Of a stretch of DNA of 64,000 nt, positions 1 to 64,000 are shown piece after piece. Origin of the DNA: Hoeflea ulvae (GTDB taxonomy: Bacteria; Pseudomonadota; Alphaproteobacteria; Rhizobiales; Rhizobiaceae). The position numbers were made by a program, and so were the translations under genes. Within the stretch, counting starts at the first letter, position 1, and each line of letters opens with the position of its first letter. The stretch lies in contig NZ_JAOVZQ010000001.1 of assembly GCF_026619435.1 (NCBI RefSeq), forward strand, positions 3,603,501 to 3,667,500, in the 5' to 3' direction. The notes below the pieces were generated by a model. The model did no database searches and was not told where the DNA came from. It was given only the letters and a program-made list of their open reading frames with translations.

Positions 1-1
1 C

Positions 2-220
2 TCGCTGGAAGACCGCAAATGGATCACCCGCCAGGCCGATGCCACCGATCGCCGGGTCGAGCATATCGAATTGACCCGCGAGGGCCGTCATCGCTATCGC
101 GATCTTGTCGCGCTGGCCAGAACCTATGAGGCCAAGCTCATCGACATGCTTGGCGACGACGGAGCGAGCCGGCTCGAGGCCGGCATCACCGCCGTCGAGA
201 ACAGGCTCCTCCGCCCCTGA
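2..220 (+). CDS. MarR-family transcriptional regulator, C-terminal fragment
   Basis: Only the last 72 codons are present, because the gene begins before the window. The frame read from base 2 gives 'DRRVEHIELTREGR', the wing of a MarR winged helix (a D-R-R turn followed by an L-T-x-x-G strand). A helical tail typical of the MarR dimer interface follows and ends at TGA 218-220. Ligand and targets cannot be told from this part. The neighbouring gnd gene is convergent, 33 bp away, so this fragment says nothing about gnd control. The family call rests on the wing motif only. Confidence 0.7.
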   Translation, partial: SLEDRKWITRQADATDRRVEHIELTREGRHRYRDLVALARTYEAKLIDMLGDDGASRLEAGITAVENRLLRP

Positions 221-253
221 CACCCCGGCCGTTGCTGCCGGCCGGAATGCTGC

Positions 254-1666
254 TCAGCTGCCCCAGGGTCCGTGGTGTTCGCCCTCGGCGTCGAGCCGGG
301 CAAAACCATGCGCGCCGAAGAAATCGCGCTGCGCCTGGATAAGGTTGGCAGTGCCGCGGGCGCGCCGGTAGGTGTCGAAATAGGCCAGCGCGCTGGCCAG
401 TGCCGGCACCGGCATGCCGTTCATCGCCGATTCGGCCACGATCCGCCGCAGGCTGGCGTCGGTATCCCTGATCATCGCAGAAAACGCCGGTGTCAGCGCG
501 AGATTGGCCACGTCGGGATCATTGGTAAAGGCGGTGGCGATCTCGTCGAGGAAACGCGACCGGATGATGCAGCCGGCGCGCCAGATCCGGGCAATTGTGG
601 CCATCGGCAGGTTCCATTTGAACTCAGCTGACGCCGCGGCCATCACCGCAAAGCCCTGCGCGTAAGCCGCAACCTTGCCGGCCAGCAGCGCCTTTTCGAG
701 ATCCTTGATCACCGCCTGCCCCTCGCGCCGGTCGTGCTGCGCAGGAAGCCCGAACTCGGCCTGCGCCAGGGCGCGCTGCTCCCGCATCGCCGAGAGGCTG
801 CGCGCAGCCACCGCCGCCTCGATCGCCGTTGCCGGAACGCCCATCATCTGGCTTTCGATCACCGACCAGCGGCCGGTGCCCTTCTGGCCCGCGGCATCGA
901 CAATGATGTCGGCGATCGGCCGTCCGGTGTGGGCGTCCTGAACCATCAGCACTTCGGCGGTGATGTCGATCAGATAGGAATCGAGCGGTCCGGTCGACCA
1001 GGCCGAAAACACCGCGGCAATCGTCGGCGCATCCATACCGAGATGATCGCGCATCACGCCATAGACTTCGGCGATCATCTGCATGTCGGCATATTCGATG
1101 CCGTTGTGAATGGTCTTGACGAAATGTCCGGCGCCGTTCTCGCCGAGCCACGCGGCACAGGCTTCGCCCTCGAACTTGGCCGAGATCGCCGTCAGCACCG
1201 GCTCGACCCGCTTCCAGGCGTCCTCGGCGCCGCCGACCATGATTGACGGCCCGTGGCGCGCGCCCTCTTCGCCACCTGACACGCCCATGCCGATAAAGGT
1301 GAGGCCCGAGCCTTCAAGATCGGTGAAGCGGCGCATGGTGTCGCGGAAATTGGCATTGCCGGCGTCAATGATGATGTCGTTGGCTGCCAGCAACGGCTTC
1401 AGCGCCGCAATCTGCGCGTCGACCGGCTCACCGGCCTTGACCATGATGATGACCGGACGCGGTGGCCGGATCGCGGCAACGAAATCTTCCAGCGTGGCGC
1501 AGGCGGTCACCTTGTCGGACAATTCGCCCGCCGAGGCCGCGAACTCGTCCGTCCGCGCCGTGGTGCGGTTGTAGACGGCAACGTGATAGCCATTGTCCGC
1601 AATATTGAGCGCAAGATTGGCGCCCATGACGCCCAGCCCGATAACACCAATTTCCGCTTCAGCCAT
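254..1666 (-). CDS. gnd: 6-phosphogluconate dehydrogenase (decarboxylating)
   Basis: Oxidises and decarboxylates 6-phosphogluconate to ribulose 5-phosphate with NAD(P)+, in the cytosolic oxidative pentose phosphate pathway. The 470-residue length is normal for the family. The N-terminal Rossmann fold has GLGVMG at residues 10-15. The substrate-binding stretch 'GVSGGEEGARHGPSIMVGG' is at about 128-146, and 'HFVKTIHNGIEY' carries the catalytic Lys184. The helical C-terminal domain is complete. The ATG at 1666 is preceded by a good Shine-Dalgarno (GGGGGAGA). It stands alone, transcribed leftward, convergent with the MarR fragment. Rhizobiales often rely on the Entner-Doudoroff route, so gnd mainly serves NADPH and pentose supply (inference). 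Confidence 0.96.
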   Translation of the reverse strand: MAEAEIGVIGLGVMGANLALNIADNGYHVAVYNRTTARTDEFAASAGELSDKVTACATLEDFVAAIRPPRPVIIMVKAGEPVDAQIAALKPLLAANDIIIDAGNANFRDTMRRFTDLEGSGLTFIGMGVSGGEEGARHGPSIMVGGAEDAWKRVEPVLTAISAKFEGEACAAWLGENGAGHFVKTIHNGIEYADMQMIAEVYGVMRDHLGMDAPTIAAVFSAWSTGPLDSYLIDITAEVLMVQDAHTGRPIADIIVDAAGQKGTGRWSVIESQMMGVPATAIEAAVAARSLSAMREQRALAQAEFGLPAQHDRREGQAVIKDLEKALLAGKVAAYAQGFAVMAAASAEFKWNLPMATIARIWRAGCIIRSRFLDEIATAFTNDPDVANLALTPAFSAMIRDTDASLRRIVAESAMNGMPVPALASALAYFDTYRRARGTANLIQAQRDFFGAHGFARLDAEGEHHGPWGS

Positions 1667-1800
1667 TTCCGGTCTCCCCCTACGGCGCTTTCATCAGATC
1701 ACCTTGTGACCGATGCCGGCGCGAGCGGCAAGCCTCCGCGGCGATCAACTGTGGGGATGCGCGCCGATTTTTCCAGGCGCCGGAATGCGAGGAACCGGGT

Positions 1801-1959
1801 TCAGTCCTGCTCGGGCTTGTCGTCACCATCATCGAGAATGCGCCAGGCTGCCCCTTCAAGATCGTCATACTGGCCGGATTTCATCGACCACAGGAATGCC
1901 GCCAGGCCCAGGGCTCCCAGAAGCAGGGCAATCGGAATCAGGAAAATCAGCGTGTTCAT
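1801..1959 (-). CDS. ccoS: cbb3-type oxidase assembly protein CcoS
   Basis: A 52-residue single-span membrane protein that begins 'MNTLIFLIPIALLLGALGL' and is followed by 'FLWSMKSGQYDDLEG'. The W-S-x-x-x-G-Q-Y/F-D-D-L-E-G signature is typical of CcoS/FixS. It is required for maturation of the cbb3 oxidase, where it is thought to help insert cofactors into CcoN. The ATG at 1959 overlaps the ccoI stop as ATGA (1956-1959), so the two are translationally coupled. It is the last gene of ccoGHIS. The charged tail (DDGDDKPEQD) should be cytoplasmic. Confidence 0.93.
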   Translation of the reverse strand: MNTLIFLIPIALLLGALGLAAFLWSMKSGQYDDLEGAAWRILDDGDDKPEQD

Positions 1960-4319
1960 GCGGATGTCCTGAGGCTGCTTTCCGCGCGCGCCTCCCCCGG
2001 CAAGGCCGGCGTGATCCGGCTGACGGCGCCCCGCGCGAAGTGCTCGATGCGGGTCTTGCGCCGCAGCCGCAGCGAATTCAGCACCACGATCACCGAGGAT
2101 GACGACATCGCCAGCGCCGCAATCAGCGGCGTTGCGTGGCCCAGAACCGCGGCCGGAACCGCAATGCAATTGTACAGGATCGCCAGCGCGAAATTCTGCC
2201 GGATCAGGCTGCCCGCCTTGCGCGAGACCTCGATGGCCAGCGGCACAGCCTCGAGCGAATCATGCAGGAACACGAAATCCGCCGCCATCCGCCCGACATC
2301 GGCGGCACTCGCCGGCGCCATCGAGACATGCGCAGCCGACAGCGCCGGCGCATCATTGAGCCCGTCGCCCACCATCAGCGGCTTGCCACCCGCCTCAGCC
2401 AGCGCCTTGAGCCGGTCGACCTTGCCGCGCGGCCGCACGCCGGCGACATAGCTCGCCAGGCCCAGCTCGCCCGCCAGCGCCCTGACCGGCGCCTCCCGGT
2501 CGCCCGAGAGGATTTCGGCGTCGAGCCCCAGTGCTGCCAGCCTTGCCACCGCCTGTATGGCACCGCGCCGCAACTGGTCGGAGAACAGGAACACATCCAT
2601 GAATACGCCGTTTTTCGACAGGATGACCTGGCTGGCGTCGGCGGCCTGGTCGAGACCCTGATTGTGGCCATCGAGCGCAAACATGGCCCGGCCCAGCCGG
2701 TAGACCTCGCCTTCGGGCGAGATCGCCTCGACCCCCTCGCCCGGGGTTTCGATGATGTCGAAATCCGGCATCAGCTCTCCCGCCGTGTCATGGGAGGCCA
2801 GCGCCTGGCTCAGCGGATGCCGCGAGGCGCGTGCGATGCGCGCCGCAATCGCCAGATTTTCCGGCGCCACAGCCGCCGCATTGACCAGCTGCGGCCGCCC
2901 GCGCGTCAGTGTCCCGGTCTTGTCGAAGACCACATGATCGGTCTGCGCCAGCCGCTCCATCGCCGAGCCGTCCTTGACCATGATGCCGTTTTCGAACAGG
3001 CGCCCGGCAGCCACCACCTGCACCACCGGCACCGCCAGCCCAAGCGCGCAGGGACAGGTGATGATCAGCACCGCCACCGCGGTCATCATTGCCATGCGCC
3101 AGTCGCCGGTGGCCATCATCCAGCCGGCGAAGGTGCCAAGGGCCAAAAGGTGCACCACGGGTGCGTAGATGGCGGAGGCCCGATCGGCGATCCGGCGGTA
3201 GCCGGCCCGTCCGCTCTCGGCGGCCTCCATCATCGAGACCATTTCGGCCAGGAACGAGTTGCGCGCGCTCTTCGTCGCCTCCAGCACCAGTGAGCCGGTG
3301 AGGTTGAGCGTGCCGGCCGGCGTCAGCGATCCGGTCTCGACCGGAAGCGGCGCGCTCTCGCCATTGACGACGGCGAAATCCATGTCCGAGCGGCCCGAAA
3401 CCACCCGCCCGTCCACCGGGATGCGGTCGCCCGGCGCAATCGCCAGCCGCATGCCCGGTTCGATCTCGTCGAGCGCCAGGTAGTCCCGGCTGCCGTCATC
3501 CCGGATCACCATCGCGCCGCGCGGCGACAGCCGCACCAGATTGCGCACCGCCGAGCGGGCCTTTTCGCGCATCATGTGGTCGAGCGTCCGGCCCGCCAGC
3601 AGAAAGAACAGCAAGGTCACCGAAGCGTCGAAATAGGCATGTTCGCCATGGGTGATGGTCTCGTAGAGCGACATCGCATAGGCCAGAATCACGCCGAGCG
3701 AGATCGGCACATCCATATTGGCGTGGCCATGGCTGAGCGCGTCCCAGGCAGAGCGGAAGAAGATCCGGCCCGAATAGGCCAGCGCCGGCGCGGCAATCAG
3801 CGCCGAGATCCAGTGAAACAGGTCGCGCGTGGTGTCGTCGGCGCCCGACCAGACCGAGACAGACAGCAGCATCACATTCATCGAGGCAAAGCCCGCAACC
3901 GCCAGCGCCTTGAGCAACTCGCGAAACGCCGGATCGGCGCCCTCTTCGCCGCCGCCGGGCAGATGTGCGGGATAGCCCAGCGCCTTGAATTTTTCTGCCA
4001 GCGCCGTCAGCACGGTCTCGGCATGGCTGCCGCTTATGGGTGCGGCGCTCCCTGCGCCGGCCTTGTTTTCAAACACCACCGACACCCGCCGGGTCGACAG
4101 GTTGACCCGGGCATGATCGACACCGGGTGTCCGGGGAAGTTCGCGTTCGAGAAGTGCGATACAGGCGCCGCAATGCACCCCTGGCACGATCAGGTCGACC
4201 TGGCGCATTCCGTCGCCGAGCGGTCGGCTCGACAGCCAGATTTCCTCTGCCGACGGGCCTTCGGATTTCAGCGCCTCAAGCTCGGCGGCACTTTCGGTGC
4301 CTGCGGCGCAGCAGCTCAC
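1956..4319 (-). CDS. ccoI: cbb3-type copper-transporting P-type ATPase CcoI/FixI
   Basis: A heavy-metal P1B ATPase that delivers copper for the CuB centre of cbb3 oxidase. The chosen start is GTG at 4319, which overlaps the ccoH stop as GTGA and gives 787 residues beginning VSCCAAGTES, the usual Cys-Cys start of FixI. Domains in order: soluble metal-binding domain with HCGAC (Cys50, Cys53), transmembrane helices, the ion-channel motif TCPCALG (about residue 420), the phosphorylation motif DKTGTLT (about 465), and GDGLNDAPAL (about 650). All key residues are present. An in-frame start further upstream at 4412 would lie inside ccoH and lacks family support. Confidence 0.94.
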   Translation of the reverse strand: MSCCAAGTESAAELEALKSEGPSAEEIWLSSRPLGDGMRQVDLIVPGVHCGACIALLERELPRTPGVDHARVNLSTRRVSVVFENKAGAGSAAPISGSHAETVLTALAEKFKALGYPAHLPGGGEEGADPAFRELLKALAVAGFASMNVMLLSVSVWSGADDTTRDLFHWISALIAAPALAYSGRIFFRSAWDALSHGHANMDVPISLGVILAYAMSLYETITHGEHAYFDASVTLLFFLLAGRTLDHMMREKARSAVRNLVRLSPRGAMVIRDDGSRDYLALDEIEPGMRLAIAPGDRIPVDGRVVSGRSDMDFAVVNGESAPLPVETGSLTPAGTLNLTGSLVLEATKSARNSFLAEMVSMMEAAESGRAGYRRIADRASAIYAPVVHLLALGTFAGWMMATGDWRMAMMTAVAVLIITCPCALGLAVPVVQVVAAGRLFENGIMVKDGSAMERLAQTDHVVFDKTGTLTRGRPQLVNAAAVAPENLAIAARIARASRHPLSQALASHDTAGELMPDFDIIETPGEGVEAISPEGEVYRLGRAMFALDGHNQGLDQAADASQVILSKNGVFMDVFLFSDQLRRGAIQAVARLAALGLDAEILSGDREAPVRALAGELGLASYVAGVRPRGKVDRLKALAEAGGKPLMVGDGLNDAPALSAAHVSMAPASAADVGRMAADFVFLHDSLEAVPLAIEVSRKAGSLIRQNFALAILYNCIAVPAAVLGHATPLIAALAMSSSSVIVVLNSLRLRRKTRIEHFARGAVSRITPALPGEARAESSLRTSA

Positions 4320-4825
4320 GGCAGCAGGCTCCCATCTGCCCTGACGTGAAACCGCCGCCCCCGCTTGTAGAGCGTCTGGCCATTGTTGCTCGCCGTCACC
4401 GTGGCGATCCATTCGCCTTGTGCCAGTTGTCCCTCCGCCCGGTAGATGCCATCGCTGCCGCGCACCATCACCAGTTCACGGTCCTGATCGGTGCCGACCG
4501 GCCGGCGCAGGGCCACGACCATGCTGTCGGCCAGCGCCGGTTCGCCGCGGCGATCGGAAAAACGGATCGACAGGCCATCGACATCAGAGCCGAATTCGAG
4601 CTGGTAACCCAGGGCGGCAATGTCGCGCGATTCCGCGGCCTTGGCGTTGAACTGCTGGCTGGCCACATAGGTGTTGGGCACGACAAGCCCGCTCCAGGTG
4701 GTGACCGCAAACCGCGCCATGATCAGGTTGACGGTGATGATCACCCCGAAAAACGCCACCATGGTGAACAGCATGTGCCTGCCGGTAAATTCCTTGGGCT
4801 GGAAAATCGCCCGGATCATCTGCAT
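4316..4825 (-). CDS. ccoH: cbb3 oxidase assembly protein CcoH/FixH
   Basis: About 169 residues. An N-terminal cytoplasmic stretch 'QPKEFTGRHMLFTMVAFFG' leads into one membrane helix, followed by a periplasmic FixH domain with 'NTYVASQQFN', typical of the family. CcoH binds and stabilises assembling cbb3 subunits. The ATG at 4825 overlaps the ccoG stop (TGATG). A GTG three bases earlier is an alternative start. It sits between ccoG and ccoI in the standard order. Confidence 0.92.
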   Translation of the reverse strand: MQMIRAIFQPKEFTGRHMLFTMVAFFGVIITVNLIMARFAVTTWSGLVVPNTYVASQQFNAKAAESRDIAALGYQLEFGSDVDGLSIRFSDRRGEPALADSMVVALRRPVGTDQDRELVMVRGSDGIYRAEGQLAQGEWIATVTASNNGQTLYKRGRRFHVRADGSLLP

Positions 4826-6408
4826 CACTTTGTCTCCGGTGCATGGAAATTGGCGGTATAGCTGTCGCGTTCGGTGCTGGCCCGGTCTTCGGTGATGAAG
4901 CGGAACTTCGCCGTCTCGGAGCTTACATATTCCTTGGGCTGAAGCACATTGACCCGCAATTCGCGCAACCGGTCGGGCTCGACCGGAATGGCAAACGACA
5001 CCCCTGCGGGCTGATCAATGCCCGGAATCCGCATCGTCGCGCCCGGCAGGCCCTCGATCGACAGGAAGATCACCCGCGGTTCGGGGATCATGTTGAGGAT
5101 CTTCACCGAATATCCATTGCGAATGTCGCCGTTGGATTCCAGCACATATTGCGGATTGCGGTCATGCAGCACATTGACCTCCAGCCGGTCGCGCGACAAC
5201 AGCCCCACCAGCAGGGCGATGCCGACCAGCGACCATACACCCATATACATGAGGGACCGGGCGCGGAAAACGATGCGCCAGTTGAAATGCTTGACCGCAT
5301 CGACAAAGCCGCCGTCCTCGGTGCGGGTGCGCCCGGGATCCAGCGTGCCGGTGACCGGATCCTGGGCCAGCGCCATGTTGTCGGCATAATCGGCCAGCGT
5401 GGCATAGGAAATCAGCCCGCGCGGCCGGTCGAGCTTGTCCATCACGGTGTCGCAGGCATCGATGCACAGCGCGCAGGTGATGCATTCGAGCTGCTGGCCG
5501 TCGCGGATGTCGATGCCCATCGGACAGACCGCGACACAGGCATTGCAGTCGACGCAATCCCCCTGCACCAACCCTTGCGCCGCCGCCTTCTTGGCGTGGC
5601 GGCCACGCGGTTCGCCGCGCCAGTCATTATAGGTCACCACCAGCGAGTTCTCATCCAGCATGGCGGCCTGGATGCGCGGCCAGGGGCACATATAGATGCA
5701 GACCTGCTCGCGCATCAGCCCGCCGAATGTGTAGGTCGTCGCCGTCAGCACCGCCACGGTGATATAGGCGATCGGCGCGGCATTGCCGGTGAAGAAATTC
5801 ACGAACAGCGTCGGCGCATCGGCGAAATAGAAGATCCAGGCGCCGCCGGTGGCGACCCCGATGAAGATCCAGCTTGCGTGCTTGGCCACCCGCTTGAACA
5901 GCTTCGACGCGCTCCACGGTGCGGCATCGAGCTTCATGCGCTGGTTGCGGTCGCCCTCGATCCACCGCTCGACCACCAGGAACAGATCGACCCACACCGT
6001 TTGCGGACAGGTGTAGCCGCACCAGGCGCGGCCGACCGCCGAGGTGATCAGGAACAGTCCGAACCCGGCCATTACCAGCAATCCGGCGACAAAGAAGAAC
6101 TCCTGCGGCCAGATCTCGATGAAAAAGAAATAGAACCGCCGGTTGGCGACATCGAGCAGCACCGCCTGGTCGGGCGCAAACGGCCCGCGATCCCATCTAA
6201 GCCATGGCGTGAGGTAGTAGATTCCGAGGGTGACCAGCATCACCAGCCACTTGAAGCGCCGGTAGGTGCCTTCGGCGCGTTTCGGGAAAATCTTCTTGCG
6301 CGCCTCGTAAAGCGGCTTGCGTTTCCAGGCGGCATTGACCGATTCGGCATCAAGCCGCTCGATTTCATCCGCATCCTGTGACGCGACGGTGGGCGTTTGC
6401 GTGTTCAT
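4825..6408 (-). CDS. ccoG: cbb3 oxidase maturation ferredoxin-like protein CcoG/FixG
   Basis: A polytopic iron-sulfur membrane protein linked to copper reduction and handling during cbb3 assembly. The sequence shows several membrane helices, 'CGYTCPQTVW', and a bacterial ferredoxin segment with two CxxCxxCxxxC clusters (CVDCNACVAVCP and CITCALCIDACD). A C-terminal periplasmic Ig-like domain completes the FixG architecture. I chose the ATG at 6408 (MNTQTPTVAS, 527 residues). The FNR box centred at 6468.5 would place transcription start near 6427, downstream of the longer in-frame start at 6438. A Met at 6411 is equally possible. No strong Shine-Dalgarno is visible. Confidence 0.93.
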   Translation of the reverse strand: MNTQTPTVASQDADEIERLDAESVNAAWKRKPLYEARKKIFPKRAEGTYRRFKWLVMLVTLGIYYLTPWLRWDRGPFAPDQAVLLDVANRRFYFFFIEIWPQEFFFVAGLLVMAGFGLFLITSAVGRAWCGYTCPQTVWVDLFLVVERWIEGDRNQRMKLDAAPWSASKLFKRVAKHASWIFIGVATGGAWIFYFADAPTLFVNFFTGNAAPIAYITVAVLTATTYTFGGLMREQVCIYMCPWPRIQAAMLDENSLVVTYNDWRGEPRGRHAKKAAAQGLVQGDCVDCNACVAVCPMGIDIRDGQQLECITCALCIDACDTVMDKLDRPRGLISYATLADYADNMALAQDPVTGTLDPGRTRTEDGGFVDAVKHFNWRIVFRARSLMYMGVWSLVGIALLVGLLSRDRLEVNVLHDRNPQYVLESNGDIRNGYSVKILNMIPEPRVIFLSIEGLPGATMRIPGIDQPAGVSFAIPVEPDRLRELRVNVLQPKEYVSSETAKFRFITEDRASTERDSYTANFHAPETK

Positions 6409-6461
6409 CATGGGCACCATTGATCTGAGCCGCACCATGCGCGCACCACAGCGCCGATGCC

Positions 6462-6475
6462 TTGATCAAGATCAA
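6462..6475 (-). promoter_or_regulatory. FNR/FixK-type box upstream of ccoGHIS
   Basis: TTGATCAAGATCAA is a perfect match to the FNR/FixK consensus TTGAT-N4-ATCAA. It lies between the end of the DmdA-like gene and ccoG, 54 bp before the chosen ccoG start. An activator bound at -41.5 would give a leader of about 19 nt. This implies low-oxygen induction of ccoGHIS independent of ccoNOQP. Confidence 0.85.
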
Positions 6476-6479
6476 GCCG

Positions 6480-7587
6480 TCACAACCAGCTTTTGCCACG
6501 CACCCGCGCCGGGCGGTTGCCGGCAGGGGTGGCGACCTCGACCATGGCGCCCTCCTCCCAGCAGTCGCGATTGATCATGGAGATTGCCACATTGGTTTCA
6601 AAATCCGGCGACCAGGCAGCCGAGGTGACCTGGCCGACCGGCTCCCCCTGGGCGCTTACCGTCCAGGGCTCGGGGCATGGCGGCACCGCATCGCCGTCGA
6701 TCTCGAGATAGCGGATCTGCTTGAGCGGGCCTTCCCTGGCGACCCGCAACAGCGCGTCACGGCCGACGCAACCGATGGCTGACCTGGTGTCGCAAAACCG
6801 GCCCAGCCCGCATTCATGCGGCGTGTTGGCCCGCGTCATGTCATTGCCGTAAGACAGCATGCCTGCCTCTATCCGCTCGATCAGGTTGGGGCACCCTGCC
6901 CGCACATCGAGATCCCGGCCGGCTTCAAACAGCGCGTCCCACAGCGGTTCACCATGCTGGCCGCCCTCGACATAGATCTCGAAGCCGCCCTGCTTGGAAT
7001 AGCCCGAGCGGGCAACGACCAGATCGACGCCATTGAAGGCAAGGCGCTTGTAGCGGAAAAACCGGATCGAGCGGACTTCGTCGCCAAATACCCGGGCGGC
7101 CAGATCATCGGCGCGCGGGCCACTGGATCGCCAGCGGCGACACATCGGGTTCGATCACATCGACGGCCAGCCGGAAGCCCACCGCCAGCGCCTTGACCCA
7201 CAACAGCAGATCGCTGTCGGCGATCGACACCCAGTAGCGGTCCTCGTCGAGCTTGACGGTGACCGGATCGTTGAGCATGCCGCCGGTCTCGTCGACCATC
7301 GGGGTGTAGAGACATTGCCCGACCGCCATCTCCGAGAGATCCCGCGGTGTCAGCATCTGCACCAGTTCGGCCGCCTGCGGACCGCGGATCTCCACCTGCC
7401 GCTCGCAGGCCACATCCCAGACCTGAACGGCGCTTTTGAGATGGTGATAATCCTCGACCACCGACCTGAACACGGTGGGCAAAAGCATGCGGTTGTAGAC
7501 CGTATAGGCCGACACGCCTGCAGCGGTGACACGGTCCGTGAACGGCGTGCGGCGGGTGCGGCGGGATATCGACAGAAAAGGCGGCAT
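6480..7587 (-). pseudogene. dmdA: DmdA-like (GcvT-family) demethylase with a one-base frameshift
   Basis: Joined across two frames this is about 368 residues, the usual DmdA length. The N-terminal part has 'RRTRRTPFTDRV', 'AYTVYNRMLLPTVF' and 'VWDVACERQV'. The C-terminal part has 'FFRYKRLAF', 'SGYSKQGGFEIYVEG' and 'SYGNDMTRANTPHECGLG'. These are signatures of dimethylsulfoniopropionate (DMSP) demethylase DmdA and its close GcvT relatives, which move a methyl group to tetrahydrofolate. The reading frame breaks at about 7122. There an extra base (A on the plus strand) turns an expected Q-G-P-R-A-D-D into Q-W-P-A-R-R-stop. The start is ATG 7587 with GGAG upstream. Whether it is a true DMSP enzyme or a DmdA-like paralogue cannot be settled here. 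It is either a pseudogene or a sequence error. Confidence 0.8.
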
Positions 7588-7697
7588 TGGCTGTCTCCGG
7601 AGCAAGGGGCGCGTCATGCGCAGGCACCGGCAGACTAGTTGCGGCACATCCGTCAAGGCGCGCCAGATCGCGTCATGGGAGAACTATTTTTTGTCTC

Positions 7698-8858
7698 TCA
7701 ACCCACCCATCCGAGCCGTTCGACAAACCACCAGGCCGCCACGGCGGCGATCGCCAGCGACATCGGCATGGTGATCCGCGTCCGGTACCAGCTCTTGTCG
7801 GAGAACCAGGCGCCGAACAGCGCATAGCAGCCGGCGACAACGGCAAGCTGCCCGGCCTCGACACCGATATTGAAGGCCACCAGCCCACTGACGAAATGCG
7901 CCGGCGACAGGCCGATCTCGGTCAGCACGCCGGCAAAACCGAGCCCGTGCAACAGACCGAAGCCGAACACCACGAAGGGCCGCCAGGGACTGAGCCGGTT
8001 GGTCGCCAGGTTCTCCACAGCGATGAAGACGATCGAGGCGGCAATCAGCGGCTCGACAATGCTGGCAGGCAGCGAGATCACGCCCAGCATCGCCATGGCC
8101 AATGTGACCGAATGTGCGATTGTGAAAGCGGTGATCTGCACCAGCAGCGGCTTGAGCCGCGGTGACAGCAGAAACAGCCCGACCACGAAGAGAATGTGAT
8201 CGAGTCCCTTGGGCACGATATGGGCAAAGCCGATGCCGACATAATCGACAAAGACCTCTCCGGCGCTGCGGCTGAGCCCGCCCTCCACCGGGATCGCTTC
8301 GCTGGGGCCGCCATCTGCAAGATAGGCTGAATAGCTGTATTCACCATCGGCGTCCGGCACCCGGATGACGCTGGGGCCGAAGGCCGGATCGAACGAGAAC
8401 ACCACCGCGCCGGCGCCCGGCGGCAATTGCCCCGCCAGCGTAAGCCGGCTCAGCCGGGCGAAATCGGTATCACCCACCGGAACAAGTTCCACGGCAACAA
8501 TGTCGAGCGGCACCCTGGCGCCATCGGCCAGCAGCGCGACACCGTCGAGAAAGCGGGGTTGAAAGCGCTCGAACTCCGCTGCCAATGCGGCCTCGTCGAG
8601 CAGCCGAAGCGCGTCGTAGCGCTGCGCGTTGGGGCTGTCGTCGGTGTCACCATGCTCCGCGCCGATTTCGGCCAGCGCGGCCTCGAGTATCAGAGACATC
8701 TCGAGCCGCACCGTGCCGTCGCCGGCAAACACCAGATCGGCAATCGCCGGGCGGATTTCATGGGAGCGAACGGTCCCTGCCGCCCAAAGCAGCACGGCCA
8801 CGGCCACAAGCAGGCTGGCAAGCAATTGATTTATCGAGCGCAAAGACAGGGTCATCAT
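7698..8858 (-). CDS. HupE/UreJ-like exported membrane protein
   Basis: About 386 residues from the ATG pair at 8858/8855. A signal peptide ends near 'GTVRS', and the mature chain would begin 'HEIRPAIADLVF'. A periplasmic domain runs to about residue 190. It is followed by a HupE/UreJ_2-type membrane domain with 'HIVPKGLDHILFVVGL', 'FTIAHSVTLAMAML' and 'LLHGLGFAGVLTEIGL', whose conserved His and Asp residues suggest metal binding or transport. Relatives include nickel/cobalt permeases and many uncharacterised proteins; the substrate is unknown. It lies 146 bp downstream of the LodB-like gene on the same strand and may be co-transcribed with it. The C-terminus has a last helix ending VERLGWVG. 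Confidence 0.8.
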   Translation of the reverse strand: MMTLSLRSINQLLASLLVAVAVLLWAAGTVRSHEIRPAIADLVFAGDGTVRLEMSLILEAALAEIGAEHGDTDDSPNAQRYDALRLLDEAALAAEFERFQPRFLDGVALLADGARVPLDIVAVELVPVGDTDFARLSRLTLAGQLPPGAGAVVFSFDPAFGPSVIRVPDADGEYSYSAYLADGGPSEAIPVEGGLSRSAGEVFVDYVGIGFAHIVPKGLDHILFVVGLFLLSPRLKPLLVQITAFTIAHSVTLAMAMLGVISLPASIVEPLIAASIVFIAVENLATNRLSPWRPFVVFGFGLLHGLGFAGVLTEIGLSPAHFVSGLVAFNIGVEAGQLAVVAGCYALFGAWFSDKSWYRTRITMPMSLAIAAVAAWWFVERLGWVG

Positions 8859-9004
8859 CAGATCCACGGCACAAGGACAGGACGGGGCGGTCACACAACC
8901 ACAGGGCGGTGTCCGGCTTACTTGGACCGGTGATGCCGTTTCGTCCAGTCTCGGCAGGAGAATTTGCAGCAATTTCCTCTGGCAGCGGTCGCAAGGGCAG
9001 GATT

Positions 9005-10099
9005 TCAGTCAACCAACGCAACCGGTGCCCGCGATGCTCCCAGCCGGCGCTGCCAGAACGGGGCGTCCGGCCAGCGCCGCTCCATGCCGTAATAGGTTGC
9101 ATGATGGCCGGCATAGGCCTGCCAGATGCGACCGGTCCGCGCCGCATGCGCCGGCATCGCGGTTTCATCACCGTCCAGCAGCGCAAGCGCCGACTCGCCG
9201 GCTTCCATGCCGGTCACCAGCGCGTTGAAAAGGCCCTGCGAGGACAAGGGATCCAGCGCAATGGCACTGTCGCCGGCGGCAAGCCAGCCCTGCCCGGCGG
9301 AGCTTGCAGCGGCGCTGTTGGCGGCACACACCTGCGGTTTCGAGACCGACCCATCATCCAGCTCACCCAGCGCCTGCGCCAGGCCGGCCGTGCGCCGGGC
9401 CGCAGCAATCGGCCCCTCCCGCATCAACGCGCGGATCACCGGCTGGTCGCTGTCTCCGTGAAAGCCGATGACGCGCCAGCCATCAGGCAGCAACGCCGTG
9501 TACCACCAGCCTTCGGGTGTCGACTGAGTATAGGTTGCCGGGTCCGCCTCACCGCGCTGGCGCAGCCGCTGATAGACGCAGGCGAGCCGGTCCATCACCA
9601 TGCGGCGCTGGCCGAAGGGGCGCAGCAATTGCGAGCGCCGGCCGCCGGCATCGATGATCTGGCGGGCCATGATCATGTCGCCGCCCTCGAGCCGGACGGT
9701 CCAGCCCTGCGCACCACGATACAGGCCCGACACACTGACCGGCGCCATCAGGATGGCGCCGCGCGCCACCGCGCCGGCACGCAGATCCGCCTCGAACCGC
9801 GCCCGGTCGATGCGCCAGCCGGCTCCGTCGGGATCGCGGAAAGCATCGAGTTCAACGGCCTCGTCCGACCCCCAGCGGCTGACCTTGAGCGGTGCGGCGC
9901 CATGACCGGCCGCCTCGAAGCGCTGCCAGGCGCCCAGCGTCGTCAGCACCCTCCGCGCGGCACCCGGCAGGGTTTCGCCGATTCGCCAGACCGGCGGCGC
10001 AACCCGGTCAAGCAGCACCACGGAGGCGCGCGGTGCAAGCGTGGCCGCGGCGGCGGCGCCGGCGGTTCCCGCCCCGATAATGGCGACGTCGACCCTCAC
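9005..10099 (-). CDS. LodB-like FAD-dependent maturation oxidoreductase
   Basis: A 364-residue flavoprotein with an N-terminal dinucleotide-binding GAGTAG motif (residues 9-14), an internal 'GWWYTALLPDG' and the FAD-pyrophosphate motif 'GDSAIALDPLSSQGL'. This is the pattern of the tryptophan-halogenase/geranylgeranyl-reductase-like group. LodB and GoxB, the flavoproteins needed to form the tryptophylquinone cofactor in LodA and GoxA, belong to this group. The GTG start at 10099 overlaps the stop of the LodA-like gene (GTGA, 10096-10099), so the two are translationally coupled. That pairing is the main reason for the LodB call; sequence alone would give 'FAD-dependent oxidoreductase'. It is predicted to be cytosolic. 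Confidence 0.8.
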   Translation of the reverse strand: MRVDVAIIGAGTAGAAAAATLAPRASVVLLDRVAPPVWRIGETLPGAARRVLTTLGAWQRFEAAGHGAAPLKVSRWGSDEAVELDAFRDPDGAGWRIDRARFEADLRAGAVARGAILMAPVSVSGLYRGAQGWTVRLEGGDMIMARQIIDAGGRRSQLLRPFGQRRMVMDRLACVYQRLRQRGEADPATYTQSTPEGWWYTALLPDGWRVIGFHGDSDQPVIRALMREGPIAAARRTAGLAQALGELDDGSVSKPQVCAANSAAASSAGQGWLAAGDSAIALDPLSSQGLFNALVTGMEAGESALALLDGDETAMPAHAARTGRIWQAYAGHHATYYGMERRWPDAPFWQRRLGASRAPVALVD

Positions 10100-13047
10100 C
10101 GCTGGGTCGGCAGGCCGCGGGGAAAGCGGTTGACGAGATCAATTTCGCTCAGATCGACTTCCGTGGCCGAACGCACACCGCGCCGGCGCACGCCTTCGAG
10201 CGAATGGGTCAGGGGGCCCGGCGATGTCGCCTCCGCCCCGAGATTTTCGCGTTCCCGGTAATGCTCCTCTTCCGGGGTGATCAGCCGGGCGTAATCCTCG
10301 ACTTCGATCTTGTCGGGAAATTCCGCGTCGCCGGGCCCATCGCGGACTTCGACCACACCGAGGAAATCGAAATGCTGGATCATGTTGTTGATCTGGTGGG
10401 TGTAGCCGTCCGCGCCCAGCGGTTCGATCCAGGCTTCCCGGTTGGCGAATGCCTTGCGCCGTTCCGACATTGGCCGGTTGGTGTCCATGACGATGTCGTA
10501 ATTTTCCCGTGTCAGCACCTCATTGGGCACCCGCGCCGGCCAGAAACTCGGCACATAGGGATCGTAGCTCGGCGTGTAGCCGGAGCGGCAGCTGCTGGTG
10601 TCGGTCTGCCATGGCACCGCCATCCAGCGGGTGATGCCGCCCGGCAACTGCCCGAACAGCGGGCCGTTGGGGATGGTCACCGAATCGGTGGTCAGCACCT
10701 CGCTCTGCTGCGGCTCGATCCAGCCTTTCGGCGCGTGCAGGAAGCGGAACGGCGCCATGTACATCGAGGACGCACGCACCGGCCATGTCATTTCGCAGCC
10801 CGGATGGAATGCATCGGCGAGGCAGAATTCCAGCGCCGCGCGGGTCAGCATCTCGCCCTGTTCGGCCGGCGGCAGCTCGTCAACCTCGCGCACCGGCAAC
10901 CGGTCGGGGTCATAGTCGGGCTCGAAATTGCCCTCGGACCATTTCTTCAGCATCGCCATCTGGCAATCGCTCAGCACCGCGTTCTGCCGGGGCGTGTCCG
11001 CCGGCGGCACATTCATCGCGTCACCGTAGAGCCATGGCCACGGCACCGGAGAATAACTGTCGCGGGCAAAATTTCGGAAATTGTTGTAGATCACCCGGCG
11101 CTGCTCGCGAAAAGCCGGGCTGGTGCTGCCCAGCCCGGCAAGCGCCTCCCTGCTGGTGAGATCGAAGGCCCCCTCCCAGCCAAAACCGCCGGCAAAGCCG
11201 GCATTGGTCCATTGCAGTCCCGCCATCCGTTCGAAGATCGGCAGGATTTCGGCGGTGAATGAGGGGCGCGTCGGTGCCGCCAGCATCTTCGACTTGATCG
11301 CGATGTCGCGCATCAGGTCCCACATGGTGCGCACTGACTTGCGTTGCGGCCCGTAATTGGGCGGCGCGACGACCACCCAGGCCGGAACCACCTGCAGGCG
11401 CTGGCCGTCGAGAAACACCTCCGCGGTCACCGGCCCGTCGGAGACATCGTCATACCAGCCTTCATTGTTGGCGAATGTGATGGCGGCGCTGTCATCATAG
11501 CTTTGCGAGCGCCCCATGCCGCCAAGCACGGTCAGCCGCGCGGCCGCATCGGTGCTGATCTCTCCGAGATAGACCGGGATATCCATGAATTTGCCCTCGA
11601 ACCGCTCCGGCCCGGCCTCCGCACCCTGAAGGTGACGCGCTTCGGGCGTGATCGCCAGCCGGGTCCTGTCGGCCACGCCCGGATTGCGCAATGTCGTCGG
11701 CGGGGCATAATTGGCCTCCGGAATGTCGAGCGCGAGCTGGAAGCCGTACCAGGCCGCCTTCTGGTTGGCGAGTTGCACCGACCAGCGGATTTCCGCATCC
11801 CGGTCCTCGCCGGTCAGTTCGCGGATGATGTCGCCGCGGGCATTGCAGCCATAGATGCGGAAGCGCGCCGCCTGGCGTTTGAGTTTCTTGTCCGCATCGC
11901 GATAGCTGCCCGGCGGCAGCGGCGCCGGATCGATCACTTCGGGACCGTAGAAATATTCCTCGCTCGAGCCCACCCGGGCCACGCCGATGGACGGATAGAT
12001 CACCGCCTGGACGATGCAGTCGTCCGTCTCGTCATGCATCGGCTCGACCGGACGCGGCTCGACTGGGTCACCGATCAGCTGCCCATTGGCGCTCTGGCGC
12101 AAGGCCGCGCCGGCGGCATAGACGCTGCGGCGGACCACGGCGATGGAGGACTCCTCGCTCGGACGGTTTTCCGGCGGCACCCGCCAGATGTTGAACGACA
12201 GGTTCTGGCCATAGTCGGACTGTCCGCGCGCATCGACGCGCTGCCGCGGGATCACCAGGGTTGCGACCGGCCGGAACTCACTTTCCGATTCAGGCCATTC
12301 GACCATCGCCTTGTCGAGCGGCATGGTGTCGGGATTGGTGCGCAGCTGGACCGACAGCACGAAGCGGTAGTCCCGCTCGGACAGCCGGTTGACCATATCG
12401 GTCTTGAGGTAATCGGTGGCATCGTCCGGCACATTTTCGGGTGCTGTTTCCGGCTCCAGCCGGTACTTGATGATCTCGTCACCGAGATGAAACGGCAGGA
12501 TCGCCCAATAGGTGGTGGTCAGCACCGAGCCCTTGGGCGCGGTCATCGCATTGAGGATGTCGTTGGTTTCCCTGTGGCGGGCGAGATAGGCATTGTAGTT
12601 TCTCTGCACCACGCCGGCATAGGTGAACTCGACCATCTCCTTCGCGTCATTGACGAAGAACCGCGATGCCGCCTGCATGATCAGATCGGCGGTTTCGCCC
12701 TGTTCGCCCAGCGCGTTTTCACCCGGCACGCCGAACAGTTTCAGCCCGATGCCGAGCGTGCTGCCAAGGTCGGGAGAGGTCGGCCCGGTGTCGCTGGAAA
12801 ACCGCATCCAGGCCTTGAGCCGCTGATGGGCAAAAATGCCGACGCGCATGTGCTCGGGCATGTCGTCATGCCGTTCGAGATAGCCATGGGCCACACCATG
12901 CAGCTTGCGGAAGACGGCACGTTGCGCCGGCGGCGGATCGACACGGGTGCGCTTGGCCTGGCCCATTTCGACAAACATCTCGATCAGCCGTTCGGCGGAT
13001 GTGGCCTCGGTCTCAAAACATTCCGGGACTGGTGGTTCCTTTTCCAT
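10096..13047 (-). CDS. Catalase-like/LodA-like CTQ oxidase fusion protein
   Basis: A 983-residue two-domain protein. Residues about 40-325 resemble the y4iL/SrpA-like catalase superfamily. 'RKLHGVAHG' offers an R-x-x-H distal His50, 'DLIMQAASRFFVNDAKEMVEF' follows, and R306-x-x-x-Y310 (RRSVY) fits the proximal haem-tyrosine motif of catalases. Residues about 345-905 are LodA/GoxA-like: 'VIYPSIGVARVG' opens the domain, 'HPGCEMTW' gives Cys751 and 'MAVPWQTDT' gives Trp813. This is the pair expected to crosslink into cysteine tryptophylquinone (62 apart; 65 apart in LodA). LodA-type enzymes oxidise amino-acid amines and release ammonia and H2O2. The haem domain may remove or use that peroxide (inference). 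The ATG at 13047 has GAGGAG upstream. No signal peptide is seen, as expected for LodA relatives. The substrate cannot be predicted. Confidence 0.88.
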   Translation of the reverse strand: MEKEPPVPECFETEATSAERLIEMFVEMGQAKRTRVDPPPAQRAVFRKLHGVAHGYLERHDDMPEHMRVGIFAHQRLKAWMRFSSDTGPTSPDLGSTLGIGLKLFGVPGENALGEQGETADLIMQAASRFFVNDAKEMVEFTYAGVVQRNYNAYLARHRETNDILNAMTAPKGSVLTTTYWAILPFHLGDEIIKYRLEPETAPENVPDDATDYLKTDMVNRLSERDYRFVLSVQLRTNPDTMPLDKAMVEWPESESEFRPVATLVIPRQRVDARGQSDYGQNLSFNIWRVPPENRPSEESSIAVVRRSVYAAGAALRQSANGQLIGDPVEPRPVEPMHDETDDCIVQAVIYPSIGVARVGSSEEYFYGPEVIDPAPLPPGSYRDADKKLKRQAARFRIYGCNARGDIIRELTGEDRDAEIRWSVQLANQKAAWYGFQLALDIPEANYAPPTTLRNPGVADRTRLAITPEARHLQGAEAGPERFEGKFMDIPVYLGEISTDAAARLTVLGGMGRSQSYDDSAAITFANNEGWYDDVSDGPVTAEVFLDGQRLQVVPAWVVVAPPNYGPQRKSVRTMWDLMRDIAIKSKMLAAPTRPSFTAEILPIFERMAGLQWTNAGFAGGFGWEGAFDLTSREALAGLGSTSPAFREQRRVIYNNFRNFARDSYSPVPWPWLYGDAMNVPPADTPRQNAVLSDCQMAMLKKWSEGNFEPDYDPDRLPVREVDELPPAEQGEMLTRAALEFCLADAFHPGCEMTWPVRASSMYMAPFRFLHAPKGWIEPQQSEVLTTDSVTIPNGPLFGQLPGGITRWMAVPWQTDTSSCRSGYTPSYDPYVPSFWPARVPNEVLTRENYDIVMDTNRPMSERRKAFANREAWIEPLGADGYTHQINNMIQHFDFLGVVEVRDGPGDAEFPDKIEVEDYARLITPEEEHYRERENLGAEATSPGPLTHSLEGVRRRGVRSATEVDLSEIDLVNRFPRGLPTQR

Positions 13048-13419
13048 GCCGATCTCCTCAATTCAAAGGCAATATTGCGGTCCGCACGCGTCGAATACCA
13101 GCAGGCTAGCCGAAGTTGCTTCCGCAGGGAACAGCCCGAAACATAAAGACAGCACAAATCGACAGATTTATGCTCGGAATGACGCCGCTTTATTCGTCCA
13201 AATAAAACTTCATACGTAATCTGTATTTACGAATTTCAGCTTTTAGAACATTTGACTTTTCACACTCCTATTTGTTCTGGATACATCGCCGACCCCGCCG
13301 GCAAACCGCGTGCGAGGTCTGGTCGCCGCGCCCCGAAACCGCCCGGTTCTGCAGTGTGGATAATCGATTGATCGAGGCGGCGAACGGATGCATCTTGGCC
13401 GCCCATCTGGAGAGCGATC
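13048..13419. other. Divergent intergenic region, no gene seen
   Basis: This 372-bp gap separates the leftward LodA-like gene from the rightward DUF4198 gene. The middle (about 13140-13270) is clearly AT-rich compared with its surroundings, as expected for back-to-back promoters. I could not assign a convincing -35/-10 pair or FNR box. No open frame with family features is present. Confidence 0.5.
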
Positions 13420-14244
13420 ATGACACGACGGACATCCCTCAAACGGGCAACCGCCTTCTTCGGACTGGCGCTGACTTTCGCCCAGGTTTCCGCCGTGTCG
13501 GGACATGAATTCTGGATCGAGCCGGAGGCCTTTGCGGTGGCCCGCGATAGGGAGATCCGCGCCGACATCCGCGTCGGACAGGATTTCAAGGGCGATATCC
13601 TTCCCTATATTCCCTCGCGCTTTACCGCCTTCAAGCGCTACGACCGCCTTGGCGAGAGCGATGTTTCAGGCACCACCGGCGACCTGCCGGCGCTGGCCCT
13701 GACACCGCGCAGCGAAGGGCTCACCCTGTTCACCTATGTCTCGGTTGCCGAGCGGATCCGCTTTCAGGGCTGGGACAAATTCGCCTCCTATCTCGAGCTT
13801 GAAGGCCTTGACGCCATTCCCGCCCGCCATGACGCCCGCGGGCTTCCCCGCGACGACATCCGCGAGCTCTACACGCGCTGCGCCAAGACGCTTGTGACCG
13901 TGGGCGATGCAACAGGCGACCAGGACCGCGCCACCGGCATGCGGCTGGAGCTTGTCGCGGGCGAAAACCCGCAGGCGCTGGCAGCCGGATCGGAAATGAG
14001 CTTCACCCTGCTGTGGGAAGGCGCACCGCTTGAAGACACGCAGGTGGCATTGTTCCAGCGCGGCGAAGACGGCGCCCTCGCCGCCCGGACGCTTGCCCGC
14101 ACGGACGAGACCGGACAGGCCAGCTTCACCCTCCCCGCTGGAGGCACCTATATGGCCGCCAGCGTGCACATGATCGAGGCGCCGGTAGAGCGCAACGCCG
14201 ACTGGCAGAGTTTCTGGGCTTCGCTGACCTTTGCTGTGGACTAG
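13420..14244 (+). CDS. DUF4198 domain exported protein
   Basis: 274 residues with a twin-arginine-like start (MTRRTSLKR), a hydrophobic core, and then 'SGHEFWIEPEAF', the hallmark opening of DUF4198 proteins. The rest is beta-rich, with a C-terminal Ig-like segment ('LARTDETGQASFTLPAGGTYM'). The family is related to the NikM-type periplasmic parts of nickel/cobalt uptake systems, and metal binding is often suspected. If cleavage falls after V-S-G, the mature protein starts with His-Glu. The start codon follows GGAG. It is transcribed away from the LodA/LodB/HupE-like genes. The precise function is unknown. Confidence 0.8.
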   Translation: MTRRTSLKRATAFFGLALTFAQVSAVSGHEFWIEPEAFAVARDREIRADIRVGQDFKGDILPYIPSRFTAFKRYDRLGESDVSGTTGDLPALALTPRSEGLTLFTYVSVAERIRFQGWDKFASYLELEGLDAIPARHDARGLPRDDIRELYTRCAKTLVTVGDATGDQDRATGMRLELVAGENPQALAAGSEMSFTLLWEGAPLEDTQVALFQRGEDGALAARTLARTDETGQASFTLPAGGTYMAASVHMIEAPVERNADWQSFWASLTFAVD

Positions 14245-14519
14245 CCGGACTGCTGCCATGGGACCGTTTTCCGGGTTCCGGGGCCTTGTTCGCAACATGG
14301 CCAGGCCGGGGCTACCAGTCTCCTGGCGCATCGCAAAGCCGACCTTCGATGGTCCGTCCGGCAACGCCCGCTTGCCGTCCCCATGCAGGACGCTCGACAA
14401 TTGTCGTAAAAAGAACAGCAGCTTGCTAAACTTTGGCCGAGCAAACTGACACAATATTAAGCCCCAGCCGACAAGATGCCCACGCGACAGGACGCATATC
14501 CTGTGAACAGGGGGTTGAT

Positions 14520-15644
14520 GTGCGTTACCGAGAGACCGACGAAGTTTTCAAGACGCTGGTATCGGAACTGACCTCCACGATTCTGCCGACGACGATCATG
14601 GGCCTGACAATCCTGGCCATCGGCCTGTTTGCCTTTGACAGCCTTGGCGGCATCGAATTCGTGCTCGCCACCATCTGTGGAAGCCTTGCCTCGCTTGCCA
14701 AGATCGTGGTGACGGTGGCCCACCGGCGCATGAACGCGGCGAAACCCGCAACAGTTGAGCAGGCGGCGCGCTGGGAGCTGGCGCACGCGCTGCTCACCTT
14801 CGTCATCGCCGCCTCCGTCGGTGTGCTGGCAACCGCGGCCTTCGCCTATGACGACCTGTCAGTCCATATTCTCGCCACGGCGGTGATCTTCGGCTATTCC
14901 GCCGGGGTTGCCATCCGGATCTCGGTCCGGCCTTTCATTGCCGCGCCCGCGATCATGATTGCAGGGATACCGACAACGGTTTCCGCCATGCTTTACGGCG
15001 ATACGGCCCACTGGATACTGGCGGCGGTCTGTGCGGCCTTCCTGGTGGCGGCGATGCAGAGCGTCTGGCATGTCTATGCCACCGCCACCCGGCAGATCTG
15101 CCTGCGCCTGGAAATGCAGCATCAGGCACGCCACGATCCGTTGACGGGGCTGCGCAATCGCACGGCGCTTGGCGAGGCTTTCAGGACACTTGGCAGCGCT
15201 GAAGATGCGCTGACCTGCGTGCATTGCTTCGACCTTGACGGCTTCAAGAGCGTCAATGACCGCTTTGGCCACGCCGTCGGAGACGAATTGTTGGCGGGTA
15301 TCGGATCGAGACTCAGGGACAACCTGGAGCAGCCGAGTATCGCCGTGCGCGTCGGCGGCGATGAATTTGCCATTTTGCAGCCGGATGTCCGGCATCCCGT
15401 CGAAGCCGACCTGCTGGCCAGGCAGATCGCCAATGTTCTGAGCCTGCCGTACCGGATTGCCGGCGAAGAGATCACCATCGGCATCAGCCTGGGATACACA
15501 TTGGCACGCTCCGGCTCTGCACGGCTTGAACAGATGATGGCTGTGGCGGACAAGGCCTCGTATCGCGCCAAGCGCAATGGCGGCGGTATCGAATGCGACC
15601 TTGCGTCCCCATTGGAAGCGCGCACATCCTCTGTCGCCGCATGA
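14520..15644 (+). CDS. Membrane-bound diguanylate cyclase (GGDEF)
   Basis: 374 residues from GTG 14520, which is preceded by a GGGGG Shine-Dalgarno-like run. A TTG start at 14433 is possible but has no such signal. About six hydrophobic helices (residues 20-200) form an uncharacterised sensor region. 'ARHDPLTGLRNRTALG' opens the GGDEF domain, with 'FDLDGFKSVNDRFGHAVGD' and an intact catalytic VGGDEF at about residue 278. It makes c-di-GMP from two GTP. I do not see the RxxD inhibitory site at its usual place five residues before GGDEF, so product inhibition may be absent. No EAL domain is present. Confidence 0.9.
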   Translation: MRYRETDEVFKTLVSELTSTILPTTIMGLTILAIGLFAFDSLGGIEFVLATICGSLASLAKIVVTVAHRRMNAAKPATVEQAARWELAHALLTFVIAASVGVLATAAFAYDDLSVHILATAVIFGYSAGVAIRISVRPFIAAPAIMIAGIPTTVSAMLYGDTAHWILAAVCAAFLVAAMQSVWHVYATATRQICLRLEMQHQARHDPLTGLRNRTALGEAFRTLGSAEDALTCVHCFDLDGFKSVNDRFGHAVGDELLAGIGSRLRDNLEQPSIAVRVGGDEFAILQPDVRHPVEADLLARQIANVLSLPYRIAGEEITIGISLGYTLARSGSARLEQMMAVADKASYRAKRNGGGIECDLASPLEARTSSVAA

Positions 15645-15755
15645 CCGCATCTTCTGCGCCATAGCAACCGGCATTTCCAGCGACTGCCAGGGCGATCGCC
15701 AGCGGATCCAAGCGGTGATCCGCCGTTCCGGTTTCCAGGTCATTTCCGCAAACAA

Positions 15756-15787
15756 AAACCCCGCCGGGCAACCATCCGGCGGGGTTT
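15756..15787. terminator. Bidirectional intrinsic terminator
   Basis: A perfect 12-bp stem (AAACCCCGCCGG paired with CCGGCGGGGTTT) with an 8-base loop. On the minus strand it is followed by TT-G-TTT, giving a T-rich tail for ccoNOQP transcripts. On the plus strand it can end the diguanylate cyclase transcript. It lies between the two convergent 3' ends. Confidence 0.85.
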
Positions 15788-15831
15788 GAACTTGCAAGTG
15801 AGCTGCGCCGAACGTCGGCGCCGGTCCGGCC

Positions 15832-16695
15832 CTACAGCCCGCCACCCAGCGTGTGCACATAGACAGCCAGCTGCTTGACGGTCGGTTCGCCGAGACGGTC
15901 GACCCAGGCGGGCATGACGCCGTGCTTGGGGCTGCGGATCTGGGCAACGATCTGGGCTTCGGTGGAGCCCTTCAGCCAGATGCCGTCCGACAGCCTTGGC
16001 GCGCCGAAATCGACGATGCCTTCGGCCTCATCGCCATGGCAGGCCGCGCAGTTGTCGACATAGATTTGCTCACCCGGTGCGACCAGGGCTGCATCCGACG
16101 GCGTATCGCTGAGGCTGACCACATAGGCGGCAACCTGGTTGATCTGGTCGGGTTCGAGCATGTCGGCAAAGGCCGGCATTTCCGAATAGTGGGTGTCGTC
16201 ATCGGCATCAAAGCGGATGCCGTGAGCGATGGTGTGGTAGATCTGGTCGATCGTGCCGCCCCACAGCCAGTCATCGTCATTGAGGTTGGGATAGCCCGCC
16301 GATCCGGCAGCGCCTGAGCCATGACACTGGGCGCAATTGACCTTGAAGGCCGAAGACCCGCCGGCAATGGCGAATTGCAGCAACTCCTGATCGCCGGCAA
16401 TGTCGGCGACCGGCGTGGCGGCGATCTTTTCGAGCAAGGCCCCCTGCGCCGCCTTGGCGTCGGCCAGTTCGGCCACCACCTCTGCGCGGCTCGAATAGCC
16501 CAGCAGTCCCGGCGTGGCGCCCTTGATCAGCGGGATCGCCGGATAGGCGATGGCATAGCCGATGGCCCAGATGATGCAGAGATAAAAGGTCCACAGCCAC
16601 CAGCGCGGCATCGGATTGTTGAGCTCCCGGATCCCGTCCCACTCGTGGCCGGTGGTCTCGACACCGGTGATTTCGTCAATCTGTTTCCCGGACAT
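15832..16695 (-). CDS. ccoP: cbb3 oxidase subunit III (dihaem cytochrome c) CcoP
   Basis: 287 residues. The cytoplasmic N-terminus contains 'ELNNPMPRWWLWTFY', the standard CcoP entry to its membrane helix. A periplasmic region follows with two c-type haem sites, CAQCH (121-125) and CAACH (216-220), plus downstream Met ligands in 'YSEMPAF' and 'GVMPAW'. It passes electrons from the cytochrome bc1 side to CcoO and CcoN. It lies 3 bp after ccoQ and ends the ccoNOQP operon at the 15.76 kb terminator. Confidence 0.97.
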   Translation of the reverse strand: MSGKQIDEITGVETTGHEWDGIRELNNPMPRWWLWTFYLCIIWAIGYAIAYPAIPLIKGATPGLLGYSSRAEVVAELADAKAAQGALLEKIAATPVADIAGDQELLQFAIAGGSSAFKVNCAQCHGSGAAGSAGYPNLNDDDWLWGGTIDQIYHTIAHGIRFDADDDTHYSEMPAFADMLEPDQINQVAAYVVSLSDTPSDAALVAPGEQIYVDNCAACHGDEAEGIVDFGAPRLSDGIWLKGSTEAQIVAQIRSPKHGVMPAWVDRLGEPTVKQLAVYVHTLGGGL

Positions 16696-16698
16696 GTC

Positions 16699-16851
16699 TC
16701 AGTCCTCCTTCAACGGAATTTGCGCTGCATCATCGGCGGCTTTCTTGGCGCCCGGCCTGAGCAGGAACAGAACCACGCCGATGAACACGGCAAACAGGAA
16801 CACGAGCCCCCAGCTGTCGGCGAAATGGCGCATTGCAGTGTAGGTTTCCAT
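16699..16851 (-). CDS. ccoQ: cbb3 oxidase subunit CcoQ
   Basis: A 50-residue single-helix protein starting at ATG 16851: 'METYTAMRHFADSWGLVFLF' and then a helix ending FLLRPGAKK. This is the FixQ pattern of a short N-terminus, one helix and an R-P-G basic stop. CcoQ stabilises the complex between the catalytic and cytochrome subunits. It lies between ccoO (13 bp gap) and ccoP (3 bp gap). Confidence 0.93.
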   Translation of the reverse strand: METYTAMRHFADSWGLVFLFAVFIGVVLFLLRPGAKKAADDAAQIPLKED

Positions 16852-16864
16852 GACTGATCCCCCC

Positions 16865-17596
16865 TTACCGGTAGCCGGATGCTTCGTCGTAGGTCGAGAA
16901 ATCGACCAACGTGCCAAGCATCTGCAGATAGGACACCAGCGCATCCATTTCGGTGACCATCGCCGGATTGCCGTCAAAATCGCCCAGCTTGGCCTTGGGG
17001 TAGCGCTCCTCGATACCGGATGTGTCGGCATCCGGGTCGGATTGCCCCATCAGGTCGGCCTTGGCATTGGCGATCATGTCCTCGGTATAGGGCACGCCGA
17101 CGGCGAGGTTTGCCTGCAGATCGGCGGTGACATTGGCCACCTTGAGCGGTGTCGTCGCCAGGAACGAATAGCTCGGCATGATCGATTCCGGCACCACCGA
17201 ACGCGGTTCCTTCAGATGCTCGACATGCCATTCGTTGGAATAGCGGTTGCCGACGCGGGCCAGGTCCGGCCCGGTCCGCTTCGATCCCCACTGGAACGGA
17301 TGGTCATACATCGATTCCGCCGCCAGGCTGTAATGGCCATAGCGCTCGACCTCGTCCCGGAAGGGACGGATCATCTGGCTGTGACAGGTGTAGCAGCCTT
17401 CGCGGATATAGATGTTGCGCCCGGCCAGCTCCAGCGGCGAATAGGGCCGCATGCCGTCGACTTTCTCGATGGTGTTCTCGAGATAGAAGAGCGGCGTGAT
17501 CTCGACGATTCCGCCGATGGAAACCACCACGAGCGAACCGACCATAAGCAGCGTCGCATTGCGCTCGATGATACCGTGTTTGTCTAAGAGTGACAT
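16865..17596 (-). CDS. ccoO: cbb3 oxidase subunit II (monohaem cytochrome c) CcoO
   Basis: 243 residues with one N-terminal anchor helix and a c-type haem site CYTCH (68-72) in the family stretch '[17 protein letters not shown]'. The '[14 protein letters not shown]' and 'MPSYSFL' segments (the latter with the Met ligand) are typical. It accepts electrons from CcoP and gives them to the CcoN haem b. The start ATG 17596 is 12 bp downstream of ccoN. Confidence 0.97.
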
Positions 17597-17608
17597 CGTT
17601 GTTGTCTC

Positions 17609-19228
17609 CTACTGTGCCGGCTGCATGGCGGGTTCGCTGCCTGGAATCGGCACCTCGTTGCGCTCATGGCCAAGAATGGTCATCCATACGTTCCAGCCCA
17701 TGATGATGCCGCCGGCGAGATACATCAGTCCGCCGATGGCGCGCAGCAGGTAGTAAGGGAACATCGCCGCCACGGATTCGGCGAAGGAATAGACCAGGAA
17801 GCCCTGATCATTGTATTCGCGCCACATCAGGCCCTGCTGGATGCCGGCAACCCACAGAACCGCCGCATAGACAACGATGCCGAGCGTGGCCAGCCAGAAG
17901 TGCCAGTTGACCAGCCGCATGGAGTAGAGCCGCGGACGGTTCCACAGTTTCGGCACCAGGTAGTAGATCGCGCCGAAGGTGATCATGCCGACCCAGCCGA
18001 GTGCACCGGAATGCACGTGACCGATGGTCCAGTCGGTGTAGTGGCTCAGTGAATTGACCGCCTTGATCGACATCATCGGGCCTTCGAAGGTCGACATGCC
18101 GTAAAAGGCAACGGCAATCACCATCATCCGGATGATCGGATCGGTGCGGATCTTGTCCCAGGCACCCGAGAGTGTCATCAGGCCGTTGATCATGCCGCCC
18201 CAGGAGGGCATCCACAGCATGATCGAGAACACCATGCCCAGCGTCTGCGCCCAGTCGGGCAGTGCGGTATAGTGCAGATGGTGCGGACCGGCCCAGATAT
18301 AGAGGAAGATCAGCGACCAGAAATGGATGATCGACAGCCGGTAGGAATAGACCGGCCGGTTGGCCTGCTTGGGAATGAAATAATACATCATGCCCAGGAA
18401 GCCGGCGGTGAGGAAGAAGCCGACCGCATTGTGGCCGTACCACCATTGCGTCAGTGCGTCCTGAACCCCGGCAAACAGCGAGTAGCTCTTGACCCCGAGG
18501 AACGACACCGGCATCGCCAGATTGTTGACGATGTGCAGCATGGCGATGGTGACGATGAAGGCCAGGTAGAACCAGTTGGCCACATAGATATGCGGCTCCC
18601 TGCGCCGGATGATGGTGCCCATGAACACCACCAGATAGGCCACCCAGACCAGCGTCAGCCACAGATCGACATACCACTCGGGTTCTGCATATTCGCGCGC
18701 CTGGGTGATGCCCAGCAGATAGCCGGTCGCAGCCATGACGATGAACAGCTGATAGCCCCAGAACACGAACCAGGCCAGATTGCCCCCAAACAGCCGGGCG
18801 CGCGAGGTGCGCTGCACCACATAGAGCGAGGTCGCAATCAACGCGTTGCCGCCGAAGGCGAAGACCACCGCGGAAGTGTGCAAGGGCCGTGTGCGGCCGA
18901 AATTGAACCAGGGCTCGATGTTGAGGTCCGGAAAGGCCAGCTGGAAGGCGACGATGACGCCGACCAGGAACCCGACGATGCCCCAGAATGTGGTGGCGAT
19001 GATGCCGTAGCGCACCACCTCGTCGAAATAGCCGGATGTGTCATCGGCGGACGGGGCGGTGACTGGCGAGAAATTGACCCGCCGCAGCAGCAGCACGGTT
19101 CCCGCCAGAAGCACGACGAACAAGACCCACATATGGGCCTCGAACTGATCGTCCTTGGCGAAAGCCACGCCGAGCAGCGCCAGAAAGGCGCCTATGCCCA
19201 CGGCGATTGTTTCGAAAGCGTATTTCAT
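17609..19228 (-). CDS. ccoN: cbb3-type cytochrome c oxidase catalytic subunit I CcoN
   Basis: 539 residues, about 14 membrane helices, with the haem-copper oxidase core. '[24 protein letters not shown]' carries the CuB His and the cbb3-specific Tyr region. '[15 protein letters not shown]' supplies the His pair, and '[13 protein letters not shown]' supplies the haem ligands. It reduces O2 to water with high affinity and pumps protons, supporting microaerobic respiration. A GGGG-containing ribosome site precedes ATG 19228. The promoter region holds an FNR-type box at 19349-19362. Confidence 0.98.
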
Positions 19229-19348
19229 TGTTGGTATCCCCCAGGGGTATCAAATCCGTAACCGGAACAGTCCGCGTGCCGCCCCCTTGGACAAACCGCG
19301 GCCTTTGCCGAACTGAGCCACAAATCGCAGAAGCAAAGGCGTGTCGCC

Positions 19349-19362
19349 TTGATCCAAGTCAA
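19349..19362. promoter_or_regulatory. FNR/FixK-type box between ccoN and hemerythrin gene
   Basis: TTGATCCAAGTCAA matches TTGAT-N4-ATCAA with one mismatch in the right arm. It sits 120 bp upstream of ccoN and 86 bp upstream of the divergent hemerythrin gene, so it could serve either. The ccoN assignment is favoured because fixN promoters carry such boxes. Confidence 0.75.
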
Positions 19363-19448
19363 GGACGCCGAATGATCCCAAACCTAGTTTCGGCCGTGAG
19401 GGAGACCCAAAACGACAAGAAAATCGGTCTTTTACGGGAAGAGCGCTC

Positions 19449-19907
19449 ATGACGGATGATGCCACAATCAGGTTGGCGCACGGCGAAGACCCGATCGCCG
19501 CCTTGCGCAAGGCGCACAAGGAACAGTTGCTTTTGTGCGACCGCCTCGAGGAGATTGCCGATTCGCTTCCGGACGGCATCAACCGGCAGAAATGCATCTA
19601 TGCGGCCCGCGCTCTGGGGCCAATGATTCGCGGCGTGCACCGGTTCGAGGAAGAGGTGGTGTTTCCCCTTATCGCCAGGCGGCACAAGGGCGACAGCAAG
19701 ATCGAGGCGACGCTCAACCGTCTGCGCTTCGAGCATTGCGAGGACGAGTGTTTCGCCGAGGAGCTGATCGAGGCCCTGCATGCGCTGGGCGCGGGGAGTG
19801 CCGACATCAATATCGAGGCCACAGGCTACATGTTGCGCGGCTTTTTCGAAGCCATGCGCCGCCACATCGCCTTTGAAAGCGAGCACCTGCTCTCGCAGGA
19901 AACCTGA
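19449..19907 (+). CDS. Hemerythrin-like (HHE) domain protein
   Basis: 152 residues forming a predicted four-helix bundle with candidate di-iron ligands: His23 ('KAHKEQ'), His64 and Glu68 ('HRFEEE'), His96 and Glu100 ('HCEDE'), His139 and Glu143 ('HIAFESEH'). Such proteins bind O2 or NO, or act in iron/oxygen sensing. AAGAG precedes the ATG. It diverges from ccoN and may share its FNR box, which suggests a role under low oxygen (inference). Confidence 0.85.
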   Translation: MTDDATIRLAHGEDPIAALRKAHKEQLLLCDRLEEIADSLPDGINRQKCIYAARALGPMIRGVHRFEEEVVFPLIARRHKGDSKIEATLNRLRFEHCEDECFAEELIEALHALGAGSADINIEATGYMLRGFFEAMRRHIAFESEHLLSQET

Positions 19908-20249
19908 CCGGGATCGCCCGTACGGCAAGGGCCGTGATCAGCCACACAGCCCGGCCCGCCGCGCGAGCCCCTCTCGCCTCCCGTGCGGCAGGTGTGGCCC
20001 GCGCGGATCATCTCGCCCCGGGCGTGCAAGGCCACTCCCGATTCGGCGCCTGAAACAACCCCTGCCCGGTGCTTTTTCGCAGTTGTCTGCGCTTTGCGCT
20101 TTCAGTCTTGTGGACAAGTGTGGACAACGTGCACAACATATCCACTTCGGCGAATCGCTTGAGATTAGGACTGGCCATGCACTGACAGGGCCAGCCAGCT
20201 TTGCTATTCCAGGCTACCGCCCCGCACCAAGTTCAGGACCGCCCAGACA
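19908..20249. promoter_or_regulatory. dnaB upstream region with DnaA-box-like sites
   Basis: No gene is seen in these 342 bp. At 20109-20117 and 20119-20127 there are two tandem copies of TGTGGACAA, each the complement of TTGTCCACA, one mismatch from the DnaA box TTATCCACA. A weaker ATATCCACT lies at 20138-20146. The cluster lies 100-140 bp before the replicative helicase gene and could bind DnaA to control dnaB. This is a motif match only. Confidence 0.45.
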
Positions 20250-21782
20250 ATGAATGATGCCGCCCGCAAGATAGAGCCGATTCCGGCCCGAGCCGAAAAG
20301 AGCCCGCTGTTTCGCGAGGCGCCGTCCAATATCGAGGCCGAACAGGCCCTGCTGGGCGCCATGCTGGTCAACAATGACGCGTTTTACCGCGTGTCGGACT
20401 TTCTCAAGCCGACCCATTTCCAGGAACCGCTGCACAGCAAGATCTACGAGGTCGGCGGCGACATCATCCGCATGGGCAAGACCGCCAACCCGGTGACGAT
20501 CAAGACCTTCCTGCCCGCCGATGCCAAGGTCGGCGACATGACGGTGGCGCAGTATCTCGCGCGGCTGGCCACCGAAGCCGTGACCATCATCAATGCCGAG
20601 GACTATGGCCGCGCCATCTATGACCTGGCGCAGCGCCGGGCGCTGATCTCGATCGGCGAGGACATGGTCAACATCGCCTATGACGCGCCGCTCGACATGC
20701 CGCCGGGCACCCAGATCGAGGACGCCGAACGCCGCCTGTTCGAGCTTGCCGAGACCGGCCGCTACGATGGCGGCTTCCAGTCGTTCAACGACGCCGTGTC
20801 GCTCGCCATCGACATGGCCGGCGCCGCCTTCCAGCGCGATGGCGGCCTCTCGGGTGTCTCCACCGGCATCTCCCAGCTCGATGCCCGCATGGGCGGCCTG
20901 CAGCATTCCGACTTGATCGTGCTGGCCGGACGTCCGGGCATGGGCAAGACCTCGCTGGCCACCAACATCGCCTTCAACATTGCCCAGGCCTATGAGGGCG
21001 AGGTGCAGGCCGACGGTTCGATGAAGGCCAAGAATGGCGGCGTCGTCGGTTTCTACTCGCTGGAAATGTCGGCCGAACAGCTCGCCACCCGCATCATTTC
21101 CGAGCAGACCGAAATCTCGTCCTCGAAGATCCGCCGCGGCGAGATTTCCGAGGCCGACTTCGAAAAGCTCGTCGGCTGCTCGCAGATGATGCAGAAGATC
21201 CCGCTGTTCATCGACCAGACCGGTGGTATCTCGATTGCCCAGCTCTCCGCCCGCGCCCGCCGTCTCAAGCGCCAGCGCGGCCTTGACGTGCTGGTGATCG
21301 ACTATATCCAGCTGATGACCGGCTCGGGCAAGTCGAGCGACAACCGCGTGCAGGAAATCACCCAGATCACCACCGGCCTGAAGGCGCTCGGCAAGGAACT
21401 CAATGTTCCGATCATCGCGCTCTCGCAGCTGTCGCGTCAGGTGGAAAGCCGCGAGGACAAGCGTCCGCAGCTCTCCGACTTGCGTGAATCGGGATCGATC
21501 GAGCAGGATGCCGACGTGGTGCTGTTCGTGTTCCGCGAAGAGTATTACGTCAAGAACGGCGAACCGCGCCGCTCGCCCGACGAGATCGCCGCCGACATCA
21601 AGACGCCGGAATATCTGGCCTGGGAAGAAAAGATGCTCAAGGTCAAGGGCACCGCCGACGTCATCATCGCCAAACAGCGCCACGGACCGACCGGTACCGT
21701 GCAGCTGGGCTTCCAGGCGGAATTCACCCGGTTTGCCGATCTGGCCGACAATTCCTACAACCAGTTCGCTCACGACGAATAG
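20250..21782 (+). CDS. dnaB: Replicative DNA helicase DnaB
   Basis: 510 residues. The N-terminal DnaB domain ('SNIEAEQALLGAML') is followed by a linker and a RecA-like helicase core. That core has Walker A GRPGMGKTS (about residues 227-235), 'SLEMSAEQLATR', Walker B 'DVLVIDYIQLM' and the DnaB motif 'SQLSRQVESREDKRPQLSDLRESGSIEQDADVV' (given by its start and end only in practice). It unwinds DNA ahead of the replisome and recruits primase. It opens the conserved order dnaB-alr-radA-cvpA-purF. No strong Shine-Dalgarno precedes ATG 20250. Confidence 0.97.
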   Translation: MNDAARKIEPIPARAEKSPLFREAPSNIEAEQALLGAMLVNNDAFYRVSDFLKPTHFQEPLHSKIYEVGGDIIRMGKTANPVTIKTFLPADAKVGDMTVAQYLARLATEAVTIINAEDYGRAIYDLAQRRALISIGEDMVNIAYDAPLDMPPGTQIEDAERRLFELAETGRYDGGFQSFNDAVSLAIDMAGAAFQRDGGLSGVSTGISQLDARMGGLQHSDLIVLAGRPGMGKTSLATNIAFNIAQAYEGEVQADGSMKAKNGGVVGFYSLEMSAEQLATRIISEQTEISSSKIRRGEISEADFEKLVGCSQMMQKIPLFIDQTGGISIAQLSARARRLKRQRGLDVLVIDYIQLMTGSGKSSDNRVQEITQITTGLKALGKELNVPIIALSQLSRQVESREDKRPQLSDLRESGSIEQDADVVLFVFREEYYVKNGEPRRSPDEIAADIKTPEYLAWEEKMLKVKGTADVIIAKQRHGPTGTVQLGFQAEFTRFADLADNSYNQFAHDE

Positions 21783-21808
21783 GCCGCGGCTTGACCTCCC
21801 CCTTCACC

Positions 21809-22912
21809 ATGCCCGCCCCGGCGGCCACCACGCGCCTGAGCATCGACCTCGGCGCGCTGGCCGCCAATTGGCGGCTGATGCGGGATCTCTCCGGCAATGC
21901 CCGCTGCGGCGCGGCGGTCAAGGCGGATGGCTACGGAACCGGCGCGGCACAGGCAGCGCCCCGGCTGGCGCGCGAGGGCTGCCGGGATTTCTTCGTCGCC
22001 GACGCCAATGAAGGCGCCAGCCTGAGGCCATTGCTGCCCGATGCCCGCATCTTCATTCTCAATGGCGTGTTCGACGGTTCCTTTGCCCTGACGCTGGCGC
22101 ATGACCTGATCCCGATCATCAATTCGCCGGACCAGGCGGCGTTCTGGCGCAACAATGCCGGAGACCGCGCCTATGCGCTGCATGTCGACACCGGCATGAA
22201 CCGGATGGGGCTGACGCCCGAGCAGGCCGTCGCCCATTCGCAAAGCGGCGGGCCTGCCCCCTGCCTGGTGATGAGCCATTTCGCCTGTGCCGACGATTCC
22301 GCGCATCCGCTCAATGCCGAACAGATCCGGATTTTCCAGGGACTCAGGCCGTGCTTTGCCGGGGTGGAGGCCAGTCTCGCCAATTCTGCCGGCATTCATC
22401 TCGGCTCCGCCGCGCATCATGACATGACCCGGCCCGGCATTGCGCTTTATGGCGGTGAGCCGGTGTCGGGCGTGCCCAACCGGATGGCCCCGGTGGTGAC
22501 GGCGGAAGCCCGCGTGCTGGTGATCCGCCACGCCCGGGCGGGGGAGACCGTGAGCTACGGCGCCAGTCACCGCTTCAGCCGCGACAGCCGCATCGCCGTG
22601 TGCGGTGTGGGCTATGCCGACGGCTTCCACCGCTCGGGCTCCGGCTCCGGCGTTCCGCTGCGCTCGGCCGTGCCGCAGGGGGCGTTCGGCGCGTTCAATG
22701 GCACCCGTGTCCCGGTGATCGGCAAGATTACCATGGATCTGACCATGTTTGACGTCACCGACGTGCCCGAGGATTGTGTCAATGCCGGGGATTGGGTCGA
22801 GCTTCTGGGGCCAACCATCACGCTGGAGGAAGCCGCAACCGCGGCGGGCACCATCAGCTATGAACTGCTGACCAGCCTCGGCCAGCGTCATGCACGCACC
22901 TACGTGGACTGA
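21809..22912 (+). CDS. alr: Alanine racemase
   Basis: A PLP enzyme interconverting L- and D-alanine for peptidoglycan. 'AAVKADGYGTGA' carries the PLP lysine (the usual K-A-x-A/G-Y-G-x-G motif). 'ETVSYGASHRF' gives the catalytic tyrosine and 'RPGIALYGG' the phosphate-binding region. It is about 367 residues from ATG 21809. A TTG at 21791 is an alternative start; neither has a clear Shine-Dalgarno. It starts 26 bp after dnaB. Its last 13 bp overlap the convergent TetR gene. Confidence 0.95.
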   Translation: MPAPAATTRLSIDLGALAANWRLMRDLSGNARCGAAVKADGYGTGAAQAAPRLAREGCRDFFVADANEGASLRPLLPDARIFILNGVFDGSFALTLAHDLIPIINSPDQAAFWRNNAGDRAYALHVDTGMNRMGLTPEQAVAHSQSGGPAPCLVMSHFACADDSAHPLNAEQIRIFQGLRPCFAGVEASLANSAGIHLGSAAHHDMTRPGIALYGGEPVSGVPNRMAPVVTAEARVLVIRHARAGETVSYGASHRFSRDSRIAVCGVGYADGFHRSGSGSGVPLRSAVPQGAFGAFNGTRVPVIGKITMDLTMFDVTDVPEDCVNAGDWVELLGPTITLEEAATAAGTISYELLTSLGQRHARTYVD

Positions 22913-23490
22913 CCGCTCTCGAGCCCGGCAAGCACAGTGGCAACCACCGCCCGCGCACGGTCTTCAGTGATCAGCGGCCGCATCCGGGCAATCACATAAG
23001 GGTCGCGGAACATGCGCGTGGCATCGTTGAACACCCTTGCCGCGGCAGCCGCATCGCGGTCGGGAAACCGTTCGGCCATCAAAGCGGTCAGCACCCTCTC
23101 CATCTCATGCACATGTGTCATGGCGATGTCTCCATGTCCGGACGCAAGGTCCAGATAGGCGGCAAACAGCACCGGATCCGCGTCATGCGTGGCGCATTTC
23201 ATCCGCATCTGAACAAGCACGAAATCCTCCAGCCGCGATCCGACCGGTCCGGGCCCGCAGACAAGCGCCCGAACGGCTTGGGAAACATCATCAAACCAGT
23301 TTTCGGCCATCGCCGCGATCAGGGCATTCTTGTCGGCGAAGAACCGATAGGCATAGGATTGCGACATTCCCGCCTCCGCAGCCACGTCGGACATTACCAG
23401 CCGCCGCCCCCGGTTGGCTTTCAATACCCTTTCGGCAGCGGCAAGCAGCGCGTGTCGTCGCGCATCAGCATCGGCTTGTGGACGCGCCAT
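22900..23490 (-). CDS. TetR-family transcriptional regulator
   Basis: 196 residues. The N-terminal helix-turn-helix is clear: 'RRLVMSDVAAEAGMSQSYAYRFF' in outline, with recognition helix 'SQSYAYRFFADKNALIAAM'. A divergent helical ligand domain follows, with a C-terminus like the TetR_C_7 type. The ATG at 23490 lies one base after the stop of the methyltransferase gene upstream, so the two form an operon. The regulator probably controls that operon (inference). It is convergent with alr. Confidence 0.88.
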   Translation of the reverse strand: MARPQADADARRHALLAAAERVLKANRGRRLVMSDVAAEAGMSQSYAYRFFADKNALIAAMAENWFDDVSQAVRALVCGPGPVGSRLEDFVLVQMRMKCATHDADPVLFAAYLDLASGHGDIAMTHVHEMERVLTALMAERFPDRDAAAAARVFNDATRMFRDPYVIARMRPLITEDRARAVVATVLAGLESGQST

Positions 23491-23491
23491 C

Positions 23492-23938
23492 TCAGATCCA
23501 TCGCCTGGTTCGCGCCTTGTAGGCGGCATACTCCGAACCAAAGACCTCCTCCGCAGCCCTTTCCTCGAAAGGAATGTACCAGAACCTGGCCAAGAGAAAG
23601 AACACGAGCGGCGCCACGATGCCGGCAGCATAGCCAGCCAGAACCGTAACACCCACCAGGAGCAGCAGGAAACCGAGATACATCGGGTTGCGGGTCAACG
23701 CGAAGGGTCCGGAGGTCACCAGCTTCTCCGGACGGTCGAATGTCATGATGGTGGTCTTTGACCGCAAGAATGCAAGCCGGGCCGAAACCAGCAGCCAGAG
23801 GCCGGCAATCAGCGGCACAAGCCCCCACAGCACGTCGGGCCGGTGGAGAAGCTGGGGACCGATGCCGGCCAGAAAAATCGCCTTGATCAGAATCACAAGC
23901 AGCAGCACGTGAACCGGTGGAAGAGACAGCATGATCAT
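23492..23938 (-). CDS. Isoprenylcysteine methyltransferase-like membrane methyltransferase
   Basis: 148 residues with about four membrane helices. The ICMT/PEMT signature appears as 'LVTSGPFALTRNPMYLG' plus the C-terminal 'E-R-A-A-E-E-V-F-G-S-E-Y-A-A-Y' segment ending in RRW. These bind S-adenosylmethionine at the membrane. The methyl acceptor is unknown; a small lipophilic compound or lipid is typical for bacterial members. It is co-transcribed with the TetR gene. The upstream 200 bp are AT-rich. Confidence 0.8.
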   Translation of the reverse strand: MIMLSLPPVHVLLLVILIKAIFLAGIGPQLLHRPDVLWGLVPLIAGLWLLVSARLAFLRSKTTIMTFDRPEKLVTSGPFALTRNPMYLGFLLLLVGVTVLAGYAAGIVAPLVFFLLARFWYIPFEERAAEEVFGSEYAAYKARTRRWI

Positions 23939-24143
23939 TCTCCTGATAAATGATAATATATCTCATTTTATTACTTAAATACCTCGACTGGCAAGCGATT
24001 GCACTCAAGGGCAGGATCCTGCGTGTCCACAAAACACTTGCCGTACTTACGGGTCCGGGAAATCAGTCAGAAAACAGGAACAAACAGTGGACATACTCGC
24101 ATCTTCCTGACAAACCGTCAGCAGCAACAAGGAGATCCGGCTC

Positions 24144-25553
24144 TTGGCCAAAGCACGCGTTCAATTCGTCTGCCAGTCCTGTGGCACCGTCCATTCACGC
24201 TGGGCCGGCAAATGCGACGGCTGCGGTGAGTGGAACACCATCGTCGAGGATGACGCGACCGGCGGCGTCGGCGGTGGTCCGGGCACCGCGATGCGAAAGG
24301 GCCGGCCGGTGGCGCTGGCGAGCCTGGCCGGTGAAATCGAGGAAGCGCCGCGCATCTCCACCCTGATCAACGAGCTCGACCGGGCCACCGGCGGCGGCTT
24401 TGTCCGCGGTTCTGCGGTGCTGGTCGGCGGCGATCCCGGCATCGGCAAGTCGACGCTGCTGATGCAGGCCGCGGCTGCCTTGGCGCGCCAGGGCCACCGG
24501 GTGATCTATGTCTCGGGCGAGGAAGCCGTGGCCCAGGTGCGGCTCCGGGCGCAACGGCTGGGGGCCGCCGATTCAGGCGTGCTGCTGGCCGCCGAAACCA
24601 ATGTCGAGGACATCCTCGCCACGCTGGCCGACGGCAAGCGCCCGGATTTTGTCATCATCGATTCGATCCAGACGCTGTGGAGCGACCTTGCCGGATCGGC
24701 GCCGGGCACGGTGACCCAGGTCCGCACCGGCGTGCACGCCATGGTCCGCTACGCCAAGCAGACCGGGGCCGCCATGGTGCTGGTCGGCCATGTCACCAAG
24801 GACGGCCAGATTGCCGGGCCGCGGGTGGTCGAACACATGGTCGATGCGGTGCTTTATTTCGAAGGCGACCGCGGCCATCACTACCGCATTCTGCGCACCG
24901 TCAAGAATCGCTTCGGCGCCACCGACGAGATCGGCGTTTTCGAGATGTCCGACAAGGGCTTGCGCGAAGTCGCCAACCCGTCAGAGCTGTTCCTGGGCGA
25001 ACGCAATGCCAAATCGCCAGGTGCTGCGGTCTTTGCCGGCATCGAGGGCACAAGGCCGGTGCTGGTCGAAGTCCAGGCACTGGTGGCGCCATCGAGCCTC
25101 GGCACCCCGCGGCGTGCGGTGATCGGCTGGGATTCCTCGCGCCTGGCGATGATCCTGGCCGTGCTTGAAGCCCATTGCGGCGTGCGCCTTGGCAGCCATG
25201 ATGTCTACCTCAATATCGCCGGTGGGTACCGGATCACCGAACCGGCCGCGGATTTAGCTGTGGCCGCAGCCCTGGTTTCCTCTCTCGCCGGGCTTGCCCT
25301 TCCTGCCGATTGCGTCTATTTCGGCGAAGTCAGCCTGTCAGGAGCCATCCGGCCAGTGGCGCAAACAGGTTTACGGCTGAAGGAGGCCGAAAAGCTGGGC
25401 TTCGCCAATGCAGTGTTGCCGTCGGGATCCGCCGACCTGCCTTCCAAATCGGGTGCAGGTCTGGCACTGATGGAAACGCTGGCCGATCTTGTGGCGCGCA
25501 TCGCCGGATCGAAAGCGGCGCAGCTGACTGAAGGTGACGAGGACGAAAACTGA
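24144..25553 (+). CDS. radA: DNA repair protein RadA/Sms
   Basis: 469 residues. An N-terminal C4 zinc finger (FVCQSCG...CDGCGEW) is followed by a RecA-like ATPase with Walker A GGDPGIGKST, the RadA-specific 'KNRFGATDEIGVFEM' and a C-terminal Lon-protease-like domain ending in 'GEVSLSGAIRPVAQ'. It promotes branch migration in homologous recombination. The start is TTG 24144, supported by AAGGAG about 10 bp upstream and by the exact family N-terminus MAKARVQFVCQSCG. Confidence 0.97.
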   Translation: MAKARVQFVCQSCGTVHSRWAGKCDGCGEWNTIVEDDATGGVGGGPGTAMRKGRPVALASLAGEIEEAPRISTLINELDRATGGGFVRGSAVLVGGDPGIGKSTLLMQAAAALARQGHRVIYVSGEEAVAQVRLRAQRLGAADSGVLLAAETNVEDILATLADGKRPDFVIIDSIQTLWSDLAGSAPGTVTQVRTGVHAMVRYAKQTGAAMVLVGHVTKDGQIAGPRVVEHMVDAVLYFEGDRGHHYRILRTVKNRFGATDEIGVFEMSDKGLREVANPSELFLGERNAKSPGAAVFAGIEGTRPVLVEVQALVAPSSLGTPRRAVIGWDSSRLAMILAVLEAHCGVRLGSHDVYLNIAGGYRITEPAADLAVAAALVSSLAGLALPADCVYFGEVSLSGAIRPVAQTGLRLKEAEKLGFANAVLPSGSADLPSKSGAGLALMETLADLVARIAGSKAAQLTEGDEDEN

Positions 25554-25615
25554 ATTCAGCCCATCTGATGCCCGAAGCGGCGATGGCGGGCAGCGACTGA
25601 ACGGAACGCGATTTC

Positions 25616-26176
25616 ATGCCTATTACCCTTCTTGACGCCATCCTGCTTGGTATCACGCTGTTTTCGGCAGTGCTTGCCATGGTGCGTGGATTTTCACGCG
25701 AGGTTCTGGCCGTCGCTTCCTGGATCGCCGCGGCTGCCGCTGCCTATTTCCTCTATCCGATCCTGACCCCTTTCGCGCTCAAATACACCTCGTCCGACAA
25801 GATCGCCATGATTGGTTCGGCTGCGGTGGTGTTCCTGATCGCGCTGATCATCGTGTCCTACATCACCATGCGGATTGCCGATTTCATCATCGACAGCCGC
25901 ATCGGCGCACTCGACCGGACCCTTGGTTTTGTTTTTGGCGCTGCCCGCGGCGTGTTGCTGGTGGTTGTCGCCATGTTGTTCTTCAATTGGCTCGTGGCCG
26001 CGCCGAAACAGCCCGAATGGGTGGCGACGGCGAAATCGAAGCCGATGCTCGATTCGCTCGGGACCAAGCTGATCAACATGTTGCCCGATGATGCGGATGC
26101 AACGATCCTTGAACGCCTGCGCGGCGGCGGGGCAGAAGACCCCGCCATCGACGAGGCGCCCGCCACGAGCGGATGA
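25616..26176 (+). CDS. cvpA: CvpA-family membrane protein
   Basis: 186 residues. Four helices form the CvpA domain: 'LLDAILLGITLFSAVLAMVRG' in outline, 'GFSREVLAVASWI' and 'LDRTLGFVFGAARGVLLVV'. The C-terminus is a polar tail. CvpA proteins are linked to envelope stress tolerance and historically to colicin V export; the biochemical role is unclear. The place between radA and purF is the conserved rhizobial order. Confidence 0.92.
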   Translation: MPITLLDAILLGITLFSAVLAMVRGFSREVLAVASWIAAAAAAYFLYPILTPFALKYTSSDKIAMIGSAAVVFLIALIIVSYITMRIADFIIDSRIGALDRTLGFVFGAARGVLLVVVAMLFFNWLVAAPKQPEWVATAKSKPMLDSLGTKLINMLPDDADATILERLRGGGAEDPAIDEAPATSG

Positions 26177-26228
26177 GTGATTCCGGTCGGGGATCAATCC
26201 GGCCGGTCTAGAAAAAGGTTCGATACCG

Positions 26229-27695
26229 ATGACAGACACTGGATTGAAACCGGTCGACAACGAAGCCGACTGTTTCCATGACGAATGTGGCGTATTCGGA
26301 ATATTCGGCAAGCCCGAGGCCGCGGCCGTCGTCACGCTGGGGCTGCATGCGCTTCAGCATCGTGGCCAGGAAGCGGCCGGCATCGTCGCCTTTGACGGCC
26401 AGCAGTTTTCGGTCGAGCGCCATGTCGGCCTGATCGGCGACACCTTCACCAAGCGCTCGGTCATGGACCGCCTGCCCGGCGACCGCGCCATCGGCCATAC
26501 CCGCTATTCCACCACCGGCGGCGAAGGCCTGCGCAACATTCAGCCCTTCTTTGCCGAATTTGCCGGCGGCGGTTTCGCCATTTCCCACAATGGCAACATC
26601 ACCAATGCGCTCACCGTGCAGCGGGAATTGCAGAAACGCGGCTCGATCTTCTCCTCGACATCGGACACCGAAGTCATCCTGCATCTGATCGCTACCAGCG
26701 AGAAGACCCGGATCGTGCCGAAATTCATCGATGCGATCTCCCGTCTCGAAGGCGCCTATTCGCTGGTCGGACTGTCGGAGAAGAAGATGATCGGCGCGCG
26801 CGATCCGCTCGGCATCCGGCCGCTGTGCATCGGCGATCTCGACGGCGCCTATATCCTGGCGTCGGAGACCTGCGCGCTCGACATCATCGGCGCCCGCTTT
26901 GTCCGCGACGTCGCCCCCGGCGAGGTGGTGGTCATCACCACCACCGGCATCGAGAGCCATTTCCCCTTCGAGAAACAGCCGCCGCGGCTTTGCATCTTCG
27001 AATATGTCTATTTCGCCCGGCCCGACTCCAATATCGAAGGCCGCAATGTCTATGAGGCGCGCAAGCGCATCGGCGAGGAACTCGCCAAGGAAAGCCCGGT
27101 TGATGCGGATGTCATCATCCCGGTGCCCGATTCGGGGACGCCGGCGGCCATCGGCTTTGCCCAGCAGGCCAATCTGCCGTTCGAACTCGGCATCATCCGC
27201 AACCACTATGTCGGCCGCACCTTCATTGCGCCCTCCTCGGCCATCCGCCACATGGGCGTCAAGCTCAAGCTCAATCCCAACCGCAACATGATCGAGGGCA
27301 AGCGCGTCGTGCTGGTCGATGATTCGATCGTCCGCGGCACCACCAGCCAGAAGATCGTCAAGCTGGTGCGCGAGGCCGGCGCACGCGAAGTGCATATGCG
27401 CATCGCCTCGCCGCCGACCATGTCGTCGTGCTTTTACGGCGTCGATACGCCGGAAAAATCCAAGCTTCTCGCCTCGCGCATGTCGGTGGCCGCCATGGCC
27501 GATTTCATCCGCGTCGACAGCCTCGGCTTCGTCTCCATCGACGGACTTTATCGTGCGGTGCGCGAGCCGGGCCGCAATGCGGAATGCCCGCAATTCTGTG
27601 ACGCCTGCTTCACCGGCGACTACCCGACGGTGCTCACCGACCAGGAAGACCACGTCAATGTGCGCAGCCTGTCGCTGCTGGCCAACAACGGATAA
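26229..27695 (+). CDS. purF: Amidophosphoribosyltransferase
   Basis: 488 residues. First committed step of purine synthesis: PRPP plus glutamine to phosphoribosylamine. The Ntn-type glutaminase domain begins after a short propeptide, with nucleophile Cys20 in 'DECGVFGIFG'. The PRTase domain carries the PRPP motif 'VVLVDDSIVRGTTS'. The cysteine-rich 'FYGVDTP' and C-terminal Cys residues resemble the Fe-S type of B. subtilis. It lies 52 bp after cvpA and 8 bp before the SDR gene. Confidence 0.97.
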   Translation: MTDTGLKPVDNEADCFHDECGVFGIFGKPEAAAVVTLGLHALQHRGQEAAGIVAFDGQQFSVERHVGLIGDTFTKRSVMDRLPGDRAIGHTRYSTTGGEGLRNIQPFFAEFAGGGFAISHNGNITNALTVQRELQKRGSIFSSTSDTEVILHLIATSEKTRIVPKFIDAISRLEGAYSLVGLSEKKMIGARDPLGIRPLCIGDLDGAYILASETCALDIIGARFVRDVAPGEVVVITTTGIESHFPFEKQPPRLCIFEYVYFARPDSNIEGRNVYEARKRIGEELAKESPVDADVIIPVPDSGTPAAIGFAQQANLPFELGIIRNHYVGRTFIAPSSAIRHMGVKLKLNPNRNMIEGKRVVLVDDSIVRGTTSQKIVKLVREAGAREVHMRIASPPTMSSCFYGVDTPEKSKLLASRMSVAAMADFIRVDSLGFVSIDGLYRAVREPGRNAECPQFCDACFTGDYPTVLTDQEDHVNVRSLSLLANNG

Positions 27696-27703
27696 TCCAG
27701 AGC

Positions 27704-28441
27704 ATGACTTCACTCGACGGACGTATCGCGCTTGTCACCGGCGCTTCCCGCGGCATTGGCTACTGGACCGCACTGGCGCTGGCCGGGCAGGGCGCGCATG
27801 TGATTGCCGTGGCCCGCACCGCCGGTGGCCTCGAAGAACTCGATGACGCCATCCAGGCCGGCGGCGGCAGCGCCACGCTGGTACCGATGGACCTCACCGA
27901 CATGCCGGCCATCGACCGGCTCGGCGGCGCCATCAACGAGCGCTGGGGCAAGCTCGACATTCTGGTTGCCAATGCCGGCGTGCTGGGCACCATTTCGCCG
28001 GTCGGCCATGTCGAGGCAAAAGTGTTCGACAAGGTCATGGCCGTCAATGTCACCGCCACCTGGCGGGTGATCCGCTCGGTCGAGCCGCTGCTGATCAAGT
28101 CCGATGCCGGTCGCGCCCTGATCCTGTCCTCCAGCGTCGCCCATTCCGCCCGCGCCTTCTGGGGCCCCTATGCGGCATCCAAGGCAGCGGTCGAGACCCT
28201 GGCCCGGGTCTGGGCGGCGGAGACCGAGAAGACCGCGCTCACGGTCAATTCTGTCGATCCGGGCGCTGTCCGCACCGCCATGCGGGCCCAGGCGATGCCC
28301 GGCGAAAACCCCGATACGTTGCCGCACCCGTCCGAGATAGGCGAAAAGCTGGTGCCGCTGTGCGCGCCGTCCTGCACCGAAACCGGCAAGCTGTTTCGCG
28401 TGACGGAAAACCGCTTCTTCGACTACCGCCTGCCTGAATAG
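27704..28441 (+). CDS. Short-chain dehydrogenase/reductase
   Basis: 245 residues with the classical SDR layout: 'VTGASRGIGYW' (TGxxxGIG, NAD(P) binding), 'LVANAGVLG' (NNAG-like), Ser in 'LILSSSVAHS' and the catalytic 'YAASKAAVE' (YxxxK). The substrate is unknown. It directly follows purF (8 bp), a neighbourhood conserved in rhizobia, which may reflect co-transcription rather than shared function. Confidence 0.92.
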   Translation: MTSLDGRIALVTGASRGIGYWTALALAGQGAHVIAVARTAGGLEELDDAIQAGGGSATLVPMDLTDMPAIDRLGGAINERWGKLDILVANAGVLGTISPVGHVEAKVFDKVMAVNVTATWRVIRSVEPLLIKSDAGRALILSSSVAHSARAFWGPYAASKAAVETLARVWAAETEKTALTVNSVDPGAVRTAMRAQAMPGENPDTLPHPSEIGEKLVPLCAPSCTETGKLFRVTENRFFDYRLPE

Positions 28442-28574
28442 GCCGCTCGCCGCTTCCACCACCATCTGACCGGTTCCCTTTCGCCGAAATCGGTTCTAGG
28501 TTTCCTGTCAGAGGCAGTTGACCGGCCCGGCGCGTCAGGCGTTTAGGACTGGTCACAGGTGGAGGAGACCGCTG

Positions 28575-30812
28575 ATGGCGGGTTGGGTCACGACACTGAT
28601 CATCCTGGTGCTGGGCGCCGGACTGGTGGCAGCCTTCATGACCGCGCAAAAACGCGGCATCAGCCTGCCGCAGGCCATAGCCCTGATCAAGCTCAGGATT
28701 CCCTTCCGGCTGCACCTGCCCGAGGGCCTTGATGCCGCGGATGGCAAGTCTGACCGTCCGGTCATTCATGTTTACGCGCGTCAGTCCGGCCTCGATGCGG
28801 CCGTCATCTGGTCGGTGCTTGACCGCACCTGTCTGCATGTGTTGCATGAGGATGACCAGCGCTCGCTGAGCCTGCTCGGAATGCGGCTGTTAGCCCGCAC
28901 CGCTCCGGCCGGCGACACCGCTGCCATCGAGGCGGCGCTGTCCCAAGGCAGCTCGGTGTCGATTGCCCTGCCGCCCCAGGTCGAGCCCGCACCCGACACG
29001 CTTGCCCGCTGCAACCAGATCGCTGCACTTGCCCGCAAACACAAGGCGCGGCTGCGAGCCTTGCACCTGCGCGGCTCCAGCCAGTCGCTCTGGTCGGCCC
29101 ATCCGCGCGCGGAATCCCCGCGCCTGCTGTGGCCGCGCTTCAGGCTGGCGCAATCGGGCCTGCTTGATTTCGACGACATCATCCCGCCCGAAAATGGCGC
29201 ATCCGCGCCGCGCGACGAGGACCGGATACATGACCTGCTGGCGCTGGCGCGGCTTAACAGCAATGATTTCGAGCGCGGCCTGTTCCTCGCCTTTCGCGAC
29301 GCCGCCGACCGCTATGGCAAGGCCGGACCGGTGCTCGAGGACGCGCTTGGCGGCAAGCTCAGCTACAAGCGGCTGATGATCGGCGCCCGTGCGCTGGGCG
29401 CCCGTTTCGAGCAGATCAGCAAACCCGGCGAAGCGCTCGGGATCATGCTGCCCAACGCCAACGGTGTGATCGTCACCTTCCTGGCGCTGCAGTCCGCAGG
29501 CCGCGTCGCTGCCATGCTGAACTACACCGCGGGTTCCGCCGCCTTGGTCTCGGCGCTGACAACGGCGAAGATCAATACCGTGCTGGCCAGCCGCGCCTTC
29601 GTCGAAAAGGCCGGCCTCGAGCCCCAGGTTGCAGCCATCGAGGCCGCCGGGGTCACCATCATCTGGCTCGAGGACCTGCGCGAGACCATCTCGCCGATGG
29701 AAAAAGCCAGCGCCTTTCTCAACTGGCGCAGGCCGTTGCAGCCGGTCAAGGCCAGCGATCCGGCGGTGATCCTGTTCACTTCAGGCTCCGAAGGCACGCC
29801 CAAGGGCGTGGTGCTGTCGCACCGCAATCTGCATGCCAATGCCGCCCAGGCCGAAGCCCGCATCGACATTTCGGTCTGCGACAAGCTGTTCAACGTGCTG
29901 CCGGTGTTTCATTCCTTCGGGCTGACCGGCGGCGCAATCCTGCCGCTGCTCTATGGCGTTCGGCTGTTCCTCTACCCCTCGCCGCTGCATTACCGGATCA
30001 TTCCGGCGGTGGCGCGCGAGGTCAGGCCGTCCATCATGTTCGGCACCGACACATTCCTGGCCGGCTACGCCCGCGCAGCCAAGGACACCGATTTCAACAG
30101 CCTGCGGCTGATCGTGGCCGGCGCCGAAGCGGTGCGCGAGGAAACCCGGAAAATCTATCGAGAGCGCTTCGGCGCCGTGATCCTAGAGGGTTTCGGCATG
30201 ACCGAGGCCGCACCGGTCGCCGCGGTCAATTCAACCAGCCACAACAAGGACGGCACGGTCGGCCGGCTGCTGCCGGGAATGGCGCTCAGGCTCGAACCGG
30301 TGGACGGCATCAATGACGGCGCCCGCCTGTTCGTCTCAGGCCCCAATGTCATGCTCGGCTACATGCTGGCATCGGACCCCGGCGCGCTGCACCCGCTCAC
30401 CGACGGATGGCATGATTCGGGCGATATCGTTGCGGTGGACGAGGACGGCTATATCGCCATTCGCGGCCGCGCCAAGCGCTTTGCCAAGATTGCCGGCGAA
30501 ATGATCTCGCTGGGCGCCATCGAACTGATGGTGCAAAAGCTCTGGCCGGAATATGCCCACGCCGCCGTCGCCGTCGAGGACAGGCGCAAGGGCGAACGCA
30601 TCGTGCTGGTGACCACCAAGATGCCGGCGCTGCGCGAGGAATTGCGCGACTATTCCCGCCGCTTCGGCGCCACCGACCTGATGGTGCCGGCCGAGATCGT
30701 CAATGTTCCGGAAATTCCCGTGCTCGGGTCGGGCAAGACCGACTATGTCACCGCGCAGAAGATCGCCGACGAGTGGATCAGCTCACACCGCGCCGGCGAG
30801 ACGACGAGATAG
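28575..30812 (+). CDS. Aas-like acyl-CoA/acyl-ACP synthetase (AMP-binding)
   Basis: 745 residues from ATG 28575, which has a strong GGAGGAG site. One N-terminal membrane helix (about 4-25) is followed by a region at about 40-190 placed like the PlsC acyltransferase domain of Aas, though I see no HxxxxD motif. A complete adenylate-forming domain follows: 'ILFTSGSEGTPKGV' (about residue 400), 'GFGMTEAAP', 'HDSGDIVAVDEDG' and the C-terminal Lys in 'VLGSGKTDYV'. It activates fatty acids for lipid re-acylation or turnover. Its 3' end is 5 bp from the convergent pssA gene, so the local theme is phospholipid metabolism. Confidence 0.82.
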   Translation: MAGWVTTLIILVLGAGLVAAFMTAQKRGISLPQAIALIKLRIPFRLHLPEGLDAADGKSDRPVIHVYARQSGLDAAVIWSVLDRTCLHVLHEDDQRSLSLLGMRLLARTAPAGDTAAIEAALSQGSSVSIALPPQVEPAPDTLARCNQIAALARKHKARLRALHLRGSSQSLWSAHPRAESPRLLWPRFRLAQSGLLDFDDIIPPENGASAPRDEDRIHDLLALARLNSNDFERGLFLAFRDAADRYGKAGPVLEDALGGKLSYKRLMIGARALGARFEQISKPGEALGIMLPNANGVIVTFLALQSAGRVAAMLNYTAGSAALVSALTTAKINTVLASRAFVEKAGLEPQVAAIEAAGVTIIWLEDLRETISPMEKASAFLNWRRPLQPVKASDPAVILFTSGSEGTPKGVVLSHRNLHANAAQAEARIDISVCDKLFNVLPVFHSFGLTGGAILPLLYGVRLFLYPSPLHYRIIPAVAREVRPSIMFGTDTFLAGYARAAKDTDFNSLRLIVAGAEAVREETRKIYRERFGAVILEGFGMTEAAPVAAVNSTSHNKDGTVGRLLPGMALRLEPVDGINDGARLFVSGPNVMLGYMLASDPGALHPLTDGWHDSGDIVAVDEDGYIAIRGRAKRFAKIAGEMISLGAIELMVQKLWPEYAHAAVAVEDRRKGERIVLVTTKMPALREELRDYSRRFGATDLMVPAEIVNVPEIPVLGSGKTDYVTAQKIADEWISSHRAGETTR

Positions 30813-30817
30813 CGTTT

Positions 30818-31684
30818 TCAGTCTTTCGGGTCTTCGCCCGCGTCGGACGGGCCGTCCTGCGCGCTTCTGAGCCGCGAAATCGGCCCGTATTTGCGCGACC
30901 AGGCCCGTGCCCCGAAGGGCAACGACACCAGATAGCCAACCGCTGTCAGGGTCAGCGTTTCCCAGGTGAAACTCATCAGCAGCGACACATAGACCACTGC
31001 CACCAGGATGAACGGCATCACCAGATCGCGACGAACACCGCCGCCGATTCCCTTGCCGGAAAACACGGGAACCCGGCTGACCAGCAGAAAGCCGATGAAC
31101 ATGGTGTAGCCGGCGGCAATGAAGCCGGTACTCTTGTCGATCGGCATGCCGAGAAAGCCCAGATAGATCGGCAGCAACACCAGCAGCGCTCCCGCCGGTG
31201 CCGGCACGCCGACAAAATAATAGTTCTGCCATTCGGACTTGGCGGTGGTTTCGGAAATGACATTGAACCGCGCCAGGCGCAGACCGGCGGCAACAGCAAA
31301 CACGATTGCCGCGATCCAGCCGAAGGACCGGGCCTGGTCGAGAATGAAGACATAAAGCACCAGCGCAGGCGCAACCCCGAAATTGACGATATCGGCGAGC
31401 GAATCCATCTGTGCGCCGAATTTCGACTGTGCCTTGAGCAGCCGCGCCACGCGGCCGTCGATGCCATCGAGGAAGGCTGCGATCAGCACCATGGCGACCG
31501 CCAGTTCGAAGCGGTTTTCAAAGGCCAGGCGAATGCCGGTCATGCCGGCACAGATTGCCAGCACGGTGATCAGGTTGGGCACCAGCATCCGGAAGGGAAT
31601 TTCGCGCAGGCGCGGGCCGCGGCCCTCGTCCAGCTCTTCATCCTCCGGACCATGCGGTTCATAGGGTGGGAACGGCGTCGGCAT
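30818..31684 (-). CDS. pssA: CDP-diacylglycerol-serine O-phosphatidyltransferase
   Basis: 288 residues from ATG 31684 (GGGAG upstream). The CDP-alcohol phosphotransferase motif is complete: D-G-R-V-A-R, eight residues, then G-A-Q-M-D-S-L-A-D. About seven membrane helices follow a soluble acidic N-terminus. It makes phosphatidylserine, the precursor of phosphatidylethanolamine, together with psd 32 bp upstream in the same operon. Confidence 0.95.
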   Translation of the reverse strand: MPTPFPPYEPHGPEDEELDEGRGPRLREIPFRMLVPNLITVLAICAGMTGIRLAFENRFELAVAMVLIAAFLDGIDGRVARLLKAQSKFGAQMDSLADIVNFGVAPALVLYVFILDQARSFGWIAAIVFAVAAGLRLARFNVISETTAKSEWQNYYFVGVPAPAGALLVLLPIYLGFLGMPIDKSTGFIAAGYTMFIGFLLVSRVPVFSGKGIGGGVRRDLVMPFILVAVVYVSLLMSFTWETLTLTAVGYLVSLPFGARAWSRKYGPISRLRSAQDGPSDAGEDPKD

Positions 31685-31716
31685 GCATTTCTCCCTTGTC
31701 ACCCGGGCAGACAGCC

Positions 31717-32418
31717 TCAATCGCGGCGGCTGACCACAGGTCCCTTGTCTGATCCGAATTCGGCAAGCATGGTTTCGCCGGCAATCGCGGTCTGTCCGAC
31801 GCTGACCAGGGACCGGGCAGATGCCGGCAGGAACACGTCGAGCCGCGAGCCGAAGCGGATCAGGCCGAAGCGTTCACCCGCATCAAGCTGCTCGTTCTGT
31901 TCGGCCCAGCACAGGATGCGGCGCGCCACCAGTCCGGCGATCTGGACCACACCGATTTCGCCATGGCGCGTGGTGTCGATCACCAGGCCGCTGCGCTCGT
32001 TCTCGGTGCTGGCCTTGTCGAGTTCGGCATTGAGGAACGATCCCTGCGAGTGCACCTTGCGCACAACCCGGCCTTTGACCGGCGCGCGGTTCACATGGCA
32101 GTCGAACACATTCATGAACACCGAGATGCGCAGCATTTCATCGGTGCCAAGACCAAGCTCGGGCGGCGGCAGCATCCGCACCACCGAGGAGACGCGGCCA
32201 TCAGCAGGGCTGATCACCAGATCTTCATCCAGCGGCGTCACCCGTTCGGGATCGCGGAAGAAATAGGCGCACCATGCGGTCAGAACCATGCCGATCCAGA
32301 ACAGCGGATCGGCGATCCAGCCCAGCAGAATCGATACGCCAAAGAATATGGCGACAAATTTGTAGCCTTCCCGGTGAACCGGAACCAGCGCGTTGCGAAC
32401 GCTGTCGATAATGCTCAT
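31717..32418 (-). CDS. psd: Phosphatidylserine decarboxylase
   Basis: 232 residues from ATG 32418 (GGAAGA upstream), the short alphaproteobacterial type. Two N-terminal membrane helices precede 'ISPADGRV' and '[11 protein letters not shown]'. The self-cleavage site is the Gly-Ser in '[14 protein letters not shown]'; the serine becomes the pyruvoyl group. It converts phosphatidylserine to phosphatidylethanolamine and precedes pssA. Confidence 0.95.
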
Positions 32419-32509
32419 GACATCTTCCCTGATTTGTCCATTGGCCGTGACTACAGCAATTTCCCCCAAAGGGGAAACCACTTTCAGGCGGCAATTGCAC
32501 GCGGGCGGA

Positions 32510-34402
32510 TCAGGCTTCGCCGACTTCCGGCGTGCGCCGCCGCGTCACGATCCCCAACTCGTCGTCCTCGCGCATCCGCTTGAGCTGTTCTTCCGCTTCG
32601 GTGGCTTCGCGCTGGCGATCCCACATCGAGGCGTAGAGGCCCTTTTGCGCCAATAGCTCGGCATGGCGGCCACGTTCGGCAATCTGTCCATCCTTGAGCA
32701 CGATGATCTCGTCGGCGCTGACCACTGTCGAGAGCCGGTGCGCGATCACCACCGTCGTGCGGCCCTTGGACACGAAGTCGAGAGCCGTCTGGATTTCCTG
32801 CTCGGTGGCGGTATCGAGCGCCGATGTCGCCTCGTCTAGAATCAGGATCGGCGGCGCCTTGAGGATGGTCCGGGCAATCGCCACGCGCTGCTTCTCGCCG
32901 CCGGAAAGTTTCAGGCCGCGCTCGCCGACCATGGCCTTGAACCCGTCCGGCAGGCTGCGGATGAAACCGCCGATCTGGGCCAGGTCGGCAGCCTGGTTGA
33001 CCTCCTCTTCGCTGGCGTCAATGCGGCCATAACGGATATTGTAGGCGATGGTGTCGTTGAACAGCACCGTGTCCTGCGGCACCATGCCGATGGCCGCGCG
33101 CAGGCTTTTCTGGGTGACATCGCGGACATTCTGCCCGTCAATGGAAATACTGCCCGACTGGATGTCGTAGAACCGGTAGAGCAGCCGCGAGATCGTCGAC
33201 TTGCCCGCACCCGATGGCCCGACAATGGCAATGGTCTTGCCGGCGGGAACCTCGAACGACACGCCCTTGAGGATCGGCCGCGACGGATCATAGCTGAAAT
33301 TGACATTGTCGAAGCGGATCGCGCCCTGTTCTACATTGAGCGGTTTGGCATCCGGCGCATCACGCACTTCCGGCTCGACGTCGAGAAGCTCGAACATCTG
33401 CTCGATATCGGTGAGGCCCTGGCGGATCTCGCGATAGACGAAGCCGATGAAGTTGAGCGGCACCGAGAGCTGCATCAGCATGGCGTTGATGAAGACGAAA
33501 TCGCCGATGGTCTGGGTGCCGGCCTGCACCGCAAGCGCCGACATCACCATCATCACCGTCATGCCGACACCGAAGATCACCCCCTGCCCCATGTTGAGCC
33601 AGCCCAGCGATGTCCAGACCTGCGTCGCCGATTTCTCGTAGGACTTCATCGAGACGTCGAAACGGCGCGCCTCCATGTCCTCATTGCCGAAATATTTGAC
33701 GGTCTCGTAATTGAGCAGCGAATCGACTGACTTTGTGTTGGCGTCGGTGTCAGATTCGTTCATCGAGCGCCGGATCGAGATCCGCCAGTCCGACGCCCGC
33801 ACCGTAAACCAGATATAGAGCCAGACGGTGACGCCGGTGACCAGCACATAGCTCCAGCCATAGGCCACCCCGAAGATCACCGCCGTCAGCGCGAACTCGA
33901 TCAGCGTCGGCGCGGTGTTGAGAATGGTGAAGCGGACAATGGTCTCGATGCCCTTGGTGCCGCGTTCGATGACCCGCGACAGGCCGCCAGTACGCCGCTC
34001 AAGGTGAAACCGCAGCGACAGTTCGTGCATGTGAACGAATGTCTTGTAGGCGAGTTGCCGCACCGCATGCTGACCCACCCGGGCAAACAGCGCATCGCGC
34101 AACTGGTTGAAACCCCATTGCACGATCCGCACCACATTATAGGCGATCACCAGCATCACCGGTGTGGCGATCAGCGCCGGCATCCAGGCGACAACATCGG
34201 GCTGGCCGTTGAGCGCGTCGGTCGCCCATTTGAAGAAATAGGGCACCGAGATCAGCACCAGCTTGGACAGCAGCAGGAACAGTGTCGCCCACAGCACCCG
34301 CATCTTCAGGTCCGGCCGGTCGGCGGGCCACATATAGGGCCACAGGTTCTTCAGGGTGCCGAAGGGGTTTCCCTGGTCGGCGGATACGGTCTTGGAAGCC
34401 AA
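32510..34402 (-). CDS. Atm1/ABCB-family half-transporter (permease-ATPase)
   Basis: 630 residues: six membrane helices (about 30-350), then an ABC domain with Walker [10 protein letters not shown] (about 395), signature LSGGEKQR (about 499) and Walker B with '[12 protein letters not shown]'. N-terminal '[14 protein letters not shown]' and the overall layout are those of Atm1/HMT1-like exporters, which move glutathione-linked metals or persulfides and protect against heavy metals. It is 21 bp downstream of an ArsR-type gene rich in cysteine. That arrangement supports metal or thiol-stress control (inference). Confidence 0.88.
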
Positions 34403-34423
34403 ATCATATGTCCTTGTGTCCGG

Positions 34424-34804
34424 TCAGGCTGCCGGTGTGTCCGCCTGCCGTTCGATATCTGAATTCTCGCCACCCTGCTCGGCGCAACAGGCGCTGCCGC
34501 AGCAATGATCAAGCGTTTGCCCGATGATGCTTGCAAGCTGACGCAGGGCTTCGGCGTTGACGGTGTATCGGGAGCATTGCCGTTCGGCCCGGAAACTGAC
34601 CAGATCGGCCTCGACAAGCACCTTGAGATGCTGCGAGACCGTCGACTGGGCCAGCCCGGCCCCGCAGGTCAGATCCTTGACGCAGCAGCTTTCGGTGGCG
34701 CCCAGATGCCTGAGCAGCCGCAGCCGGGCGGGATGTGCCAGGGCCGCCAGCTTGCGCGCCACCGCGTCATCGCCCGTCTCGAGTGGGTGTCCGGATACAT
34801 TCAT
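34424..34804 (-). CDS. ArsR/SmtB-family metalloregulator
   Basis: 126 residues with a winged helix: 'VARKLAALAHPARLRLLRHL' in outline and recognition helix 'AQSTVSQHLKVL'. Cys40-Cys41 in 'ESCCVKDL' fall at the alpha3 metal site of ArsR/CadC-like sensors. A further cluster, Cys101, 102, 106 and 107 ('HCCGSACC'), adds candidate thiolate ligands near the C-terminus. Metal-loss of DNA binding would induce this operon with the Atm1-like exporter. A 22-bp inverted repeat sits just upstream of the start. Confidence 0.9.
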   Translation of the reverse strand: MNVSGHPLETGDDAVARKLAALAHPARLRLLRHLGATESCCVKDLTCGAGLAQSTVSQHLKVLVEADLVSFRAERQCSRYTVNAEALRQLASIIGQTLDHCCGSACCAEQGGENSDIERQADTPAA

Positions 34805-34806
34805 CG

Positions 34807-34828
34807 TTCATCGGCGATATACGATGAA
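34807..34828. promoter_or_regulatory. Probable ArsR operator
   Basis: TTCATCG-N8-CGATGAA is a perfect 7-bp inverted repeat that begins 3 bp upstream of the arsR start codon. A further copy of the half-site TTCATCG overlaps the start codon (34800-34806). Size and position fit autoregulation by an ArsR/SmtB repressor. Confidence 0.7.
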
Positions 34829-34902
34829 GACCGTCCAGTCAACCGGATGCGGCAATCCGCCATGGCTCTTTGCGGCCATGAAAATGGATCAGGCAGAGTG
34901 AC

Positions 34903-36939
34903 TCAGGACCTGTTGCCGGCATCCAGCAACTGCTTGTGCAACTCTTCGGCATTCTCCAGCGGGCTTTCGGGCACCGAGAACACCTGTCCCGGCTTGATCC
35001 GGTCCGGATTCTGGATCTGCGACTTGTTGGCCACATAGATCGTGGTGTAGCGCACACCCTGTCCATAGGTCCGCCGCGAGATCTGCCACAGCGTGTCGCC
35101 GCGCCGGATGATCACGGCCCCCGGTGTCGAGGCCAGCGGCGCCTGGACGATGGTCCGCGGCTCGCCCGATTGCGCGGCAGCGCCTGTCGCGGCTTGCGGT
35201 GCATTGGCAGCGGCCACGTCAAGGCTCGACGGCTCGGACAGCCCGGTTTCGGCCTGTTTGAGCATTTCGCGCGTCCTGGCCGGATCTGCCAGCAGATCGT
35301 CTCCGCCATCGGCCATCGGCTTGAGCACGGTGAGCGCCGCGTTCGCCTGGGCCCGCATCGATTGGGCCATCGCCGAGGCCTCGGCGCTGCTTCCTGCCGG
35401 CAATTCAGCCGTTGCTGCAGCCGTAAGCTTGGAAACCGTGTCCTTCAACGCGGCCGTGACCGCAGACGCATCCGGCGCATCGGGCCCGGAGACCATTCCC
35501 TCCAGGGCCGTCAGGGCGCCAAACGCCTCTTCGCGCATCTGCGACAATCCGGACAGGTCAGGCATGACCAGTTCGCCCGGGGCAGCAGTGGTCGCGCCCT
35601 CTGCAGCCGGATCCGTCGCCGCCGGTTCGCCCGGAGCCACGGCGGCAAGGGCTTCGCCCTCCGGCCGGTTGAACGGCACGCTGGCGCGCAACAACACCGT
35701 CTTCCCGTCGCGATCCAACAGGTCTGCGCTGATGATATGGTCACCGACCGAAAGTTCGGCAGTGGCTTCGATGATGAAACGTCCGGTCTCGTCGGCCTTT
35801 TCGGTGCCGATCACGGCGCCATCGGCCGAGACCCGGACCGAAAAGCCCGGCGTCGCCGATCCGGCGATGAAAATGCGATCCCCCTCGATTTCAATCGCGT
35901 CGACACGCACATTGGAATCGGACGGGATTTCCGCCGCCTTCGGCTCTTCCACGGGATCGGGCGTCACCATGGCGACGTCGACATCGGGTTCCTGCTCCGC
36001 CGGTGCTGCGGCTTCCGTGCCGGCCGGTTCAACGGTTCCCTCATCGGTCAACGCAACCTCGGGCGCCGAAGTGGTCAAGAGCCCGGAGGCATCAGGCAGC
36101 GCCGGGGTTTCGACGGCTGGCTGCGCGTCAGCGGACGCGTCGGCCACCACTTGCGCGGGCGCGTCTTCCGGCTCAGCCTCTGCAGGGCTCGCGTCACTTG
36201 TTGCGGATTGAGCGGTTTCGTCCGCAGTCTCGTCATTTACGGCGTCGGCGGCATCGGCCATTGGGGCGGGTGCCGGTGTTTCCGCAGCCGTTTCCGTTGT
36301 TTTCTCTTCAGCCGGGGCGACCGGCTGCGCCATGATCCGGCTCGCCTCGCCCGGCTTGCTGACCATGGCCAGCAATTCGCCGCTGGCCGATTTCGGCACC
36401 GACACCGTGGCGACCTCGGCCGACTGGCGCACGGCCCCGTCGGCGCTGACATTGCGGAGCGTCAGGAGGTGATCGCCAGCCGCCAGAGGCGTGTCGAGCA
36501 CGGCTGCGAAATCTCCGGTGGCGCCAACCGATGTCGAGGCGATCACCGTCTCGCCATTCATGATGTCGAGCTTGGTTCCGGGTTCGGCCCTTCCGGCAAT
36601 CACCGTCGAACCATCCGGCTCGACCCTGAGCAGATCGAAGCTCGGCGCCTCGGTGGTGTCGGCGGCAGTTTCCGGATCGGCTGTCTGGTCCGTCTGCGCA
36701 TCGGACACAACGGCCGGCGCTTCGGCCGGAGCGGCATCGGTGGCAGCCGTGTCCTTGCCCATCAGGCTGGACACTTGCGCGGGCTCGGACGGTGTCTCTT
36801 CAGCCTGGCCGAGAAGCTGGGGCGCGACATAATAGGTGCCGACAGTCGCCGCGACGATCACACCTGCGATCGCCGGCAGAACCGTACCCATTTTCATCAC
36901 ACCGGCGATCTTCGCCAAACCGGCGCCAAAATTCATCAT
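34903..36939 (-). CDS. Envelope protein with Ig-like repeats and C-terminal LysM
   Basis: 678 residues. One N-terminal membrane helix (about 12-34, 'VLPAIAGVIVAATVGTYYV') anchors an Ala/Glu/Pro-rich low-complexity chain. That chain carries two similar beta domains, each with the pattern 'I-A-G-x-A-x-P-G-x' then 'G-D-F/R ... AGDH/VGDH'. These are followed by a helical stretch and a C-terminal LysM domain ('IIRRGDTLWQISRRTYG', about 615-665) for peptidoglycan binding. Such proteins are common in rhizobia with unknown exact roles, probably in cell-wall organisation. It starts at ATG 36939 or 36936. Confidence 0.85.
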   Translation of the reverse strand: MMNFGAGLAKIAGVMKMGTVLPAIAGVIVAATVGTYYVAPQLLGQAEETPSEPAQVSSLMGKDTAATDAAPAEAPAVVSDAQTDQTADPETAADTTEAPSFDLLRVEPDGSTVIAGRAEPGTKLDIMNGETVIASTSVGATGDFAAVLDTPLAAGDHLLTLRNVSADGAVRQSAEVATVSVPKSASGELLAMVSKPGEASRIMAQPVAPAEEKTTETAAETPAPAPMADAADAVNDETADETAQSATSDASPAEAEPEDAPAQVVADASADAQPAVETPALPDASGLLTTSAPEVALTDEGTVEPAGTEAAAPAEQEPDVDVAMVTPDPVEEPKAAEIPSDSNVRVDAIEIEGDRIFIAGSATPGFSVRVSADGAVIGTEKADETGRFIIEATAELSVGDHIISADLLDRDGKTVLLRASVPFNRPEGEALAAVAPGEPAATDPAAEGATTAAPGELVMPDLSGLSQMREEAFGALTALEGMVSGPDAPDASAVTAALKDTVSKLTAAATAELPAGSSAEASAMAQSMRAQANAALTVLKPMADGGDDLLADPARTREMLKQAETGLSEPSSLDVAAANAPQAATGAAAQSGEPRTIVQAPLASTPGAVIIRRGDTLWQISRRTYGQGVRYTTIYVANKSQIQNPDRIKPGQVFSVPESPLENAEELHKQLLDAGNRS

Positions 36940-37078
36940 AGTCCACTCCGCATCCCCGGCGAAAAACCGCCGGTATGACTATAAAACCTATCCGGTTTGA
37001 ATCTCCCGCACAAGAAAAAGCAAGCTGCAGCGCAGCATCGGACTTGACCATATCCACGACGGCATGTTCATTCGACCC

Positions 37079-37696
37079 ATGAACATACATTCCGCCTCCA
37101 TCAAATCCATCTGCGTCTATTGCGGCTCACAGCCCGGACGCGACCCGGCCTATCGTGCAGCGGCTGAAATTCTCGGCCGCGCCATGGCCGAAAACGGCAT
37201 CGATCTGGTCTATGGCGGCGGAACCAAGGGCATCATGGGCGCAGTCGCCGACGCGGTGATGGCCCATGGCGGCAAAGCCATTGGCATCATTCCCGAATTC
37301 CTGATGGACAAGGAAGCCTCGGAGGAATCGCTCGGCCGCCTCAACGAGCTGCACGTCACCCGGGACATGCATGAACGCAAGCACATGATGTTCGAGCGCT
37401 CCGACGCTTTCGTCACCTTGCCCGGCGGCATCGGAACGCTCGAGGAAATCATCGAGATCATGACCTGGGCACAGCTTGGGCGGCACACCAAACCGATGGT
37501 ATTTGCCAATATCAACGGCTTCTGGGATCCGCTCAATGCCCTGATCGGGCACATGACGGGCGAAGGCTTCATCCACACCGCGCATCTGGTGCGGCCGCTG
37601 GTGATCGATCAGACCGAAGAGATCGTGCCGACGATTCTCGCCGCCGCACGCAGCGGCACCGAAGAGGGCGAGCCCGAGCTGATCAACCGGATGTGA
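37079..37696 (+). CDS. LOG-family (TIGR00730) Rossmann protein
   Basis: 205 residues from ATG 37079 (an ATG 15 bp upstream is also in frame). 'ICVYCGSQPG', 'YGGGTKGIMG' and 'LPGGIGTLEEI' are the LOG-family signatures; PGGxGTxxE is the catalytic motif. Relatives hydrolyse nucleoside 5'-monophosphates, releasing cytokinin-type bases in plants and some bacteria. The bacterial role is uncertain. Its 3' end overlaps the convergent rarD gene by 14 bp. Confidence 0.9.
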   Translation: MNIHSASIKSICVYCGSQPGRDPAYRAAAEILGRAMAENGIDLVYGGGTKGIMGAVADAVMAHGGKAIGIIPEFLMDKEASEESLGRLNELHVTRDMHERKHMMFERSDAFVTLPGGIGTLEEIIEIMTWAQLGRHTKPMVFANINGFWDPLNALIGHMTGEGFIHTAHLVRPLVIDQTEEIVPTILAAARSGTEEGEPELINRM

Positions 37697-38630
37697 CAGC
37701 CGCAGCCGCTGCTGCGGCCTGCCGCGCCTTGCGGCTGCGCAAAAGCGACGATGTGTAGATCGCCAGCGCGATCCAGATCAGCACGAAGGCCGCCATCTTG
37801 TAGGGACCGAACGGCTCCTTGAAGATGAACACCGCGATGACGAAAATCATCGTCGGCGCGATATATTGCATGATCCCGATGGTCGACAGCCGCAGCAGCT
37901 TGGCGCCATTGGCATAGATCATCAGCGGCACGGCCGTCACCACCCCGCAGCCAAGCAGCAACAGCACGTCACCCGATCCGGTATCGCCGAAATGCCCGGT
38001 CCCGTTGAACTCGGTATAGGTGATGTAGGCGAGCGCCGGGATGGTCAGCACCAGCACTTCGAGGAAGAAGCCCTGATTGGGTCCGACCGGAAGCGATTTC
38101 TTGAAGAACGCGTAAAAGCCCCAGGACAGCGCCAGGCCGACCGAGACCCAGGGCAGACCGCCCGATTCCCATGCCAGCAGCGCCACGGCGACCACCGCCA
38201 GCGCGATGGAGACCTTCTGGCGCCCGTCCAGGCTTTCCTTGAGCAGCACCGCGCCGAGGAAGATCGAAAACAGAGGGTTGATGTAGTAGCCCAGCGCGGT
38301 CTCGATCGCCCTGTCGGCAGCGATCGACCAGACATAGATGCTCCAGTTGACCGTGATCAGCGCCGCGGTGATCAGCGCCATGCCCATGGTGCGCGGTGAT
38401 TTCAACGCCGCCCGGATGTCCTGGGTCCGGCCCAAGAAAATCAGCACCACCGCGGCGATCGGCACCGACCAGACCACCCGGTGCGCCACCACCTCGACCG
38501 CCGGAATATGCGCCACCGCCTTCATGTAGAACGGCAGGAATCCCCACAGCAGATAGGCCGCCAGCGCAAAGGCAAAGCCGCGCGGCGTGTCTTCGTCATA
38601 GGGCGCCGGGGCAGTTTTGGTCGCCATCAT
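37683..38630 (-). CDS. rarD: RarD/EamA-family transporter
   Basis: About 315 residues with ten hydrophobic helices. Family motifs are 'YLLWGFLPFYMKAV', 'VAHRVVWS', 'ALGYYINPL' and 'MQYIAPTMIF'. These match the RarD (chloramphenicol-sensitive) branch of the drug/metabolite transporter superfamily. The substrate is unknown. The start is ATG 38630 or 38627. Confidence 0.88.
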   Translation of the reverse strand: MMATKTAPAPYDEDTPRGFAFALAAYLLWGFLPFYMKAVAHIPAVEVVAHRVVWSVPIAAVVLIFLGRTQDIRAALKSPRTMGMALITAALITVNWSIYVWSIAADRAIETALGYYINPLFSIFLGAVLLKESLDGRQKVSIALAVVAVALLAWESGGLPWVSVGLALSWGFYAFFKKSLPVGPNQGFFLEVLVLTIPALAYITYTEFNGTGHFGDTGSGDVLLLLGCGVVTAVPLMIYANGAKLLRLSTIGIMQYIAPTMIFVIAVFIFKEPFGPYKMAAFVLIWIALAIYTSSLLRSRKARQAAAAAAAVTSG

Positions 38631-38753
38631 GCTGTCCGATCGATCATGGGGTCTGATATTTGAGGAGTATGGCAACCGGCATGAATGAGCAAATTCATTC
38701 CACTGAACTGTCACGGGGCGCTGACAGGCTGATCAGCGGCCCGGCAAACCGCC

Positions 38754-40370
38754 CTATTCCGCCGCCACCCTGCCCGCCATGTCGCGGTTCTTCATCAGCT
38801 TGAAGACGATGGAATCCATCAGCGCCTGGAAAGAGGCATCGATAATGTTGTCGGACACGCCCACGGTCCACCAGCGGCCGCCCTCGCCATCGGCGGATTC
38901 GATCAGCACCCGGGTGATCGCCTCGGTGCCGCCATTGAGGATGCGGACCTTGTAGTCGACCAGTTCGAGATCGGCGATCTCAGACTGGTAGACGCCGAGA
39001 TCCTTGCGCAGCGCGATGTCGAGCGCATTGACCGGGCCATGGCCTTCGGCGACCGACATCATCTCGACGCCGTCGACCACCAGCTTGACCACCGCTTCCG
39101 AAACCGTGGTGATCTGTCCCATGGCGTTGAAGCGGCGTTCGATCATCACCCTGAAACTGCTGACCGAGAAGAACTCCGGAACCCGGCCCAGCGTGCGGTG
39201 CGCCAGCAGCTCGAAGCTCGCATCCGCCCCCTCATAGGCATAGCCGGTGGCTTCGCGCTCCTTGACCAGGCTGATCAGGTAATCGAGCTTCGGATCATCC
39301 TTGGCGACCGTGATGCCGCGCCGCTTCAGCACATTGATGAAATTGGATTTTCCGCCCTGGTCCGAGACCATCACCTTGCGGAAATTGCCCACACTTTCGG
39401 GCGGCACATGCTCATAGGTGCGCGGGTCCTTGAGCAGCGCCGAGGCGTGAATGCCGGCCTTGGTGGCGAAGGCGGACGCCCCGACATAGGGCGACTGCGC
39501 CGGCGGCGAGCGGTTGAGCAACTCGTCAAAAGCATGACTGAGTCCGGTCAGGCCTTCGAGATTTTCCGGCGGAATACCGGTTTCGAAGCGGTCGGCAAAG
39601 GCAGGCTTGAGCATCAGCGTCGGGATCAGGGTGATCAGATTGGCATTGCCGCAGCGCTCGCCGATGCCGTTGAGCGTGCCCTGGATCTGCCGCACGCCGG
39701 CTTCCACCGCAGCCAGCGAATTGGCCACCGCCTGGCCGGTGTCATTGTGGGCGTGGATGCCGAGCCGGTCGCCGGGAATGCCCTCGGCAATCAGCTCTGA
39801 AATGATCCGGGTGATCTCCGAGGGCTGGGTGCCGCCATTGGTGTCGCACAGCACGATCCAGCGCGCGCCAGCCTCAAAGGCTGCCCTGGCGCAGGCCACG
39901 GCATAGTCGCGATTGTTCTTGTAGCCGTCGAAGAAATGCTCGCAGTCGACCAGCGCCTCCTTGCCCGCGCCGATGACCGCCTCGACCGATTCCGAGATCG
40001 ATTGCAGGTTCTCCTCGTTGGAGCAGCCGAGCGCCACCTTGACGTGGTAATCCCAGCTCTTGGCGACCAGGCAGACCGCATCGCCAGACGCCTGGATCAG
40101 ACCGGCAAGGCCGGGATCGTTTGACGCCGACACACCGGCACGCTTGGTCATGCCAAAGGCGACGAAGGAGGCCTTCTCGGTGCGGCTCTCGGCAAAGAAC
40201 GCCGTATCGGTCGGATTGGCGCCGGGATAGCCGCCCTCGACATAATCGATGCCGAACTGATCGAGCATCCCGGCAATGGCGATCTTGTCCTCGACGGAAA
40301 AATCGATCCCCGGCGTCTGCTGGCCATCGCGCAGCGTGGTGTCGAACAGGTAGATGCGGTCTTTTTTCAT
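38754..40370 (-). CDS. cimA: Citramalate synthase (HMGL-like/LeuA-type)
   Basis: 538 residues. The N-terminal aldolase-type barrel has 'LFDTTLRDGQQTPG', 'GIHAHNDTGQAVANSLAAVE' and 'GTLNGIGERCGNANL'. The C-terminal regulatory domain is the LeuA dimerisation type. It condenses pyruvate and acetyl-CoA to citramalate, giving isoleucine without threonine. The length and 'FDTTLRDGxQ' are those of the TIGR00977 group of CimA-like proteins. The start ATG 40370 gives MKKDRIYLFDTTLRDG. Confidence 0.9.
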   Translation of the reverse strand: MKKDRIYLFDTTLRDGQQTPGIDFSVEDKIAIAGMLDQFGIDYVEGGYPGANPTDTAFFAESRTEKASFVAFGMTKRAGVSASNDPGLAGLIQASGDAVCLVAKSWDYHVKVALGCSNEENLQSISESVEAVIGAGKEALVDCEHFFDGYKNNRDYAVACARAAFEAGARWIVLCDTNGGTQPSEITRIISELIAEGIPGDRLGIHAHNDTGQAVANSLAAVEAGVRQIQGTLNGIGERCGNANLITLIPTLMLKPAFADRFETGIPPENLEGLTGLSHAFDELLNRSPPAQSPYVGASAFATKAGIHASALLKDPRTYEHVPPESVGNFRKVMVSDQGGKSNFINVLKRRGITVAKDDPKLDYLISLVKEREATGYAYEGADASFELLAHRTLGRVPEFFSVSSFRVMIERRFNAMGQITTVSEAVVKLVVDGVEMMSVAEGHGPVNALDIALRKDLGVYQSEIADLELVDYKVRILNGGTEAITRVLIESADGEGGRWWTVGVSDNIIDASFQALMDSIVFKLMKNRDMAGRVAAE

Positions 40371-40400
40371 GATTTCGTTCCGGAATTGGCGGGGCAATCG

Positions 40401-40517
40401 CCCCCCTCTGCCCCTTCGGGGCATCTCCCCCGCAAGGGGGAGATTGAATGCGGAGATTTCGGCGGATCCATTCTCCCCCCTTGCGGGGGAGATGTCGGCG
40501 CAGTCGACAGAGGGGGG
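40401..40517. repeat. Composite palindromic intergenic element
   Basis: 117 bp bounded by perfect 10-bp inverted ends (CCCCCCTCTG at 40401-40410, CAGAGGGGGG at 40508-40517). Inside are three hairpins: GCCCC-TTCG-GGGC, ATCTCCCCC paired with GGGGGAGAT (40423-40444), and TCTCCCCC paired with GGGGGAGA (40472-40492). The pattern resembles dispersed palindromic repeats of rhizobial genomes. It lies between cimA and pip. Confidence 0.8.
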
Positions 40518-40531
40518 TATGCCTTAAAACC

Positions 40532-41614
<1,083 letters not shown>

Positions 41615-41618
<4 letters not shown>

Positions 41619-42097
41619 GTCTTCGGCTCCGGCGGCCAGGCTTCGGTGTCACGGTCGGGGTGCTGATAACTGATCAGCGTTTTGAGAAAACTCACCGCGT
41701 CCGGGTCTTCCAGCGACTGCCGCTCGGGCAACGACGGGATGCCGTCGCACCAGATCCGCTTGCCCTCGACACCATAGGCGATCGTCGGCGGCACGGTATC
41801 GGGATCGTCAAACGCCAGCACCGTCAGCGCCAGCCCGTCCGGCGCATCATAGGCCAGCGGCGTTCCGCAGGCGCTGCAAAATCCGCGCCGTACCGCGTCC
41901 GAACTTTGAAACCAGGACGGTGCGCCGCGGGTCCATTCGATCGCCGCCTCGCCCACCGAAACCAGCGCCAGCGCCTGACTGGCAGAGGCTTTTTGGCACA
42001 TCCGGCAATAGCAGACGGATGATGTGCCGGGCGCCCCGGTGAGCCGGAACCGCACCGCGCCACACTGGCAACCGCCCGAATGAATTTCCGCACTCAT
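41615..42097 (-). CDS. GFA-domain protein (copy 2)
   Basis: 160 residues of the GFA/CENP-V zinc-binding fold. Cys pairs appear in 'GGCQCGAVRFR', 'CYCRMCQKAS' and 'GFCSACGTPL'. The founding activity is glutathione-dependent formaldehyde activation, but most members are uncharacterised. It overlaps the neighbouring paralogue's stop by ATGA (42094-42097) and is clearly related to it. Confidence 0.9.
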
Positions 42098-42582
42098 GAT
42101 CTGCCCTCCTCGGGCCAGCTATCCGTGTCGTGATCCGGATGCTGATGATTGCTCGCGGCAATGCTGGTAAGCCCGCCCGGCAGATCATCGCGGTCGACAT
42201 TCTTGCCCGGCAAACTGCCGTGCGCCGCATGAAACGGCATGCGTGTTTCAATCCCGTCCTGAGCAATCGGTGGAAACGCCGCCGGATCATCAAGGCTGCC
42301 AAGCGTCACCGCCATGCCGTCCGATTGCAGCGTGTCGAAAAACAGCGGCGTACCGCAATCCCGGCAAAACCCGCGCCGCACCGGATCAGACGACTGGAAC
42401 CAGCCCGGTTCGCCCCGGGTGATGGTCAGCGTCTTGCCGGGCGCGAAACCGAGCGGCATGAAATAGTTGCCCGCAGCCTTCTGGCACATGCGGCAATGGC
42501 ACAGATGCGCATAGTCAAGCGCGCCCTCGACGCGGTAGCGAATTGCGCCGCACTGGCAGCCGCCGGAGTGAACTCCCGTCAT
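42094..42582 (-). CDS. GFA-domain protein (copy 1)
   Basis: 162 residues, the paralogue of the gene just downstream. They share 'GGCQCGA-I/V-R', 'CRMCQKA', 'WFQSSD-x-VRRGFC' and 'CGTPL', with insertions in the C-terminal half. The zinc ligands are intact. The start overlaps the VOC stop by ATGA (42579-42582). Both copies appear to be a tandem duplication. Confidence 0.9.
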   Translation of the reverse strand: MTGVHSGGCQCGAIRYRVEGALDYAHLCHCRMCQKAAGNYFMPLGFAPGKTLTITRGEPGWFQSSDPVRRGFCRDCGTPLFFDTLQSDGMAVTLGSLDDPAAFPPIAQDGIETRMPFHAAHGSLPGKNVDRDDLPGGLTSIAASNHQHPDHDTDSWPEEGRS

Positions 42583-42995
42583 TGTTCGTCCTCCGGCTCA
42601 AAGCAGACCGCCTCGATGTTGTGGCCTTCCGGGTCCGTGACGAAGGCCGCGTAATACTCCGGATGATAGATCTCGCGAATGCCCGGCGCGCCATTGTCGC
42701 TGCCGCCATGGGCAAGCCCTGCGGCATGAAAGGCGCGAACCGCTCTGCGCGAATCTGCCCGGAAACAGATATGCGCCGACGGTGTCTGCAGCCCGTCCTC
42801 CGCAATCCACAACTGCCCCTTGCGGCCAATGCCAAACCCGGCATGGGCCACCGAGCCCGATTGCTCCGCCGTCACCTCACCGACCAGCTCCATGCCCAGT
42901 TCGGCAAGAATGGCCGCATAAAACCGCTTGGCGCTATCCATGTCGGCAACGCTGAGACTGACGTGATCCAGCATCATTTTCAGTTCAGTGGTCAT
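42579..42995 (-). CDS. VOC-family (glyoxalase-like) protein
   Basis: About 138 residues from ATG 42995 (a shorter start at 42977 begins MMLDHVSLSV). It has two beta-alpha-beta-beta-beta halves: 'LDHVSLSVADMDSAKRFYAA' opens the first and 'YYAAFVTDPEGHNIEAVC' ends the second. His, Glu and Asp residues sit at typical metal positions. The substrate is unknown; the fold serves glyoxalases, dioxygenases and resistance proteins. The start region overlaps the DUF559 stop by 11 bp. Confidence 0.87.
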   Translation of the reverse strand: MTTELKMMLDHVSLSVADMDSAKRFYAAILAELGMELVGEVTAEQSGSVAHAGFGIGRKGQLWIAEDGLQTPSAHICFRADSRRAVRAFHAAGLAHGGSDNGAPGIREIYHPEYYAAFVTDPEGHNIEAVCFEPEDEQ

Positions 42996-43359
42996 CAAGG
43001 TACCTGCTGATGGTTTTTTCGATTTCCAGGAAAACGTGATCTTCGGCTTCAATCAGGTCTGCATTGTCAAACCGGAGCACAGCGTAGCCCTGCTGTTTCA
43101 TCCACGCATCACGAACCCGGTCCCGGGCACGCCCCTGAACCGTTTCATGGCTGTCACCATCAACCTCGATGACAATCTTTTTCGACAGCCAGGCAAAATC
43201 GGCGATATAGGGACCAATCGGCGTTTCCCGCCGAAAGCGTGCCCCACGCGGCCGGAAATCGCGTAGCAAATTCCACATCTTCGCCTCGGCGCGCGTCAGC
43301 TCCGTGCGCAGCTTGCGGGCTCGCTCGCGGGTCTTGGGCGTGATGTTGGAATGGGGCAT
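42985..43359 (-). CDS. DUF559 endonuclease-like protein
   Basis: 124 residues. 'ARKLRTELTRAEAKMWNLLR', 'GARFRRETPIGPYIADFAWL' and 'IVIEVDGDSH' (the E-x-D core of a Vsr/PD-(D/E)XK-like nuclease) are typical of DUF559. 'DAWMKQQGYAVLRFDNADL' completes the domain. The function in cells is unknown, though distant similarity to very-short-patch repair nucleases is known for the family. It is the first gene of the overlapping operon that ends in pip. Confidence 0.88.
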   Translation of the reverse strand: MPHSNITPKTRERARKLRTELTRAEAKMWNLLRDFRPRGARFRRETPIGPYIADFAWLSKKIVIEVDGDSHETVQGRARDRVRDAWMKQQGYAVLRFDNADLIEAEDHVFLEIEKTISRYLDDH

Positions 43360-43398
43360 GAATCATGCTCCTCGCGAAACCGAAATCGGGTCAGGCAA

Positions 43399-43437
43399 AG
43401 TCCCCTCCCCAACCCCTCCCCACAAGGGGGAGGGGCT
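43399..43437 (+). repeat. Left arm of a perfect 39-bp inverted repeat
   Basis: A GC-rich 39-mer starting AGTCCCCTCC and ending AGGGGCT. It is the exact reverse complement of 43586-43624, 148 bp away. It contains its own hairpin (CCCCTCCCC / GGGGGAGGGG). The DNA between the arms (43438-43585) holds no gene I can support. Confidence 0.85.
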
Positions 43438-43585
43438 AGAAAGATCAGCCATCCCGGACAGCCTCAGACCGCACGAACAAGGCGCATAGGAATGAAGACG
43501 ACTACGGCGAGAGCTGATTTGAAAATCACCCTCCGATGCACCCGCACATTCCGACCGATGATTGGGCAGGGTCGTGCCGCAGGCA

Positions 43586-43624
43586 AGCCCCTCCCCCTTG
43601 TGGGGAGGGGTTGGGGAGGGGACT
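43586..43624 (-). repeat. Right arm of a perfect 39-bp inverted repeat
   Basis: The exact inverse of 43399-43437, just downstream of the cysS stop. On the minus strand it could also stop cysS transcription as a GC-rich hairpin. The pair resembles dispersed rhizobial palindromic units inserted in opposite orientation. Confidence 0.85.
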
Positions 43625-43640
43625 TTTTCAAACCCACCGC

Positions 43641-45158
43641 TCACCGCTTGACCTCCCAGGTCGTCACCCGCTCACCAGTCTCCGGATCCTTGCCATCCTT
43701 GAGCTGGATTCCCTGCTCAAGCAATTCGTCGCGGATCTTGTCGGCTTCGGGCCAGTTTTTGGCGGCGATAAGTTCGAGGCGTTGGCCGCTTAGTACGGAA
43801 ATCTCTGCATCGGTTGGATAGTCTTTGACCACATAACCGAACAAGTCGGACGAGGGTCCAGAATAATACAAACCCAAGAATTCGAGCGCACTCCTGAGCT
43901 CACCCGCTTTTTCTTCCGGCGTCTTGCCATGAACTGAGCTTGCGATTTCACTGCGCAATTCGGACAGGGCCACCAGCACCTGCGAAAAATTCAAATCATT
44001 TGCCAAACATTCAACTATAGATCGTGGCAAATCCTGAACTGCAGCTCCATGACAAGCTGAATTTAAGTCGTAGAGCTTGCTAGCCGCCTCCTCCAGCCGC
44101 TTCACGCTAAAATCGATCGGCTCGCGGTAATGCGTCATCAGCATGGCCAGCCGCAGCACTTCGCCGGGCCATTTGCGACCTCCGAATTTGTCGGTTTCCA
44201 ACAATTCCGCAATCGTCACGAAATTGCCGTCGGACTTCGACATCTTCTTGCCTTCGACCTGCAGGAAGCCGTTGTGCATCCACAGATTGGCCATCCGGTC
44301 ATTGCCGTGGGCGCAGCAGGACTGGGCGATCTCGTTTTCGTGGTGCGGGAAGATCAGGTCGAGACCGCCGCCATGGATGTCGAATTTGTGCGGCTCGGCC
44401 ATTGCTTCTTGCGACAGCTTTCCGGCCTGGCTGGGGGCCTGCCAGAGCAGTTGATCGGCCATCACCGAGCATTCGATGTGCCAGCCCGGGCGGCCGTGAA
44501 TGGTGACGGACTCGCCGGCCTCGGTGAAGCTTGCATCCCAGCCGGGCTCGTCGCTCGCGGATTCTTTCCACAGCACGAAATCCCCCGGATTGCGCTTGTG
44601 ATCCTCCACCGCGATGCGGGCGCCGGCCTGCTGGTCCTCGAGCTTGCGGTTGGACAGCTTGCCATAGTCCGGCATTGAGCTCACCGAAAACAGCACCTCC
44701 CGCCCTTCCCGGCCCGACGTCACATAGGCATTGCCCTTGTCGATCAACGTCTGGATCATCTTGGCCATGCCATCGATATGGGCGGTGGCGCGCGGCTCAT
44801 GCGTCGGCGGCAGACAGCCGAGTGCCGCGACATCCTTGTGGTAGCGGTCAGCCGTCTTCTCGGTCACCTTGGCAATCGCTTCATTGAGCGGCAGATCGGG
44901 ATAATCGCGCAAGGCGCGAGCGTTGATCTTGTCGTCGACATCGGTGAGGTTGCGCACATAGGTGACGTGCTCCTCACCATAGACATGGCGCAGCAGCCGG
45001 AACAGCACATCGAAGACGATCGCCGGGCGGGCATTGCCGATATGGGCGAAATCATAGACCGTCGGGCCGCAGACATACATCCGCACATTGTCCGGATCGA
45101 TCGGCGTAAACTCCTCCTTGACCCGCGTCAGAGTGTTCCAGAATTTGAGTTCGGTCAT
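43641..45158 (-). CDS. cysS: Cysteinyl-tRNA synthetase
   Basis: 505 residues, class I aminoacyl-tRNA synthetase. The HIGH motif appears as '[11 protein letters not shown]' and the KMSKS motif as '[10 protein letters not shown]'. Zinc-binding Cys/His are in 'CGPTVYD', 'WHIECS' and 'HHENEIAQS'. The C-terminal anticodon domain is present. ATG 45158 follows GGGGAG. An insert-like charged stretch lies in the C-terminal third ('[16 protein letters not shown]'). It stands alone. Confidence 0.97.
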
Positions 45159-45353
45159 GGTAACTCCCCGATGCCAGAACCCTGGCCCGGGTCGTTTGTC
45201 CTGTTTGATCAAAGAAGACGAAAACGGCCGAGCCAGCGAAGCGCTAGCGAATAATGATGCCGCAAATGCAGGTGGCGCGTGCGCCGTGTGCCGTTTTCAT
45301 GCTGTTCTTATCCCCGATTGAACCCGCCTGGTCAAGATGCCCGGCAGCGGCTT

Positions 45354-45977
45354 TCAGCCGGCGAAAAACCGGTAGAGCAGCGACAGCGACAGCGCCGCCA
45401 TCACCGCCGCGATCAACCCGTCGAGCACCCGCCAGGCCGAGGGCTTCAAAAACAGCGGTTCCAGCACCCGCGCGCCATAGCCAAGCCCGAAAAACCAGAT
45501 GAACGACGACGACATCGCCCCGATGGCAAACGCCAGCCGTGCGGTGCCCTCGTAACGTCCGCTCAATCCGCCGACCAGCAGCACGGTGTCGAGATAGACA
45601 TGCGGATTGAGGAAGGTGAAGGCGAGGCAGGTCAGCACCGCAGCCTTGAGCGATGCGGGACCGGATCTGGCCGCTTCCAGCCCGGACGGGGAGATCGCCC
45701 GCCGGAACGCCAGGAACGCATAGACCGCGAGAAATGCCGCCCCGCCGAGCGTCACCACACCGATCAGGATTTTCGAACCTGAAATGATCGCGCCAAGCCC
45801 GGCGACGCCAAGCCCGATCAGCACGGCATCTGACAGAGCGCAGATCAGGCAGAGGATGAAGACGTGCTGACGCAGCAACCCCTGCCGCAGGATAAAGGCA
45901 TTCTGCGCGCCGATGGCGATGATGAGCGAGCCGCCAAGCAGCAGGCCGGAAACGGCCGGGGCGAAAAGGGGTGTCAT
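45354..45977 (-). CDS. LysE/ArgO-family amino-acid exporter
   Basis: 207 residues with five or six helices. 'IIAIGAQNAFILRQGLLRQH' and 'TFLNPHVYLDTVLLVGG' are the hallmark LysE/ArgO motifs. It exports basic amino acids. It starts 4 bp after the SRAP gene stop and is probably co-transcribed with it. ArgO-type proteins are usually controlled by an ArgP-like LysR protein; none is seen here. Confidence 0.92.
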   Translation of the reverse strand: MTPLFAPAVSGLLLGGSLIIAIGAQNAFILRQGLLRQHVFILCLICALSDAVLIGLGVAGLGAIISGSKILIGVVTLGGAAFLAVYAFLAFRRAISPSGLEAARSGPASLKAAVLTCLAFTFLNPHVYLDTVLLVGGLSGRYEGTARLAFAIGAMSSSFIWFFGLGYGARVLEPLFLKPSAWRVLDGLIAAVMAALSLSLLYRFFAG

Positions 45978-45981
45978 CGGG

Positions 45982-46768
45982 TCAGAACAACTTCATCTGG
46001 TCATCGGCCGGATCGGCGGCCTTGGGTTTGCGGGCCGGCCTTGTCTGTTCCGGCGGTTCGGTCTCGTCTGTCGCAGGCTCCTGCACCTCGGGGCCGGAAT
46101 TGGCAACCTTGTTGACCAGATCGGAGACCCGGATCGCCTCGAAAAAATCATCCGGCGCCGGCGCCATCAGGTCGTTCACATGCCGCGGTTCCTGGTTGAG
46201 GCAGTCGAGCCAGCGGGAGAAATCCTCCGGGCGGATCACCACCGGCATCCGGTTGTGAATTGGCGCGATTTCCGCGTTTGGCCCTGTTGTCAGCACAGCC
46301 GCGGTGTCGATCTCCGCCCCGTCGGCGCTCATATAGGTCTCAAGCAAACCGCCAAAGGCAACGATCTCGCCATTTCTGGGCTTGATCCAGTAGGGCGTGG
46401 ATTTCTGTTTCAGAATCCTTGCCCGGCCGGTGCCATTCATAAAATCCAGAAGCCGCGATCAGCACCCGGCGGTGCCGCATGGCGGCACGGAACGAGGCTT
46501 TTTCGGCGGCGGTCTCGGACCTTGCATTGATCAGCAGCGGAAAATCGGCCGGATCCTTGACCCAGCCCGGCAAAAAGCCCCAGCGCGCCAAGAGCGCCCT
46601 GCGGTCGGTGCGGTTATCGCCCTCGGCGCGGCGGCGGTCGCCGGCAATGATCAGGATCGGCTGTGTTGGGGCAATATTGTAGCGCGGCGGGAAATCCTCG
46701 ATTTCCTCGAGCCCGAACAGTTCCTGCACCTCTTGCGGGGTTGCTGTTAATGAAAAACGTCCACACAT
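45982..46768 (-). pseudogene. SRAP-domain (YedK/HMCES-like) protein with a one-base frameshift
   Basis: Joined over two frames it is about 260 residues. The first frame carries the catalytic Cys2 of 'MCGRFSLTATPQE', 'RYNIAPTQPILI', 'WGFLPGWVKDP', 'INARSETA' and 'ASGFYEWHR'. The second carries 'KSTPYWIKPRNGEIVAFGGL' and the His of 'IHNRMPVV'. These are the residues that shield abasic sites in single-stranded DNA through a thiazolidine link. The frame shifts near 46419, within GGCAAGG on the coding strand, where removing one base restores 'PGRILKQKSTPYW'. It is otherwise intact, so decay is recent or the base is an error. Confidence 0.85.
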
Positions 46769-46806
46769 TGCCAATCCATGACGCAGGACAGGGACAGGGT
46801 CAAGCA

Positions 46807-47277
46807 ATGGCAACTCAGGCAGATGACGTCGCAACCGGTCCGGCACTGGCGGTCTCGGTGGCGCTCGAGCGCGACGGCAGATATCTGCTGGTGCTGCGCG
46901 CCAACCCGCCGGCGCAGAACATGTACGCCTTTCCCGGCGGCCGGGTCGATCCCGGCGAAGCGCTGGAAACCGCGGCCCTGCGCGAACTCGAGGAGGAGAC
47001 CGGGCTCAAGGCCAGCAATCCCCGCCCCTTCGCCACCTTCGACCTGCCCTCGCGCCAGCCCGATGGCAGCGTGGCCGCGCATTTTCTGCTCACGGTGTTT
47101 GTCGCCGATGATCCCGGCGGCGAGCCGCAGGCGCTTGACGATGCCAAGGCCGTCGGCTGGTTCAGCCCTGAGGAGATCCGCAGCCTGCATGCGCCCCAAA
47201 GCATGGTCGAGTGCATCGACATGCTGGCGGCCATGGCCCGGCCACGGGACCAGGACGACACGCCGCAGGTGCGGTGA
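46807..47277 (+). CDS. Nudix hydrolase
   Basis: 156 residues from ATG 46807. The Nudix box is complete (G-x5-E-x7-R-E-L-x-E-E-x-G-L, within 'GGRVDPGEALETAA' and 'LRELEEETGL'). It hydrolyses a nucleoside diphosphate linked compound; ADP-ribose and NUDT-like targets are common, but the substrate is unknown. It diverges from the SRAP gene, 38 bp apart. Confidence 0.92.
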   Translation: MATQADDVATGPALAVSVALERDGRYLLVLRANPPAQNMYAFPGGRVDPGEALETAALRELEEETGLKASNPRPFATFDLPSRQPDGSVAAHFLLTVFVADDPGGEPQALDDAKAVGWFSPEEIRSLHAPQSMVECIDMLAAMARPRDQDDTPQVR

Positions 47278-47386
47278 ACGCCTGCTGAGGCGTCAGGAAC
47301 GGTTGCCTTGTCGCCCGGTTGCGATTACCCCGGCCCGGAAACCAGGTGATCACCCGCCTCGCGGCGGCAACAATGGAGATCGGCCC

Positions 47387-48298
47387 ATGACCGGCACAAT
47401 ACGTATCCTCGATGGCGGCATGAGCCGCGAACTGATGCGGCTGGGCGCCCGGCTGGTGCAGCCGGAATGGTCGGCACTCGCATTGATCGAAACGCCCGAC
47501 ATCGTGCGCCAGGTGCATGCCGAATTCATCGCCGCCGGCGCCGACGTCATCACCACCAACAGCTATGCGCTGGTGCCCTTCCACATTGGCGACGACCGGT
47601 TCCGTGACGATGGCGCCGAGCTGATTGCCAGGTCGGGCCGGCTGGCGCGCGAGGCGGCGGACGCCGAAACCCGCGGCAAAGTGCTGGTCGGCGGCGGCCT
47701 GCCGCCGATCTTCGGCTCCTACGAGCCGGACAATTTCGATCCCGCCCGGGTGCAGGACTATCTCTCGGTGCTCGTCGAAAACCTCGCGCCGCATGTCGAC
47801 ATCTGGCAGGCCGAAACGCTCAGCCTGATCGCCGAGGCCGAGGCGGTGCGTGTGGCCACGGAATCCACAGGCAAGCCGCTCTGGGTGTCGTTCACGCTAG
47901 CCGATGCGACGACTGCCGAAAGGACCGGCGAACCGGCGCTGCGCTCGGGCGAAAGCGTGACGGCTGCTGCGGAATGGGCAGCCGGCGCGGGCGTCGCGAC
48001 GCTTTTGTTCAATTGCAGCAAGCCCGAAGTGATGGAGCCGGCGATCCGCACCGCCGCCGCGGTGTTTGCGCGCTTGGGCGTCGACATCGCCATCGGCGTC
48101 TACGCCAATGCCTTTGAAGAAGAGACCGACGGCGAGAAGGCCAATGAAGGCCTCAGCGGCATGCGCGAGGAGCTTTCCGGCGACGGCTATCTTGCTTACG
48201 CCCGGACCTGGGTTGCAGCCGGTGCCACTCTGGTCGGCGGCTGCTGCGGCATCGGCGCCGACCAGATTTCCCGGCTGGCCTCGGAACTGAAGGCCTGA
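47387..48298 (+). CDS. Homocysteine S-methyltransferase family protein
   Basis: 303 residues from ATG 47387 (GGAG 9 bp upstream). It has a TIM-barrel methyltransferase with 'ILDGGMSREL' at the start and zinc-cysteine sites in 'LLFNCSKPEVM' and 'VGGCCGIGADQI'. It transfers a methyl group from S-methylmethionine or a similar donor to homocysteine. The longer in-frame reading upstream overlaps the Nudix gene and is not credible. Confidence 0.9.
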   Translation: MTGTIRILDGGMSRELMRLGARLVQPEWSALALIETPDIVRQVHAEFIAAGADVITTNSYALVPFHIGDDRFRDDGAELIARSGRLAREAADAETRGKVLVGGGLPPIFGSYEPDNFDPARVQDYLSVLVENLAPHVDIWQAETLSLIAEAEAVRVATESTGKPLWVSFTLADATTAERTGEPALRSGESVTAAAEWAAGAGVATLLFNCSKPEVMEPAIRTAAAVFARLGVDIAIGVYANAFEEETDGEKANEGLSGMREELSGDGYLAYARTWVAAGATLVGGCCGIGADQISRLASELKA

Positions 48299-48419
48299 GC
48301 CGGCCGCTGCGCGGCTCCCGCTTCACCCGGCGCCTCAGAACCACCTTCAGGCCCGGCCTCACCGCAATGTGACCGGGCTTGATTGGCGCCGGGTCCGCCT
48401 CCTGGCGCAGAGTGGGGCG

Positions 48420-49445
48420 ATGCAGCCCTTCGCCTCTCCCCGACCGGCAAGCGCCGGACATGCTTATCTGTCAGGCATCATCGTCATGGCGCTGCTCGCA
48501 GGTCTTGGCCTTGCCGCCTCGACCATCAGCGCCACCGCCAATCCGGAGCTGTGGCAGCGCGAGGGCTGGCGCACCGATTTTTCCAAAACCGCCATCGATC
48601 TTGCCGAGATCATGTCCGGCGGACCGCCGCGCGACGGCATCCCGCCGATCGATGAGCCGATCTTCCTGCCGGTTTCGCAAACGGCCGGGCTGGATGACAA
48701 GGAACCGGTGATGTCGGTTGTCATCGACGGTCAGGCCCGGGCCTATCCGCTCAGCATCATGATCTGGCACGAGATCGTCAACGACACCCTGGCCGGACGG
48801 CCGATTGCGGTGACCTATTGCCCGCTGTGCAATGCGGCCATCGTCTTTGACCGCACCATCGCCGGCGCGGTGACGACATTCGGCACCACCGGCAAGCTGC
48901 GCAATTCCGATCTCATCATGTATGACCGCGACACCGAGAGCTGGTGGCAGCAATTCACCGGTGAAGCCATTGCCGGGTCGCGCACAGGAACCAGGCTGGA
49001 CGTGATCCCGTCACGGCTCGATTCCTGGCAGAATTTCCGCGCCCGTCACCCCGGCGGCGAGGTTCTGGCGCCCGGCAATCCCGGCCTGCGCGCCTATGGC
49101 AAGAACCCCTATGCCGGCTATGACAGTTCCGCGGTTCCGTTTCTCTATCGCGGCACCATGCCCGACGGCATCGCGCCGCTTGCCTATGTCGTGGTGGTGC
49201 GCGATGCGCCCGCTCCGCTGGCCGTATCGCTCGACAGGCTGCACCGCGACGGGTCGGTGGATCTCGACGGGGTTGAAATCACCTGGGTGCCGGGCGTCCG
49301 CTCGGTGCTCGATACGGCTGCCATCGATGAGGGCCGCGAGATCGGCGGCGTCACGGTGACCCGCAATGGCATGGATCTGGCGCATGAACTGACCTTCGCC
49401 TTCGTCGTGAAGGCGTTCCTGCCGCAGACCGAGATCATGCAATAA
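48420..49445 (+). CDS. DUF3179 exported protein
   Basis: 341 residues. A signal-anchor ('YLSGIIVMALLAGLGLAAST') is followed by a DUF3179 domain with 'IMIWHEIVNDTLAGRPIAVTYCPLCNAAIVF' (the TYCPLCN core), 'TFGTTGKLRNSDLIMYD' and 'ESWWQQFTGEA'. The Cys pair and His suggest metal binding, but function is unknown. It may be an orphan envelope protein. Confidence 0.85.
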   Translation: MQPFASPRPASAGHAYLSGIIVMALLAGLGLAASTISATANPELWQREGWRTDFSKTAIDLAEIMSGGPPRDGIPPIDEPIFLPVSQTAGLDDKEPVMSVVIDGQARAYPLSIMIWHEIVNDTLAGRPIAVTYCPLCNAAIVFDRTIAGAVTTFGTTGKLRNSDLIMYDRDTESWWQQFTGEAIAGSRTGTRLDVIPSRLDSWQNFRARHPGGEVLAPGNPGLRAYGKNPYAGYDSSAVPFLYRGTMPDGIAPLAYVVVVRDAPAPLAVSLDRLHRDGSVDLDGVEITWVPGVRSVLDTAAIDEGREIGGVTVTRNGMDLAHELTFAFVVKAFLPQTEIMQ

Positions 49446-49500
49446 CCACGGCACCTGATTCGCGATTTCATCGCGCGATGTCTTGGTGTAAGGGACATCC

Positions 49501-49941
49501 ATGTCACCCCGCTTCGCCCAGATTCTGACCATCGTGCTGCCCCTGGCATTTGCCCCTGGCCCACACCAGCTGTGGGCGCAGACGGCCGCGGAGATTGCAG
49601 ACGAGGACCTGGCGGAGACCGAACCCGATCAGCCGCCTCCACCCTATGAAGCAAGGCTGCTGCGTCTGGCCGAAATTCTCGGCTCGGTGCAGTATCTGCG
49701 CAATCTGTGCAATGCCGAGGGCGAGACCGGCTGGCGCGAAACCATGCAGAAGCTGCTCGACAGCGAGACGGCGGGCGAAGAGAATCGGCGCGAGCAACTC
49801 ACCGCCGGCTACAACCGCGGATTTCGCGCTTTCGCCTCGGTTTACACAGTCTGCACCGATGCCGCCCTTGTTGCCGAGGAACGTTACCGTCGCGAAGGAG
49901 CAACACTTGTCACAGAAATCGTGGCGCGCTACGGAAATTGA
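49501..49941 (+). CDS. TIGR02301-family exported protein
   Basis: 146 residues with a cleavable signal peptide (cleavage near 'QLWAQ') and the family core 'LAEILGSVQYLRNLCNAEGETGWRETMQKLLDSE' in outline. It is conserved in Rhizobiales and of unknown function. The Cys pair (LCN... VCTD) could form a disulfide in the periplasm. It is followed by two conserved hypothetical genes. Confidence 0.85.
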   Translation: MSPRFAQILTIVLPLAFAPGPHQLWAQTAAEIADEDLAETEPDQPPPPYEARLLRLAEILGSVQYLRNLCNAEGETGWRETMQKLLDSETAGEENRREQLTAGYNRGFRAFASVYTVCTDAALVAEERYRREGATLVTEIVARYGN

Positions 49942-50033
49942 GGATTTGTTAACCGATATCGTCGCAGCCCCGTGCCGAAACGCATCAAGGCATGTTACGG
50001 TGTTAACAAGATGGTAAGTAAAAGTTGGTCCGC

Positions 50034-50303
50034 ATGACACATCAGACACCGCATACGCCCGATGAACTCGATGATCTGATCATCCAGGAAAAGCTCCAGG
50101 TGGCGATGGAACTGCAGCATGACGCCTGGGCCGAAAGCACGGCAGACGGCATCGAGCCCGAAATCATCGCCGACGCAGCCATGATCACGGCGATTCGCGA
50201 AACCGTCCGGGCATTGGGCGAAGATCAGGCTGAAGCTCTGGTCGACTCGCTGCGCGAGCGCATTCTCGCCGGTGAATTTTCTCCCGGCCGAGTGCTTCAA
50301 TAG
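50034..50303 (+). CDS. Small acidic hypothetical protein
   Basis: 89 residues from ATG 50034 (a TTG three codons earlier is possible). All-helical and acidic, it begins 'MTHQTPHTPDELDDLIIQEK' and ends 'ERILAGEFSPGRVLQ'. No known domain is recognised. A similar gene sits next to TIGR02301 in rhizobia (inference from general gene order). Likely cytosolic. Confidence 0.7.
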   Translation: MTHQTPHTPDELDDLIIQEKLQVAMELQHDAWAESTADGIEPEIIADAAMITAIRETVRALGEDQAEALVDSLRERILAGEFSPGRVLQ

Positions 50304-50323
50304 GATTATCGGCGGGGAGACAG

Positions 50324-51079
50324 GTGGGCGACAGGCGCAACAGCGGGTTTGAAACCGGCAGATTGAAGGACATCGCAGCCCTGTCAGTTGCGCTTTTTGT
50401 GGTCGTGTCCACAGGCCCGGCGCTGTCACTGAGCGAGCTCGCACCGGCCCAGCCTCCCTCGGAAGAGGTCGAGCAGGGAGCGCCGCTGCCGCCGCTTGAC
50501 GAACCCCAGACCGGACTGGATGGCGGCCTGCCCGAACCGGGACCAGTCATCCGCACAACGCCCCAGTCCGGCGAACCGGCATCCGAGGCCGGCGTGACCG
50601 AAGAACTCCCCCCGGTCGAAATTCTCACCGACTTCACGCAATTGCCCGAACCGGCCCGGCGCATGCGCCAGTTGATGCTGGATGCGGCCGCCACCGGCGA
50701 AATCGAGAATCTCAGGCCGCTGCTCGGCACCGGCCCCACCGCGACCCAGTTGTCATTCGGTGAAATCGAGGCCGATCCGGTCGCCTATCTGCGATCGATC
50801 TCGGGCGACGGAGAAGGCCAGGAAATCCTGGCAATTCTCATCGACCTGCTCAACACCGGCTTTGTCCGGATCGATGCCGGCGACGCCAATGAAACCTATA
50901 TCTGGCCCTATTTCGCCGCCCTGCCGCTCGACGGGCTGACGCCGCCGCAGCAGGTCGAGCTGCTGCGCATTGTCACCGCCGGCGACGTCGAGGACATGAA
51001 AGCCTATGGCGGCTACAATTTCTACCGGGCAGGCATCTCGCCGGATGGCGAGTGGCGGTTCTTCGTGGCCGGAGACTGA
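50324..51079 (+). CDS. Conserved exported hypothetical protein
   Basis: 251 residues from GTG 50324, with GGGGAGA upstream. A hydrophobic signal segment at about residues 17-36 ('IAALSVALFVVVSTGPALSL') is followed by a Pro/Glu-rich linker (40-100) and a helical globular domain (110-251) with 'YIWPYFAALPLDGLTPPQQVELL' and 'RAGISPDGEWRFFVAGD'. The C-terminus resembles uncharacterised rhizobial periplasmic proteins. No activity can be assigned. Confidence 0.75.
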   Translation: MGDRRNSGFETGRLKDIAALSVALFVVVSTGPALSLSELAPAQPPSEEVEQGAPLPPLDEPQTGLDGGLPEPGPVIRTTPQSGEPASEAGVTEELPPVEILTDFTQLPEPARRMRQLMLDAAATGEIENLRPLLGTGPTATQLSFGEIEADPVAYLRSISGDGEGQEILAILIDLLNTGFVRIDAGDANETYIWPYFAALPLDGLTPPQQVELLRIVTAGDVEDMKAYGGYNFYRAGISPDGEWRFFVAGD

Positions 51080-51172
51080 TCCTCCGATCTTCGCTTCCAC
51101 CCTTGCCCGAAGCGCCGCGACCGCCTACCTGTTCACCAGTTCTTGTTGCCGACCAAACCGGAGTGCCGCGCT

Positions 51173-52030
51173 GTGCCAGCCCTCGTCCTTGCCGACCGGA
51201 TTCTCGTGCGCGTGGATGGCGCCGATGCCGGTCATTTTCTGCAAAACCTGATCACTGCCAATATCGACGCGCTGCCGGATGGACAGGCCAGGCCCGCAGC
51301 ATTGCTGACACCGCAAGGCAAGATCCTGTTCGATTTCCTGATCTCGAAATCCGGCGAGACCGGTTTCAACTGCGATATCCGCACCGAAATCGCCGATGAT
51401 TTTGTCCGTCGGCTGACGCTCTACAAGCTGCGCGCCGCCGTCACGCTCGAAAAGAGTGCCGATACGCCGGTGATTGCCGGCTGGGATGGCAATGCCCCGG
51501 TCGGCGCGCTTGCCGACACGCGGTTTCCGGAAGCTGCCGGGGTGTGGCGGCTCTATGGCAGCGGCGCGGTTCTCGATGCGGAACGGCCGGACTGGGAAAC
51601 CATGCGAATCAGCCACGGCATTGCCGAATCCGGCGCCGATTTCGCCCTGTCCGACATTTTCCCGCATGACGCCATGATGGACAAGAATGACGGCGTGGAT
51701 TTCCGCAAGGGCTGCTATGTCGGCCAGGAAGTGGTGTCGCGCATGCATCACCGCGGCACCGCGCGGCGGCGGGTGGCGATCGTCACCGCCGAGACCGACC
51801 TGCCGCAGGCGCCTGCGGACGGCGACGGCATCAACATTCTGGCGGGCGAAAAGACAGTCGGCAGCCTCGGCTCCACCGCCGGCAAGACAGGCCTTGCCAT
51901 GGTCCGCACCGACCGGGTCGCCGATGCGCTCGCCGACAACATCCCGCTGACTGCTGGTGGCACGCCGGTGACGCTTGAGCTGCCCGCGTGGAGTGGCCTC
52001 TCCTTTGCCAGCCCTGCGCCGGACGCATAA
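51173..52030 (+). CDS. ygfZ: YgfZ/GcvT-like folate-binding protein
   Basis: 285 residues from GTG 51173 (a TTG at 51143 is also in frame). The family motif K-G-C-Y-x-G-Q-E appears in 'FRKGCYVGQEVVSRMHHRG'. 'HFLQNLITANID' and 'TPQGKILFDFLI' are typical N-terminal motifs. It uses tetrahydrofolate in assembly or repair of Fe-S clusters. It is followed 3 bp later by the HD gene. Confidence 0.92.
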   Translation: MPALVLADRILVRVDGADAGHFLQNLITANIDALPDGQARPAALLTPQGKILFDFLISKSGETGFNCDIRTEIADDFVRRLTLYKLRAAVTLEKSADTPVIAGWDGNAPVGALADTRFPEAAGVWRLYGSGAVLDAERPDWETMRISHGIAESGADFALSDIFPHDAMMDKNDGVDFRKGCYVGQEVVSRMHHRGTARRRVAIVTAETDLPQAPADGDGINILAGEKTVGSLGSTAGKTGLAMVRTDRVADALADNIPLTAGGTPVTLELPAWSGLSFASPAPDA

Positions 52031-52033
52031 GCC

Positions 52034-52648
52034 GTGGCGAGTTCCGAAAAAGCCCCCCGCGCCTGGCAGCGCATGCTCTCGGGCCGCAGGCTCGATCTGC
52101 TCGACCCCTCGCCGCTGGATGTCGAGATTTCCGATATTGCGCAAGGATTGGCCCGGGTGGCGCGCTGGAACGGCCAGACCCGCGGCGACCATGCCTTCTC
52201 CGTGGCCCAGCATTCGCTGATGGTCGAGGCCATCGTCGGCCGGCTGACCGATGCCTCGCCCCCGACCTTGCAAATGGCTTTGCTGCATGACGCGCCCGAA
52301 TATGTCATCGGCGACATGATCTCACCATTCAAGGCGGTGGTCGGCGGCGGCTACAAGACGGTGGAAGCCAGGCTGGAGGCCGCCATCCATATCCGCTTCG
52401 GGCTTCCGCCCGTCACGCCCAAATCCGTCAAGGCGCTGATCAAGCGGGCAGACCGGATTGCCGCCTATTTCGAGGCAACGGAACTCGCCGGCTTTGGCGA
52501 CGCCGAGGCGCGGGCCTTTTTCGGCTCGCCGCGCGACATCAACCGCGACATGCTCGATGTGCCGCCGCGGCCCGCAGCCGAAATCGAGACGCAGTTTCTC
52601 GCCCGTTTCGAGGCGATCGAGGCGCTGCGCCGCGCCGGAGGGAGCTGA
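52034..52648 (+). CDS. HD-domain hydrolase (YfbR-like)
   Basis: 204 residues from GTG 52034. The HD motif is complete: His in 'DHAFSVAQHS', the pair in 'ALLHDAPEYVIGD' and Asp in 'IKRADRIAAY'. It resembles YfbR-type 5'-deoxynucleotidases and related phosphohydrolases. It sits in a tight run ygfZ, HD, phosphatase, nadQ, all on the plus strand with gaps under 10 bp. Confidence 0.88.
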   Translation: MASSEKAPRAWQRMLSGRRLDLLDPSPLDVEISDIAQGLARVARWNGQTRGDHAFSVAQHSLMVEAIVGRLTDASPPTLQMALLHDAPEYVIGDMISPFKAVVGGGYKTVEARLEAAIHIRFGLPPVTPKSVKALIKRADRIAAYFEATELAGFGDAEARAFFGSPRDINRDMLDVPPRPAAEIETQFLARFEAIEALRRAGGS

Positions 52649-52651
52649 GCC

Positions 52652-53215
52652 ATGTCCTATCTCATCGTCTGCCGTCTCAACCAGATCGCCGAATCCGCCG
52701 TGCTCCACGGCGCCCGCGAAATGGTCAGCCTGCTCGCCGAGAACCAGGATTTTCACCGCCCTGCGGTGATCGACCAGGCCCGGCATCTCAGGCTCGGCCT
52801 CAATGACATTTCCATTGTCCGCCCCGGGCTCACCGCCCCGGGTGAAGCCCATGTCGACCAGTTGATAGACTTCGCCCGCAGCTGGGATCAGACCGCCCCG
52901 CTGGTGGTGCATTGCTGGCTGGGGATTTCCCGCTCGCCCGCCGCGGCCGCCATCACCGCACTGGCGATTGAACCCGATCAGGACGAGATGGCACTGGCGC
53001 AACGATTGCGCGCAGCCTCCCGCTTCGTTACGCCCAATGCCAGGCTCATCGAAATCGGCGACGCGATGCTTGGCCGCGGCGGACGGCTGGTGACGGCGAT
53101 CAAGTCGATCGGCCGGGGCGCCGATGCCTATGAGGGCAGCCGCTTCTGCTTCGCCATCCGGCCCGGTGAAGACGTTCCGCCTGCCACGCCCCACCGGCGC
53201 AAGAAGATGGGCTGA
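52652..53215 (+). CDS. Protein tyrosine phosphatase-like protein
   Basis: 187 residues. The P-loop 'VVHCWLGISRSPAAA' matches HCx(4)-G-x-x-R-S/T of dual-specificity/tyrosine phosphatases. An upstream Asp (in 'LGLNDIS') may be the general acid. The target is unknown. It begins 3 bp after the HD gene and precedes nadQ by 7 bp. Confidence 0.88.
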   Translation: MSYLIVCRLNQIAESAVLHGAREMVSLLAENQDFHRPAVIDQARHLRLGLNDISIVRPGLTAPGEAHVDQLIDFARSWDQTAPLVVHCWLGISRSPAAAAITALAIEPDQDEMALAQRLRAASRFVTPNARLIEIGDAMLGRGGRLVTAIKSIGRGADAYEGSRFCFAIRPGEDVPPATPHRRKKMG

Positions 53216-53222
53216 GCACACC

Positions 53223-54227
53223 ATGCAGCCCAGCTTCCCGGACATGGACGACATTCCTCCGTTGCGGATCGGGCTCAACGCGGCAATCGTCGCGGTCACC
53301 AACCACACGCCGAGCATCCTCGCGGTGCCGGCCTCTCCCGGTCACGGCCCGGCCGACGGGCTGCCATTCGGCCCGTTCGACCCGGCCCGCCACCGAACTT
53401 TCGAGGCCAGCCTGCGCGCAAGCGTAGAAAGCCAGACCGCGCTCAATCTGGGCTATGTCGAACAGCTCTACACCTTTGGCGACCGCGGACGCCAGATGCG
53501 CAGCGATGATGCCGGCCATGGCGACGGACCGCATATGGTCTCGGTCGGCTACCTCGCCTTGACCCGGGCCGATGCGGAAAATCCCGAAGCGCTGCACGCC
53601 ACCGGCGCCCGCTGGCGCGACTGGTACGAGCTGTTTCCCTGGGAAGACTGGCGCGACGGCCGCCCCGGGATGCTCGACGCCGCCATTTTGCCGCGGCTGT
53701 TGCCCTGGGCGGGAGAAAAGATCGCCAATCCGCAAAATCCCAGCCGCATGGCCCGCATCCGGCTGGCCTTCGGGCTCAATGATTTCCCCTGGGATGAAGA
53801 GCGCGTGCTCGACCGCTATGAGCTGCTCTACGAGGCCGGGCTGCTGGCCGAGGCCGTGGCCGACCAGCGCGTAAGCTCCACCGGCCTGACCGTTCCGCTC
53901 GGCCGCGCCATGCGCTTTGACCATCGCCGCATCGCCGCCACGGCCGTGCAGCGGCTCAGGGCCAAGATCAAGTACCGCCCGGTGATATTCGAGCTGATGC
54001 CGCCCGATTTCACCCTGACCCAGTTGCAGACCACGGTAGAGGCGATTTCGGGCCGGCACCTGCACAAGCAGAATTTCCGCAGACTGGTCGAGGGCGCCGA
54101 ACTGGTCGAACCCACAGGGGCGGCCAGCTCCGCCACCGGCGGCCGTCCCGCAGCGCTTTACAGGTTCCGCGCCAAGATCCTCGAAGAGCGCCCCGCCCCC
54201 GGCCTGCGCCTGGGCGGCAGGGGATAG
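53223..54227 (+). CDS. nadQ: NadQ-type NAD biosynthesis regulator (Nudix-like plus winged helix)
   Basis: 334 residues from ATG 53223. An N-terminal Nudix-like fold lacks a readable full Nudix box. A C-terminal DNA-binding domain follows: 'VIFELMPPDFTLTQLQTTVE' and 'FRRLVEGAELVEPTG', like NrtR/COG4111. In alphaproteobacteria this family (NadQ) represses nadABC. Here nadABC lies 3.2 kb away with a perfect 21-bp palindrome in front. A ligand such as NAD or a precursor is expected to bind the Nudix part (inference). It is the last gene of the plus-strand run from ygfZ. Confidence 0.85.
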   Translation: MQPSFPDMDDIPPLRIGLNAAIVAVTNHTPSILAVPASPGHGPADGLPFGPFDPARHRTFEASLRASVESQTALNLGYVEQLYTFGDRGRQMRSDDAGHGDGPHMVSVGYLALTRADAENPEALHATGARWRDWYELFPWEDWRDGRPGMLDAAILPRLLPWAGEKIANPQNPSRMARIRLAFGLNDFPWDEERVLDRYELLYEAGLLAEAVADQRVSSTGLTVPLGRAMRFDHRRIAATAVQRLRAKIKYRPVIFELMPPDFTLTQLQTTVEAISGRHLHKQNFRRLVEGAELVEPTGAASSATGGRPAALYRFRAKILEERPAPGLRLGGRG

Positions 54228-54564
54228 ACCGCCGGCATCGCGGCCACGGAGCCAGCGTCTGTGCGGCCTCGATCATTCGACGGAACCGGATGGACAGGCT
54301 GCGGACTACCGAATCATTGCTCGGCTGGATCAAAGCAACACAACAACAGAAAACTATCCGGCCGCGATTTACCAATATTTCACCGCGAAACAGAGTTTGC
54401 ATGTAAAAACAAAGCCAGATGATCACCCACAGCAATCCCTGTTGTATTCACTCAGGCCATGACGTAATATTTCAAATATATACACAAGGTGATTGCAGCG
54501 ATCGGCAAAGCTGGAAGATATACAATCAAGCTCTGCTGATCCGTTTGAAAACAAGGGGAATGGC
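54228..54564 (+). promoter_or_regulatory. Intergenic region with a sigma70-like promoter
   Basis: No gene is seen in these 337 bp, which are markedly more AT-rich than the flanks. TTGTAT (54442-54447), 17 bp, then TAATAT (54465-54470) fits a -35/-10 pair and would yield a leader of about 88 nt before the secreted haem protein. AAGGGG lies before that ATG. Confidence 0.55.
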
Positions 54565-55995
54565 ATGACGAGGAACTGTTCCGTTGCATGGACGATCTTG
54601 ACCGCAGGGCTTGGACTTGCCATCGCATCCACCGCAGCCATCGCGCAGGATACGCGCCCGGCCTATGAACCGATCTCGGCGCTGTATCGCTATTTCCAGG
54701 AAAACAAGGAGCTTGATGCCGCGGTTCAGGCCGGAGACCGCGCCTTTGTGCGCAACCATTCCTGGAACCTCTGGGCCGGCATGATGCAGCCGCTGACAAA
54801 GGACGAAAATTCCTGGCCGATCTGGTTCAGCTGGCAAACCTCCCACCAGGCCTTCGCCCAGGAAAACGGCGCCCCGGGTCCGAAAAGCCGCCCGGCTCGG
54901 CGGATACCGTCTCAGGCGGGCCATTCCCGCCTGCCCGTCTCCGACGGAGCCGGCGACGAAGTCAACACGCCGCAACCGCAATACCAGGTCCCGACCTATG
55001 TCATCCGGACCTATCCGGACGGTGTCACCAAGGGAACCGGAGGCAGCTATTCGGTCAATGACGGCACCTATTTCGTCAACAATGGCGATATATTGATCGC
55101 GACCGAAAGCCTGTCACAGGAAGGCTACGACGCCATTCGCAGCGAGAAGCTCTATCTGAAAAAGACGCTGGAAAACGCACTCAAAGACAACGAAAACATC
55201 GAGCTTCCGCGCAAATATGTCTCGACAAAACACATGTACTGGCCGGCCAAGGCCGATGGCCTGACCCCGCTCCCGGTCTGGAATGAGAATTTTCCGGATT
55301 TCTACGCAGGCTATGCCGGCTATGAACTGTGGAACTCGGTCGTTGCCATTGATCCGAGCAACACGCGCGACGGGGAACAGGTGGAAGTGACCTATCTCTT
55401 CGGCGTGAAAACCAATGAAGGGGCAACCATTCCGCCCCAGACCAAGACGGCCACGGTCGCCTCGATCGACAGATTCTACCACCACCGCGTCACCGACAAA
55501 GATTGGGAGCTGTTCAGCGACGCGGACAAGGCCATCCTCAATGCCGCCAGCATCTGGCTCTATGACGAGCCCTTTGGCGTCGGCGACTACCTGGTAACGG
55601 TCGCCGCCCACGTCAACACCAAGGAAATCGAAAGCTGGACCCTGCAGAGCGTCTGGTGGTCGCAGACCCCCGACAAGGGCCCCTATGCGGCCAACCGTCC
55701 GGAGTTGCCCGAAGCCGTGGGGCCGTGGAAACATTACCTGATGACCGACGCCTATGCCTTTGCGCCCGACGCGCAGGGCAATCTCGAAAAGGCGGTCAAT
55801 CCCTATATCGAGGGCGTCACCCATCCGATTGCGACCAGCTGCCGGAACTGCCATGTGCGCGCCGGCACCGGCAACACCGGATACCAGACCCCGCAATGTT
55901 TCGGCTTGCTGACATCGCTGACGCCCGACAGCGAATGCTTCAAGGGCGCATCGCTCACCGATTACATCTGGATCATTCCCGACCGCGCGCACTGA
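54565..55995 (+). CDS. Secreted monohaem-c-like protein of unknown function
   Basis: 476 residues. A signal peptide (about 1-27, cleavage after 'AAIAQ') is followed by a large domain with no recognised family. Near residue 427 'TSCRNCHVR' contains C-x-x-C-H, a single c-type haem site. Extra Cys in 'PQCFGLLTSLTPDSECF' may form a disulfide. The chain is rich in Trp/Tyr (WNLWAG, WPIWFSWQTS). It shares only this motif with cytochromes. It is alone, not in an operon, with its own promoter-like sequence and a hairpin after it. It could be an electron-transfer or peroxidase-type periplasmic protein, but I cannot say. Confidence 0.75.
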   Translation: MTRNCSVAWTILTAGLGLAIASTAAIAQDTRPAYEPISALYRYFQENKELDAAVQAGDRAFVRNHSWNLWAGMMQPLTKDENSWPIWFSWQTSHQAFAQENGAPGPKSRPARRIPSQAGHSRLPVSDGAGDEVNTPQPQYQVPTYVIRTYPDGVTKGTGGSYSVNDGTYFVNNGDILIATESLSQEGYDAIRSEKLYLKKTLENALKDNENIELPRKYVSTKHMYWPAKADGLTPLPVWNENFPDFYAGYAGYELWNSVVAIDPSNTRDGEQVEVTYLFGVKTNEGATIPPQTKTATVASIDRFYHHRVTDKDWELFSDADKAILNAASIWLYDEPFGVGDYLVTVAAHVNTKEIESWTLQSVWWSQTPDKGPYAANRPELPEAVGPWKHYLMTDAYAFAPDAQGNLEKAVNPYIEGVTHPIATSCRNCHVRAGTGNTGYQTPQCFGLLTSLTPDSECFKGASLTDYIWIIPDRAH

Positions 55996-56014
55996 TCCGG
56001 CACGGACATGCTTC

Positions 56015-56038
56015 GGGGCGTCCTTGCAAGGGCGCCCC
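56015..56038 (+). terminator. Terminator-like hairpin after the monohaem gene
   Basis: GGGGCGTCC pairs with GGGCGCCCC (nine pairs, one T-G wobble) around a TTGCAA loop, 20 bp after the stop. No U tract follows, so termination is plausible but not certain. Confidence 0.55.
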
Positions 56039-56412
56039 GGATCTGTTGGCGGGCGAGCAGGAGCCTGCGCGCCAAGCGCGGAGCTCGAAGGCAACGCCGC
56101 AGCGGAATCAATCCGGCAACCGGCTCGTCTAACAGGTTGGTTTGAAACAACTTATGACATGACAAACGGTGGAGATCTTGCTCGTTCAATGCCGGTGATG
56201 CCGAAGAGCGAGTTCTTATCATCGCGATGTCCGGTGCACCAAGCCGTGCGTGCGCGCCAACTCCATCTGGTCCCCGCCCCCGGGTCCAGCCTGTCCTAAC
56301 GCACCCATGCAGCAAGACACCATTGAACGGCGAATACTGATGTTTTCGGCAATCCCTTGAAGAGTAGGCGTTCCGGTTGTTAAATACCGGCATGTAGTTG
56401 GGGGACACAGTC
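56039..56412 (+). promoter_or_regulatory. Intergenic region with promoter for the LysM/glycine-rich gene
   Basis: I find no supportable gene between 56039 and 56412. TTGAAG (56357-56362), 17 bp, TTAAAT (56380-56385) makes a good sigma70-like pair 27 bp upstream of the next ATG. GGGGG before the start is a plausible ribosome site. Confidence 0.55.
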
Positions 56413-57384
56413 ATGGGATACGCATTTTACACCGTCAAACGCAATGATCAGTTGAACGTGATCTTGCGTAATCATTACGGAAATGCTGCGTTTCAGCGTG
56501 ACCGCGAGGCTCTTGTCTCGCTCGTTGTGCAAAACAATCCCACCATCAAGAACATCAACATGATTTTCCCCAACCAGGTAATCATGTTGCCCGAATTCGG
56601 CCCCTCGCACATGGCCGCCGGCTCCGCGCTTCCGGCCACCCAGCTTCCCATAGTGCAGGCCTGCTCGGTTGTCAGCGGCGGGCTTTCAAGCCTTGGGCCC
56701 GTAGCCCGTGATTTTCTCAGCAGCATCGATTTTCACAAGGCCGGTGCGGAAGCGGGCCAGGGATTTGTCGAGTTTGTCGGGAAATCGGTTGAAAATGCCA
56801 TTCCGGATATGCGCAACATCGCACTCGAATACTACCGGAAGGAATCCGGCACGATCACCACCAATCAGTACAATTACCGGCGCTCGGTCAATGTGAAGAA
56901 CGTGTCCTACAAGATCGGACCGCTTCATCAGTTGATCAATCCGGGCAAAAGCCCCGGGCAGATCCTCCGTATCCGCCCCAATGCGCCCATACGACCGCAA
57001 GCCATCCTGAAACAGGCCGATCAGGCCACCCGTATCACCAAGGTTGCCAAATCTGGATTTGTCATCCTCAAGGTTGCCTCCCTGGCGGAGGCCGGCGCAA
57101 GTATCCATCTCGCCTCCTCCAACCATGAGCGAACCACCATTCTTCTTGACGAGGTGTCAGGTTTTGTCGGTGCTGCCGCAGCCACTGCCGTGGCCGTCGC
57201 ACTGGTCGGCACACCGGTTGGATGGATTGCCATTGCAGGTGTCATCGCGGCAGGCGCCGGCGGGTCTATTGTCGGCGAAGCGGTTGGAAAGGCTCTCCAG
57301 GATGAAATGCTTTTCGATGAGAATGGCAAGCGGATCAACACCAAGGCCGACCGTATGTGGCGCTCTTTCTACGGGCCGCAATAA
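56413..57384 (+). CDS. LysM-like protein with a glycine-rich hydrophobic C-terminus
   Basis: 323 residues from ATG 56413. The N-terminus is LysM-like ('YTVKRNDQLNVILRNHYG' ... 'MIFPNQVIMLPE', about 6-60). A middle region of unknown fold follows. At about 246-296 there is a long Ala/Gly/Val hydrophobic stretch ('VGAAAATAVAVALVGTPVG' and 'GVIAAGAGGSIVGEAVGKAL') of glycine-zipper type, then a charged tail. This layout recalls pore-forming or membrane-inserting toxins and effectors delivered with LysM adaptors, but no known toxin motif or immunity gene is seen. No signal peptide is evident. Function unknown. Confidence 0.75.
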   Translation: MGYAFYTVKRNDQLNVILRNHYGNAAFQRDREALVSLVVQNNPTIKNINMIFPNQVIMLPEFGPSHMAAGSALPATQLPIVQACSVVSGGLSSLGPVARDFLSSIDFHKAGAEAGQGFVEFVGKSVENAIPDMRNIALEYYRKESGTITTNQYNYRRSVNVKNVSYKIGPLHQLINPGKSPGQILRIRPNAPIRPQAILKQADQATRITKVAKSGFVILKVASLAEAGASIHLASSNHERTTILLDEVSGFVGAAAATAVAVALVGTPVGWIAIAGVIAAGAGGSIVGEAVGKALQDEMLFDENGKRINTKADRMWRSFYGPQ

Positions 57385-57393
57385 AGGTCGGTT

Positions 57394-58258
57394 CTAGCCG
57401 ATCGTCATATCCAGTCCGATGTCCAGCGTCGGGGCCGCCATGGTGATCTTCGAAGTCGAGATATAGTCGACGCCGGTCTCGGCGATGGCCCGGATAGTGT
57501 CGAGCGCGACATTGCCCGACGCTTCCAGCGTGATCCTGCCACTGGGCCATCTCGACCGCCTGGCCCAGCATGTCGGGGCCCATATTGTCCAGGAGGCAGG
57601 CATCAGCGCCATGCTTGAGCACGGTTTCGAGCTGGTCGAGCGTGTCGACCTCGATCTCGACCCGGACAAGATGGCCGGCAAAGGCCTTCGCCGCCTTCAG
57701 CGCCTGCTCGATGCCGCCGGCCACGGCGATGTGGTTGTCCTTGATCAGGATCGCGTCATCAAGACCATAGCGGTGCGAGGAACCGCCACCGCAGCGCACG
57801 GCGTATTTTTCCACCGCACGCAGTCCCGGAATGGTCTTGCGCGTGCAGGTGACCTTGGCGCTGGTATGGGCGATGGCGTCGGCAAAGCGTGCCGTGTGGG
57901 TGGCGATGCCCGACAGATGCATCATGTAATTGAGCGCCACCCGCTCGGCCGACAGCAAACCGCGCGCCGGGCCGGAGATGTGCGCGATCCGCGCGCCGGG
58001 TTCGACCCGCGCGCCGTCGGCAACCAGTGCCTCGAAGCGAATCGCCGGATTGATCAGCCGGAACGCGGCCGCAGCCAGCGGCAATCCGGAGATGACGCCG
58101 GCCTCGCGGCTGTTCATTTCGGCTGTGGCCTGCCTGTCCGGGCCGATCGTGGCATTGGTGGTGATGTCGCCGGCGCGGCCCAGATCTTCAAGCAGGGCTG
58201 CGCGCACCTGGTCCTCGACCATCAGCTGCGGCAATTCGGGAAGGAAGGGGGTGGTCAT
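57394..58258 (-). pseudogene. nadC: Nicotinate-nucleotide pyrophosphorylase with a one-base frameshift
   Basis: Read over two frames it is about 287 residues, the normal NadC size. 'EDLGRAGDITTNATI', 'HLSGIATHTARFADA', 'CTRKTIPGLRAVEKYAVRCGG', 'DAILIKDNHI' and 'CLLDNMGPD' are in the first frame. 'GRITLEASGNVALDTIR' and 'GVDYISTSKIT' complete the barrel in the second. The frame breaks at 57541: the coding strand has CAG-T-GGC where CAG-GGC would give A-Q-G-R. NadC converts quinolinate and PRPP to nicotinate mononucleotide. A broken nadC in a nadABC operon with intact nadA and nadB is unlikely to be tolerated unless salvage is available, so a sequence error is likely. It starts 3 bp after nadB. 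Confidence 0.85.
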
Positions 58259-58261
58259 GGC

Positions 58262-59857
58262 TCAGCTCTCCAGAAGGTCGGGAATGATGGAATGGGCCTG
58301 TCCGAGCGTCAGCAGCGTCCGCCGTTTCCAGGCCAGCTCTTCCTCCGGGTAATCGATGCGGAAATGCCCGCCTCGGCTTTCGCTGCGATTGAGCGCGCAG
58401 ACCGCGATCAGCTTGGCCGTGGTGATGACATTGTCGAAACGGACGGAATGGCTGTTGCGGGCAAGCTCGAGGATCTTGTCGAGCGCCTCGCGCATGCCTT
58501 CTCCGTCACGCAGCACACCCAGATGCGCGCTCATCACCTGGCGCAAGGCCACCATGTTGGGGTGGTCGTTTTCGGTGATGTATTCGGTCGTCGTCACCGA
58601 CCCGTCCTGCCAGTTGGCGGGCGCGTCGGGCTTGATTTCGGCCTTCAGCGCTTCGGCGATGCGGGCGGAAAACACCACCGCTTCCAGAAGCGAGTTCGAG
58701 GCCAGCCGGTTGGCGCCATGTGCACCGGTCGAGGTGCACTCGCCGCAGGCCCAGAAGCCCGGCAGCGACGAGCGGCCATTGATGTCGGTCCAGATCCCGC
58801 CCATGAAATAATGCGCTGCCGGGATCACCGGGATCATCTCCCTGGCCGGATCGATGCCTGCTTCCTGGCAATAGCCGAACACGGTGGGAAATTCCGCCGC
58901 GAAATCATCCACTGCCGTACGGCAATCGAGAAACGCGCCCCTGCCCGCCTTGACCTCGGCAAAGATACCCCGCGCCACCACATCGCGCGGCGCAAGTTCG
59001 GCGTCGGCGTGCAGCGGCAGCATGAAACGCTCGCCGGCGGAATTGTGCAGCGTCGCGCCATGGCCGCGCAGCGCTTCCGTTGCAAGCGGCGCCGGGTCCT
59101 TGCCGACATTGATCGCGGTGGGGTGGAACTGGACGAATTCCATGTCGGCCAGCCGGGCGCCGGCGCGTGCCGCCATGCCGATGCCGCCGCCGCGCGCCTC
59201 GGTCGGATTGGTCGTCACCTCGTAGAGGTGGCCGATGCCGCCGGTGGCCATCACCACATTCGAGCCGGTGATCCGGTGCAATTCTTCGCCGCTGCCGGCC
59301 TTGTCACGCGCGACGACGCCGGTCACCCGGCCGTCCTCGAGGATCAGATCCTCGACCACATAGCCTTCCAGCACCCTGATCGACGGCGTGTTGCGCACTG
59401 AGGCGACCAGCGCCTCCATGATGGCGCGGCCGGCCATGTCGCCCTTGACCCGGACAATGCGGCTTTCCGAATGCGCCGCCTCGCGGCTGACGGCCAGATG
59501 GCCCTCAAGATCGCGGTCGAACGGCACGCCATAGCCGAGCAGATCAAGGATCCGCTCCGAGGCTTCCGTGGCCATGGCGCGGATGACCGCCTCATCGACA
59601 ATGCCGTCGCCGGCAACGATGGTGTCATGGACGTGGCTTTCGATGGTGTCGCCGGGTCCGACGGCGGCGGCAATGCCGGCCTGCGCCCAGGCCGACGAGG
59701 CGCCGCGGCCGATGGGGGCCGCGGCCAGCACGGTCACCGCCTTGGGCGCCAGTTTCAGCGCGCAGAACAGGCCGGCAAGCCCCCCGCCGATGATGACGAC
59801 CTCATCGGACCGCTTGACCGCTTGCGGCTGATGGATGGCAATGGCAGTCGACGTCAT
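58262..59857 (-). CDS. nadB: L-aspartate oxidase
   Basis: 531 residues from ATG 59857, with AAGGAG upstream. It is an FAD enzyme of the succinate dehydrogenase flavoprotein group: '[17 protein letters not shown]', '[13 protein letters not shown]' (flavin-binding), 'HSESRIVRV', '[12 protein letters not shown]', '[10 protein letters not shown]' and '[25 protein letters not shown]'. It oxidises L-aspartate to iminoaspartate, which NadA condenses. The frame open upstream of 59857 overlaps nadA and has no family support. Confidence 0.96.
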
Positions 59858-59907
59858 GGCAGGCTCCTTGCTGGCGGCAACCGGAACTCCGGCGCGGCAC
59901 CCAGACG

Positions 59908-60987
59908 TCAGTTCTTCAGATTGATCATCCGCTCGACCGCCAGCCGGGCACGGCCGGCAATGGCCGGATCGACCACGACCTCCTCGGTCATGTAGAGCAG
60001 GCTGTCGAGGATCTTGGGCAGCGTGATCCGCTTCATGTGCGGGCACAGATTGCACGGCTTGATGAATTCGACACCCTCGACTTCGCTCTCGATATTGGAT
60101 GCCATCGAGCATTCGGTCACCAGCAGCACCCGCGGCGGTCGCGTATCCTTGACATAATTGATCATGCCGGCGGTCGACCCGGAATAGTCGCACACCGCGA
60201 TCACGTCCGGGTGGCATTCCGGATGGCCGATGATCTCGATGGTCGGATCAGCTTCCTTGTAGGCCAGCAGCTCTTCGGCGGTGAAGCGCTCATGCACTTC
60301 GCAATGGCCCTTCCAGGTCAGGATCTTCTTGCTTGTCTGCTTGGCGACATTCATCGCCAGATATTCGTCCGGAATGCACAGGATCGTGTCGGATTCGAAG
60401 CTTTCGCAAACCGCCACGGCATTGGACGAGGTGCAGCACACATCGGTCTCGGCCTTCACATCGGCAGAGGTGTTGACGTAAGTCACCACCGGCACGCCGG
60501 GATAGCGTTCCTTCAACAGCCGCACATCGGCCCCGGTGATAGAATCCGACAGCGAGCATCCGGCCTTGGCGTCCGGGATCAGCACGGTCTTGTCCATGTT
60601 GAGGAGCTTCGAGGTCTCAGCCATGAAATGCACGCCGCACTGGATGATGATCTGCTCATCGACCAGCGACGCCTCGCGCGCCAGCTGCAGCGAATCGCCA
60701 GCGATATCGGCAACACAGTGAAAGATGTCCGGCGTCTGGTAGTTGTGCGCCAGTATCGCGGCACCGCGTTCCTTCTTGATCCGGTTGATCGCATGCACAT
60801 AGGGCGCATAGACCGGCCATTCGATTTCCGGAATGTGATTGCGCACGCGCTCATACAGATGCGCCGTCTCGCGCGCCACCGCCGGGGTGTATTTCAGCTC
60901 CGGACGATCCATTACGCCGAACCGTTCCGCGGCACTCTGGATCCGTGGTGCGGTCTGGGTGGCAGCTTCTGTGTGCAACCGGGTCAT
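59908..60987 (-). CDS. nadA: Quinolinate synthase A
   Basis: 359 residues from ATG 60987, which has AGGAGGG upstream. It condenses iminoaspartate with dihydroxyacetone phosphate to quinolinate and needs a 4Fe-4S cluster. Cluster cysteines lie in '[11 protein letters not shown]', '[11 protein letters not shown]' and '[12 protein letters not shown]'. '[12 protein letters not shown]' and '[12 protein letters not shown]' are substrate-binding motifs. It is the first gene of nadABC, preceded by the 61.01 kb palindrome. Confidence 0.96.
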
Positions 60988-61009
60988 GGCAAACCCTCCT
61001 GTCATCCTA

Positions 61010-61030
61010 TTATGCTCAATTTGAGCATAA
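61010..61030. promoter_or_regulatory. Probable NadQ operator upstream of nadABC
   Basis: TTATGCTCAA, one central T, and the exact inverse TTGAGCATAA form a perfect 21-bp palindrome. It sits 22 bp before the nadA start. NadQ-type regulators are known to bind a palindrome of this kind before nadABC, and nadQ is in this window, so repression under NAD sufficiency is expected. Confidence 0.8.
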
Positions 61031-61137
61031 TTATGGTCAAAAAGAAACCGGCAATGCCGGGGAACCACTCACATAGGCCTTTGCCGGCATGATTGCAAGC
61101 GAGCCACGCCTGGCAATCATGCCCGGTCAGCCCCGGC

Positions 61138-61788
61138 TCACTCGAAAAGCTTGCTCTTTGCCGCGTCTTCCGCCGGTGCTGCATCCGGGGTCTGGGCAAG
61201 TGCTGTTTCGAGCGCGTACCCGGCTTGCGCAGCATATTTCTGCGCCGGATTGAGGCCCAGGCCGAAGGCCTTGGTGACGCCACCCAGCACATGGTCGATC
61301 CGCACCGAGCCATTGCTCTGCGCGTCGGAGACGAAGATGATCGACAGGTGCTCCGCCTCGCCTTCAGTCCCGATCACATCGCCGATCGGCTTGGAAAACA
61401 GTCCGACCTTGTTCTCCGCCGCCACCGTGGCCCACTCACGCCCCTTGCGCAGATGGGCGATGAAATTGCGCGCCTGGTCTACCGTCATCATCATCGCATG
61501 GCCGCCGCCATCGGCACCGTCCTGCGCCGGAACCATCACCGAGGCCATCAGCAACAGCCCGCGGTCCTTGTCGGGAACCGTCGAGCAATAGGTGAAGCCG
61601 ATACGGTCGGTGGAAAGATCGGTCACCTGCGCCGGGTCGCCGAGAATTGAACCATAAGGCGTTATGACAAATTGTATCGCCGGATCGAACGTGCCCCGGT
61701 CGGGGTCAAAATCGTCCGCACTCGCATTTGAGATCGATCCCAGGATCAGCGCAATCGCCATCGCCCCCGCATAGATTCCCTGCTTCAT
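61138..61788 (-). CDS. Conserved exported hypothetical protein
   Basis: 216 residues from ATG 61788 with a signal peptide ('MKQGIYAGAMAIALILG', cleavage near SNASA). The mature part has 'PDRGTFDPAIQFVITPYGS', a single Cys in 'FTYCSTVPDKDRG' and 'TVDQARNFIAHLRKGREW'. The C-terminus is Ala-rich. No family is recognised and no function can be assigned. It lies between nadA and the DUF2339 gene. Confidence 0.7.
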   Translation of the reverse strand: MKQGIYAGAMAIALILGSISNASADDFDPDRGTFDPAIQFVITPYGSILGDPAQVTDLSTDRIGFTYCSTVPDKDRGLLLMASVMVPAQDGADGGGHAMMMTVDQARNFIAHLRKGREWATVAAENKVGLFSKPIGDVIGTEGEAEHLSIIFVSDAQSNGSVRIDHVLGGVTKAFGLGLNPAQKYAAQAGYALETALAQTPDAAPAEDAAKSKLFE

Positions 61789-61861
61789 GGCTTCGCCTCC
61801 CACCAGATCACAACCCGGCAAGCATTCCCGCAGCCGGGACCGCTGTCAACAAAGGCCGTTT

Positions 61862-64000
61862 TCAGGCGCCTGGATCTGACCGGTTGCCGGTGCGCAACAG
61901 CACCCGCTGGTAGAACCGGCCGATCACCATCAAGGACAGGCCCAGGCCGATGAAGGAGAAGGCCCGCAAGGCGCCGGTCAGCGCCGACATGTCGATGAGA
62001 AAGACCTTTGCGACCGTCAGCAGGATCACCGCTGCCGACGCCGCCCGCAGCGGCACCGAGCGGAAGATCAGCCCCAGCGCCAGCACGCAACCGCCCATCA
62101 ACAACCACGCCACCGAATAGGACCAGATTTCAGCGTCGGATGTGGTGCGGAAAAATCCGACCTTCTCGCCCTGGAAGCCATGCCGGACCATCAGCGACAC
62201 ATAGATGAACAGCAACACCGCGCCGGTCGCGCCATAGCCGATCCGGTACCAGTTCGGCCGCGATGCCGAAGCCAGATAGCCGGTCAGCCCGGCCAGCAGA
62301 CCGGGGAGCAGGTAACCGGGCAGCAGCAGATTGAACACCCGTCCTTGGCCGAGCGCGGCGTTGGTGAAGAAGGGATTGAAGGCCACGACCAGGCCAAGCA
62401 CCATCGCCAGTATTCCCAAGGCCCCGACGCCAAGCGAGGCCAGCCGGAATACCCCTGCATCGCTGCGGCGCGAGGCCAGTTGAAGACCGATGGAAAAGCC
62501 CAGGGCCGCCATCGACTGGGTCGCCATGTCGATCAGGCCGAATGGCGCGCCGACAATGTCGCCACCGGCAATGAAGTGCCGCAGTTCGAGCGCCACGAAC
62601 AGGGCTGCCAGAGCCAGGCCGAAGGCGATGACCAGTTCGCCAGGCCGGCGCCCACCGGATCGGCGCAAGGCCAGGCCGCCCCAGACCAGCAAAGCCGCCG
62701 GCAGGGCGATGATCACGATCAGCAGGTTGAACAGCGGTGTCGTTCCGATGGCATCGGCGGCAAATGGCGCGTTGAAATAGAGCCCGGCCGATGCCAGCAT
62801 CGCCAGAGCCACCGCAAGCCAGCCAAGCGCCGGGACCGGCCGTTTGCCATGGATCTGGCAAGCACCGGCAGCCGTCACCGCAAAGCCGACCGGCATCCAT
62901 TGCCGCGTGAGCAGGATGGCAACCGCGAGCCCGGCAAGCGCCACGGCACCCACGGCCAGCCATGCCGGCGCCGGCGCCGACCAGTCGTCCGGCCGGGCAC
63001 GACAGAAGGTCTCGGTCAGCCCAACCATCAGCGCCGCCAGCGCCAGCGCCGCCAGCCCGCTGGCGATATGGGTTTCAAACGGAGCAACCGACAGGTAGAT
63101 CGCCGTCATGGTCAGCACCGCTATGCTCATCGCGGCCAGCGCCAGGCGCCCGGCCATGGCCGGCGCCGTGGCCGCCGCCCGCAGCCCCAGCAACACCGCC
63201 AGCAGGAAAGACGGAACCGCCAGCAGCAGGCTGTTGCGCACAAAGCCGGAAATATCGGCCGCCATTACCCCGTCGCGAAGATCAAGGCCCGAGGTGATCC
63301 CGGCCAGAACCGGGAAATCCAGTTGCAGGGACAACAGCGCCACCACGACCAGCACCGTTGCAAGCGGCGCGACAGGTGACATTGCCGGCCAGATCCCGGC
63401 AGCGGCCACCAGCAGCGCGGCAAGAAGCGATGTCAGCAGCAGCAATACCATCTGGTCGTCCCGGATGAGCGTGCCCAGCACCGCGACCAGCACGACGCAA
63501 AGCGTTGCCCCGATTGCAAGCCGAACCGCCGGACGGTCCTGCAGCGGCGCCGGCCGTTCGGCGCGTCCGGCGACAAGGCTTGCGACATGAACGCCAAACA
63601 GGGCGATCATCAGGACCGAGAGCGTGATCCGCGCCGTGTCGGTATCGACCGTCAACAGCAGCATGGCGAGAATCGTCGAGCCTGCGATGCCGCCGCTCGC
63701 CAGCCAGCGCCAATTGCGGATCCGTGCGACGCCCATCACGGCGGCGGTCACCACCAGGATATGGGCTGCAAACGCCACCGGGCTCGGCTCCTGCGTCGAG
63801 ACCAGCAGCGGAGCGGCATAGGCCCCGACCAGTCCGAGCGCGGCGAGTTTCGGCCCGTGCACTGCGGACAACAGCAGGCTGGCAATGCCCAGCACGGTCA
63901 GCCCGACAAAGGCGATGACCGGACCGACAAAGCCGTAGAGCGCATAGGCCGCATAGATCGTGCCAAAGGCGCCAATCGCCCCGGCGCCGGTGAGAATGCC
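61862..64000 (-). CDS. DUF2339 multispan membrane protein, N-terminus beyond the window
   Basis: At least 712 codons are visible, reading in frame to the window edge, so the true start is outside. About 20 hydrophobic segments occur, with 'LGLVGAYAAPLL' and repeated Ala/Leu/Gly helices, the DUF2339 pattern. These proteins are conserved in many Gram-negative bacteria and of unknown function. The coding frame remains open throughout; the C-terminus ends 'LRTGNRSDPGA'. Confidence 0.85.
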   Translation of the reverse strand, partial: GILTGAGAIGAFGTIYAAYALYGFVGPVIAFVGLTVLGIASLLLSAVHGPKLAALGLVGAYAAPLLVSTQEPSPVAFAAHILVVTAAVMGVARIRNWRWLASGGIAGSTILAMLLLTVDTDTARITLSVLMIALFGVHVASLVAGRAERPAPLQDRPAVRLAIGATLCVVLVAVLGTLIRDDQMVLLLLTSLLAALLVAAAGIWPAMSPVAPLATVLVVVALLSLQLDFPVLAGITSGLDLRDGVMAADISGFVRNSLLLAVPSFLLAVLLGLRAAATAPAMAGRLALAAMSIAVLTMTAIYLSVAPFETHIASGLAALALAALMVGLTETFCRARPDDWSAPAPAWLAVGAVALAGLAVAILLTRQWMPVGFAVTAAGACQIHGKRPVPALGWLAVALAMLASAGLYFNAPFAADAIGTTPLFNLLIVIIALPAALLVWGGLALRRSGGRRPGELVIAFGLALAALFVALELRHFIAGGDIVGAPFGLIDMATQSMAALGFSIGLQLASRRSDAGVFRLASLGVGALGILAMVLGLVVAFNPFFTNAALGQGRVFNLLLPGYLLPGLLAGLTGYLASASRPNWYRIGYGATGAVLLFIYVSLMVRHGFQGEKVGFFRTTSDAEIWSYSVAWLLMGGCVLALGLIFRSVPLRAASAAVILLTVAKVFLIDMSALTGALRAFSFIGLGLSLMVIGRFYQRVLLRTGNRSDPGA

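Follow-up and report, generated by a model that had tools for sequence, protein, structure and literature searches.

What does a haem domain of the catalase fold do when it is fused to a CTQ-dependent oxidase? This question is raised by a protein of 983 residues encoded in the window (the whole 64,000-nucleotide stretch of the Hoeflea ulvae genome that was analysed), which an earlier note, made from the sequence letters, had described as a catalase-superfamily domain joined to a LodA/GoxA-type oxidase. Pfam and fold matches bore this out, with the gene on the minus strand: residues from about 35 to 331 have the catalase fold and those from about 346 to 920 the LodA/GoxA CTQ-oxidase fold. The fusion had also been taken to be undescribed, which holds for its function and not for its architecture. 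The latter was published in 2015 for LodA group III, where 21 proteins of 963-1072 residues carry pfam00199 and also match cd08152, their function being uncharacterised in that account (PMC4417212, Table 3). Several organisms and strains of that paper, e.g., Massilia timonae CCUG 45783, Oceanospirillum beijerinckii DSM 7166 and Tenacibaculum ovolyticum DSM 18103, also appear in the set of 80 loci compared here.

The CTQ-oxidase half and its neighbouring gene

The C-terminal part, for which the note had proposed a LodA/GoxA profile check, matched both LodA domains above their cut-offs (Table 1). The quinone-forming residues had been sought at Cys751 and Trp813; alignment places them instead at Cys820 and Trp836, the equivalents of the CTQ pair Cys516 and Trp581 of LodA (PMC4417212). 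In the full-length predicted model the CTQ region has low confidence (pLDDT 44-51 around residues 815-833). The sequence features of the LodA/GoxA family, i.e., both domains, the Cys/Trp pair and a lodB-like neighbour, are present. The scores of the CTQ part against the NCBIfam equivalogs are far below cut-off (GoxA 392 of 750 bits, LodA 147 of 600 bits), so that no substrate was inferred. GoxA of P. luteoviolacea (6byw) and the L-lysine 6-oxidase LodA (2ymw) have no haem domain, unlike the window protein.

The downstream gene scores 221 bits for GoxB and 158 bits for LodB in NCBIfam, each below the cut-off of 400. Conservation was counted in 80 listed loci out of 467 related ones and in 120 listed proteins out of 489. 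A direct search found a LodB-like gene at 75 of the 80 loci, the remaining five being contig ends, and at 22 of 23 loci in a second set, where the remainder is cut by a contig end; clustering of open reading frames gave the family at 60/80. When other conserved neighbours were sought in the 80 loci, the next families reached 10/80. A comparison of two congeners gave dN/dS values of 0.138 in the haem domain and 0.126 in the CTQ part. The two genes would form a module for a CTQ-dependent amine or amino-acid oxidase of the group III LodA-like type, in which the LodB-like flavoprotein would mature Cys820-Trp836 into the quinone, and the quinone would oxidise a primary amine or amino acid and release H2O2.

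The haem domain is accessory to this module, because some close relatives without it retain the equivalents of Cys820 and Trp836 as well as lodB (in this comparison, L206 stops before the CTQ site). This bears on a maturation role, in which the haem would assist the oxidation of Trp836 on the way to CTQ, as MauG does in the case of TTQ, a precedent (PMC7876137) that gains some appeal from a haem domain fused to a CTQ precursor, or adjoining one in one genome. We regard this role as very improbable, since these relatives keep the CTQ residues and lodB without a haem domain and none of the examined loci that had space for a LodB-like gene lacked one.

Table 1. Features of the fusion gene and its neighbour, with positions in the window.
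Feature	Positions	Strand	Basis
LodB/GoxB-like flavoprotein, CTQ maturase, downstream of the fusion gene, 4-base overlap	9005..10099	minus	NCBIfam
Fused catalase-fold / LodA-GoxA-like protein, 983 aa	10096..13047	minus (13047->10096)	ORF, Pfam, fold match
GAGGAG, which we take to be the likely ribosome-binding site, ahead of ATG at 13047	13054..13059	minus	sequence
Catalase-fold domain, residues 35-331	12055..12945	minus	hhalign, PDB profile search, VIA-align
Arg43, haem-propionate Arg of the catalase R-x-x-H motif (cAOS R64)	12919..12921	minus	79/79 loci listed
Phe46, catalase distal-His position	12910..12912	minus	79/79 loci and 115/115 full-length fused proteins, alignments
His50, second conserved His, other than the distal one	12898..12900	minus	alignments
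Arg82, haem-propionate Arg (cAOS R102)	12802..12804	minus	79/79 loci listed
Ala126, distal-Asn position	12670..12672	minus	Asn in 77/79 fused loci listed, Ala in 2
Arg306, proximal-side Arg of R-x-x-x-Y	12130..12132	minus	80/80 loci listed
Tyr310, expected proximal haem ligand (cAOS Y353)	12118..12120	minus	80/80 loci listed; 115/115 full-length fused proteins
Arg317, haem-propionate Arg (cAOS R360)	12097..12099	minus	80/80 loci listed
LodA_N domain, residues 351-560	11368..11997	minus	PF17990, 264 bits vs cut-off 26.3
LodA_C domain, residues 684-836	10540..10998	minus	PF18417, 132.5 bits vs cut-off 25
His748, aligned to PlGoxA active-site His583	10804..10806	minus	alignment; H583C mutant named in fold match
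Asp816, aligned to PlGoxA Asp678	10600..10602	minus	alignment, fold match
Cys820, expected CTQ cysteine (LodA Cys516)	10588..10590	minus	alignment
Trp836, expected CTQ tryptophan (LodA Trp581)	10540..10542	minus	alignment

Haem-pocket residues and position 46

Searched as a single sequence, the N-terminal part had no match to a catalase in Pfam or PDB; family profiles of the same part did match the catalase fold (hhalign; PDB profile search), a catalase-profile check having been proposed in the earlier note. PF00199 has no match in the window protein up to E 10 and is matched by 12 of 44 related proteins at E 0.01; in this the window protein differs from the published group III fusions, which carry pfam00199 (PMC4417212). 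In catalases the distal His is essential, three Arg residues sit on the haem propionates, and an Asn and a Ser are catalytic (PMC9687031), and the haem-site residues R64, R102, Y353 and R360 of cAOS (PMC5617202) were used for matching. The fold, the proximal Tyr and Arg and the propionate Arg residues are all present, and the R-x-x-x-Y motif with Arg306 and Tyr310 had been picked correctly in the note; Tyr310 is also found in 177 of 183 database rows, the other six looking misaligned or out of frame there. Absent from the window protein are the distal Asn, replaced by Ala126, and the distal His, which had been assigned to His50 and whose position is in fact taken by Phe46. The geometric tests built on these choices, i.e., His50 and Tyr310 facing one haem pocket and Cys751 adjacent to Trp813, are misplaced because the residues were wrongly chosen. 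Judging from the residues, Ala126 could make this pocket less active than those of its kin.

All 79 readable fused loci, from six phyla, have Phe46 (L079 starts inside the gene), as do 115 of 115 full-length fused proteins among the matches listed, L164 and four additional fused genes drawn by class. Among 189 database rows with a residue at this position (190 aligned, one gapped), 185 have Phe; P0135, P0154 and P0211 seem truncated or frame-shifted at this point, and P0216 is an unfused His protein. The unfused relatives are different, with His in 32, Asn in four and Phe in one of 37. These 37 rows are drawn from 30 loci of one search, nine of a second and L034, weaker matches without a locus being left out; five reference rows, the LodA-fused L131 and L132, and L155 (the same place as L034) were dropped from the count. 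The 33-kDa catalase-related protein (3e4w/3e4y) and unfused y4iL-like proteins likewise have the distal His, in R-x-x-H-A-K, where the fused family has Phe. The sole unfused protein with Phe comes from a gene that stands third, after lodA and lodB, on the same strand, a split-gene form seen in one lineage; when the C-terminal portion of the G428 protein was used to look for more such cases, one near-identical protein alone was found. In trees thinned by identity, the Phe-type rows form one clade with support 100/100 (27 of the 79 fused loci plus the window; the other tree held 25 fused rows). Fused genes with a distal His may occur among the remaining related loci, 80 of 467 being listed here. 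Sections 7 and 11 of the 2015 paper are silent on the distal residue, on its invariance and on the split form (PMC4417212). As far as residue patterns can tell, the conserved Phe46 of the fused family, with the haem anchors kept, is what appears to be new here; the advance is the reinterpretation of the haem domain, not the fusion itself.

Possible roles of the haem domain

The obvious role would be that of a working catalase or peroxidase clearing H2O2 from the CTQ half, as the earlier note had suggested. A catalase fold is joined to an oxidase of a family that forms peroxide (PMC4417212), some residues of the catalytic site other than the His are retained, and at least four fused members are named 'Catalase' in UniRef (P0006, P0020, P0067, P0070). 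This role is nonetheless highly unlikely, given the Phe at the distal-His position in every readable fused locus listed. The same His-to-Phe change in a catalase fold, Proteus mirabilis catalase H54F (PDB 3hb6), is titled 'inactive mutant', although that enzyme is a true catalase mutated in the laboratory, unlike the natural Phe46, and cAOS is unable to scavenge H2O2 despite its His67, Asn137 and Tyr353 (PMC5617202). The haem domain thus probably binds haem yet does not destroy peroxide, because Phe stands at the distal-His position while the haem anchors are kept and the H54F catalase is titled inactive. On balance we lean towards a CTQ oxidase with a haem-holding catalase fold in which the distal His was traded for Phe46 and which is not peroxide-destroying.

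In this preferred reading, the N-terminal domain has most likely kept a haem ligated by Tyr310, and by itself would be expected neither to form Compound I nor to dismutate H2O2. The distal side would probably still bind a ligand or second substrate, because Ser84, Gln125 and Phe131 (each in 79 of the 79 fused loci listed) and usually Asn126 are kept as strictly as the haem anchors. Among concrete functions, the likeliest is a reaction at the haem with a bound substrate supplying the missing acid/base; ligand sensing or scaffolding is almost as likely. As a self-fed peroxygenase or product-modifying haem enzyme, the domain would use peroxide made by its neighbour to oxidise either the product formed from the amine or some other molecule, with the substrate serving as acid/base. 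This role is the chemically active version of the preferred reading and is separately testable; it is put forward tentatively, as it would work without the usual general acid/base. The coral allene oxide synthase-lipoxygenase (3dy5, 1u5u) likewise has a minimal catalase-fold haem domain N-terminal to a peroxide-making enzyme, with matching spacing of the haem anchors; it differs in that its partner is a lipoxygenase and that cAOS, by contrast, keeps and uses its distal His67 (PMC5617202). A scaffold, oligomerisation or ligand-sensing domain that holds haem and performs no haem chemistry is a possibility of similarly modest weight, consistent with the loss of one catalytic residue while others are kept and with the dispensability of the domain in some close relatives; the strictness of Ser84, Gln125 and Phe131 is unexpected for a mere scaffold, though this is an argument only.

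EasC, which is given no weight as evidence here, may be a case of a catalase fold put to other chemistry. In RebD/VioB systems an amino-acid oxidase is paired with a haem protein that uses imine and H2O2. A haem-domain profile found no match up to E 10 in the open reading frames of 17 PF12902 loci, none of which is a known RebD or VioB. A more specific scenario, which we consider doubtful, is that the catalase fold was rebuilt as a new haem enzyme: His would have changed to Phe once, on joining the CTQ oxidase, and the Tyr-ligated haem would no longer make Compound I from free H2O2 and would use the neighbour-made peroxide only with a bound substrate, by substrate-assisted oxygenation or by ferric-peroxo attack on the CTQ-made aldehyde or imine. 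A relay of electrons from CTQ to the haem, on the pattern of quinohaemoprotein amine dehydrogenase, was discounted, since haem with a Tyr ligand has a very low potential.

The loss of the catalytic His, conserved in six phyla, speaks against the obvious guess that the attached catalase-like domain removes the H2O2 made by LodA-type oxidases. The residues for mutation at either site are now named, and the 'catalase' annotation becomes a testable puzzle, namely what role a haem has in a catalase fold unable to split peroxide.

The haem site and its distal position

In catalases, the motif R-x-x-H-A-K provides the essential distal His together with a propionate Arg. The unfused relatives show R-x-x-H-A-K at the corresponding alignment columns, and the window protein reads R43-A-V-F46-R-K48. 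Counted without gaps along the aligned ranges, model residue 46 corresponds to residue 75 of human catalase and, in entry 2cag from Proteus mirabilis, to residue 54; we take His75 and His54 to be the distal residues of these two enzymes. The title of PDB entry 3hb6, 'Inactive mutant H54F of Proteus mirabilis catalase', supports His54 in this role. His50, named as the distal candidate in the earlier note, is not the distal residue: it sits four residues past Phe46, which occupies the distal-His column, and is also kept by 32 of the 37 unfused relatives. Arg43, Arg82, Arg317 and Tyr310 are the counterparts of R64, R102, R360 and Y353 of coral allene oxide synthase, with the same spacing in both proteins (R43-F46 as R64-H67, Y310-R317 as Y353-R360; PMC5617202).

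Conservation was followed in 80 of 467 related genome loci, belonging to the Pseudomonadota (44), Bacteroidota (27), Myxococcota (3), Acidobacteriota (3), Actinomycetota (2), and Cyanobacteriota (1). Arg306, Tyr310, and Arg317 are each present in all 80, and Phe46, His50, Arg43, Arg82, Ser84, Gln125, and Phe131 in all 79 readable rows. The distal-Asn column holds Asn in 77 of these rows and Ala in two; the window protein has Ala. Among 217 collected database proteins, the 115 of at least 940 aa show no variation at Phe46, His50, Arg306, or Tyr310. In a looser set of 190 database rows, 189 have a residue at position 46, which is Phe in 185, and Tyr310 is seen in 177 of 183; three of the four rows lacking Phe46 appear cut or out of frame and the fourth is an unfused His protein, while the six lacking Tyr310 appear misaligned or out of frame. 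In comparison with the copy of Hoeflea BAL378, the haem domain has a dN/dS of 0.138 and residues 346-925 one of 0.126. No report of the His-to-Phe exchange was recognised in a search of an open-access literature library.

The haem half keeps the residues expected to hold haem and lacks the peroxide-splitting residue of catalases, and therefore should not work as a catalase. Because the rest of the distal side is strictly conserved, we consider a haem site that binds a substrate or ligand more likely than a relic. Such a site may perform chemistry in which the substrate serves as acid/base or, with nearly equal probability, may sense or scaffold.

The CTQ site of the oxidase part

The CTQ pair of the glycine oxidase PlGoxA (P. 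luteoviolacea) is presumably Cys682/Trp697; Trp697 aligns with Trp836, and Asp678, a position with named D678 mutants, with Asp816. Residues 692-821 align with residues 405-517 of the L-lysine 6-oxidase LodA, in which the cofactor pair is C516/W581 (PMC4417212), and Cys820 would take the Cys516 position if the last part of the alignment is ungapped. Asp816, Cys820, and Trp836 are present in all 22 LodA-like ORFs long enough to cover them; residue 748 is variable, and residue 751 differs among these ORFs (Cys, Val, Ile, or Ala). The pair Cys751/Trp813 proposed earlier is rejected, although Trp813 is invariant. Cys751, within the motif FHPGCE, occurs in all 80 fused loci (of 467 related) and the nearest unfused relatives; other LodA-like proteins carry Val, Ile, or Ala there, and Cys751 is a group-specific residue close to the active site. 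The reaction expected of the CTQ half is oxidation of a primary amine or amino acid with release of H2O2. Of the group III LodA-like proteins none had been characterised by 2015 (PMC4417212, section 11).

The Phe type and the history of the fusion

In the 37 unfused relatives the distal-His position holds His (32), Asn (4), or Phe (1). The sole Phe protein belongs to genome G428, where a same-strand run of three ORFs encodes, in this order, a LodA-like (812 aa), a LodB-like, and a catalase-like protein (638 aa), an arrangement found in one lineage only. All Phe rows, fused and split, form a single clade in the domain tree (support 100/100), across the whole of which the distal residue requires two changes. 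In the oxidase tree, all 25 fused rows group with the split one and five unfused rows in one clade (support 100/99), and three of the unfused rows lie within the fused ones. A single joining with later losses would explain this most simply; repeated joining may also have taken place. Within the 14-16 kb fetched around each unfused clade member (L161, L162, L197-L199) no catalase-like ORF was found, and their CTQ residues are retained; the haem domain is therefore accessory.

A separate unfused catalase-like branch (loci L135, L136, L142, and L042; one clade, support 100/100) has Asn at the distal-His position, in the motif GNTKT; here the catalase His has been replaced in nature a second time. 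No functional study of the catalase-like/LodA fusion was found in a search of an open-access literature library. Besides this fusion, PMC4417212 lists five LodA fusions with pfam14518 and two with pfam13519.

Gene neighbourhood and genomic spread

Coordinates of the features discussed
Feature	Sequence	Position	Strand	Remark
HupE/UreJ_2 protein gene	window	7698-8972	minus	directly after lodB-like gene, same strand
DUF4198 gene	window	13420-14244	plus	divergent from fusion gene
Glycine-cleavage-T-like (GCV_T) gene	window	6480-7656	minus	two overlapping frames, 7656-7105 and 7145-6480, matching consecutive profile parts
Cys751 codon	window	10795-10797		
Split LodA-like gene	G428, L165	3518-5953		about 160 additional N-terminal residues
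Split catalase-like gene	G428, L133	1429-3342		about 290 additional C-terminal residues, no Pfam match there

In 75 of the 80 loci (of 467 related) the oxidase is followed by a same-strand lodB-like ORF, whose open frame starts at most 300 bases from the oxidase end in 59 and overlaps it further in 16; in the other five the contig stops no more than 7 bases from the oxidase frame. A second locus set has it in 22 of 23, the exception again being a contig end. The HupE/UreJ_2 family is absent from the most common neighbours of the 80 loci (of 467). Upstream of the Hoeflea BAL378 copy, the DNA is 79% identical to the DUF4198 region of the window. The split GCV_T gene reflects a frame break, either genuine or a sequencing error.

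LodA_N was found in 9 of 299 genomes sampled from the phylum; in the class sample, 13 of 385 genomes carry it, at 15 loci. Fused genes make up 2 of the 9 phylum loci and 5 of the 15 class loci, the window gene included in both; within the genus, 2 of 18 genomes hold a window-type protein. The window genome has one LodA, and its single PF00199 catalase match is a 754-aa frame elsewhere.

A PF12902 ferritin-like gene adjoins an unfused LodA-like gene in genomes G001 (contig C102) and G006 (contig C1) (loci L172, L175, L211, and L212), and the same adjacency is described for a fungus (PMC4417212). The PF12902 ferritin-like protein may be a further metal redox partner of LodA-like oxidases.
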